Assembly (NCBI RefSeq): GCF_963675165.1
Contig: NC_087378.1
Location: 2,163,525 to 2,227,524, forward strand
DNA length: 64,000 bases
Origin: Halichondria panicea
Lineage: Eukaryota > Porifera > Demospongiae > Suberitida > Halichondriidae
Direction: 5' to 3'
Both the position numbers and the translations under genes were made by a program. This document shows, in pieces, positions 1 to 64,000 of this stretch (the first letter of the stretch is position 1; each line of letters starts with the position of its first letter). A model generated the notes under the pieces. That model searched no databases. It was not told where the DNA came from and worked only from the letters and a program-made list of their open reading frames with translations.

Positions 1-3000
1 ATTGGAGAGAGCTTTGTGGAATGCAATGGCATGAGTTTGATCGATGACAATAAATGACACTTCGGTTATTGAAGTTGCTGCTGTTGTGAAATAAGTCATT
101 GACGCTTCGATGTGAACAAGGGCACATTCATTGAGTGGATATTTAAATATTCCAGAGCTAATTGCAGGGAAGGCGATAGAGGAGAACCTTTTTGCTTTAG
201 CTAGAGTGTTAATCACTGCACGACTAAGGCGTGACTTCTCGTAAGCATGATCCTTGGATTGGAGTTGGTACCTCGGCCCAATAGCATGTACAATTGCCTT
301 GCAAGGTAGCTTTCCAACAACTTGTGAGATGTGTACGTCACCGTCTTCCATACCAAATAATGAGTTCTGCATAAATTGGTCACAATCATCTTGTATTTCT
401 TTGCCGCCTTTCTTGACAATTGCAGCAGCAAGCCCTCCAGAATGACGTAACTGATCATTAGCTGGGTTGACTAGAACATCGGCTTTAAATTCAGTGAGAT
501 CTCCAATGTACACTTTGAATGTTACAATTGTGTTGGTCTTTTCAAACTTAGTAGTAACTCGACAGTACTCTTTAGCACTTGGAGAGTTGTCAATACTCTT
601 GATAAATACTTCCGATTCGGCTTTTTCAACGACAACTGTCTCAATACAGACACTGTAGGTACTTTCAACACCTGGGAGAATAGTGGTCTTCGTTGATTCA
701 CTGAGAAAATATTTGCAAGCTCCAGGAGCACGAACTTCAATGAAATTCATCTTGAGAGATTCTTTTATTTCCAGCAACTTCTTATAGGCTTCGACCACTG
801 CAAACTCTTCACCTTTCAACTTAACTATCACCTGACGTATCTTTGATTCGTTCTCTAAAGGATTTACTTCAAAAATCCATTCCTTAATATCTTGAATCCA
901 CCGGTCATCTCTTTGGATTAATTTCCATTGGGGGCTAGTTAGTTGCAAATCTTTCGTAATTGTACATTCATCTTTAATGAAGCTAGACATTTTTTCGACA
1001 GCTTGATTTACATTTTCTAATAACCCACCAAACATAATTTCTGTATTTCCGTAGGAGCACACTACATTGTACTCCATTTCAAGCTTTTTATACAGATTAA
1101 AAATCTTAGATTTTGTCTCGGAGTCCTTTTTAGGTTTCTTAAGGGATTCCGGAATACAAATTTTTCCAACCTTTAGTATTGATTGCAACTCTTTGACAAT
1201 TTCTGTTACATTTTCACATGTAGATCTAGCACCATCGTAGAGGAAATCTAATTGTATGGCACTTGACCGAAAAACAGCCACTGCTACAGTTTTTTTCTCG
1301 TCAAGAAAGCTAGCCAAAAATATTCTGCCAGAGCCTTCATCAGACAAAAAATCAACTAGCAAAGGATCTGTTGAGACAGTTATTGAAGAAAATTTGTAGG
1401 TAGCAAAGTGTTTCTCAAAATTACTTAATTTCGCTTTAGGACCTGTTACATGCAAAGTCTGAGAGTCGATTGGAAGCGAGATGCTCAACTCAGGATGGTT
1501 AGCCGTAATATTTTCTAAGTTCACCTGTGCAATGTATGCATGCTGTGCCGGAGACAATGACAGCTGCGTAGAGTCTATGACAAATGAGCTAGAAATTGTA
1601 CTCAATTGCTCAGTAACTTCAGTAACAAGATTAATTTCCCCACATATATCCACCAGTGTGTCTGCTTCCTGCAAATCAAATGCAAAGGGAAGTTGTGAAG
1701 ACTGCTCCTTTCCCTCTAAGTAATCGAATATATCTTGCTTCGCATCACGTACAAATGATACTTCCATCGTTGTAAACTTATTGACATACTTATTCAAAGC
1801 AGCTTTACATTGAGATCTCCATTCGACATCTTTAATGAATTTGTTCGGAGTCACTAGTATTTCAGTTTCGTCTGGTTCTGAAAATGAGCATGACAGGTTA
1901 GGGTTGCAGTCAGCTAAAACCTGCTCTAGAATGTGTTTCTTCTTTTTTAAAGCTTTGGACAGAAATTGGGTAATTGGAAATGAGAGTGGAGTAGCTGATG
2001 ACCTCTTGAGCTGGATGAATTCTTCTATACGAATAGAACTGTCACTAACACTCTCGCCAAATCCAAACACATTAATTATTTCATCGAGTTCATTATATAT
2101 AATTCTTACATCATGATCCTTTTTCAGCTGTGAGACAAGGGCTTTAAAGTCTTTCATTCCATCTATTTCAGAGGCAAGGGATTTAGGAACTGTTACATGT
2201 TTAAACCTCGCTTCTTTTTCTAGAGATTCTTGCACGTTTTTAGCCCATAAGAGTTGACTAGATTCACACACAAGCAGTAGGCTAAGTGTGGCTTCTTGAG
2301 CTCCTTTTTCAGTTGGCTGAGCACGATAAGAAACTGCCAATGGACACTTCCTCGACTTTATGAAACTTCTCATCTGCTTTTGCCCCTCATTTAAACTTGT
2401 TGCAAAATAGTTGGCAAGCTCATGATCGAGCTCTACAGGAATCACTTCGAGCTTCTGTGTGAGACTGCATAAAGTTTGCTTTAGCTTTTCAACATAAATG
2501 GAAGGCCCTTTAAATGTAAGCAATTGTTTACTTGCATCCGCAGTAATTTGTACTGAAGGATACGTTTCCTTTAGTAATTCCAGTTTAAATTCCGATATGA
2601 AGTCTATGTGTTCACTTTCCAGCTTTAATGAATCTTCGATGTGTGATTCCATTTTACTTCTGTTGTCACAAATGGCTTGCAAAACCTCTGTTTCTCCGGC
2701 TAGAACATAGCAGGTACTTTTATCCGTTTCGTTGATTAACTCGGATTTAAAGGCATGCTGCTTGAAACTTGCAAACTGTGTACGAATTTCTTTGCTCAAT
2801 TCTTCTGGCACGTGTATTTCACATACACTATATGTCTCATTCAGAAAATCTTCACACTTTTTCTGCCAATCAGAACATGACCTCTCAGACGAAGTGAAAA
2901 GGATGTGATCGCGCTCTATTGTGTAAGCAACATTAAGGCTGTCCCCAAAACTCCTAAGTTTAGTTGGGCAATGAAATATAGCGTCGGCTATTTGTGGCTT

Positions 3001-3927
3001 AATGGGAACATGGACAGAGTTAAATTCTTCTGGTTCTGAATCAGCAGTTTTCTCTTGCTGTGGTTCTTCAACAGATAACTGAACACCATTCCCAAATATT
3101 GTGTCATGGTTATGTGACAAGATCCTTTGTAACACTAATATGTAAGCAAAAATTAATGACTATACTTAAAAGGTAATGTTATTACCTTCTGGTTGCTTGA
3201 AATTCACTATTGCTTCTTTCCCATCGTTTAAGAGAACAGGATCACCAATTATGTCACCTCCTCCTGAATGATTCTTGTTTGAAAAGTACCTCTTTAAAAA
3301 GGTCTTGTCCCTCTTCTTCGTGATGCTCCTAATGTACAGTGTGGTCTTTGCATGGCATCTTACGATAACAATGTTCTTGCGCTTGCTCAAAAGCTCAAGT
3401 CTGTTCATTGCCTTCTTAAGTTCTGGTTTTTACATATCAAATCAACATTTGAGCGCAATAATTATCACTGGACTTACCTTCAGTTGGAAGTGGGGGAAAG
3501 TATATTGTGCTGCTGCCGTTTTTCACTTCAGTAATCAATACCCCTTGGATACCTTCGACACATAGCTCTATGGCAAGTTTGTCAAATCCTTGAGGAATAT
3601 GTTTTAGTAAAATTGTTACAGCCTCATCTTCTGCTTCTGGAACTGCCTGAACTGGCTTTAAGTACAGTCTTGTCCCGGAGAGTTCATGTTGTTTTGATAG
3701 GACCCGATCAGCAACTGAATGCCATTTAAGATGTAATTATAGGTATATCTATCGTTCTATGTTGTGCTTACCATGTCTTTGAAAGGTGACATATGCATAT
3801 CCTGGTGGGGTGAGTATACAGTTTTTAACTGCATTTGGTTCACCACCAGATTCTTTATCATCAAAGTAAACTTTAAGCTCTATTTCGTCAACTTTATCTA
3901 TCAGCCCAGATACTTGTATTATGACCT
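1..3927 (-). CDS. PARP14-like gene A, core exons (partial at left edge)
   Basis: Four exons read on the minus strand: 3772-3927, 3478-3714, 3186-3422 and a long one from 3134 through base 1, all joined by phase-1 introns. The first three encode RRM-like modules of the PARP10/14 type, with the signature YFDDKESGG and YFSNKNHSGGG followed by a valine-rich strand. The long exon encodes a KH-like repeat region of about 800 residues and then, from roughly base 545 downward, a macro domain (GDLTEFKADVLVNPAND, GGLAAAIVKKGG, FPAISSGIF), which binds ADP-ribose. In the family, further macro, WWE and catalytic domains follow; here they would lie beyond the left edge. The frame is open to base 1. Likely role: mono-ADP-ribosylation signalling in cytoplasm or nucleus. 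N-terminal exons are probably those at 11750-15936. The family call is firm; the activity cannot be judged. Confidence 0.85.
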
Positions 3928-5159
3928 CTGTGACATGTACAAGGAAATAATTATTGCATGATTGCCACAACAGTGCAGTACCTACAAACATTAATGCAGA
4001 CAGCTACAATGGTTGCATGGAAACAGAAGTGCATCACGTGGCTCATCCATGCACTCTATACATAGTACCATAAAAAATTTCCCCCAGGAAAACCGCGTAA
4101 TGCATAACTGTTGCTGTTGAAAACTTCAAGTCGCCGAACTGTGCACCACATCGAAGTGCGGTTGTGTACAGCAGGTTACGATATAGCGTTTCCACCCACG
4201 CATCAAACGCTCTATGAATATGTGCATTTTGTACACAAAAGCTAGACATTTTCTCTGTCGGCAAATTTTAGCCTCGCGGTAGGCCAGGAAATATTGAAAT
4301 GAAGTTTTTATCTATTTATACGAATGAATGGGCAGGGACGACATACAGTGAATACAGTCAAGTGAGAGCTGGTAAAGAGATTGAGCAGGTTTGTAGGTAC
4401 TTACGTCTACATTGTAGTTCTATCTTCCGTATGAAGTTTTACAAGCTGTATCTCTTCGATCGCGCCACCCTCTGGAAGGTATTTATCTATATCTCTAATA
4501 TAAGCCTTGAATGAGAGCTACAAGTACTTATTGCTCATACAAAATGCCAGCTAAAATAGTGTATAGCTACTGCAGTTTTGATTTTATCTTGTCTCTTTCA
4601 TGCATATTCATCATTTTTAAAAAACAATAGCAATAGAATTGATCTTATATACAGCAGACTTCTTTCCTGCAAGGAGAGATAGCCAAAAAACTCATGAATA
4701 TTCATGAGTAATCACTATACCGCACCTTTGCAACACATGAAACCACAGTGACTATTGTAGTAAATTGTGGTTACCCTTGCATACCGAGTAATTTTCGGGG
4801 GGCAAAATATTCGTGGTTTTCGTGGTTTAACACTGGACCACGAATGAAGGCACCCTTAACAGTGCAAGCAGCAACCACGAAAGCTAAATATTGCTGAACC
4901 ACGAACATTTTGACCCCCGAAAATTACCCACTATACGGTACTTAGCATTGTAACAGAGATTCATAAAACTGTTCAGTGGTGTAGGAACCAGGGGCTACAG
5001 CCCCCCTACACTGTATGCTTGCTAGCAGGGCTGCATTGAGGGGGGGGGGGTATTTTACCCCCCCCTGAGATTTAACAAATGATTATATTGACGAGTTAAT
5101 TTTGTTATGATTGAGGTGGGTAGTCAGTTTAGTTTTTAAACAGCTATTCTGTGTACCTA
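3928..5159. other. Intron of gene A, mostly unique AT-rich sequence
   Basis: The stretch holds one palindromic MITE (4782-4940) and otherwise nothing I recognise. A minus-strand frame at 4043-4264 starting MPTEKMSSFCVQN is open, but no splice site joins it in phase to the RRM exons. Confidence 0.4.
4782..4940. repeat. Palindromic MITE, CCGTATAG family, copy a
   Basis: Left end taccgagtaattttcggggg and right end cccccgaaaattaccc followed by actatacggta are inverted repeats of each other. The interior contains the ttcgtggttttcgtgg motif and its complement. Related copies are at 13728, 44904, 53128, 54337 and 60754. Confidence 0.75.
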
Positions 5160-6015
5160 TTAACCCTTTCCCCGCTGAAGCCGTCTTTTTCCGGCCGCAC
5201 TACTGACAATTTTCAAAAAATTGTTGTCCACGCTATGTTTGAGCTATGCACACGCTGTAGGTACCAACACATGCGCATTGAGCTGCTCTTTCACGTGGTA
5301 TAATTAATAGCTTGCCTCGAGGTACGCTTCATGCAGTACTGCTCGAGATCTTCTTAGTACAACCTCAGTGAGGTTCTAGGCAGCTAGACAGTGAGAATAA
5401 CGATGCTTATGGCCTTGTTGAGTGAGAGGACAGTGACTGGGATCATAGCTAGATAAGAAACTACCTCAAGCTAGAAAATATAGAGCCTGAAGAACCTGAT
5501 GAAGAAGCTCTTGCGATGGACAAAGTTCCTGGATCTGGAGTAGAATCTGTAGTCTTGATAGCTTCAGTATAACTGTATTTAGGCTAGTTAGTACAGCAGT
5601 GGACATCATGAGCCACTATTTAAGTTGTAAACCTGTGTGTAGGTGAAGAAAACATTTCCCGGGAAAATGCGTCTGCCGATGTGACCTCACAGACAAGTTT
5701 CTGCTAATCCTGCTTGAACCGTGTCTCCGTGAAAACATTGAGAACACTTATATAGTGTCTTTAGTCACTTTGTGCCTTCATACAATATTGTTTGTGTACA
5801 TAATTATAAATGTTTATAAACAATCACTAATTAGGGGGGTGGTCAGTTGCTAGGTAACGATGATGGTGTCAAGATACCTCTGGGGTCTGCGCTACCTGTA
5901 GGAAATATTTACAAGTCATTTCAATATGTGGTTCATGATATATGAATTTTTAAAGAAAAACTGTATTTATTCTGTATTAATCTTCTTTTTTTAATTAAAA
6001 CGGGGAAAGGGTTAA
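5160..6015. mobile_element. piggyBac-like non-autonomous element, left copy
   Basis: It begins TTAACCCTTTCCCCG and ends CGGGGAAAGGGTTAA, so terminal inverted repeats sit directly against TTAA at both ends. TTAA targets with CCC-starting termini are the known piggyBac signature. No transposase is visible; the interior has only a short acidic open stretch (about 5490-5545). Confidence 0.7.
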
Positions 6016-7400
6016 TTAACCCTTTAATTTCCCAGCTTTAATTAAAACAAGAAAATACAGTCGTATCTTATAAACCATACATTGAAATCACTCGAACTAT
6101 TTCCTACAGGTAGCCCAGACCCCGGGGGAATCTTGATACCATCATCGTTACCTAGCAACTGACCACCCCCAACTAATTAGCGATTGTTTACAAACATTCA
6201 CAATTATATACACAAACAATATTGTATGAAGGCATAAAGTGAGTGTTCTCAATGTTCTCACGGTGACATGGTTCAATCAGGATCTGCAGAAACTTGTCTA
6301 TGAGGTCGTATCAGCAGACACTTTTTTCCCGGGAAATGTTTTCTTCACCTACACACAGGTTTACAAGTTCAATGGTGGCTCATGATGTCCACTGCTGATG
6401 TAATGAAAACACCGCGGGTGCTGATGCCTCGGTGGAGGTGCCAAAGCTACATTACATAAAGCTACACACTTTGATTATAATTATCATCATGATGAACATT
6501 TTAATTTTACTGCATGCAAAATCCAGAGAAACTCAAGGAGTGGGTAATGATCGACGATGATTGTTGTTAAAAACGATCGATGCCAAAAGTTCAAGCCTAA
6601 AATTAATGGCTGCAAGTCAGCAGAGCCATACAGCTCTTTTCTCACTCTTGCAGCTACCAATAGCTAGCGTTCTAGTGCAGAGCTAACTACTAAGTAGAGT
6701 AGCAACACTCGGTAAACAAGTTTGGCTACGTGCTCTTCTGAAAAGGCATTCCAAGTAAGCAAACTAGGTATAACTCGAGAACTAAGCATTATTTTGCAAA
6801 TCCACGAATTAAAATCCAAGTAAACATGACTAGAAGCCTATAGAAACTCTTACTTGCACTTGATTCATCCTTGAGCAGCTGTAGCAGTCTACACACACAC
6901 AGACACACAGACACACAAACACACTACCGTATACTGACCTCGCTTGCGCATGCGCACCGAGGCATAACTAGCCTAAACAAACTTATATTGAAGCTAGGAA
7001 GACTACAGATGCTACTCTAGTTACTTACCAGGTCCAGGAACTTGGTCGTCTCAAGAGCTTCATGACCTTCTTCCTCTGGCTCTTTATTTTCTAACTTGAA
7101 CTCTGAGAAGTAGCTTCCTATCTGGCAGTCACTCCCCTGACTCAACAAGGCCATAGGCATCGATATCCTCACTGTCTAGCTGCTAGAGCCTCGCTAAGAT
7201 TATCCTACAAAGATCTGGTAGCAATTATTAATTGGTCACTTTTCTTTCGACAATACTGTATGAAGCGTACCTCGAGGCAGCACAATGAAAATACCATGTG
7301 AAAGAGCAGCTCAATGCGCATGTGCTGGTACCTACAGCGTGTGCATAGCTCCAACACAGCCTGCACAATCATTTTAAAAAAATTAGCAGTATTGCACCAG
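6016..7400. mobile_element. Second piggyBac-like element, inverted, with nested insertion
   Basis: It starts with TTAACCCTTT immediately after the first element's TTAA and repeats that element's sequence in reverse orientation: the blocks around the Pro-rich gaccaccccc motif, the tttcccggg motif and the caggtccagg motif all recur inverted. The outer end near 7400 is decayed and has lost its terminal repeat. The homology is interrupted between about 6398 and 6966 by a copy of repeat R1. Confidence 0.65.
6398..6966. mobile_element. Dispersed repeat R1, copy nested in piggyBac-like element
   Basis: The insert starts near the gatgcctcggtgg motif and ends with cgcaccgaggcata, giving short inverted ends. 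Its body contains the R1 hallmark (ctcgagaacta near a tccacgaattaaaatccaag core, then an AC-rich tract). The uninterrupted arm of the flanking palindrome supplies an empty-site comparison. Confidence 0.6.
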
Positions 7401-8345
7401 AAGTGATCTAAGCACCCAAATATCCAAAATTGTCATGCGCCCCCGGACCCCCCTAGTTTGGCATGCACCAACTTCGCGTCGGGGGGGGGGGTCAGTTACC
7501 CAATTTGCAGGGTTCTGCCTACAGTGGTCGTTTAGGTAAGCTGCGACCACCACTAGATATTTTCCGACCACCACTTAGCCTTTCCGACCACTGCTTTACA
7601 TTCTATAAGTACTGGCTAGTCCAGTTTAGCTGCTAGTCTTCGCTTACCAGTTTTACTGTCTTGATGTGCCTTATATAGAGCTAACTATTACTACCAGAAC
7701 AATTAATTGAAGCTGCAGCATGGCTTTGTTGAGTTCGAGGAGTACTGCAGCTAGCTAGCTATAGCTAGCTATACTCTGCCTTAAAACAGGGAGTTTGACC
7801 ACCTGCTAAGGGAAAGACAAGCTAGAGAGTGAGCAACTGGGTGCAGTTAAGGGTGCTGGAACACCTACGCCCACGTACGCCCACACACACACTTGCTAGG
7901 GAAAAGCTAACTATGAAAGAACTACCATCCTTCACAGGATTATGAAGCAATACTCTACTAGTGTGCACTCCAAAAATGGAGAGGAAAGGATGATGAGAAC
8001 AGATTTTACACTTGATTTTCATTATCTAGCTAAAAGAAGTTCCGTCTAGGAAACCAGTAGAGCTATGGACTTGATCGTTTGTTTGCAGGTGCACTACACA
8101 CAGCTCTTCAACATTACGAAGAGCTTTTGTTGTAAAATCCCTTTGTTATCCATTTATGAGAATTTTTTTGTCATGACACACCCTCTAGAGAAAAATCTAG
8201 ACCGTATATGGACAAAGTCAGCTCGTAACTTTGTTCACCTTACCTAATTATAGCAGCATGCTAAATATAGACCAAGTCCTGTACGTAGATAGTCAGATCG
8301 AACACTTTTTATATCTGGCTCTAGCGTACGCGTACGCTAGAGTAT
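7401..8345. other. Intronic repeat-rich stretch, no gene seen
   Basis: Contains a G-run near 7480, short ACAC and AGCT-rich tracts, and only short frames without coding features. Confidence 0.4.
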
Positions 8346-8360
8346 AAATTAAGACGTAAG

Positions 8361-8795
8361 TAAGAAATCGTAAGTAAGAAATCGAGCGGGGAGTCTTCAC
8401 ACCCTTAGTCCTCTCAACCTGGGGAGGAATGGGCAAAGAAGCAGCAACCTTCTACAAGAGGCTCGCTGATTTATTATCCTTGAAAAGACAAAATCCCTAC
8501 CCAGCTGTAATGGGATGGCTTAGATGCAGGCTATCCTTTGCATCAATCCGCTCTGCAATAATGTGCATTTGAGGAAGCCGCTCATCGTTGCACAGACCTG
8601 TCTACATGGACAATATCAACCTTGTATCTCAGGAGGGGCGAGTCCCCCCCCTGAATACATAATTCCTCTATGAACTACTTATTGTTTTTATTTTTGACTG
8701 CTACATAATTACTATCACTGAACTACTTCCTTCTTTTGTACAATGTAATTTTTTCTTAGCCCCGAGATGGAGAGCTTTCACACCCCCCCAAAAAA
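8361..8795 (+). mobile_element. 5'-truncated non-LTR retrotransposon stub
   Basis: An open stretch from 8390 reads FTPLVLSTWGGMGKEAAT then FYKRLADLL and RCRLSFASIRSAIMC, which resembles the C-terminal end of invertebrate reverse-transcriptase polyproteins (from memory of the family, not a search). It is cut by TGA at about 8569-8571, where the family would have arginine. The sequence ends in an A-run, and the whole insert is bracketed by a perfect 15-bp direct repeat (AAATTAAGACGTAAG at 8346-8360 and 8796-8810). Truncation, A-tail and long duplication are what target-primed integration leaves. It is non-functional. Confidence 0.7.
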
Positions 8796-8938
8796 AAATT
8801 AAGACGTAAGCCTGTAGACCACGCCCCAATTGCGTACGTAGAGTGCAGAATTAGCGTTGAAGATCAAGAGCCGTTAGTAGCCTGAAGAGAAGAGATAGGC
8901 AACGCTGGGGCTACAGACAGCGCTGACAATTGGCTGGC

Positions 8939-9939
8939 TCATAGACTTCTTCCAGGGTTGGCTGCTGTTTTGATGGACTTTGAAGGTAAACTATGAACTA
9001 GCTTTGCTAGCTTGATACAAAGGGCCTTGCTTTTCACTCCCTTCCCCTTCAGAGCTTCCATGAAAGCCTGTGTGTAATACCACTCTTGGACCTCAGTGTC
9101 ACCAGAGTGCTGTGCTCCAGGCCAAGTTGGACCAGTCTCTTTGTCTGGGCTGCAGTAATGCTTGGCTTCCCCGGGCATCAGATTGGTGGAACCTCCGCTT
9201 TTGTGAGGTCCACACAGCTCCATCTGCTTATTAGCAGACCGAATAGGGAGGCAGCTGATCAGTGAATGGTGTGTCGTAACTGCCTCCATCGCCAGGACAT
9301 CTGGAAATGAGCTTCTGTGAGTGTGATACATAAAATAAATAATATAACACAGATTGCCAACCTTCCAGACGAGTTCCTAGCGTGTTTGTAAGTATAGGTC
9401 CTCCATCCCAAGTTTTTTGCCAGCAAGGTGACTGTCCCCTTCATCTGGACAATACATGTGCATGTACAGTGAATAATTATGTAGTGGCACCGGGTCAGGT
9501 AGAATCCATCCATAGGAACCAACCCATTTTTGTCATCACCCCTGTTCACAATATTTTTTTCGTACCTGACCACAGGACCATTCTGCTAACTTGGTGGCAA
9601 GGATCTCCAGCTTCTGAAGGATGCGATGCCATTGTGTGCTGGAACATGGTGGAAGACCCAACCAGCCACTCAACCGGATGTATCAACATGCAGGTGGCCA
9701 TTGAGGAGAAAGGACAACACTGGATAGTGCCATGAACAGCTCGAATCGTGGATAGTACAACATCCAAAGAGAAACGTCTCCACTCGACACAAATGAAGAC
9801 AGTGTGTATTAACATCAAGAGACAATCCAACCTGCTGTGTGACTAATGCTAGTTGAGGAACTCGGACACTCGTGCTGATTGTACTGAGACTGGGGTCTAT
9901 TGGCACACTTACGTTTCTCCCATCTACTACTGAAGGCAC
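8939..9939 (-). other. Unrecognised open frames, possible decayed gene
   Basis: Overlapping minus-strand frames at 9670-9939, 9546-9830 and 8939-9331 could be joined by splicing; the last has an acceptor just before SSFPDVLAMEAV and ends NPGRSL. A plus-strand frame at 9382-9735 (117 residues, Cys-rich near its start) competes. Neither shows a domain I know. The stretch may be a remnant of a transposon gene. I assign no function. Confidence 0.25.
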
Positions 9940-10448
9940 TCCTTTGCTACAAATCTGGCTCTGTATTTATTGGATTGTGTTATTTTGTTATTTTGTTATT
10001 GATTTATTAGTTTGTGTAGCTACCTGATTTTCTTTTGCAGCTTGTAGTTAATTTAATTGAAGACATTCTCACAAAACCACTATGTTGTTACTTGTGGTTA
10101 CTACTATACTTAGCAACGCATTGAAATTAAATACTGCGTGTGCAAGTCTAGGATCTAACCGGTGCATTTTTGTGGTTAAATTATGTCAATTTGTTACTAT
10201 GTGCGGGCACCCTTAATACTTCCAAGTACTGATTATGACCCTGTGATGAAGAAATCTTAGTATATATATAGCACCATACTGTACTGATGCAAGTACAACA
10301 ATGTACATATAATAATTGTATATACTAATAGAATTGCCTTACTGGCAAGAGCATGCAATATCTAGCATATAAAATGACGACTAGTGTATACAGTCAAGAC
10401 AAGCTTGATTTACTACTGATAATTACTGCGTGGGCGAACACTGCATCG
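9940..10448. other. No gene seen
   Basis: AT-rich sequence with only very short frames; no repeat family recognised. Confidence 0.4.
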
Positions 10449-10655
10449 TAACCTTAAGGTGACATATTTTCACAGGTATTTTTGTTAGCGTTTTTACAGT
10501 TTTGTACATTTTGCTGGTATAATTTTTGCGAAAATTAATGTTGATCTAAACAAGAGGGCGGCCAATTATTTGCGAGTACTAATTTTTGCAATTTTACTCT
10601 CATTCGCAGAAATAGCAGAAATTAATACACGCGAAAATATGTCACCTTAAGGTAT
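10449..10655. repeat. MITE with perfect 21-bp terminal inverted repeats
   Basis: Left end ACCTTAAGGTGACATATTTT plus C is exactly mirrored at the right end, and both ends abut TA. The interior is AT-rich and non-coding, about 200 bp. TA flanks suggest a mariner/Tc1-type target. Confidence 0.75.
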
Positions 10656-11010
10656 ATTGCACTGGAGCAACATAATGCCCTCAGGGCCTGCGGCCCTCGG
10701 CATCCAGTGCAATATATAGCATGTTGCACGAGGGCGCCTGCAATAACTAACTTGCTGCCCAATGACGTTAAACTCGTCTGACTGGTCATATAAAACATGT
10801 GTTTTGAAGGAATTTAGTGTATTCATTAGTTTTGCTGAATCCCACAGTGTTTTCTTCCCACTTCTAGTTGTAAAAGTAGTATAGCCTGTAACAAATGAGT
10901 TATTGGGTGGGAGGTTGGGTCATAAGTCCCAAAAGGATATCTCTTGCAGAAATCTACTGCATTTACACACGTGCAAGTGCATATAATCCCAGTGCGGTTG
11001 CCATGGTAGT
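10656..11010. repeat. Dispersed repeat R2, copy 1
   Basis: The block from cagtgcaatat through gagggcgcctgcaata, then aaactcgtctgac and the downstream tail to gtgcaagtgcatat, recurs in the same orientation at about 29130-29455. Confidence 0.65.
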
Positions 11011-11402
11011 GATGCAACATGCCATATACTGAGCACTGGATTGCTTTGATCTGCCCACTCACTGGGCAACAAAGCTTTTTATTGTACGCAAACACCTTCC
11101 TATATGTAGATTGCATCAGAATCAATCCCAGAGCATGCAAAATTAATCTTTTTGGGGGACAACCCCCGATCCCCTTTCAGGCGCACTGCGCAAACCGTAA
11201 CGGTGGTATCAGCTAAGCTTTTTCTACTATCCCACGCTCTAAGTGACTTCCTACGCCACTGCTGTCAATATATTTACTGCTATATAGCTATACTTGTGAT
11301 AGACCTGTCACCATGCAACGTACTAGCAAGTACACACCTCTGGCACACTATTCTCCATCTCATGTCTGTGGAGTGGGAAAACTCAGCTAGATCTACGAAA
11401 GC

Positions 11403-11706
11403 ATCGCGGGTGATGCCTCGGTACCAAAGCTACTCTAAATCAGCACCATGGAGCCTTGCAGCTCTCTCTTCTCACTCTTGTAGCTAAATAACTAGTGTTA
11501 TGTTGCAGAACTATAACTACTAAGTGGAGTAGCAAAACTTGTTCTTCAGAACAAAGCATTATTTTGCAAATCCACGAATTAAAATCATGACTAGACCTAT
11601 AGAATCTCTTACTTACACTTGATTGATCCTTGAGCAGCTGTAGCAGTCTACACACACACACACAGAAACACACTACTGTATACCTCGCTTGCGCACCGAG
11701 GCATAA
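11403..11706. repeat. Dispersed repeat R1, copy
   Basis: Runs from gatgcctcggtacc to gcgcaccgaggcataa and contains the conserved tccacgaattaaaatc core and the CA-rich tract. It ends just before the exon at 11750. Confidence 0.6.
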
Positions 11707-11749
11707 TAAATGCACTTAAGTGTCTTTCATGCAGGTATAATTATCAAAC

Positions 11750-14700
11750 CTGGATTTGAGGCCGCATGTGTTCCAGCTAGCTGCGATGTATTGGGAGCAG
11801 TTGAGGGGTTCCAGCCTTCCTGGTCAATAAGCGATACAGAGCCTGGGCTTTTGTACACAGACACAGGTGGGCTTCCTGCGGCAGAATTTCTCCCTGTATG
11901 TAACATGAAATCAGTAAGCACTGGACAAATTGCAGGGTAAACAAGCATGCGGGATAGAGCTGTATACACTGTCAATCTTACAATTTCATAAACATGTACT
12001 GTAACAGCGAGTGTTGATATAATGCATTTGCATCACTCCAATTGGTTGCTGTAACGGATTGACGTCTGCTTGTTTTCACGGCCAGCAAAATAATGTTCAT
12101 TATATATATGTGTTATTGGAAATATCATTGTGCCAGGAAGTAAGTGCAACTTCAAGAAGCAACTAGAGCACTAAACCCTCGGCAGTTTTACGTCTGACAA
12201 CCGTGCAGGTTATGTATATGAGGACGGAACAGCTTAGCTATATATATAGAGCGGCAACTACCCAAGCTATATACAGAGAAAAATAAGATTTAACGCTATA
12301 ACAAGGTTTGAAAGTGGTAGTGACTGTGGTCAGACACACTAAGATCACAGCAGAGTCAGCAGAACTACAGTATAGAGCGAAATTTCCGCGGATTTCGTGG
12401 GTTTGGAAACAGTTGGTACCCTCGAGTAACATCCGCGCTACTCTGCGGTTTAATCGAGGCCATCACAACAATACCTATTTCTACGCACAGTGCATAATAA
12501 ACTAAGGTCTATTTGCATTGAGTTTGAGTTCGGCCCCGGAAGTTATGTGGTCAATTATGGCTTAATTATGCTTTATGTGGTTGACAAGTATGACAGGGAC
12601 TTCTATGGAAAACGTAAACTTTTAGCTGGTTGGAGCTTAGGCCACTCCAAATCAGAGACTCTAGTAAATTATATGCGGGTGTGAGCAGTATTATTATTAT
12701 TCATTACTATGAATCTCATTATGCACAAGTAAGAGTTTCTATAGGCTTCTAGTCATGTTTACTTGGATTTTAATTCGTGAATTTGCAAAATAATGCTTCG
12801 TTCTTGAGTTATGCTTAGTTTTGCTTACTTGGAATGCCTTTTCAGAAGAGCACGTAGCCAAACTTGTTTACCGAATGTTGCTACTCTACTTAGTAGTTAG
12901 CTCTGCACTAGAACGCTAGCTATTAACAACAATCATGGTCGATTATTACCAACTCTTTGAGTTTGCATGCATGATTGAAAGCAGCTTTATGTTATGTAGC
13001 TTTGGCATCTCCACCGAGGCATCAGCACCTGTGGTGCTTTCATTATAAATGTGTTGCGTCATCAATGAATTTAATTAATCACCCACAAAAATGTACAAAC
13101 ACAAAGAGTAAACAAAGAAAAAGCAATTTCAATATTTCATTGGATATTTAGAAAAATAATGGCCATAATGCGGTAGCTAAAGCAGGAAGCACAAGTTGGA
13201 CGGGAAACTACAGTCTCATTTGGAGTGGCCTTATCAGCTCTACAGCATATAGATAGAAGCGCTTTTTAACCAATGGTATATGAAACTTTGAATTTCAGTG
13301 AAGTATGACAAAGTTATGACAAATTTATGAAGGTCAAACTCAACACAAATAGACTGTGCTCAGTCTGTGCAACTCACTTACATTTCAAGGTCTATATACC
13401 GTCAAGAATGAGAGTATCGAACGTAGGCATACTGTGCATCAGATGAGTAACGTGACTTCCTGTATCTGTCACAAGCTTGGAATTTGCACACTGACCAATC
13501 CAAGTGTGGGTGGTGTAATCTATCACAAGCTTGGAATTTGCACACTGACCAATCCAAACGTGGGTGATATAGTCTATCAAGAAAGTAGATTACACCACCC
13601 ACACTTGGATTGGTCAGTGTGCAAATTCCAAGCTTGTGACAGATACAGGAAGTCACGTTACTCTCCGCATACATCTGATACACAGTATGCCTACGTTTGA
13701 TACTCTCTCTCTATCATATACTCTTGATACCGTATAGTGGGTATATTTTGAGGGTATACATTTTCGCAGAAATGCCTTTAGAAAGGTTTTTGAACAGCGC
13801 CTTTTTGCAGCATGCATGTATGCGATAGTAAATTTGCGGTACATTCCTAATCCGCAAAAACCACGAACATTTATACCCTCGAAATATACATAACTCCAAT
13901 TCGTTACAACGTCATTCTAATGTACGCTATTTTCCTGGCCATTGCTAGGATAATGTTCAATTACCAGGCCAACTAGACAATGCGTGCTACATAATGATTA
14001 CTAACTTAGAGATTCAAGGTTGAGTTTTGTGATGCCTCCCTTTACAGCTAGTGTTGGTCGGGATCCAAGTAATGACATACTAGATGATTGAATTGAATGA
14101 TCCTAATGGTTTATCTGTCACTTATTAAAACTAGGTACAGATAGCAGCTTGTTAGTGCTTCACAAAGACTTTTTTGGCAGAACTTTTGATGACGAACTAA
14201 AAAGCTAATAAATGCCGCTCTTGAGAACCGTGAATGGCCTCTCATGAATTTTAGCCTTGACTACCAGGCTTCTGATCAAGCATATCCATTACTAAACTGA
14301 AAGCTCTACAAATCTTAATTACAATCTACTGGCTGTGATAACAATGTTGGGGTCAGTTCATAAAGGTACTTTCCCAGGGAATCTTACATATTCCAATTGG
14401 GACTTTCCCAGGGGAGCCTTGTAATACTCATCATGAATAATAAATAACCAGTGTTGAAACATAGAAAGTGTCGACCTTGTGTACATGCATCGATCTATTG
14501 TTATCTATTGTATAATTATGGTATCATTGTGTCTTTGATTTGATTATTATCGGACACCTTGGTTCCAGAGGCATAATCAATAGATAAACCACAGCCTTGA
14601 TCCACCCTGATAAACAAGTGACACATGGTTGTCTGCACATGCGCAGAAGATAAGCAGGCCTGTCTCCATAGTAACAGCTGCACCGCGCGTGCGCATTTAA

Positions 14701-15936
14701 GGGACATGCCCATTTTCTAAATCTGAAAATTGGCAAGCTGGATAATCAAGGTTCCTGATAATGGAGGGCCGGATATAATTGAGGTTCTACTGTAGTGTTT
14801 TGTGGCTTTAATACCAGGACCTCAAGAAAAGATGAAAATAGATTCTGCCAGGATCTGGCGTTGAAAATGGATTGTCTCACATGTGGGGATGAGCGCGCAT
14901 GCGCATTAGATCCACTGGAATAAGGGGCCTGTCTGCAAGAGGTCAAGTTCATAAAATTAATGGCTGCTTTAGCAGCTCTCGAGTTGTAGAAATTGTGCGA
15001 CAAATGATGCTATGAAAGACTCTGAAGAGACTGCAACAGTCTTCAATGTGAGTCAAACTAGCCAGAACTCGTTGCTATAGTCCACGAATCAAAATCCAAG
15101 AGAATGTGGCTAGAAGCCTATAGAAGCTGTTACTTTTCGTCGCATTGCAACCACTGAGCAGTTACAACGTTAACTGGAAAACACACACACAGACAGATAG
15201 ACGGCCAGACAGACAGACAGACAGACACACACACACACGGTCAGCTGCTTACCGGATCCCTCATGCGGCTACGCCTCGAGGCATAATTATTGCGTAATTA
15301 TTAACATTAACACTGAAGGTGTTCCTGCCTTTCATACCTGGATTTGAGGTGTGTGTTCCAGCATGGTAAGGTCTTGGAGGAGTGACTCCCCAACTGTCAC
15401 TCTGCAATGTATTGGGAGCAAATGAGGGGTTCCAGCTTTCTTGGTCAATAAGCGGTGCAGAGCTTGAGCTCTGAGTGGCATTGTACACAGGCGAAGAGGG
15501 GCTTCCAGCAGCGAAGTTTCTCCTTGGTGTTGTTGTTGAAGCAGTTATAGAACGGCTTCTTCTTGCTCCTCGACCACGTGGATCTGCTGATGCACCAAAG
15601 CTCGTATTACCTGCCAATAGTTATACAAAAATAAAATGTTTATTATACAGAGAATATTTTATTTTATTTACCCTCTTCATGTTCGATGAGAACGAAGTCA
15701 GCATATTGTCCTAGGTCATCATTGAGTTTACTGCTGTCTTTTTCATGTCTCTGGTTCAGTTTCTGCTGAGGAGAATGTTCTTGTTTCCCAACAGAAGGAG
15801 CTTCTTGCAAAGCTGCAATCCGACCTCTTGCTCTGCCCCGTCCACGTCCACTAAATCTAGAGTGATCGATCAACAGAGAAATTTCTCCAGGCTTCACTGG
15901 TTCAGGGGTCCTGGATCCCTGTTGTGAGTCGGACAT
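11750..15936 (-). CDS. Probable N-terminal exons of PARP14-like gene A
   Basis: Exon 15672-15936 starts with ATG (MSDSQQGSRTPEPV) and holds an arginine-glycine tract (GRGRGRARGR) like the first exon of paralogue B. Exons 15338-15610 and 11750-11893 follow, each with AG acceptor and GT donor, both symmetric phase 1. The last donor ends in phase 1, exactly what the RRM exon at 3927 needs. The two inner exons are related to each other (GRNSAAGSPP against RRNFAAGSPSSP; LIDQEGWNPSTAPNT against LIDQESWNPSFAPNT), so one is a duplicate. The encoded segment is low-complexity, rich in Ser, Pro and Arg. Upstream of the ATG is a block also found upstream of paralogue B. The link to the core exons across a 7.8-kb intron is inferred from phase and paralogy; a separate small gene is the alternative. 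Confidence 0.55.
11894..13380. other. Intronic region with repeat fragments
   Basis: Contains a block at about 12419-12500 that recurs inverted at about 23085-23165 (gtttaatcgaggccatcac), and an R1 copy in reverse orientation at about 12719-13045. No convincing coding frame. Confidence 0.45.
12719..13045. repeat. Dispersed repeat R1, reverse-oriented copy
   Basis: Reverse complement of the R1 body at 6700-6860, including cacgtagccaaacttg and the accgaggcatca end. Confidence 0.6.
13390..13727. repeat. Large near-perfect hairpin with internal duplication
   Basis: The block from agagtatcgaacgtagg through gtaacgtgacttcctg and aagcttggaatttgc is mirrored downstream, ending cctacgtttgatactctc. 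Inside the left arm a unit of about 58 bp (aagcttggaatttgcaca through gaccaatccaa) is present twice, the right arm having one copy. It is open in several frames only because of its symmetry. Confidence 0.8.
13728..13890. repeat. CCGTATAG-family MITE, copy b (right end worn)
   Basis: Starts taccgtatagtgggtata, carries ttttgagggtata, and ends with ttataccctcgaaatata, where the terminal repeat breaks off. Confidence 0.65.
13891..15260. other. Intronic region, no gene seen
   Basis: A few short frames only. It contains an aatgcgcatgcgcgctc-like palindrome (about 14890-14905) that also occurs near other R1 copies, then an R1 copy from about 14990. Confidence 0.4.
14990..15290. repeat. Dispersed repeat R1, copy
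   Basis: Contains gactctgaagagactgca, the aatcaaaatccaagagaa core, a CAGA-rich tract, and ends gcggctacgcctcgaggc followed by ataatta. Confidence 0.65.
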
Positions 15937-16009
15937 AGCTCAACTGCTCACAGCATGCACACAAGCTCGACACAAGCTGCAAGTCTGCAGACCAGACTGA
16001 TTTTTGATG

Positions 16010-16061
16010 CAGCCCAAATAATACGGGGTGGGGCTGATTCCCTTGACAGGATATGTGACGA
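16010..16061 (-). promoter_or_regulatory. Conserved promoter-proximal block of gene A
   Basis: About 75-125 bp upstream of the gene A start, the plus strand reads ggggtggggctgatt and then gacaggatatgtgacga. Almost the same words lie about 110-180 bp upstream of paralogue B (42489-42560). The shared block points to duplication of promoter plus gene. It stops abruptly at the transposon border. Confidence 0.55.
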
Positions 16062-16180
16062 TGTCAGAGGAATGAATGACTCCCCGGTGGGAGTGACCCC
16101 CCGGTCATTCCTGCCTAAGGTGTGGGTGACTCCCCCAGGAGTGAATGACTCCCCTGGCCTATGCGATGTTTGTTCCCGCC
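16062..16180. repeat. Left terminal inverted repeat and subterminal motifs
   Basis: The 24-bp terminus is followed by alternating ggtgggagtgacc, ccggtcattcc, gtgactccccc and gaatgactcccc words, which mirror those at 22218-22356. Such subterminal arrays are typical transposase binding sites. Confidence 0.75.
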
Positions 16181-16599
16181 AATGTGACCTGTTTCCATCG
16201 ATGTAACTTCGGTATATAGTAGCAGGAGTACATGCATTCATGCACTCCAATGCATGTACTCCTCATAGTAGAGAATGAAGAGCCATGCAGGATGAAGAAG
16301 AGCAAGGTTAGTAGTAGCAAGGTAGCAATGAAGCAAGTGTTCATCCTGTAGTAGACAGCAAGTGACAGCTGGAATGTAGACCTATACATAATAGTTATAG
16401 GCTGAGTCCAAGGTCTCTATGGGGTTTTGAGACCCGAAGGCCCGAGGCTGTAGCATCTCGAGCGTAGCGAGGGTGCTACTAAGGGCCTAAGGGTTGGTTG
16501 AAAATGGTAGCCTCTATATAACAAGAAGCACACCAAAGCTGCTGATGCAGCTGACTGGAGGATACGTGTGCGCAGCGATGAGGAGAAATCAAGAATCCT

Positions 16600-16750
16600 C
16601 GAAGATTGCCATGCCAGACGCTTCCTCCTCTCACAAGCCAGACGTCCCCTCTTCTCACAAGCCAGATGCCCCCTCCTCTCACAAGCCAGACGCCCTCTCC
16701 TCTCACAAGCCAGATGCTCCTTCCTCTCGCAAGCGAGACGCCCCCTTTTC
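16600..16750. repeat. 24-bp tandem repeat inside the transposon 5' region
   Basis: About six units of a 24-bp word built on tctcacaagccagacgcc lie just upstream of the transposase promoter. All three frames are open through it on one strand or the other (for example SSHKPDAP repeats on plus), so the open frames here are a by-product of the repeat and no gene is called. Confidence 0.75.
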
Positions 16751-16771
16751 TCGTTAAACGAGAAGCGTGGG

Positions 16772-16779
16772 TATAAAAG
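16772..16779 (+). promoter_or_regulatory. TATA box of the transposase gene
   Basis: TATAAAAG within gcgtgggtataaaagg, followed by a GC-rich ggggcggggcc block, about 155 bp before the ATG. The same arrangement occurs inverted at 20597-20627. Confidence 0.65.
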
Positions 16780-16935
16780 GGGCGGGGCCCCGGCCAAAAA
16801 AATGTCGCATGCAAAATTTATAAGGGATAAAAATTAATGGCTCAACGCTTTTATGAGCGTAAAAGGAGCGTATTGAACGCTTGACATCCGCTTAGCACGT
16901 GGTCTTTTAGTCAGTAAACAGTAAGCTAGTTTGCG

Positions 16936-19434
16936 ATGGCTACTTCAAGGAAACGGGTTCACTTCGTTGATGAAGAGGAGAAGCAAGCGTTTCTTGGTCG
17001 CCTAAAGCACGTCCGTGAGCTGCTAAAGCCTCCTGGAAGCCCTCTGCTTGACAACTTTAGCCTGTTGAGCACACTCTGTGCTTCTGTTGAAGGTGACCCA
17101 GATCACTCACACCCTCCCCCTACCCCTGTTACTGCAATCAGGAGCTTTATGAGCAACAATGGTAAGCAATACAAGCATCATATAAGTAAATGCTCTATGA
17201 AGCATCATGCAGGTATGTACAAAAACGATACTTCCGATGGGCAACAACTCTTTGCCACGGAGTATCATTGTTTCACTGACCTAGTGAAAGGGCTTGCCAC
17301 GCCCTGTCCGTGTGGGGTAACTAGAAGTCCCTGGGAAGTCCAGTCAATAGTACAGGTGTGTGTTGGAAGTTGACTGTCAGTTTTATAAATTACACGTGTG
17401 TTTTTTTGTAGAAAGGACATGTGGTACGAGCTCTTTTTTGCTGCCGACGCTGTAAGGTGCAGAAGAGAAAGTGGTCTAGCTCCCGTGTATTTGGAGGACA
17501 TTATTTGGTGAACCAGAAGTAAGCTTATGGATACCATACCATAGTTATGTGTTTACTGCATCTCTGGTATATTTTATATAGGGTTGTTCATGGGTTTACT
17601 TGTGCTGGAATTCTACCCTCCCAATACACCCACTTTAGTCAGTTCTGTGGTTTAGGGACTGTTGGTCAAAGTTACATCCGACAAGGTTAGCTCACTCCAA
17701 CTATACCCAGAGTGTAAGTAAATTCATATGTTTCCTCAGTGTACGGAAAGCTAGGTTACCGTGACATTGTACAAAGGGCAGCAAACGTGAGCATGATGTC
17801 GGCTGTTTTTGATGTGAAGGCCCTTCCTGAGTATACCACCAACAAAGGAGAGGTGTGTTTGTGTACTGTATTACTAGTAATAAATAATTTTATTATTGTT
17901 TTAAACTTAGTGGGTAATCACTGATGCCCGGCACGACTCAACAGCCAACGCATACCACACAACTGTGCCTTGCCTGTCTGGAAGGTGGGAAGTTAGTGTG
18001 TCTCTGTCGGTTTTGTATTTATTTTGTATATTTTCAGCAACAAGAAGATACTCGGCATATCAACTCTCTCTCGGGCCGAACACTCTACTGCACAGACCAG
18101 AGAACTTGCATGTACCAAGCTTGTTATCCCTCAAGTGCAAAGCAGAGGTTTATCCCCATAATAAATGAATGCACATAATAATTATTGCCAAATCTAGGTA
18201 TTGAAGTCATCGAGGTAGCTCATGATATGCAGGCGCAGGTCGCAAAGTACGTGTCAGACGAGTCGGGACTCATCAATTCCTACGACACTTGGCATGGTAA
18301 GAAAATGTGTGATATGTTGTATCATTTTCACACACATTTTAGGAACGAAGAATGTGTCGAAGGAAATAAAGAAAGTAACACAGGGCCTAGTTCGTGATAG
18401 AGGGAAGGTTTGGTTTCCTGAATTATCAGATAAACGTAAGAATCTACTAATTAAACTTTCATGTACACTAGTAAGGTGTGCATTAATAGGAAGAAGTATA
18501 AAGATCCACCTGTATTGGGCAATGAAAAATTGCGGAGGGTCTGCTGAGAAACTGAAGGAGATAATAATGAATATCCCTAATCACTACCAGGTTAGTTATT
18601 ATTGTTGCGTGTTTATTAGTAATACATTGATGTTTTTGTAGAGAATCCACACAAATTGCCACCCTTCCTCTACTTGCCACATGGACGACTACGAACCCAG
18701 TAGGGACAAGCTTGTTAGCAGAAAGGCTATAGAAGCTCTCATAAAGCAGCTCCATACGACGTACATTTACCGCTATGCTAAAGATTTCTGTTCGGTAAGG
18801 ATTAAACATGTGTTGTTTGTATAACATACCCGTATATTGTATAGTGTCGTGATACCTACTGGGTTGAGTCGTTCAACCATCAACTCCTCACCTACCTGCC
18901 CAAGCGCATTCACTTTTCGACTGAGACGTTCATAATGCGAATGAATTTGGCTGTCTTGGATTGGGTACGTACATGGAGTATTATTATGTGTACACTATGT
19001 GGGGGGAGAGCTTCTCGTACACTAATTTGTAGTAGTATTTAGAGCTTACATTTACTTTAAATTTCAGTCTATACTATCGATAATTGCTTTATTCCAGAAT
19101 GAGAACATCAATCGCTCTTACACCAGTATGAGCAAAGTGAGTGACCTTCGACGATCAGATCGCCGCACAGCAATGAAAGCCTTAGTGAAGAAAGGTTTTA
19201 AATTTGTTGCTTTGCTATGGGCAATGTATGTTGAACAAAACAAAGCTGATATGAGGTATGATTACAATGTGTATGTATATGTAAGGGCATTTGACATGTA
19301 ACTTTCGTAGAGAATTGATCGAAGAAGATGACGTAGTAGAGGAGCAGAATGATGACGTGACCTTAGAAGACGGAGTGATGCCACCAGAATATTCTGACGA
19401 GTCAGAGGCTGAGGACGATGACATGGACGACTAA
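16936..19434 (+). CDS. Transposase-like protein, 14 exons, intact
   Basis: Exons 16936-17161, 17213-17355, 17412-17518, 17582-17685, 17740-17852, 17911-17984, 18038-18147, 18198-18296, 18343-18435, 18490-18590, 18642-18794, 18845-18964, 19098-19255 and 19311-19434 total 1725 bp, or 574 residues. A Cys-rich patch (CPCG, then CCRRC at about 135-145) precedes WVITDARHDSTANAY, VAHDMQAQVAKYV, DTWHGTKNVSKE and SIKIHLYWAMKNCGG. That order, an early Asp, a mid Asp/His, then a WH and a HLYW block, resembles uncharacterised DDE-type transposases found in cnidarians, sponges and fish (family memory, not a search). The C-terminus is acidic. Introns are 50-60 bp, mostly. It lies within the element, in the same direction as the Ulp1 gene. 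No stop interrupts the spliced frame. Confidence 0.75.
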
Positions 19435-19517
19435 CAATTAATGATGACATGGCCGACTAACAATTAATGAGTTTTATTTACTACGTAATTGGTGTGTACA
19501 GGATAATTATAAGGCAG

Positions 19518-20405
19518 TCACTCTCTAGAGGTGGACTCGGTTTCCATAGCAGCCTCTTCTGGCAAATACGCAGTTTCTGCCTCAAATGTTGATCTGTAAT
19601 AGTAATAAGGAATTAGTATTTGCTTTGCTCTTGTTAGCCCCCCTATGCTAAATTCCTAGTCTCTTAGCATAGTAGGCACACTATTCCATTTGATATCAAG
19701 GCCTTACCTGTAGTCACGGTATATGCCATTGTGGCTGGGGTACCTCCTCCTAATCTCCTACACAAGAGAAACAGTACATGTACATACCTGTAAAATTTTA
19801 TCACTTACTAAAACTACACATTTCGGGATTATTTCCCTCTTGTCATGTATCACTGTCCTCGTCTCCTTCCTAGCCAAATACTCATCATCTACCCACACTC
19901 TCAGTGTATTCAGCAACCTCCAGAACTTTCTGTACAGTTGATGTCTTTTCTCATCGTTGGCAGGCTGGGGGCCACAAGATCCTCTTAGAAAGTCTGGAGG
20001 AAGCTGAATCACACACGGTGAACACAGGCAGTGTATGCAGTGATCAATGCCACGGAGAACTGGAGTTGCTGGGTTGTGCTGGTAACCACGAACATGGTGC
20101 GGGTATTCTAATAAAAAAATTTGACTTGTGTGTTTATTTCTACTTTTATGTACATGTACCTTCTTGTGGTTCTAAGTCGTCGCTATGAGTGTCTAGTGCT
20201 AGTGTTGCATTCAACGTCAGCTGTACTGTTCAATTGCCGCTTGGTTGGTTGTTCCGGAGAAAGTCGTTCAACCTGTCCACCCAATCACTTGGAACTGCTT
20301 CCCCACTCATTAGTATTAGCTAAAGTATGGATTTGTATGACTTTTTACATTGTTCTATTGTGTTCTTACTCTATTTCCATCGCTGTTGGAGCTGCCAGAA
20401 GCCAT
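19518..20405 (-). CDS. P2X7-C-terminus-like Cys/His protein, one in-frame stop
   Basis: Five exons (20370-20405, 20160-20319, 19809-20107, 19708-19757, 19518-19593) total 621 bp, or 206 residues. The core reads HCIHCLCSPCV, then NDEKRHQLYRKFWRLL, REIIPKCVVLEIRRRYP and NGIYRDYR. The Cys cluster, the R-x-x-x-Y-R helix and the IPxCVVxxIRxxYP..xGxY end match the cytoplasmic zinc-binding ballast region of P2X7 receptors, which also exists as stand-alone proteins. No transmembrane segment is present, so it is not a channel. TGA at 20230-20232 interrupts exon 2, so this copy may be inactive or start downstream. It converges on the transposase gene, with 83 bp between stop codons. Role in the element unknown; nucleic-acid or zinc binding is a guess. 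Confidence 0.65.
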
Positions 20406-20596
20406 TGTACCACAAAAAAAACCATATGGGTCTTGAAAAAACTTAGAAGTGTTGCTGCCATGTGTTCAGGCCTTCTAAGGCTACTTCTGGGCATGTGCAG
20501 TAAAATAAGTGTGTTTGCGTACTGTACGTGTGTGTGCTAGAGTCAGAGAGCAGCCAGAGTTTGAATTAGCCGCCATTTGCAGCAGCATTCACTTCC

Positions 20597-20627
20597 GGCC
20601 GGGCCCTGCCCCTTTTATACCGTGGGC
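20597..20627 (-). promoter_or_regulatory. TATA promoter of the P2X7-like gene, inverted copy
   Basis: Read on minus, cccacggtataaaagggg followed by cagggcccggcc mirrors the transposase promoter at 16766-16794. The Ulp1-like gene starts 93 bp away on the other strand, so the interval 20406-20719 acts as a divergent promoter. Confidence 0.6.
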
Positions 20628-20719
20628 GTAGCGCTCTAGCAACGAGTGCGTAAACGCGCAGTTCATAGATTGCATATCAATTTTATGCACAAGCTTCTCG
20701 TTTAAGCTGCATCCTCTAT

Positions 20720-21752
20720 ATGGAGCCACCTTTGAAGAAGCAAAGGACTACTCAGTCTGTAACAAGAAAGGTATAATAATAGTTATATATACTTGTTAAC
20801 AGGAGCTATCGTTAATTACAATTATTATTATGTGCACACTATACCGTTCATTATAATTATTGTGTGCACATTCGACAGAATTCAAGCTACTGGGTGAAGG
20901 ATTTGGACCTGAGGACGGGAGACAAGGATGTAATTCTTGCTGAGAGCGGGTTGCTTTCCGACCGTCATATGCATGCTGCCCACAAACTAATGAGAATGCA
21001 ATTTCCAAATATTGAAGGCTGCTACTCTACTCTTCTGGTTCAGAAGATGTCCTTTCATGCAGTCACTAATAGTGAAGCCACAGGTATAATTTCTACTTAG
21101 AACTTAATTTAATAGTAGTATTATTATAGTATTGGTATACATAATTATACCTCATCCTTGGCCGTATAATTATAATATTTATTTATTATAATTATATCAT
21201 ACTCGTGCAGATATTCTTTGTAACAGAGAGGCATCACTGGATTGCGACAGCACTCATCAAGGGGGAACTTTTCCTCTTGATAGCTGCTTCCAATATGGGA
21301 AAGAACTGGAGCCAAGTGCTGAGCTGCAAATCGCACAAAATAATGTATAAGCCTTTAATAGCCCGCACAATGGGCTGTTACTGTCTGTGGCCTCCATTCA
21401 ACAGCAGAGCAGTGGCAGTAACAACTGTGGTTTGTTTGCAATTGCCGCTGCATACCACGCATTGCAAGGAGACAATCTGGATACCATCACCCTAAATGAA
21501 GACAAAATGAGGCCACACCTTGTGCGTTGCTTTGAAAATGAGAAACTCAGAAGATTTCCAAAGTCAAAAGATGTTAGTAGCCGCAAGAGACCAGAAAGAT
21601 TTTCCAGCATAGTAATTACGATATACTGCCCTTGTCTCCGCCCTGACTGTTATGATGTAATGGTCCAGTGCGATACGTGTAATGTGTGGTATCATTATAA
21701 ATGTGTTCGTATTAAAGTATCTCCACTTGGAGATTGGTTTTGCCCTATATAG
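20720..21752 (+). pseudogene. Ulp1-type cysteine protease with PHD finger, frameshifted
   Basis: Exons 20720-20770, 20879-21083 and 21227-21752 begin MEPPLKKQRTTQSVTRK. ERHHWIATALIKG carries the catalytic His of C48/Ulp1 peptidases. QQSSGSNNCGLFAIAAAYHA carries the oxyanion Gln and nucleophile Cys. A C-terminal CPCLRPDCYDVMVQCDTC and WYHYKCV..WFC pattern is a PHD finger. Between His and Cys the frame shifts by one base near 21275, where LDS would supply the catalytic Asp, and a TAA follows at 21348-21350. The exon sum is one base short of a whole number of codons, so a single deletion explains it. Ulp1-like partners are known in several large eukaryotic transposons. Family call firm; this copy is probably dead. 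Confidence 0.75.
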
Positions 21753-22217
21753 TTGTAGATCTAAATAGAATTTTTTAGCATTTCCTTATCTTCCACTAGC
21801 TGTTTTTGTTTATACACTGTAATAATTATTAATTTGCGCTGTTGTTTTGTTTGTTTTTCATGCACTGTAGATCTAGTTATTGTGAGGATGTTGTTGTATT
21901 ATAAGTTTTGCTTTACAGTGACGATCGTGAGACATGTGAAAATGTAAACAGAGTGTACAATGTAGTATAAGTACTATAGGTACTAACTGATATGATAGCA
22001 TAGCTAGACTGAACCAGTTTACAGTAAGGAACAGCTGTAATTATAGTCAATACTATATAACATTAATTAAACAGGCCTCTCACAGATAGCATGCATGCAG
22101 TCCTGATAACAGTCTTGAGCTTGATTGTATAGTCACACTGCATGTGACAGGTTTTGAGGATGTACTTAGTATAGCCTTGAAGTCTTTTTAGCTCTATATG
22201 GATGTTCGTATGTAAAT
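21753..22217. other. Right subterminal spacer of the transposon, no gene
   Basis: AT-rich sequence between the Ulp1 gene and the right subterminal repeats; nothing recognised. Confidence 0.5.
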
Positions 22218-22356
22218 TTCGGGGGAGTCATTCGTGACTAGGAGTCAGTGACCGGGGGAGTCATTTATTCCTAGGCGTGAGTGACCGGGAGTCACTGGTG
22301 ACTAGGTAGGAGTGACCGGGAGTCATTATTTAGGGGAGTCATTCATTCCTATGACA
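22218..22356. repeat. Right subterminal motifs and terminal inverted repeat
   Basis: Repeats of gggagtca, gtgaccggg and gactaggag words lead to the terminal GGGGAGTCATTCATTCCT and the ATGACA end, mirrored at 16062-16180. Confidence 0.75.
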
Positions 22357-23819
22357 ACGATGTTTACCAACACTCGAACTCGACTTGCGTTGTACATGAT
22401 ATTATGTAGACTAAACAAAACTCTCGAACAACTCCACGTACCTCGACAACAGTTGCCAGTTCTAGTGGACCAAACACCTTTGCTAGCGCTTTAGTGCAAG
22501 GCTAACTCATATGTTGAATAGAAAGTTTGTGCGGACAGATGATGCTATGAAAGATTCTGAAGAGACTGCAACAGCCTTCAATGTAGCCATAACTCGAGAA
22601 AGAAGCTTTAGTTTGCTAATCCACGAATCAAAATCCAAGAGAACGTGGCTAAAAGCCTATAGAAGCTGTTAGTTTTCGTCGCATTGCAACCGTTGAGCAG
22701 TTACTGCTGGAATACACCATAGATTGAAGAGAGAGGGATAGGAAACGGAGTGGTGCACGTGATGATTTTACATTGAATCTGCAGTAGAGCCTCGAAAATT
22801 ATCCGCGCTACGCCCTATGAACGAGGCTATTAAGCACACTTTTGCCGGGTAACTCCCAAAGCTGTGTTTCCTCGAGACATAATCTCTTTCAGCAACTTAA
22901 AACACGCCTAGTCCATGAGCCACGTGTAGTACTTGCTAATGACTGACCACACCCAGTAAAAAGAGACTTTCCAATAAAGTTATATGTTCCCAAGGCTGTT
23001 TTAGAGCTATTGGAACATGTAACGTGTAAGCGTTTATGACTACTACAATAGGTATAGACCTTGAAATATAAGTGAGTTGCACGGACTAAGCACAGTAAAT
23101 AGATATTGTTGTGATGGCCTCGATTAAACCGCACCGTAGCGCCGATGTTACTCGAGATACAAACGGTTTCCTATCCCTCTAACTCTTCAATCTATGAATA
23201 CACACACGTATCCCTCGTGCGGCTACGCCTCGAGGCATAATTATGCTAATAGCTCGAGGGCAAAATCAAGAGAGCTACCTAGACTACTCTTCCCCCCTCC
23301 CCCCTCTGAGAAAAGGTCTGGCCCCCAGACTAGGCTAGCTACAAGCTGAAGTCTATAAAATTCATCTGATAAACCATCGCTATCTCATTAAACTTGCAGC
23401 GACTCATTATAATTATGATGATGCATTTTTATTATACTCCGTTTCTAAATTGAATGCATAGCACAATGTCATAGTTAACTGCGTTTATATCTTGTACTTA
23501 CGATACCATGCACTTTCATGATTATTTTGGTAGAGAATTTTTTGCTTGCGCTGATGAATTGGGATTGATCATTTCTAGTGGTAGATGATATATATTAACG
23601 ATGGCTAACTGTTCTTGCTGTCTCCTCGTATATACATTTTTCAGTTACATACCTCCTAAGGCTGGGTCAAGCCTGTTTTGTAGTAGGCATGAAAATCGTA
23701 TCACCTATTCGATACATCTTGCTCACACCGTTTCTGAAATTACAATGATCTGAAAGTGTTTCATGACATCACCAATTGGACTTTGCTTGTAAAATGAGAG
23801 TATATACGTATAACACTTA
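22357..23819. other. Gene A upstream side, repeat-rich, no gene
   Basis: Begins with the displaced half of the gene A promoter block (tgtttaccaacac). Then come an R1 copy in pieces (22520-22705 and 23205-23245), an inverted copy of the 12.4-kb block (23085-23165), and AT-rich sequence. Confidence 0.45.
22520..23245. repeat. Dispersed repeat R1 copy, interrupted
   Basis: The first half (gattctgaagagactgca through aaaagcctatagaagctg) and the end (cgtgcggctacgcctcgagg) are separated by about 500 bp that contain another repeat, including the ggcctcgattaaaccgca segment. Confidence 0.55.
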
Positions 23820-24216
23820 CTATAATGAGTAAGGTAACCATGCATGGATGCAACAAAGCTTCAGTCTCTTTTCAGCTTCTTTTTCACTGATCCTCCTCAT
23901 GGTGATGACATGTTTATCCATTTTTTTTTCAGTTGCAGTATAGGCATGTACCATTCTGAAAATTAATAAGCTGAAAATAGCCAACACACAAGAAGTATTT
24001 ATATACCTTAGTTTTGTTGAGAAACTCAACTTCTGGTGATAACGACAGAGTTGGCAGTATAGTATTGGCACTCGATCTTCCTCGGTAATAATTGAGTCTG
24101 GTCTGATTTCCAATTCTATTCAAACTCGGGAAAATTGCACATTGCTCCACAAGTTTGGGCCAGAAATTGTACTGCGAAATATCTTCGTTAAACCATCGGA
24201 GCTTATATAATTGCAT
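23820..24216 (-). CDS. Hypothetical small gene, uncertain
   Basis: A minus-strand frame (MEIRPDSIITEEDRVPILYC) ends at a GT donor near 24007 and joins in phase to an exon at about 23820-23955 reading HAYTATEKKMDKHVITM and a Lys/Glu-rich tail, about 80 residues in all. The upstream limit is not clear. No domain is recognised, and chance open frames are quite possible. Confidence 0.25.
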
Positions 24217-24958
24217 GATTCAAATCTATGCAATTTATTATGGGGACAAATTTATGATAGGCCAGCCTATTATATAGTATGCATGCAATCATGGTCCATC
24301 AATACCTGAAACAAATCCAGTGCATGTTCTTGATAACCGTGTGATAATTATTATGGTTGGACGTTATAATACAGTATTAAACTTCATAGCTATACCCCTC
24401 TCCATGGTGCTATAGTCAACATATACCTCTATAAAAGTACTAGTTCCAAGTTGATCCATACCATGCAGTGCTAGTACGTATTTGTTGAATGTACACATGT
24501 TCTCTTCTCCCATAATCTAATTGCTGCTTCAATCATACGTGCTCTGCATGGATAAACCTTTGTCAATTTGCACTTGTCTTTTGGTCCTAACGGGAAAATG
24601 ATTACATGCAGAATCAGCAATAAAGGTACCCTACCTGACGCCATACCACGCTATAGCAGCCTAAGTGAAACTATAATTATATCTATACTCTAATACATGC
24701 GCAAACACCTGCATGTGTGTACTCTTAAGTCTACCTATAATACTATACTCTGGTAAGTGATTGGTTTATTTCAACACCAAAAGTAAACATTATATATAAT
24801 TATACTCATCAGGAGAGTTGTATGATAATTATAATTATTAACACAACAACATTAACACAACAACAAGATGATACTGAACATCGGAAGTAACAGTTTGCAT
24901 ATAATTATGGCTAGTGTAAGTGCATCATAAATTATAGTGAGAAAGAAGCAACTGAGAA
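24217..24958. other. Intergenic, no gene seen
   Basis: AT-rich sequence with short TATA- and AAT-rich tracts only. Confidence 0.4.
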
Positions 24959-27038
24959 TTATAAGCTGCCAGTGGTAGGGTTCACGGTCCTGAATGTTGG
25001 TGAAGTTCTTGGAGACAGATACTTCCTCTGATGCATATCCGCAGGCGGGGGTGTTAGAGGGGAGGGAGTGATAACAGACTGCACTGAACCTGACACTGGG
25101 TCCCATTCCATGTTCACAACTTTCAATGTGTGCTCATTCGAAGATGAGGAGTTTCCGCGGCATTGTGAACCAAAATCTGATAAAGAGAGAGTCAAACTTG
25201 ATCTTCTCGACTGCTGTTCCTCTATAGCTGATACCTCAATGAGAGGTGTGTCATTTTCTAAAGAATCAGCGTCTTCTTCATCCCATACGATTCTGCTTCT
25301 GGGACTCTTTGTACTGCCCTCAGGCTCTTGGCTGCTTAGCGACTTGATCAGTTCCTCAATAAAACTATCGTCTATGATCTGCGAAGGTGCAGTTGATTGT
25401 TCCTCATCACTGTAACTAGTCACCATTTTCCCCTCGGGTATTGCTCCTAGGCTCAGTCTTCGCTGATGTGTGATGCTTTGTACAGAGCTTCTTCTTAGTG
25501 AAACAGAGCGAGAACGATTTAAGGTTTTTGAGCTAGATTCCCCAAGTGACTGCAATAGTTGAATAACTTCATTTTGAGTTTTGTGTTTGATCATGTTTGG
25601 TAGTGCCAGGGTTTCTAGGTTGTTAGCGAGTCCAACATCATGAAACAACAGGTCTTCATCTTCATCCACACAGTCATCCTCTGCTGAGGCTTGTGAGTAA
25701 TCGTTTGATTTGAAGTGTTTATTGGGTGTGGTATTTGCCTCTTTGGCAGAGGTGTTTTGTATTTTTGTAGCCTTTTCGTTTGGTGTTGATCTCGATTTCT
25801 TTTGCACAATGATTACTTCAGAACGTACTGTAGCTCTGGAGCTTCTACCAGATTTTAATCCATGTTTTGATTTGCTATCACCAGTGCTAGAACATCTGAG
25901 ATGTTTTGGTGGATAGTTGCTGTAAGGATATAGCTTTCTCGGCTTGCCCACAGAGTCAACATTGTGAGGTTCTTGACGAGGATTGACTTTGATCTGAGAG
26001 TTCACCTTCGAGGATACCTTTTGTGAGACTGCACTCTGCAATTTGCTAGTAGTTGCAGTACATGTAGCACACAAGTAACCATTCTGACTGGCTCTGCTCC
26101 TAACTTGCTTCCTCTCCTCGCAAGCAGAGGGTGTAGACAATCGAGTGGCCTGTTTCTGTTCTAACCACTCCTCAAAAGCACAATCAGCAACTTCCATTCT
26201 CAGCCTAGAGTGTAGGGCCAGATATTCTTTGTCTTGTTTTTTCCGAAATTGCTCTTTTTTCAACATTACATCCAAATCAGTATCCTTTTTATTTGCCCAA
26301 TGAAGTGCTTTTAGGAGTCTTGCACACTCGTGTTTTCCGTGAAGACAGGCAAAGTTATACGCTGTGCTCCCACTGTCATCCTGAATAATTAGATACAGTA
26401 TAAGTTACTAATTGAATGGCTATTTTGAAGTGCTTACAGCTTTGCTGATGTCTACTCCAAGATTAAGTAGAAACTTCAAGCTCTTTATATGACCAAATCT
26501 TGCCGCTATGTGTAGTGGCACTTGTCCAACTTTGTTTTCCCTGAACAAAACAGCATAGATCGAACAATTTGTGGTGTACAGCTTATACGGGCCCTACCTA
26601 TCCAAGTCTCCACCATTGTCTAACAACAGACGTACAAACTTGATGGTAATTTTTCCAAGGCTGCTCGCTAGCACAGTGTGCAGAGCTGTGTCTCCGGTAG
26701 ATGTGACCTGATCATTCACCCCATTGATGTTGTTCTCCAGCAGATACTTCACACAGTCAAACATGCCATGTTTAGCTGCCAGATGGAGGCATTTCAAGCC
26801 CTACATGGCATAATTACATAGTGCAAGCCATTAACTAGAAAAATGCTATGTAACATCATAGATAATATAATTCTGTGCTCTTTATCTAGGGTAACATCTA
26901 GCTATAATTAGCTGCTCAAGAATTATTTTTTACCTCTTTTGTCATGCTGTTTGGACTGATGCCTCTTTCCAATCCCCTCTTTAGCCAGCCAATGTCCCCT
27001 ATGGTACAGGCTAGTAGTACATCATTCATTGCAGCCAT
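24959..27038 (-). CDS. Ankyrin-repeat protein with long Ser-rich tail
   Basis: Exons 26934-27038, 26598-26800, 26438-26540 and 24959-26380 total 1833 bp, or 610 residues, starting MAAMNDVLLACTIGDIGW. Ankyrin repeats occupy about residues 3-155: LHLAAKHGMFDCVKYLLENN, TALHTVLAS, PLHIAARFGHIKSLKFLL and TAYNFACLHGKHECARLLK. A charged helical stretch follows (EQFRKKQDKEYLALHSRLR) with the motif CAFEEWLEQKQ, seen in some coiled-coil cytoskeletal proteins. The remaining 380 residues are Ser- and charge-rich and look disordered, with many SP and RS sites suitable for phosphorylation. It is presumably a scaffolding protein; the partner is unknown. I cannot name an orthologue. The start codon is well placed: the next upstream in-frame sequence shows no conserved coding. 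Confidence 0.8.
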
Positions 27039-28772
27039 TTCTCACACCATTGTGATGTTTGCTTGCTAGCGGTTGTAAAAGGGGTGGGTCTGGTAACGCG
27101 TTTAGCCACAAGTTGATGAAATTCATAGCTAAAATAAAAATATTTTCGACGCCCACGCGAATCACAACAAACGTAACATGTCATCGTAGCCAGGAAAACA
27201 GTTTCCATGCAACTTGAAGCTTTCCAGCACCCAGGGTCATCTTGTAGTTTTAATTAAAGCAGAGTAGCCTATATAGCCTTATAGTGTCTGACCTAGGGAG
27301 GAAGGGGTAGGTAGATTATCAGGGCCGGCCGGCCGTAGTAGTCTATAGTTTAGGTTTGCAGGGTGACAAAATAACAGCTGAAAATGTTTACTAAAAAAAA
27401 AATCAATCAATCAACTGTTATTTCATATCCTCTGAATATGGCAATTTCCAACTTGCTGTTGCACCAACTTATAGTCTTAGAGCAACTAACAGTGATCGAA
27501 GCTCAGCCTAAAAAAAAGGTTATTCTCAGCAGTCAGCATATGCATGCTCATCAGATAGCCCCCTGCCCACATCTCAATTTTGTGACATCACTCTAGCATT
27601 GAGCATGTGCAGATCAATAAGATCTGGAATGCCAGGGCTCCCAGCCCCCCCGCTCGCGCTATCTACGGCCCTGAATTATAACATTGTGTTTGCATTCATT
27701 GACAGAGTTAGAAGATTAAATGTGTGACTAGAGTAGCCATAGACTATGCATAGACTTAGCTACTGGAGATTGCAGAATCTTTGCAACACATGAACAGAAG
27801 TGTACGTGTGTTGAGCACTGTAGTTCCTTATAATTATGGGAAATGCTCATATAATTAAGTAGTAAAACAGGCCACAGTGTGTACACAAAATCCATATAAG
27901 GAACGGGTACGGGTAACGCTCTACGCTTTTACTGGTGTGTTGCAAAGATTCTGCAAACTCCAGTACCATAGATTATTTATGACACACATGCTGGTGACAA
28001 GTGACAACATACACTGGTGCTTGACGTAATACCTCTTTCTTGATGACAATCTATATACCGTCCAGTATTTTATTACAAAACAGTCAATACAAATTGCAAT
28101 ACAAAAGCTTTCAGTGAGAACACACATTACAAGCAATATATATGACATGCATGTACCTCTACAGCTAATTCCCAATTAAATATTCATGGTTTGTAGGCTA
28201 TTACATCATTGGAATATTTCTGTATTTAGCCTCACTCCTTATCGACTACTTGTCTTCACTGCCTCGAATCCAGGCCTTTTTCCTCAAAGCGGCCTATAAT
28301 TATAGGCTCTCTCTGTGGTTCAAAGAAAGGGTGTGGTCTCATTCACACCTATACAACATTGGAGAAACCACAATTTAAAAAGGCGTGGTGCCTACTTGAT
28401 TTTTGTTTATTTCTAATTGGGCTGTACGAGAGTCCATGCACGTTGTTGCCAGCCCCTCGGCTCGCAGGCAGGGGCTGAGATATGTGACGATCTTTACCAA
28501 CATAACCTGCCGAATCATGTTTGTGATTTTACTTGAGCACCATGCAATAGGTTTAACTATAATATGTACCGGGTATCTTTCAACACACTCAAAACATGCG
28601 AAGTGAAAAAACTACCAGACAACAAAAAGCCGGAGGGGAAAACAAAACTAGATCTATAAAATTATATACATGATCTATATACTGAGTTCTATTAACTAGT
28701 ACATGTACATTATGCAGATATCTATTTAATCGTTTTATCTACGACAAAAAGGTGCTATTTCTACAAAGTTGG
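27039..28772. other. Intergenic between ankyrin gene and PARP14-like gene B
   Basis: Contains an inverted pair at 27766-27800 and 27939-27967 (gcagaatctttgcaacac and its complement) that makes a 200-bp foldback, and an isolated third copy of the PARP promoter word at about 28471-28500. No coding frame supported. Confidence 0.45.
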
Positions 28773-31700
28773 CTAAATGCTAAATGTGATCAAATACTCG
28801 GGATAATTCTGGGCATCCTGAAACACAACAAAAATACCAGGAGCAGCAACATTATCCACAACGCTGTCAAAAGTGATGTGAGCATTCTTGCTTGGATCTT
28901 TCACTGGAGGGACCAGCATGCCTCCAGCACCCCTTGTGAATTCCCCAGTAAGGACTCTGGCCAGATAGATGTACTTGTAACCATTAGCATCAGGTGGAGA
29001 GTAGGTGTCTCTGGCAGAGTACTCAGCATCACGAGCAAAATACACTCCTTTGCCATACACGGTGGCTGTGTGCATGCATGTGTATGTATTAGTTATTGCC
29101 CAGCCAGAGTTCGCCCCCGAGGGTATTATGTCATCCAGTGCAATATATGGCATGTTGCACGAGGGCGCCTGCAATAACTAACTTGTTGCCTAATGACGTT
29201 AAACTCGTCTGACTAGTCATATAAGTCGTAATAAAAGACATGTTTTGGGATTAGTGTATTCATTAGTTTGCTGAATTCCATAGTAAATTTTAGGTTTTCT
29301 TATACCACTTCTAGTTTTAAAAGTAGTACATTTGTAGCCTATAAAAGGGACCAAATGGTGGAATGGTGGGGCATAAGTCCCAAAACGGATATCTCTTAAA
29401 GAAATCTACTGCATTTACACAGTGCAAGTGCATATAAATAATCCAGTGATTCTGAAGCGCTTCTATAATACATAATTTTATTATAATATACATTAATTAA
29501 CCCGAGGCGCGTGGGCGGCCACGGGTTATAGTAGTCGTTTGGTTTGTTTGTTTGTTAACCCGAGGCGCGTGGGCGGCCACGGGTTATAGTAGTCGTTTGG
29601 TTTGTTTGTTTGTTTGTTTGTGACAGGTGAATCTACTCAACTGGATGCCACAGCACTGCGTTTACAGCATGGATAGCCTTCATACAACAAGTTATTAATT
29701 TTAATAGTGGCAGAATTTAATGTTAAACCTTCGTTGTCAAATAAAAACGAGCAAAAGCTAAGAAGCTTGTGACTGGGTCTGCTTACCTGGATGCTCTAGC
29801 ACTGCGTTTACAGCATGGGTAGCCTCCACACAACAAGTCAGTACTTCTAATAGTGGCAGCTTTCGGTGTTAAAGCTTTGTTGTCTAATAAAAGCGAGCAA
29901 AATGTAGCTTGAACAGAACTTGCACATGCGTTACTTATAACTGAAGTGATCCTGTACCAGGTCCAGAAACAATGGAACAGGGTCACTAAAGTAGAAAGCT
30001 GTATATACCAGGAACAATGGGACAGGGTCACTAAAGTAGAAAGCTTGCTTTAGCTGACAGGGATCCATGCAGGACCTGGAGCCATACTTCTCTGAGACTC
30101 CAGGCTTCTTTGCTGTGATCCTAATCCAATCTATCTATAGTACTACTACATGTTCTCAAATGTTTCAGCATGCCTCCAGTCTGGTTTAGTTTTATTGCTC
30201 CTGAGTTGCTGTGCAAGTCATGCATGATGATGATAGCAACATCACTATATGCACTGCATTATATCAGTCTTCTGGTTTCTTTATAATCATGTCACCAGCC
30301 GAGGGTTTGCACTTTAGTGCTCTAGTTTGTTTGTTTGTGACAGGTGAATCTACTCACCTGGATGCCACAGCACTGCGTTTACAGCATGGATAGCCTTCAT
30401 ACAACAAGTTATTAATTTTAATAGTGGCAGAATTTCATGTTAAACCTTCGTTGTCAAATAAAAACGAGCAAAAGCTAAGAAGCTTGTGACTGGGTCTGCT
30501 TACCTGGATGCTCTAGCACTGCGTTTACAGCATGGGTAGCCTCCACACAACAAGTCAGTACTTCTAATAGTGGCAGCTTTCGGTGTTAAAGCTTCGTTGT
30601 CTAATAAAAGCGAGCAAAATGTAGCTTGAACAGAACTTGCACATGCGTTACTTATAACTGAAGTGATCATGTACCCGGTCCAGAAACAATGGAACAGGGT
30701 CACTAAAGTAGAAAGCTGTATATACCAGGAAGAATGGAACAGGGTCACCAAAGTAGAAAGCTTGCTTTAGCTGACTGGGATCCATGCAGGACCTGGAGCC
30801 ATACTTCTCTGAGACTCCAGGCTTCTTTGCTGTGATCCTAATCCACAGTGCATATATCTATAGTACTACTACCTGTTCTCAAATGTTTCAGCATGCCTCC
30901 AGTCTGGTTTAGTTTTATTGCTCCTGAGTTGCTGTGCAAGTCTAGTCTCGCGAGCAGACGTGGGAGGGAGGGTGGAGTGGCAGAGCAGAGGAGGCTGGAC
31001 AGTGAAGCGAATAGCCAATGCAGAAGACCAAGCTGACCTGCAATCTGATCTAGACCATCTTGTCACATGGTGCAAGGATAGTCTCGCGAGCAGACGTGGG
31101 AGGGAGGGGACTAGTGCAAGTCATGCATGATGATAACAACATCACTATTAGTCTCATGAATCAGCCGCCGTTCCTTCCAAAAGAACGGCGGCTGATTCAT
31201 GAGACTACATCACTATATGCAGTCTTCTGGTTTCTTTATAATCATGTCACCAGCCGAGGGTTTGCACTTTAGTGCTCTAGTTTAAAAACTTACCATTTTG
31301 GCCACAGTAGGAGCGATTAAACCCTCCGTGGTTGATTGTGGGACAATTGTCTGGTTTGGTTCCATGAAAAAGTTGTCTTTCATTTTGGCATCCCTGTGGA
31401 TTGAGCTTATCCATTTTCTTCTTTCTGGCAATATATTGTGAATAAAGGGTTGGATTTTGAATCCTTTCGATTCTTATAATTGAGCTATAAATATGACTCT
31501 GAGAAGATGGACGTTGAAGTGTTACTGCTTGTAGCTGACCTAAATGAGCTCTTGATGGTATTGAATGTAGTAGTTTTTGCTTTGCGTTCACTGATTGCAT
31601 ACTGGCATTGAATTTTTGCTGGATGCCTTGATATTCTTGGCTCTTAGAGTCCAAATCAACAACATGGACAATCTCCTCTTTGCCTGTACTTAAGTTTATG

Positions 31701-34700
31701 GGCATCTTCACCCATTCTTTTGGTGTTTCTAAAGAGCAGAAAAGTACATACAATCAGAGGGCATAATTATGATTATAATGCAGACAATGTTACCTTCTTG
31801 TACTTTTTTAAGAAGATCAACACGGTTGACACTGCATTTGGAATCTTGTTTGGTATGATCAATTTCCTCATTCTTTTCAAAATCAATAGTGAAGTCTGTG
31901 TGATCAGGTTGTGACGTGTGCCGATAGTCCCCTTTCCCACTTCTGTAGCGGTAGGCATTTTCAATCTCGAGATTTTCTTCTTGAGAATATTCTTCTTCAT
32001 CACCATTTGAGTCAGTTCTAAACCATTTTATCGTTTTGTACACTTGTTCTGAATCTTTTTTCCTTTTAACAGCCCTTTCAACTTCGGATAAGAGCTCCAT
32101 AGCAAAGCATTGCATTTTGTGCACGTTGGACGCATCACCTTTGATCTTGATGGTGTTCAGAGGATCAGGATCAATTTCAATATATACATCAAGCTCTTTT
32201 GATTTACTTTGGAGTCTACTCACTTCTTCAGGGGACAAATTATCGATAAATCGATTTTCTACTTCATTAGATATGAATGTTTCCTCTATTAGCTTCTCAA
32301 TGCCCTTCTCAGCTGCATTGACAGAGGCATTGGTTTTTCCATAAACTCTGATGACTACTTCCTGATTTATGTCGTCAAATGTCACTGTAACTGGGCTTTC
32401 ACTTGCTGAGGCTTCTGACCGAGATGGAAACACAAAGTTGATTGCCCGCTCAATAAATCCAGGAGTTTCGAAAGACGCTGGATTCTGAAACACTTGGATA
32501 AACTTACTGCAGTCATCATGTGAATACAAAACAATACGAATCTGCTTAAGATATGAGAGAATAGGTGAGACCTGCTGAATTGCTTTGTACATCCCAAGAG
32601 CAGCAACTTGTGCAGGATATCCATGGATACCAGTTCCAATAGCTGGCAATGCAATAGATTTGTACTTCATATTCTCAGCTTCTTGTAGACAGGCTACAAT
32701 TAGTTTCACAAATTTTTTGTCATCTTTGCTCTCAAAAACGATGTGAAATAATGTTTTTGATTTGAGGTCACCTGTAACAGGCGTGAAAATCACTTTTCCT
32801 TCTGTCAGTTTCCCAAAATTAGCTAATACAGTATTGCATGTTTCTTGTAGATTATGTCCACCTTTCCGTAGAATTGCTCCTGCTACTCCCTGGCCAGTAA
32901 GTTGCATGGTAGAGTTTGTAGGGACTACAATTGTGTCTGTGTCTTGGTCACCAATATCCCCTTGTATAATCTTTACTCGCAACTGACCAAATGATACAGT
33001 ACAATCAGTTCCAGGAACGACTGCATTCTTTAATGGTGGTTGCGAATAGGACCTGGGCTTAACTCGTTTAGGTACTCGTGTATGTAAAATCGACTTTGGA
33101 ATGTGAACTGCAGATGGATTGCTGGTAGTCTGGGAGTTTTGGATTGCTGTTTGGAATGCTTGGTATGTGTCTGCCATAAATATGACTAAATGAACAGTAG
33201 ATATGGATGATGCACTAGAAGCAAAAAACGATTGAATTTCATCCACCATTACTTCAGCAGCAATATTGTTAGGGAAGCGAAGGTTTCCTGTTCCAATGGA
33301 TGGGAAAGCAACAGAACTTACATTAAGTTTTGAGCATGTTTCGAGGCAAGAACGAATAACTTTCCTCAGAACCTGTGTGATCGAACTAATATAGTAATAG
33401 TCAAAAATTAAGACTCGGAATCACCTTTTGAGCTTTCCCCCCTGGCTGATCAAAGTTGGGAACAACTGTATGCAGTATGTATTGACACCGTATGTTTCCA
33501 GGCTTTGTAGGTACTACATCTCCAGTCCTGATCGGAGCCCTGGCTGTACATTCAGTTTGTAATGTTTGGCCGCCAGCTCTGAGTAGAGCTTGGGCCACAG
33601 CCCCTTGAGAAAGGTCAAGGTTGCGGTTGGCAGAGTTCACGTAGACATCGGCCTGTATAAATTAATATTATTATATGGCGCAATAATTATTAGTTCCAAA
33701 AATTTTATAATTATGGTATTTGTATCTATAGGGGGTACTCTTTTTGTCAACTGGTATAGAAAAAAAATATTCAGGGGTACACTTTTTAGTGTAGACTGCC
33801 AAAAAAACATTTGGGGTGCTCTTATCAGTTTAGGTACACAATTCATTTTTTGAAGGTACCAATAAATTATACTCTTCCATAATAATTATAATGACCTGAA
33901 CTGGAAAGAGTACCCTCAAATATATTTCCATACAGCATGCAGGGTTTCATCTATAGTGCATGGGGGGCACAGTGGCGTTTCTAGGAATATCAGTAGGAGG
34001 GTGCTCGGGTCGTGCGAGCGGCAAAAATTTGGGTCCCGCCCACGCACCAGAAGCCACACCCACGTTAAGGGACACACCTTCATTATACAAAGAACAATCA
34101 CAATAGTAAAGAAGATATCAACTCTACCATGCATTGCCTACAACCATAGATAGAGTATGCTACAACTGACTCATCTTAGCTATATCAAATGTTACGGTGT
34201 ATGTGTAGAAGAGATAGTCCAGTTAGTCGATTGTTCTGTGTGATTTTACTGCTGTCTTTATTCTCTTCAGATCACTGAAAGATCTCTCTGCTGAGTAGCT
34301 AGTGACAGGCACAATAATTATACTATCACCAAGAAAATCTGTATCAAAATTTCTCTACCTGGTAGAGTGTGATCAGGTTTTTCTAGTCCTCTGCTGGGGA
34401 TGGTTAGGTCACTTTCTGAATTATATAGACACTGACAGTGACAAGGAACAACTTTCTGATGCAGATTCTTGACTTGTACTATTTTGTAGCATGCCAATTT
34501 TGATAAGTCACAGTACGCATGCCCAGCTAGGAAACTTGGAGGTGTGGTCTCCAATCAGCTCTTCTGCGAACTCTAGTGCAAGCTCAGGCTAGGAAACTTG
34601 GAGGTGTGGTCTCCAATCAGTTATAAAAGCTCTTCTGCGAACTTTAGTGCAAGCTCAGGCTCAGCTCCCAGCTATCCAGTAAGTTCCAGTAATTAATGTT

Positions 34701-37700
34701 AAGCTTAGGGGGTGCTTGAGCACCCTGAGCCCCTAGCTGGATACGCCACTGGGGCATGGGGGAAGCTTCCCCCCAGAATGCCCCCCAAAAGAGAGGAGAA
34801 AATAGGAGGAGAGACTGAGAGGGAGATAGGGAGAGGAAGAGGGAGAGGGAGACCCAACATTTTCTAGATGCGGTCTTTTGCTACATGTATAGCTTTGCTA
34901 TAGAGGATGATTGGTCATTATCTATTCACAATTTCAAACCAGTACATGGAGTTGCCTGTCAATGCACTTTGCTAGGAGTATAGATCGCTATAATAGGCAC
35001 TAACAACAAACAATATAGGGGTGTGGTGACTGGAAGTGGGCATGGCTTCAACTTTTTTGCGCTAGAGTGCATGGTTCTTTTTCAAGCTTCCCCCCCAAAG
35101 ATCTCTACTTAGGGGTGTGGCTTGTATTTCTAGAGCGCATCCATAGAGTTTGAGTACCATTATTGACGCCATGCACTCTAATTTGAATATTTGTAGACGA
35201 AAATGGCCTGTAGCCAAACAGTGGGAGCAAACCTTTGTCAAAGGCACAGCGTAAGGGAGAATTTAAGCACAGACAGTAGTATAGTACAGACAGTATAGTA
35301 TCTAAATAAGCAGAAAGTGTATGTCTAAGAAGAAAAGATTTGTGTTCATGTATCTATTCAGACTATTGTTAGTACATATGCATCTATTATCTACTCTATA
35401 TGGTATCATTGTCGTGTTTTGTGGCTTACCGGTATACAAGAAATTCTCTAACATGTGGGGATGAGCGCGCGCGCATGCGCATTACATCCACAAGGGTGTC
35501 TGCAAAGATCAATATGGCTACTATATAGCTAGCTGCTTTAACATAACTTTTCTGACTTTGTAGCTAACAAAAAGCTAGCGCTTTAGTGCAAGGCTTAATT
35601 CATATGTTGAAGAAAGTTTGTGCAAGCAGATGATGCTATGAAAAGACTGCAACAGCCTTCAATGTAAGTTAAACTAGCCATAACTCGAGAACGAAGCTTT
35701 AGTTTGCTAATCAAAATCCAAGACAACGTGGCTAGAACCCTATAGAAGCTGTTAGTTTTCGTCACATTGCAACCATTGAGCATGCAGTTACAGCTGGAAC
35801 AGACAAACAGACAAACAGACAAACCAGACAGACAAACAGACAGACACACACAATGCACACATGCACACATGCACACATATTATCCCTCGTGCGGCTACGC
35901 CTCGAGGCATAATAAGGGATCTGATGAAGGCCTTCCCACTTCTCCAGAAGCTAAGGTATGTGTACAAAATCTGCTCGCAACTGTATGGTCGTGCCACCAG
36001 CATGTCCTCTAAGCTTGTGCTACATAGCCCAGGGCTTCCGCCTCTGTTGACTCAACGAGCCATCAACAATCTCTGTAGCCAACAGTTCTCTATAAATCAG
36101 CTCTCTCCTCAGCTATTAGCACGTACATTTCCAGCTAGCGTAGTTGCACCAGATCCCAGTGTTTAAGGGACTGTCAACCATGAAGATTCAGGGTGTCATA
36201 CATGCAGGATTTTGAAGTAGAAGGGGGAAATAAGAAGAAAATGTTGCTAAACAAAGGTCATGCAACTGTTATTTTAATACCCTACTGAGCTATTAGTATG
36301 CAAAATTGCCACTCAGTCATACAACACAACATGAACGCAAATTTAGGGGGGGGGAAATTGGAGCTAGGGGGAGATATCCGCCCCATGTTGTATGACACCC
36401 TGAGATTGACATAATTATACCAGTGCACTCAAAATTAATTTTAAGGGTGTGCTCTAAATAGAAATACAAGTCACACCCTTAAGTAGAGGTTAAAGTACGT
36501 GTACTTTAACCCACGTACTTTAACCTTAGAAATTATTTTGGGGGTATGGAAAAATATTGTTAATTAAGGGTACTCTTCCAGTCAGAAAAAATTATTTTGT
36601 GTATTTAAAGCACCCCCAAGTGATAGTCTATACACTAAAAAGTGTACCCCTGAATATTTATTTTCTATACCATGCAGTTAACAAAAAGAGTGCCCACTAG
36701 ATACAAATACCGTATTATACTCTAATTTTGGCACTAATATTGCGCCATAGTATGATAATATTAGCACAATATCTGTATATAATGTGCTAAGCTAAGTTAC
36801 AATGCTACTAAACCCCACCTGAACGTCCAGGAGACCACCTTGGTGAAGCTTAATAGGAGCACTTCCTTGATGTAAAGGCACAGAAGCATTAGCTTTCTTC
36901 TTTCGACCTTTGGGAGTAGTTCGATTTGATTGGCTTCCATAAAAGGATGGTAGGGGTTGAGGGTTATAGGTAGTAGTAGCCTTACGGGCTTGTTCCATCT
37001 GAATGCTGGCTTTGGGGAGTAGACTTTGAAGAGTCGAAACAAACACAATTGAGTCAGGTTCCTTGTACAAAACAAGATTGATTTCTTGTATTGTAGATGA
37101 AGCATATTTCTCACTGTATTCAATAAATGTTTTGACCATTGTTAGTGCACATTTGTCAAGAGGGAAGCCATAAACTCCAGAGCTGATTGCAGGGAATGAT
37201 ATCGAGCGAAAATTATGGCAAGATTGCAAACTTTGAAGGCATGATTTTCTTAGCAAGGCTTCTTCCTTACTACGTCCACCTTGCCATCTTGGTCCAACGG
37301 CATGAACGAGGGCTTTGCAAGGGAGATTTCCAACATTCTCTGTCAGCCACGCACTCCCTGTATCAACTTTCCCATGTTTTCTTACGTAATTATCAGAGTC
37401 AGATTGAATTATTGGTCCCCCTTTCTTAGCAATTGCTTGAGCGACTCCGCCAATGTGTTTCAGATCTTCATTAGCCGCATTTACAATTACGTCTGTTCCA
37501 TCAAACTCGGTAATATCTCCAACAAATACATTTACCTTTTTACCTCCTTTGGGTAAGAGTGCTGTACATTTCTTGACAAACTTAGCAGAATAATTATCAC
37601 CTGTCAATACAGTTTCATATGCTTCAGTAACTTCAATTACAACACGGTTACGAGCCTCAATTCCATATAAGAAAGTTCGGGCCTTCTCCGATCGAAAATA

Positions 37701-40700
37701 CTTGCAAGTACCGGGTTGATTTTTCTCAATGTTTCGCTTGCAAACCTTTGCTTGTACGCATGAAAGCTCGTTGGTAATTTGCTCTACGTGAAGCTTATCA
37801 CCTTTAAAGATCAGGGTGCAGCTATCTTCATCTCCATTGGTAGGCTCTTTGCAGGCAACTTCAAGTTGGTTGCACTTTTTAGTAATAGACAGCCATTCTG
37901 GTCGCATATGTGTCTGGAAGAGCCTCCAAACTCCTGCCTCGATAGTGAACACCACTTCATCTGTACACTTTTCCTTAATGTACTGGAGCAAATGCTTTGA
38001 ACACTGCTGAACATCTTCTTGAAACCCACAACTATGAGCTCATTGTTAAGAGTACTGATTACGACTTTGTTTTGATTCTCAAGCTCCTGGCACAGTGGAG
38101 GATAATCTTCTAGTTGAGATTGCAATAAAACGAATGATTTGGAAAGTGGATTCTTATGTGTAGTCACAGTTTGCTTCAATTTTTTAATAGCATCGTCAGC
38201 TGATTTTTTTCCACTTAATTCACACAGGAAGCTCAGCTTGGAATTTCCACAGTGTACAGCTAGCGGATAGGACTGTGTGCGAACAAAGCTTAGAAGTCTT
38301 TGGTAGCCTAATGTGCTTTTGAGGAAGACATTGATTCTTTGGTCAACTACAATTGGCACGTCCAAGTGAACCTTCAGCTCATTAACCTCTTGGCGAAGCT
38401 CATGAATATCTTTAACCGTACCTCTTACAGATAGTGCATTGTGACTTTCTTGAGGGTCAATTTCAATCAAAGAAAAGCGTTTCTTTATTTCAGGAAGTTT
38501 GAATGTCACTAAGAAGGTAAATTCTTGTGGACTCAAAGAAATGTCAAATTGGGTAATGGTGTATCTATCAGATATATTCTCTATCATTTTTTTGGCATGG
38601 TCAACTATTAGTTTTTCACCTGCAATTGACAGTTTAGCATTATTTTCTCCAAAATTGTAAACAAATGATGGAGCTTCATTTTGAAGATTAGATAGTTGTC
38701 CTAAGATATCAGTAAATGCATCCTTGGGAATTGATTGATTCTGCTCTTCAGAAAATGTTTCCTTGATGTAAGATTCTATCTGTGTCTTGCAATTCTCCTG
38801 CCAATGAGCAGGTGTTTGCTTTGTAGAGGTGACTGTTATAATTCCAGTTTTTGTTTCAATTTCCAGTTTGACTCGAAGTGTATCAAGACGATGGTTTAGG
38901 TCTTGAGTATTCTTGCTAATTGATAGTGCAAGTAGTGGTTTCACATAAATTTTAAAGTAACTCGGAATACTTGTGGGTTTTGAGGTATTCGGTATTGCGG
39001 CTGTAGCATGATTGACCTCCTGCTTAGTAACACACAACAGATCGTTTAACTCAATTGAAACGTCATTGCCCAAACTGCTCGAGTGAGAATGCTTTAAAAC
39101 TTCTTGGGCATCTATTATATTATACATGTAATAATTATGGTTCAGGTATGTCTGTATGTACCTTTTGCATTCTTGAATGATACCACTGCTTCACCGTTCC
39201 CCAGAAGCTCAACACGTTGAACTACTTCAACGCCTTCACTAGAAATCTTGGACTCAAAATAGAGGCTCAAAAAATCATCATCATAATGATCGCTTCTAGT
39301 CACATTTGATATTCGAATGCTACTGCACACTTTGTACAGTTCAGCTTCAACTTTAGCTTTTCGGAGAGGTTTTTCTAGAATACTCGAAATCATTCTCTCC
39401 AATTCTATAGGTTAATACAAATGACGTGTATACGTTTGCTTGACATTAAATAAGAATGTTACCAGTGATTGGGTAGTCTCTTGTGAAAGTGATAACTGCT
39501 ACATCTCCCACACGTTCAACTTTGAAATTATCCTCCACTTCCATCTTCAGTCGTGTAGAGAGATATAATTGAAAAAACTCATCATCTACATCAGCCGGGA
39601 TCTTTTGAAGAAAGAGCTTATTAGGTTCATACTCTCTCTGCTCTTTAGATGGACGTGTCTTCTTCACATATTGCAACTCCAAAGGTTGCTTGAACAGGGA
39701 GTGACTTTCTTTTGCCAGGACGCAGGCAGCAGCTGCACACAAATATGTAATTTAAAAGAAAGAGACGAATAAACAAACCTTCTGGAGTGTGGAATATCAC
39801 ATGGGCAGTTTCAGAGTCAATTATTTTGATTTCTTCCACGCAATCTTTAGAACCACCAGATCTGGAGTTTTCAAAGTACATTTCCAGCACCTCAACTGCA
39901 ATGACCCGTGGTATGCTCTTCACCTCAATAGTACATTGTTCAGTTCCAGAGGCATTCTTGTCCGTCCCATCATCTTGTGTGAAAACTGGGCTAGAATTAT
40001 CAAATTCCACAGAAAAAACATCCCCTCTAAGTTTGTGGTTCTTAGTCTTGATTCTTGACATTTCTGGTAGTGCGAGGAGATCAAATTTTAGACGATGAAC
40101 ATGTGTGTCAGCTAGGGCATATACCTTCACTGGTTACGCCTGAAACCAGAGCTCTTGCCTTCCCATTTCCAAGGAGATCTATTGATTCTACTTCAACATT
40201 GTCTCCTAGAGCAGCACAATAAATCTCCAGATCACCCTTTGATATATTTAAAGATAATGAAGAGAAAAGCATATATCTAGTAGGAGCGGTCGAGCCAGGC
40301 TTTTCTGTAAGGAATGACACTCACATCTTGTTACAATTGCACTATATCTACAGCTGTTGTATACATGTACCTGTGTTGTCTTTTCCTAGAGCTCCATTGT
40401 TTGTAACTTGTTGCTGATGAGATACCTCAGGTAATCTTGTACAACTGAGGTTTTGTAGAGAGTGATTTCCAGACATATCTCCCACAGCTGGATTAATTAT
40501 GTTATGTTAAGTATATAATTATGTACAGAACTTTCCTGGAACATGCCCTTTGTTTAAATTTTGCTTACATTGTCTAGGAGATACACAATGTACTGGTGGC
40601 ATTTCACTGAGACACACTGCAGGTGTACTGGTCATCACCAACAGGGTGGAAGCTCCTATCTCTGCTGGTGATGCACTAAAAACATTCTGAACAATGGTTC

Positions 40701-42379
40701 CTTTTATACTGGCAGGCATAACCTTCACTGTATTGCTTACTGTTGCTGGAGAATCTGAAAAAGATATCACAATGTTTGTACATCATATTAATAAAGTTAT
40801 GCTCACATGACACTGCAGAAGTCTGAGGCGGTTTGCTGGCTTGAACAGATTCTTCCAACTGTAGTTGACCTTCCAGTTGATAGGCTTGTCCAGAAGGCTT
40901 TGACAATGGAGGCATTTCACTGTAAGACACAGTGTCGCTAGCACTGTAGCTAGTGGCTGGACCAGTTGTTGATGTCCCAATTGAAGCACTGTTGAAGCTG
41001 GGTAGCAGAGAGAAACTAGCCGTTGGATCTGTCATCAATGGAGTATTTAGGTATAATGAATGCCATTCATGAACTACAGTTACATGTGCTGATTATTTGC
41101 TGCTCACGTGTTACGTTCATGGATTCACCAGTTGCACTCATCGTACTGGGTTCAGCTTGTGCGACGGAATACTGTCCAAACGGCAACTGCTGTTGCAAGG
41201 AAGGCACCCCGCTGGATTGCTCTGGTATTTTGGTTTTTGAAGCAGTCATCTTATATTGTGCATCACCAAAGCTTAGTAAGGTGGGTGGACTGGAGTAACT
41301 GGCAGGCGGCATGGGTGCAGTTGCTTCCGGTTTTTCTGAAACAACCATCCCAGTGTTAACACAAAACCATACCATGAAAGATTGATTCACATGAAACACA
41401 CCAGGTGCTTTGCTACTTCAACTATATTCATAGGGGAAGAAATGTAGTGTAGTGTAGTTCCATGTAATGAAGTTATGATTACTGTTGCCTTCCAAGAATT
41501 TACTATTATGTGTTATACAAGGGAATTTCCATAGAACTTAAAAAGCAACAGTCTTATAATTATTATGCCAAATACCAAGAGCGCATTAAAGAGAGAGAGC
41601 GTGTAACTTACGCATCCACTACAGTACGGGCAGAATTCAAAACCACTACTATAAAAAGAACTATTCTTGAAATTGCTCACTGCTGCATGTGCATGGAATG
41701 TAGTCCCACGTGACCATAGTTCTATTTATAGTAGTGGTTTTGAATTCTGCCCATACTGTAGCAGACGGAAGTTACACGCTCTCTCTCTTTTATGCGCTCT
41801 TGCAAATACCCAATAGGGGGCTTGAGTTAGCAATCCTAGACAAATTAATTCAACGAAAATTGTTCTTTACTTTTATTATTGCTATAACGTGAATGCATGG
41901 CCGGTAATCAATCAACATACGAAAACTATTCAACGAAATGCTTTAGAGGCCATTCCACAAAATAAGTTCCTCGAAAAGTTCGCGCTATACGGTACATGAA
42001 ATCAAGCAAACAGCACCTTTAACTTTACATGGTTGCACTCACTGAGTTCAACATATTCAGCCAGGACGCCAACTCCGGATGGTCTACTCGATCCCGATCC
42101 CAATGGAGTTTTATTATGACTTGCCAATCCACCAGGCTTTATTTCATCGATGCTCCTTCTAAAGCCTTTACCAGCTCTTCCTCTAGCCCTTCCTCTAGCC
42201 CTGCCTCCTTTTGACTGTTGTATTCTTTCTGCAGTTAGACTTTGCAGTGGAGATGTAGAGGGATCCTTAGCACTAAGCTTAGACTTTTCTGGTGTGCTAG
42301 CTCCCTTTTCTACATTTTGCTGCATAAGAGAATTGGGAGGACCACCAGTACTTTCACTATGAGTTTCAGAAGGCTCCAT
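28773..42379 (-). CDS. PARP14-like mono-ADP-ribosyltransferase gene B
   Basis: Fourteen exons: 42043-42379, 41108-41335, 40807-41028, 40569-40754, 40371-40487, 40125-40304, 39779-40063, 39463-39732, 39162-39404, 36819-39111, 33425-33652, 31794-33372, 31294-31728 and 28773-29065, about 2298 residues. Order: RG-rich N-terminus (RARGRARGRAG); Ser/Pro/Gln-rich linker; RRM-like modules (MYFENSRSGG, LYFESKISSEG); KH-like repeats; macro 1 (VGDITEFDGTDVIVNAANED); macro 2, split by the 3.2-kb intron (DVYVNSANRN); macro 3 (QGDIGDQDTDTIVVPTNS); WWE (IKWFRTDSNGDEEEYSQEEN); ART domain. ART triad: His in LFHGTKPDN, Tyr in YGKGVYFA, Ile in PGIFVVF, i.e. H-Y-I, the pattern of mono-ADP-ribosyltransferases. 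The frame slips by one base near 38021-38025 (see findings). All other exons fit in phase. Confidence 0.88.
29130..29455. repeat. Dispersed repeat R2, copy 2
   Basis: Same orientation and order as 10656-11010, with small indels. Confidence 0.65.
29497..29612. repeat. 58-bp tandem repeat, two units
   Basis: The word taacccgaggcgcgtgggcg through the GTTT-rich tail occurs twice head to tail with almost no change. Confidence 0.8.
30943..31113. mobile_element. 171-bp non-autonomous element with 9-bp target duplication
   Basis: Flanked by GTGCAAGTC at 30934-30942 and 31114-31122; the site occurs once in the unfilled duplicate near 30214. It begins TAGTCTCGCGAGCAGACG and ends in a second copy of that word finishing GGGGACTA. 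Confidence 0.75.
31149..31207. mobile_element. 59-bp hairpin element with 9-bp target duplication
   Basis: A 25-bp arm starting TAGTCTCATGAATCAGCC, a 9-bp loop, and the exact complementary arm. Flanked by CATCACTAT on both sides, present once at 30239-30247 in the unfilled duplicate. Nine-bp duplications are typical of Mutator-like transposases. Confidence 0.8.
33653..36818. other. Large intron within macro domain 2 of gene B
   Basis: Contains a MITE pair in inverted orientation (33660-33910 and 36530-36760), a 34.5-kb tandem pair (aaacttggaggtgtggtctc, units about 62 bp apart), an R1 copy at 35600-35915, and purine-rich stretches near 34790-34850. No credible gene; a plus-strand frame near 35920-36165 lacks recognisable features. 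Confidence 0.5.
35600..35915. repeat. Dispersed repeat R1, copy
   Basis: Contains the agactgcaacagccttcaat, gaacgaagctttagtttgc and ctcgtgcggctacgcctcg words and a CAGACAAA microsatellite. Confidence 0.65.
38015..38030 (-). other. Single-base frameshift in PARP14-like gene B
   Basis: The KH-region frame reading ELIVVGF and the downstream frame reading DVQQCSKHLLQYIKEKC are both long and open but differ by one base. The 36819-39111 exon is 2293 bp, one short of what both its splice phases require. A lost base in the ttgaaa run fits. Confidence 0.75.
41571..41812. repeat. Foldback element in first intron of gene B
   Basis: The arm agagcgcattaaagagagag through gcagaattcaaaaccac is mirrored downstream (gtggttttgaattctgcc through agagcg complement), with arms of about 90 bp around a unique centre of about 55 bp. 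Confidence 0.75.
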
Positions 42380-42488
42380 TACTACTATACTGAGCGACAG
42401 GAGCCTGCTCTATGATCTATGCGCTACTAAGCTGCACAGTAGTACTGTACAGATAGCTAGCTAGCTATTTATAGAGTATAATAATTAT

Positions 42489-42560
42489 GCAGCCAAAAAT
42501 AAGTATGGGGTGGGGCTGATGCTAGAGCGACAGGATATGTGACGATATTTACCAACACAC
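42489..42560 (-). promoter_or_regulatory. Conserved promoter block of gene B (empty site)
   Basis: Plus strand reads gcagccaaaaataagtat, ggggtggggctgat, caggatatgtgacga and tttaccaacac in one uninterrupted run. Gene A has the same words split by the 6.3-kb transposon. Confidence 0.6.
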
Positions 42561-44615
42561 ACCGTACTGTACTAGAGTCACTCTGGGCAATTAAATACAC
42601 ACCCGAAGATCAAAACAGTGTCACATAGGCAAGACATCCATGCAGCAGAGCTAGATTGCTTGTGGATTCTAAAGAGAAGTGAAGCCACAACATTTGCCAT
42701 ACCAGTGGTAAGTCGTAAATAATAATAATAATACAGAGCTAGACATAAATGATGCATGTTTGCATTTAATGTTTGTAAGATCTAGCTAGTAGAAGTCACT
42801 GCTTTAAAGTCGTTAGATACTTCAGTAGAGCATCACTGATTTCACTGTTCTGTTTCCAGAGTGCATAAAAGTGCTGTGAGCTAAGTAGGTGTTGTGGGAC
42901 CAAAACATTGATAAATCTAGTCTGTTGTGAGTGTTGAAGCGTAAACCAAAGTGTCAACTAAGGCTGATTGTTCAGTCCCACCGTAATCCCCTTCACATTA
43001 GACCTAACAACTGACCATCTTCAAAAGCTACTTGCTTAGCACTAATTGTAGTGAGCAACATATCTTCCGTTTAGTATAAAAGTATAAAAGGTGCGTGCAC
43101 ATTCATTGTAAGGCTGTTACTTATTACCCTGTCTGTTGATAGAGCCACAACATTATTCAACAACCCCCACCTCTGAGAATGTGTAGGCTGTTTGTTGGTT
43201 CATTGCTTCAGAGCATGCGGTGTAGCACACTTAACAATACTCTAGACTTTATAGTATCGTGACAACTATTACATTGTAACCTGTCACACTATAATTATAA
43301 TTATGACTGTTATAGCTGGAGTATAGTGGTTTTGCGTTTGAATCTGAGTTGCATATTTTAACTGCTTTTACTGGGAAATCTGTTGGAATGTAAGCATCAT
43401 CCTACAGTGTATAGTATAGCCGGTGTGTGACATTGAAACCCATTACCGGCACAGCCTCTGCACTGTTTGTACTGCTGTCTCTACGGATACAATAACAAAC
43501 ATGGATGCTTATTTAGTGATGCTTTGAATCTGTATATCATTAAAAGCAACTAAGCCCTTGGTAACATGTACTGTAACCCGTGTGTGTATGTGTGTGTGTG
43601 TGTTTGTATGGTGTAATCATTATCAGGTGGACTTTTGTTGCATGATCATTAATTGGCTGTTTGTGTGTGCGGTGTAGAGGCTATGTACCTGTCTTTCTGT
43701 TCAGTGTTTATATTGTTTGATATACGTACCCAGTTATTTTAAGTAGCTTATGGTATGTGAAAATGGTATGTGAAAGTGCACTCAATAACTGTCCAATTAG
43801 GAGAACCATTCACAAACAAGAAGATGATTGGACATCAATTGTCTACGCTGCCCACTGTGTGTGACTGGAACTAGCCAGTTGTTGGGTTGTTATTGTGTGG
43901 CTTGTGGTCAGCTGTTGTTACTCATTGTAGACCATATTTGTCCATTCAAGTTTCCATGACAATTACTGACCCTAGCACTTCTGTGTGTGAAGTGGGAACC
44001 CTAAAATGTGTAGGCTCAGAGTGATAATTTGTTCCAAAACTCCACTTGCACGAGGCATACCGAATGCTATTAACCTTGCCAGTGCTTGTTATGAGCTAGT
44101 GCTAGTATAATTCCTTATTGCAGCAAAATCACGGCTGAATACAATGTTTAGGGTTAGGTTTAGTCCCATTTGGTTTCCTTCCTCCTATGTTGCACTCCTG
44201 ACTGCATGTATTGACTGGACCCCCCTCCCCCCTGGGAGACTGTACTACTGAGATGACTGGACCCCCCTCCCCCCTGGGAGACTGTACTACTGTATAACTG
44301 CATGTTGCCATCCTTGTCATCTGCATAAACAAGACCCTCCATGTGAAAGCAACCACTCGGTCTACACATTAGCAACCTTTGTTGTACAGTAGTGGTGTAT
44401 GTATAACTGCACTGGTGTAGTGTTACATGTGCAACAATACCCCTAGATCAATTACCCTTGAAGCAACTCTTCCTGGTGGGATTTCACCACTCATTGGTGT
44501 ATTGTAATTTAATAGTAGAGTAGTCAGAAATCCTGTCATTGCTGTGTCACCATGACTATTATGGAGTAAGTGCATGGTAACTTGGGTCTGATATATATTT
44601 CCTCTCCTCTCAGAC
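42561..44615. other. Intergenic between gene B and the adaptor gene
   Basis: No gene seen. A GT microsatellite is at about 43577-43602. A 55-bp tandem pair (ggacccccctcccccctggg) sits at about 44216-44290. A CT-rich acceptor-like tract directly before the ATG at 44616 suggests a non-coding first exon somewhere here. Confidence 0.45.
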
Positions 44616-54748
<10,133 letters not shown>

Positions 54749-54958
54749 CAGTTAATTTTGTTATGAGATGTTTATTGTGTTAGAAATTTTTTCTGTCCGC
54801 CTTATTACACATGATTTTTGTCATTAATTTTTTAGAACTTAATATTATATTTTTTACATGTACAGTAACATGTATAGTCATCCAGTCAATGCCATTTTCA
54901 TTAACCAGTGCTCACACGAGCAGAGTCTTACAATCTGGTCGGGTTAGATTTTCCCGGG

Positions 54959-54965
54959 TATAAAT
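54959..54965 (+). promoter_or_regulatory. TATA box of histone H1
   Basis: TATAAAT within ttcccgggtataaatgctg, 85 bp before the ATG, with no other TATA word at a suitable distance. Confidence 0.55.
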
Positions 54966-55049
54966 GCTGACAACTTAATATAACTTTTGAATGCTGTGAT
55001 TTGTCTGTCAAAACTTTGCTCCTCTTCAGTTCTCCGTCTATAATTCATC

Positions 55050-55559
55050 ATGTCTAAGACAGTATCCTCTCATCCCAAATACTCCGAGATGATCGCTTCT
55101 GCTGTTACAACATTGAAAGAAAGAAATGGATCAAGTAGACAGGCCATAAGCAAGTATGTAAAGGCAAACTACTCAGTGGGGGAACAAGCTGATACACATG
55201 TCAAGACCTCGCTGAGAAAGATGGTTTCCAACTGTGATCTGCTACAGACAAAAGGGACAGGTGCTAGTGGTTCATTTAAAATCAATAAAGCTAAACTGCA
55301 GGCCGAGAAGAAAGCAGCAAAGAAAGTCGAGAAGGCACCTAAAAAGTCAGAAGGTTTGAAAGAGAACAAAAAACTAGTGGCTAAGAGATCATTGACTAAA
55401 AAGGTGACAGACAAAAAACCAGCAGCTAAGAAATCGGCAGATACCAAGAAGCCAGCTACTAAGAAGAAGCCTGCTGCCAAGAAAGCTAAGCCACCTCCAA
55501 TCCCATCCGAGACTGTCACTGAATCTTCCTGCTCTGATCTTGAATCTTCAGAAGACTGA
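55050..55559 (+). CDS. Linker histone H1/H5
   Basis: A single exon of 169 residues. It has a short N-tail, a winged-helix globular domain at about residues 7-80 (HPKYSEMIASAVTTLKERNG, SRQAISKYVKANY, VKTSLRKMV, LLQTKGTGASGSFKI), and a Lys/Ala-rich C-tail with repeated KKPAAKK and KKPATKK words. It binds nucleosomes at the DNA entry/exit and compacts chromatin. The acidic last 15 residues (ESSCSDLESSED) are unusual for a canonical H1 tail. I see no 3' histone stem-loop after the stop; AATAAA at 55721-55726 suggests a polyadenylated, replacement-type transcript. Confidence 0.93.
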   Translation: MSKTVSSHPKYSEMIASAVTTLKERNGSSRQAISKYVKANYSVGEQADTHVKTSLRKMVSNCDLLQTKGTGASGSFKINKAKLQAEKKAAKKVEKAPKKSEGLKENKKLVAKRSLTKKVTDKKPAAKKSADTKKPATKKKPAAKKAKPPPIPSETVTESSCSDLESSED

Positions 55560-55696
55560 ACTCATCTTGAAGACAATAATTAATTGTGTACAATAATTGT
55601 TCTCTTCTTTGCTTTTGCTTCTGTATCTATGCTCAATTTCAATCTCTCACATGGTTTCATATTCTATTCATGATCATCCATTATTTTATTAATGTG

Positions 55697-55845
55697 CCAA
55701 ATAGATCTACATGTAGCTACAATAAACTATATACAGCACACTAGAAAAGTTATATGCTCCATCAATAGCCAAATAGATCTACTTATAGCTACAATAAACT
55801 ATACAGTACACTAGAAAAGTTATATGCTCCATCCTCCATCAATAG
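55697..55845. repeat. 72-bp tandem duplication spanning the BDH2-like 3' end
   Basis: The unit starting ccaaatagatctac occurs at 55697 and again at 55769. The second copy runs into the last codons and stop of the BDH2-like gene, so the first copy is a duplicated piece of its 3' end. Both contain AATAAA on plus. Confidence 0.75.
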
Positions 55846-57245
55846 TGAAGCAGGTCCCAGTGACAAAGTTTGACTGCATGGGGGTAAAAATTTACACCTT
55901 TATCTCAACCACAAGATCAAATTATCAGCCTACATGCAACAGCATGCTTACAGCACAAGTGCTGCATGTATAGGTATAGGCATCATGCACATTCGTAGAC
56001 CCGAGTGGATGACCAATACACTCTCAAGAACTTATTATATAATTATGTACTGTGTATGTGTACTGAGTGGATGACCAATACACTCCCAAAACTTGTGTGC
56101 TGTGTATGTGTACTCATACACACAACTCACCTCATTACTGGCCAGGTAGACAAACATGCTAGCCACTTCTTCAGGTGCCCCAAGACGCCCAAGCTTCTGT
56201 CTGGTAATGAAGTCTGTCCTCGACTGTAAAGTGGTGCATGACATACAGTTACCAGTATAGCTATGGAGAAATTATAAACCGATGTGCGGTGGGTTAATTC
56301 TCACACCTTGTCATAATCACCAGTAGCTTTCATCCTGTCATTTAGAGACGGGGTGTCAATTGTACCTACAGCAAAAACCAAAAACAGTACAATAAAACCT
56401 TCGCCAACATTTCAGCAAAACTCACCTGGGCAAATGGCATTGCATCTAATCTTGTTACCAACATAGTCGATAGCAATTGACTTGGTGAGACCAATCACAG
56501 CAGCCTTTGTAGCACCATACACACAACGATTAGTGGCTCCTTTGATACTGGAGGCCACCGACGCCATGTTGATGATGTTACCAGCCACTCCTTTCTCCTT
56601 CCACAGCTTGATGCACGTTTGTGAAGTGCAAAACATGCTCTTGACATTGATGTCAAAACTTCTGTCCCAGTCCTTCTCTGTCGTCGTCTCAATGGTGCCA
56701 TTGAAAACATAACTGTGTGAGTACAATTAGCAAGATACAAAAGATATCGAAAGATGCACAAGGTCAATAGGTTGGTAACTGTACACACACGTATGTACAT
56801 GTAGTCTATCAAACTTTATTTCAAGTGAGGTGAAAGGGTTAAGGTTGTACACACATACCCAGCACAGTTGAACAAAACATTCAGTTGAGGGTATTTTTCA
56901 GTGATCATTGCCTTCACATCTTCACTCTTTGTGACGTCCAGCGTGTCTATCTTGATCGATGATCTCTCCGACTGAAGCTCCTTCAGCTTCTCAAAATTGA
57001 GGTCAGTAGCGATCACCTCAGCTCCTTCATCATCACATCTCTGTAAACCGAAAAAATTGATCAGCTTACGCAAAAGTGCAGATACCATACAGTAGACAGA
57101 TCTAGTTGCTGTACTGTACTACAGTGTACTAGAGTGTGCATGTAAATTGATCACACACAAGAGCAGTTGCCCTTCCAATCCCCTGAGCTGCTCCAGTGAT
57201 GAAAACAATCTTTCCAGCTAGTCTTTTGGTGCATGAGTTTGCCAT
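55820..57245 (-). CDS. BDH2: 3-hydroxybutyrate dehydrogenase type 2-like SDR
   Basis: Six exons (57159-57245, 56859-57040, 56426-56712, 56307-56365, 56131-56223, 55820-55873) total 762 bp, or 253 residues, close to the usual 245. It is a short-chain dehydrogenase: TGAAQGIG cofactor loop at residues 17-24, Asp in VIATDLN selecting NAD, NCAG, catalytic Ser in NMASVASSIKG, YGATK with catalytic Tyr and Lys, then CPGTIDTPSLNDRM and a C-terminal VTGTCFTIDGGWSI typical of BDH2/DHRS6. BDH2 oxidises (R)-3-hydroxybutyrate and has been linked to siderophore-like 2,5-DHBA synthesis in the cytosol. The ATG at 57245 is supported by the usual short lead before the glycine loop. Tail to tail with histone H1. 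Confidence 0.9.
55990..56110. repeat. Tandem pair inside a BDH2-like intron
   Basis: gagtggatgaccaatacact followed by tgtgctgtgtatgtgtact-like sequence occurs twice about 65 bp apart. Confidence 0.65.
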
Positions 57246-57518
57246 ATTTCTGGTAGCAGCCTAGTTTCTCTGTTCGCCACTGCAGCACTACAATTATATA
57301 AAAGGTCAGAGGGTGGTAAAGACAGTTTTGCAGTTTTGTGAGATCACATGTTTTACCACCCCCACACTTGAACAATTGACCTCCCAATAGGAAATAAAAT
57401 GAATATCCCTACCACAATCACAATCATAGTATTTGAACGATTATTATTTATGAGGTGCAATAGTTTGTGTTCTGTTTTTGGCTGATATCTGATATCGGCT
57501 GATATTTGATTAAAGTGG

Positions 57519-59605
57519 TTACTCCGACAACCCTAGTGTGGAGAGTAGTTCATCAGATTCCTTCAGCTCCTGGGTAAAAAAACGAAGTGTACCGTTAATT
57601 CTTACCCAGTGGTACATGGTACCATTGAGCCACCAATGCAGCAAGCATAAAACATATAGGATATCTACTTAACAAAAAAAGATGTGACATGTCATTTTAA
57701 GTCAACTGACTCCACTAACAGACCAAAGACAATAGATACATGTACTGCACACTAGCTAGACAAACCCACACACACCATACAGCACTCACCTTGAGTATGT
57801 CTAGGCCACCGATGAGTTCACCCTTTACGTACAGCTGGGGGTAAGTGGGCCAGTTGGAAAACTTCTTCAGCCCCTGTCGCACCTTATCGTCAGAGAGGAT
57901 GTCAAATGTTTCAAAAGTAGCCCTGTATAAAATTTGCAATTCAGCACTGCCACTATCAAATTGGTATTCGGGGATGGTATTATTTCAAATCTTACACAGG
58001 CACCAACAGGAATGCAGATGGGGTTGTAACACAGACATTTTAGCATGTAGGCCGTCTGGAGCCAGAGGAGGTATGACACGAGTATCTTGATTAGGCTTGG
58101 TCATGTGCAAAATTCAACAGTAAAGTCATTGTTGATTAACTAAAATCGAGGTACTCGTCGGACCTCCTCTGGTCTGGAGCTAGCTTTCACTCACCCACAC
58201 TCCTGTAAAATCCCGCACACAGTTTTACTGAATCCACACTGTGGTTCCTGAAATGAGCAGCTATAAGACTCAGTTGTGCTAACACAATTGCTTACCTCCG
58301 GAGAACCTTTCATGAAAAGCATGATAGGTGCTTTGTTAGTCAGTGATTTTAACCTGTATTGTGAGTGAAAAGGAGTAAAACATTCCGATTCGGCTTGTGT
58401 GTATAGTAGTACAGTGGCATACGTACCTATCATCCAAAGATATTCTCTTTGGTAATATTTCTTTCAGTTCTCCATTTTCTTTCATCTCCTGTACACAGAA
58501 TACAGCAGTAAGGAATACAGCAGTAAGGAATACAGCAGTAAGGAATACAGCAGTAAGTCTATACGGGCTCATATCTGAACTAATTCCACACCTTGAGAAT
58601 GTCCAGTCCACCTAGTAATTCCCCCTTTACATACAGCTGTGGATATGTGGGCCAGTTGGAGTATTTCTTTAGTCCTGCACAGAGAGAGAGAGAGAGCAAG
58701 AGTTTGAAAGTGAAACCCTGCAAACATTCAACCCGTAATACATGTACCTTGCCTGACTTCATCATCAGCGAGAATGTTGAATGTAGAGAATTTAGTTCCA
58801 CACTCATTTAGCAGAGCCACTGTTTGTCGACTGAATCCTGAGAACAAGACGTGACAAAATAATCATAATCTTTCAGCCATGTAGTTTTGACGTACCACAT
58901 TTTGGTTCTTCCGATGTGCCCTTTATGAAAAGCATACAATCAGCTGCATTGATTAGCTTCTTCAAGCGTGTGTCAAGATCCTGAGGAAAAATGAGCTTAC
59001 TCAAATGCTATGATTGCCCTACAAATGCTATGACAACTAACCTCTTTCTCGGCTGGTGCTGCCTGAGGTGGTGCCATGGTCTGAGAGTGAGCAGCTGTCT
59101 TCTTGGCGAGCTCAGGAACATGAGCTCCATTCAGCGTGTCCACAACTTTACCAGCCTGAGAGTGAAAATAGAGCATTCTTAATCTTTGAACTTGGGGTTA
59201 AATTTAGGACAGCCAACCAAAGAACCGTTCACTTGAATAAATGATATACCTTAAACAGTAGAAAGGTAGGCACAGCCACCACCTCATACTTGAGAGATAT
59301 CTCTGGAAACTCTTCCGCTTCAATCTGTGTGTTGTCAATCTTTATTAACAAAACCGAAAAATGATAATCGAACCTTTATAAACTTCGAGTTCAAGTATTC
59401 CTTGGCTAAATCTTCCATAGCCTCTGCCATCTGCTTGCACGGCTCGGACCATGGTGCCCAGAAGTGGACTACCGTCAACCTGATTGATATTGTTTGATTG
59501 ATTGTTAGATACTGATAGATCTAGATCTACCCTACAGATGTCTCACCCTCTATAAGAGACCAGTTGATCAAATTTGTCAGTCTTCTTCAGCTCTTCAACA
59601 GCCAT
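57519..59605 (-). CDS. GLRX3: Glutaredoxin-3 (PICOT), Trx-Grx-Grx
   Basis: Twelve exons (59547-59605, 59374-59479, 59250-59324, 59042-59155, 58896-58980, 58748-58837, 58592-58674, 58427-58488, 58296-58353, 58195-58247, 57790-57922, 57519-57569) total 969 bp, or 322 residues; human is 335. The thioredoxin-like domain has WSEPC in place of CxxC and a cis-Pro in AVPTF. Two monothiol glutaredoxin domains have CGFSRQ and CGFSKT in place of the usual CGFS start context, each with [13 protein letters not shown] and GGLDILK. The two Grx domains are near repeats. GLRX3 binds bridging 2Fe-2S clusters with glutathione and hands iron on in the cytosol and nucleus. The start and all splice phases agree. 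Confidence 0.95.
58489..58560. repeat. 15-bp tandem repeat in a GLRX3 intron
   Basis: The word aatacagcagtaagg occurs four times head to tail inside a short intron. Confidence 0.9.
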
Positions 59606-59823
59606 TGCGATGTGACACGTGTAATGTAATATTAGTCATTATTGTGTTTGGGTAAAGATCATCAGCTCTACTAAAACATGCCTAAGTATGATGTCATTTA
59701 TTCATTCTGATTGGCCCACTGTTCAAAAACCATTGTACACAATTACAAGTACAAGATAGAGCGATCGTGTAGCTAGCTTTTCGCGATCACCAAGCAGCAA
59801 GCTTATTAAACTACCGTTACTAA

Positions 59824-62800
59824 ATGAATTACGGATTCACCCCGTCACTAGCCACGGCCGGCCTGGCTACCTCATCAGACCTAGATGATGATGTTGACGA
59901 AGACTTCACCTCAATAAAGAAGCAATTGTTTAACTGCGACACCACCCCAGCAACCAAGAAGCAGGCTGTGCAAGTATTTCTAAGGGTTAGACCTAAGAGT
60001 ACCTTGGAGATACAGCTGAAGCAACCAGAATGCTTCCACTTTCCCAATGGCAACCAAGAGTTGATAGCAATCGCACCCAAGAGCTCTCAGAGTTACAAAT
60101 CCAAGACGGCTACTCACACTAACAGCAAGTACACCTTCACTAAAATCTTTGGTCCGGATACGACACAAGTGGATTTGTTTGAGGAGACGCTTCTTCCGTC
60201 TCTGAAGGACTTTCTAGAAGGGCAGAACTGTTTAGTGTTTACCTATGGCGTCACCAACTCCGGTGAGAAAGTGTTAACTAATGTCTGTTTAATTTATTGA
60301 TTGACTCTTCACAATGAGTGGTCACCTAATAAGCTTAGCATAGGCGCTAGGCGTAGGGATGATGGTTCGTTTATACACCTAGATATAATTATACATGTAC
60401 TATTTATAATTATGTAGATTTTATACCAAGGACCTGTGACCAGCTTGTGTTTCTTATTCCCTCTAAAGTGTTCACAACCATTATTACCTTTGTCTGCGCT
60501 ATAGGGAAGACACACACTGTATCTGGGACCCCTAGCAACCCTGGCCTGCTCCCTAGGATGCTGGACGTTGTGTTCAACTCTGTCCAAGATGGAAAACTTC
60601 TCACTGATGTCAAATTCAAGCCCAAGCATTACTGTGGTGTGTCTTATCCCTCCCAAAAGGAGCTGACCTCTGAGAGTGAGATCAAAGCAGCTATCCTAGC
60701 CAAGGTAAACAGCTTAAAGTTACTGTAAACTGTTTGCTTATTTATTCATGAACTACCGTAAACGTTGAAATTTTCGACGGGTGTTTAATTTCGTTTTTTC
60801 CGTCCTTGGACTCAACGCACAAAATTAATAATTAAGCCACACCTACGTTAATATAACGGACGAAAATTTATGCGCACGAAATTTAAGAATTGTGGGCCTA
60901 GTGCAGAAAGTGCGAAATTTTGATGCGTCGAAAATTTCAACGTTTACGGTATATCTAGTGCAGTGATGTGAGCAGCTAGTTTGAGCTGGAAGTCACGTGG
61001 CTCGAATACACTAGATAGCTTAGGTACCAGCTAGTTTGAGCTGGAAGTCATGTGGCTCAAGTAGTACATGTAGCTTAACTGTATGCAGGGCCACACGAAT
61101 TTTTTGAAAGGTTACTGAAAGCTCACAGGAGACTTTTTTCCTTGGCTCTGACCGCCATTCTAAACATTCTTATTTTGTGAAAAACTGCTTCGCGTAGCCG
61201 TCCAGTATAGCAAGAAGTGTGCTATAAGAGCATAATTCAGAGCTAGAATTATTTTTATTTGACTACTATTTTGTGCTGATGATCGCTCATACCATTTTGA
61301 ATTGGTACTTGTGTACACCAATAATTATGCCTCGAGGCGTAGCCGCACGAGGGATACGGTAAAGCTGACTGTGTGTGTGTCTGTGTGTCTGTGTGTCTGT
61401 GTGTCTGTGTGTCTGTTCCAGCTGTAACTGCTCAACGGTTGCAATGCGACGAAAACTAACAGCTTCTATAGGCTTCTAGCCACGTTCTCTTGGATTTTGA
61501 TTCGTGGATTAGCAAACTAAAGCTTCTTTCTCGAGTTATGGCTAGTTTGACTCACATTGAAGGCTGTTGCAGTCTCTTCAGAATCTTTCATAGCATCATC
61601 TGTCCGCACAAACTTTCTATTCAACATATGAGTTAGCCTTGCACTAAAGCGCTAGCTTTTTGTTAGCTACAAGACTCAGAAAATACCTGTTAAAACAGCT
61701 AGCTAGCAGTAGCCATTTGTGAAATTGATCTCTTTGGACACACCCTTTAATTATTCCTATGGATGTAATGCGCATGCGCGCTCATTCCCCAGATCCAGAT
61801 CCTCCTGGCAGAATCATATTTTTCTTGAGGGCCTGGTAAGCCACAAAACACTACTATAGATAACAATATGTATGTACACAAGTCTTTTCTTCTTAAATAT
61901 TATAATTATACACTGCATGAACTACAGATCCAATTTTCTTCTTTCTTGAGGTCCTGGTATTAAAGCCACATAATACAACAATAGATGCATGTAATAAGTC
62001 TTTTCTTCTCAGTGACTTTATATAAATAAGCTAACTTTATGAAATAATTATGCACTTCCGCTTATAATTAATTGAAAACAAAATCTTCTTCTTTGTTGCT
62101 TCCTAGATCCTTGAGGTCCTGGTATAAGCAGCCACAAAACACAACAATGATACCATAATTATACAATTGCAAGTCAGTTTTAGACAGATTATTTTATACA
62201 CTTTTTCCTCTTCTATACTTTCTCTACTATACTTTTGAGCGAAAGCAAATCATGGCGAGAGGCATTAGCACAGCGCCAGCTTGAACACTAGTTATAGATA
62301 GTACATGTACCAATTGGTATGTTCTTCAAACTTCAATCATGGCATTTATAGCTTCACAAAAAGCAATGAGCAGGTAACCTAAACTGTCTGGCTGTGTCTG
62401 GAGGTGGCCACAAATTAATTGTTGAAGGAGGTGCCTATCTTGTCAAAGGCATGCTCTGTCTTGCCCTAGCTATGAATATGATTATAATTGTTGGTCTACC
62501 AGGATGTCCCAATGTGTTCTCCCTCACCCCCAGGCTATGGAGGTGGACCAGACCCTCTCCTCTACTTTCCCTGTTCTGGACGAGACTGGCAGTGAGCAGC
62601 AGGACATCAGCTCAATCTCCAGTGTGTCCTCCAAGGTCTCCTCCAACATCAGCAAACTCAGCTGTGATAGTGGTAACTTGTATGGCAATTTTTATCGCGT
62701 TCCAAGATGAATATACAATACATGCACCTGACGTGCTTGTGTATTTGTATCCCATTATCTCAAGCTTACAAAGAGCAACTCTGTTACAATACATGAGTCA

Positions 62801-63498
62801 CCACTTATATGTAAGGGAGAACTTTCACGTTTAATTTTCCCAATAGGAATGAGTTTTGAGATCCCCACTCAAGACAGCTCCACAATTAACCTGGATGACA
62901 GTGACCACTATTATTACTCTGTGTGGGTATCTTATGCGGAGATCTACAACGAGTTCATATACGACCTCCTCGGTGACGCTCACGTGACGGGCAAGACACG
63001 CTCGGCACTCAAACTTCAAGATGATCAAAACCACAATCAATTTATCAGAGGTGAATTAGCTTACATGTACAGGTACATGTAGCTTACTATATACAGCGTG
63101 CACATGGCAGCTTCAAAAGTTAGTCAGTGTCCTCATACAGTTAAGGCAGCTCCACATTGTCATTACATGTGCATACTTAATACATGTAGTAGTTTAATGT
63201 GAGCTTATATCTTATTGAACAGCTCGCCTAAAGAAAGACTGCTTGTTCACCCTGAGACATCCTCTGATTCGGTTTTCTCACAGCAGCCTCAATTATCATG
63301 CTATCCACATGCAGGTCTACGTGAGATCCAAGTGAGCACTGTGGAGGAAGCCATGCTCCTACTGCGCTATGGGTTGCGTCATCGCAGTCAAGCAGCCACT
63401 CGGCTCAACTACAGCTCATCTAGAAGCCACGCTGTGTACACCGTCAAGCTAGTCAAGGTGGTCAACCCGGACAAGCCGGCCAATGCCCTGGTGAACAG
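59824..63498 (+). CDS. Kinesin-6 family motor (KIF20-like), partial
   Basis: Exons 59824-60262, 60506-60704, 62534-62672, 62847-63050 and 63315-63498 join in phase and continue past the window. The motor domain starts near residue 50 (VQVFLRVRP). P-loop: YGVTNSGKTHTV, the Asn-Ser form (where most kinesins have AGQTGSGKT-like words) found in kinesin-6. Switch I: NYSSSRSHAVYTVKL. WVSYAEIYNEFIYDLLGD is also kinesin-6-like (KIF20A/B). The loop between SNPGLLPRMLDVVFNS and the AEIYNE helix carries a long acidic and Ser-rich insertion, as in KIF20. Kinesin-6 motors act at the central spindle in cytokinesis. The rest of the motor and the stalk are off the right edge. ATG context: upstream sequence is not coding. 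Confidence 0.9.
60754..60951. repeat. MITE with 26-bp inverted ends, TACCGTAAACG subfamily
   Basis: Left end taccgtaaacgttgaaattt and right end aaatttcaacgtttacggta are exactly complementary. It lies in intron 2 of the kinesin gene and is related in layout, not in exact terminus, to the CCGTATAG family. Confidence 0.8.
61322..61680. repeat. Dispersed repeat R1, reverse-oriented copy
   Basis: Starts ataattatgcctcgaggcgt, then a GT-rich tract, gcaatgcgacgaaaact, ttctcgagttatggctag and gcactaaagcgctagc; best preserved copy in the window. Within the 1.8-kb intron 2 of the kinesin gene. Confidence 0.75.
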
Positions 63499-64000
63499 GT
63501 AAGTAAAGGTGTTAACATGGCTATACTGTACAGTGTATATACAACACCCTGTGGGCATTTTGCACGTCTATGACCCTAAGGTTGTATATTTTTTTCATGT
63601 AGCTATTACAGCATTAAAGCTTAATACCAAGGGCGTATGAAGAGAAGAGGGCATGCAACTACAATCTATCGTATTATAAATGGGCGGGGTCTTATGTCTA
63701 AAAATAGCATTGCACGTGCACTGTTTTTGTGCGTGCAAGGTGAAGATATACGGAAACTTACAGAGAAAGTAGCTGTTCTAGCTAAGCTAGCTAAGCTAAC
63801 ATACTGTAGCTCTCTATACTAGTAGTAAATGATGCTCAGTGACACTAGAAAGTGAGTAGCATAGTCATACTAGAAACAACGAGCCAGAAACCACAAACCT
63901 TGAGTTGTTGCTGCAAATCTTTCGTTTCTTTGACTCCTGTCTTGATGTAGCAGGTATAGCAATCATAGTGTTAAACTACTACGACTCATAAACTAACAAG
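63499..64000. other. Intron of the kinesin gene at the right edge
   Basis: No further exon is recognised. A frame at 63637-63822 is open but unlike any kinesin segment. Confidence 0.4.

Follow-up and report, generated by a model that had tools for sequence, protein, structure and literature searches.

An apparent three-gene transposon in the sponge Halichondria panicea is very probably two elements, one of Kolobok type inside one of Ginger1 type

Positions 16062-22356 of the window, by which we mean the whole 64,000-nucleotide stretch of Halichondria panicea DNA that was analysed, raise the question of how a single pair of transposon termini comes to enclose a gene set that matches no named family. 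An earlier note, made from the letters alone, had described one DNA transposon with three genes (transposase-like, P2X7-C-terminus-like and Ulp1-PHD) that might represent an undescribed family, and all three gene regions are present between the termini as it described them. Copies elsewhere in the genome contain either the outer part or the inner part alone, and the apparent three-gene transposon therefore splits into two elements. We are nearly certain that the stretch consists of two distinct mobile elements, the inner nested in the outer, both of them near kinds known from animals. On this reading the gene set fits no named family because a Kolobok/Kol0-type element (PMC9587614) sits in a Ginger1-type one (PMC2836005). 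As nesting explains the odd gene set, a new transposon class is unnecessary; a false one is removed, and the locus becomes an example of how nesting can fabricate such a class on paper.

The outer element and its copies

The outer boundaries reported in the earlier note held up on inspection. The left terminal inverted repeat, which begins 5'-TGTCA (16062-16085, plus strand) and recurs at other copies, pairs with the right one (22333-22356, minus strand) over 24 ungapped bp, all but one of them matching. With gaps allowed, a local alignment carries the likeness on to ∼200 bp at falling identity and, together with the inverted pairs I4, I6, I9 and I13, bears out the mirrored subterminal motif arrays noticed there. 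The 4-bp duplication ACGA is likewise in place, at 16058-16061 and 22357-22360, recognised from the flank sequence on both sides and, for the left copy, also from a paralogous region that is uninterrupted at 42489-42560 (plus strand). When the host flanks are put together around a single ACGA, the alignment to that region covers 72 bp at 83% identity. On its own, the left flank gives an alignment of 59 bp (81%) and the right flank no match to the paralogous region; the right share of the 72-bp alignment is 13 bases, 12 of them identical. Because the right flank adds just 13 bp and goes unmatched alone, the readable empty site claimed earlier is good on its left side but short on its right. A gene presumed to start on the minus strand, with its ATG at 15936, has the insertion 126 bp upstream of that start. 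Two frames that lie downstream of the start of the paralogous gene, on its strand (36792-38036 and 31732-33420), encode macro domains, consistent with the PARP label of that gene.

Within these ends the outer element lies in two pieces on the plus strand, a left part at 16062-16757 (one TTAA copy included), which is continuous with the right part in two other copies, L024 and L025, and a right part at 20702-22356, delimited by alignment to fetched copies. A remnant of the first integrase exon is found at 16498-16614 (plus strand), 95.7-96.6% identical to 4.4-kb copies; the remaining integrase is deleted, with a break common to L024 and L025. A repeat search and the copies place 24-bp tandem repeats at 16610-16753 (plus strand), forming a linker before the Ulp1-like and PHD coding region at 20720-21752 (plus strand). 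The PHD finger is matched by PF00628 at E 1.1e-7, and the Ulp1-like region was recognised by its H-D-Q-C motif order, which we take to be that of Ulp1. Pfam searches gave no Ulp1 match and no protease above the cut-off (Josephin, E 0.053), and a PDB search with the Ulp1-like region returned only SseL at E 0.6. A frameshift and a stop codon disrupt the Ulp1-PHD frame of the window, and the frame is broken in L024 and L025 too. These three copies constitute a 2.3-kb subfamily that lost its integrase at one common break, L024 and L025 being 98.1 and 98.2% identical to the outer parts of the window.

Genome searches with the left and right ends (∼140 bp each) gave at least 40 and at least 42 matches, respectively, and the termini do recur as inverted pairs around other copies. 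Among the matches listed, we fetched 20 loci (L011-L030) with left and right ends in close proximity, a choice by which a longer copy could be overlooked. Twelve of these (L011-L022) are copies of 4.3-4.5 kb with pairwise identities of 98.8-100% (median, 99.9%); TGTCA stands at both ends of all 12, as it does in the window copy, and each of the 12 has identical 4-bp flanks, CCGG in 8 cases. Over the whole sample, the 4-bp duplications that the earlier note had proposed to look for were found as identical flanks at 14 of the 20 loci (9 CCGG, 2 ACGG/CCGT, 2 CCCA and 1 TCGG). The expectation failed at the other six, with no identical duplication at L023, L024 (one mismatch), L025 and L028 (none), and one recognisable end only at L029 and L030. 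At L023:300-6294, a 4.4-kb and a 1.5-kb Ginger1-type copy are separated by 16 bp, and no clean duplication encloses the pair.

The coding content of a full-length copy is seen in L014, where an integrase with an H2C2 zinc finger (E 5.4e-19) and an rve core (E 1.1e-10; best solved relative a Ty3 Gag-Pol chain, E 8.6e-14) accompanies a PHD finger (E 2.8e-8), the 24-bp-repeat linker and, by motif, an Ulp1-like region. GPY was seen by eye at a place where the SH3_Tf2-1 match is below the cut-off, and the first exon has YP and YY residues, also seen by eye and unaligned to references. Of six L014 peptide pieces, every one is found unchanged in 7 of the 12 copies (L011, L014, L015, L016, L018, L019 and L022); one piece differs in each of L012, L013 and L017, three pieces differ in L020 and four in L021.

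Ginger1 elements, in the portions of Bao, Kapitonov and Jurka (2010, PMC2836005) drawn on here, have TGTNR ends, terminal inverted repeats of about 40-270 bp, target duplications of CCGG (75%) or CCGT/ACGG (24%) and a gypsy-type integrase with YPYY before the zinc finger, GPY/F and a C-terminal Ulp1 or OTU protease, sometimes with PHD; Ginger1-9_HM combines Ulp1 with PHD. The outer element shares the 5'-TGTNR ends and 4-bp duplications that are mostly CCGG, the Ginger1 target set CCGG/ACGG/CCGT accounting for 11 of the 14 fetched loci with identical flanks. It also shares the length of ∼4.4 kb in full-length copies and, as seen in L014, an integrase of gypsy type that carries an H2C2 finger and an rve core, with a PHD region and a region that is Ulp1-like by motif on the C-terminal side. 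Unlike Ginger1, its near-perfect repeat is only 24 bp long and continues as a gapped repeat array, the window copy is without integrase, and the window duplication ACGA is absent from the published targets. We conclude that the outer element derives from a Ginger1-type transposon by deletion of the integrase. Ginger2 was rejected for it, the targets given for that group in the same portions of PMC2836005 being AT-rich RTATAY as against CCGG here.

The inner element and its genes

The inner element is bounded by TTAA at 16754-16757 and 20702-20705, limits that were set by copy comparison, and spans 3944 bp (16758-20701, plus strand) with the ends 5'-ACGAGAAGC...GCTTCTCGT-3'. From 151 transposase matches in the window's genome we chose 18 loci (L031-L048). 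Five of them (L031-L035) have the inner part and lack the outer: homology begins at 16754 in all five and ends at 20693-20706, and their flanks bear no relation to one another, any two of them agreeing at 5-16 of 30 bases, against some 7-8 by chance. To this group also belong L036 and L046, both damaged, and L037-L048 are otherwise more distant transposase relatives. TTAA is found on both sides at five of eight tested loci (the window, L032, L033, L034 and L035), on the left only at L031 and L046 and at neither end of L036; the last three loci count against nesting, the first five in its favour. The ends read 5'-AC...GT-3' in the window, L032, L033 and L035, the right end being CT in L034. A second Kolobok-type family of 3.7 kb (L037-L039) is TTAA-ended, with 5'-ACGAG termini and a KolX of its own; L037 is 99.0% identical to L038 and L039 over 3.69 kb, and ends of this type are also found in L041 and L045. 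The genome thus hosts near-identical Ginger1-type copies alongside KolX-bearing Kolobok-type elements.

The transposase is modelled at 16936-19434 (plus strand) as 14 exons with GT-AG introns, open over 574 residues, with D236, D302 and E449 as candidate catalytic residues and a DxxH at 322-325. The profile search that the earlier note had recommended for this protein gave PF20700 'Mutator-like transposase' at E 1.5e-7, above the cut-off, with a match that is collinear in both halves; a PDB search with the core returned only ParM at E 0.37. All of the window residues D236, D302, D322-H325, C396, C402 and E449 are found again in L037, L040 and L041. In a comparison of nine diverged loci the last acid is kept as E in seven, being C in L044 and A or a gap in L045; L042 and L043 show K, R and S at D302 and DxxH, perhaps through misalignment across introns, and L048 has L at C402 in this comparison, some rows of which are misaligned across introns. 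C396 and C402, which follow DxxH, are putative zinc-finger residues, a full H2CH finger not being established. Catalysis of the DDE type would be expected of the protein from the families that it resembles. With its exons joined, the transposase reads open in L032 and, from another start, in L033; in L031, L034 and L035 it is broken. Its exons diverge less than its introns in all five copy comparisons (0.5% against 1.2% between the window and L032, for example); no clear third-codon-position excess was found in the transposase between copies, so this exon conservation does not demonstrate selection.

The accessory KolX-like gene (P2X7 ballast-like) is placed at 19518-20310 on the minus strand, its start and exon limits being modelled, and the presumed upstream exon contains an in-frame stop (20230-20232) that is absent from all five other aligned copies. 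The P2X7-C-terminus-like match of the window is to PF20478 at E 4.7e-4, below the Pfam cut-off, and all four KolX members examined, each from the window's genome, match this family below the cut-off. Nine P2X7 positions are given in the portion of PMC7016195 used here (R546, A549, Y550, Y/F553, W559, I/V568, P570, C572 and R578). The last four align ungapped with I93, P95, C97 and R103 on the C-terminal side of KolX, and no counterpart lines up in KolX for the first five. PDB searches with KolX, as a single sequence and as a profile, found no P2X7; U2-segestritoxin, the sole match (E 0.23), was taken as chance. By analogy with the families concerned, KolX would most likely serve the transposition complex as a zinc-binding accessory protein. 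KolX forms a larger family in the genome, with 56 matching stretches, some belonging to one gene. Four more diverged KolX-like coding stretches (L049, L050, L051 and L052) are 36-48% identical.

Nesting and the order of insertion

Directly in evidence are the ends and the duplication of each element, independent copies of the two parts and outer copies that lack the inner part. L024 and L025 have a single TTAA, and no insert, where the window carries its insert (their total TTAA counts are 7 and 10). None of the 20 outer loci that were fetched gave a row of at least 60 bp to the inner stretch (∼16757-20696), so that the inner part is present in 1 of 21 outer loci examined, the window, and missing from L011-L030. 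It counts against nesting that L024 and L025, the two insert-free copies, are both among the six loci without an identical outer duplication. The alternative of one undescribed three-gene family, with L024 and L025 as internal deletion copies, would account for three gene regions between a single pair of termini. We give it almost no credence, since the inner part has its own TTAA-flanked ends and other flanks elsewhere, since the junction in L024 and L025 has just one TTAA, like an unfilled target, and since only the window, among 21 outer loci in a sample drawn from close-lying ends, has the inner part. The transposase and KolX occur apart from the outer termini, and Ulp1-PHD occurs with an integrase inside them, a separation that the earlier note had itself named as speaking against a single transposon.

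The most likely history begins with the insertion at ACGA of the 2.3-kb integrase-deleted Ginger1-type derivative, probably mobilised in trans by the integrase of full-length copies. Later, a 3.9-kb Kolobok-type element with transposase and KolX entered a TTAA inside it, duplicating that TTAA. Its point of entry, between the outer 24-bp repeats and Ulp1-PHD, was one of several TTAA sites in the outer element.

Placement of the inner element

In the parts of Kojima and Bao (2022, PMC9587614) that we draw on, Kolobok elements have TTAA duplications and 5'-RR...YY-3' ends, with a KolobokP lineage showing other 3-5 bp duplications, and Kol0 elements encode a transposase together with KolX, which resembles the P2X7 ballast domain and is proposed as its origin. 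The inner element resembles Kol0 in its TTAA duplication, in a DDE transposase with DxxH and in an accessory gene that recalls the P2X7 ballast domain, with a PF20478 match below the cut-off. It is unlike Kolobok in having 5'-AC rather than 5'-RR ends and a transposase without a THAP match. THAP is called usual for Kolobok, and AG ends are reported, in the part of Hikosaka and Konishi (2018, PMC6004289) used here; two N-termini (window and L037) gave no THAP match at E up to 10, in searches whose filters drop most matches above ∼0.1. Because it departs on ends and on THAP, we call the inner element a Kolobok-type variant and not a certified member of Kol0.

These departures could mark a new Kolobok-related lineage rather than a Kol0 member, given that 5'-AC ends are found both in the inner family and in L037-L039, L041 and L045, against the reported 5'-RR, and that THAP goes unmatched; the TTAA duplication, the DDE transposase with DxxH and the KolX partner are, however, all compatible with Kol0, and we consider a new lineage possible but rather doubtful. 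We would suggest only tentatively that the element belongs to an undescribed Kolobok branch with TTAA, 5'-ACGAG, KolX, an N-terminal cysteine cluster replacing THAP and several families per genome. If real, such a branch would broaden what counts as Kolobok and would be relevant to the question of which branch the P2X7 ballast domain came from. Judged from the sequence, the novelty that is left would be modest, comprising the 5'-AC ends and the missing THAP match as compared with published Kolobok descriptions. By the name of its Pfam family the element would be a Mutator-like (MULE) transposon, a reading that the above-threshold, collinear PF20700 match favours and that we nonetheless consider improbable, since the inner duplications are 4-bp TTAA, where MULEs produce longer ones of 8-11 bp, and since KolX is the neighbour of the transposase. 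The C/DxxH motif does not decide between MULE and Kolobok, being reported in MuDR, P, hAT, Kolobok and Dada alike, according to the parts of PMC9587614 used here. The TTAA duplication is also a likeness to piggyBac, which was rejected, as no piggyBac Pfam match is listed for the transposase; the KolX cysteines, six of which are invariant across four aligned rows, are unlike piggyBac.

Around the insertion, a tRNA scan was empty. The stretch at 15181-15252 of the window is a simple-sequence repeat and the likely cause of matches to L038 left of the insertion. To the right of it, 22482-22712 is 89.6% identical to L038:7722-7955, which lies beside another Kolobok-type copy, and this stretch therefore has the appearance of a dispersed repeat.
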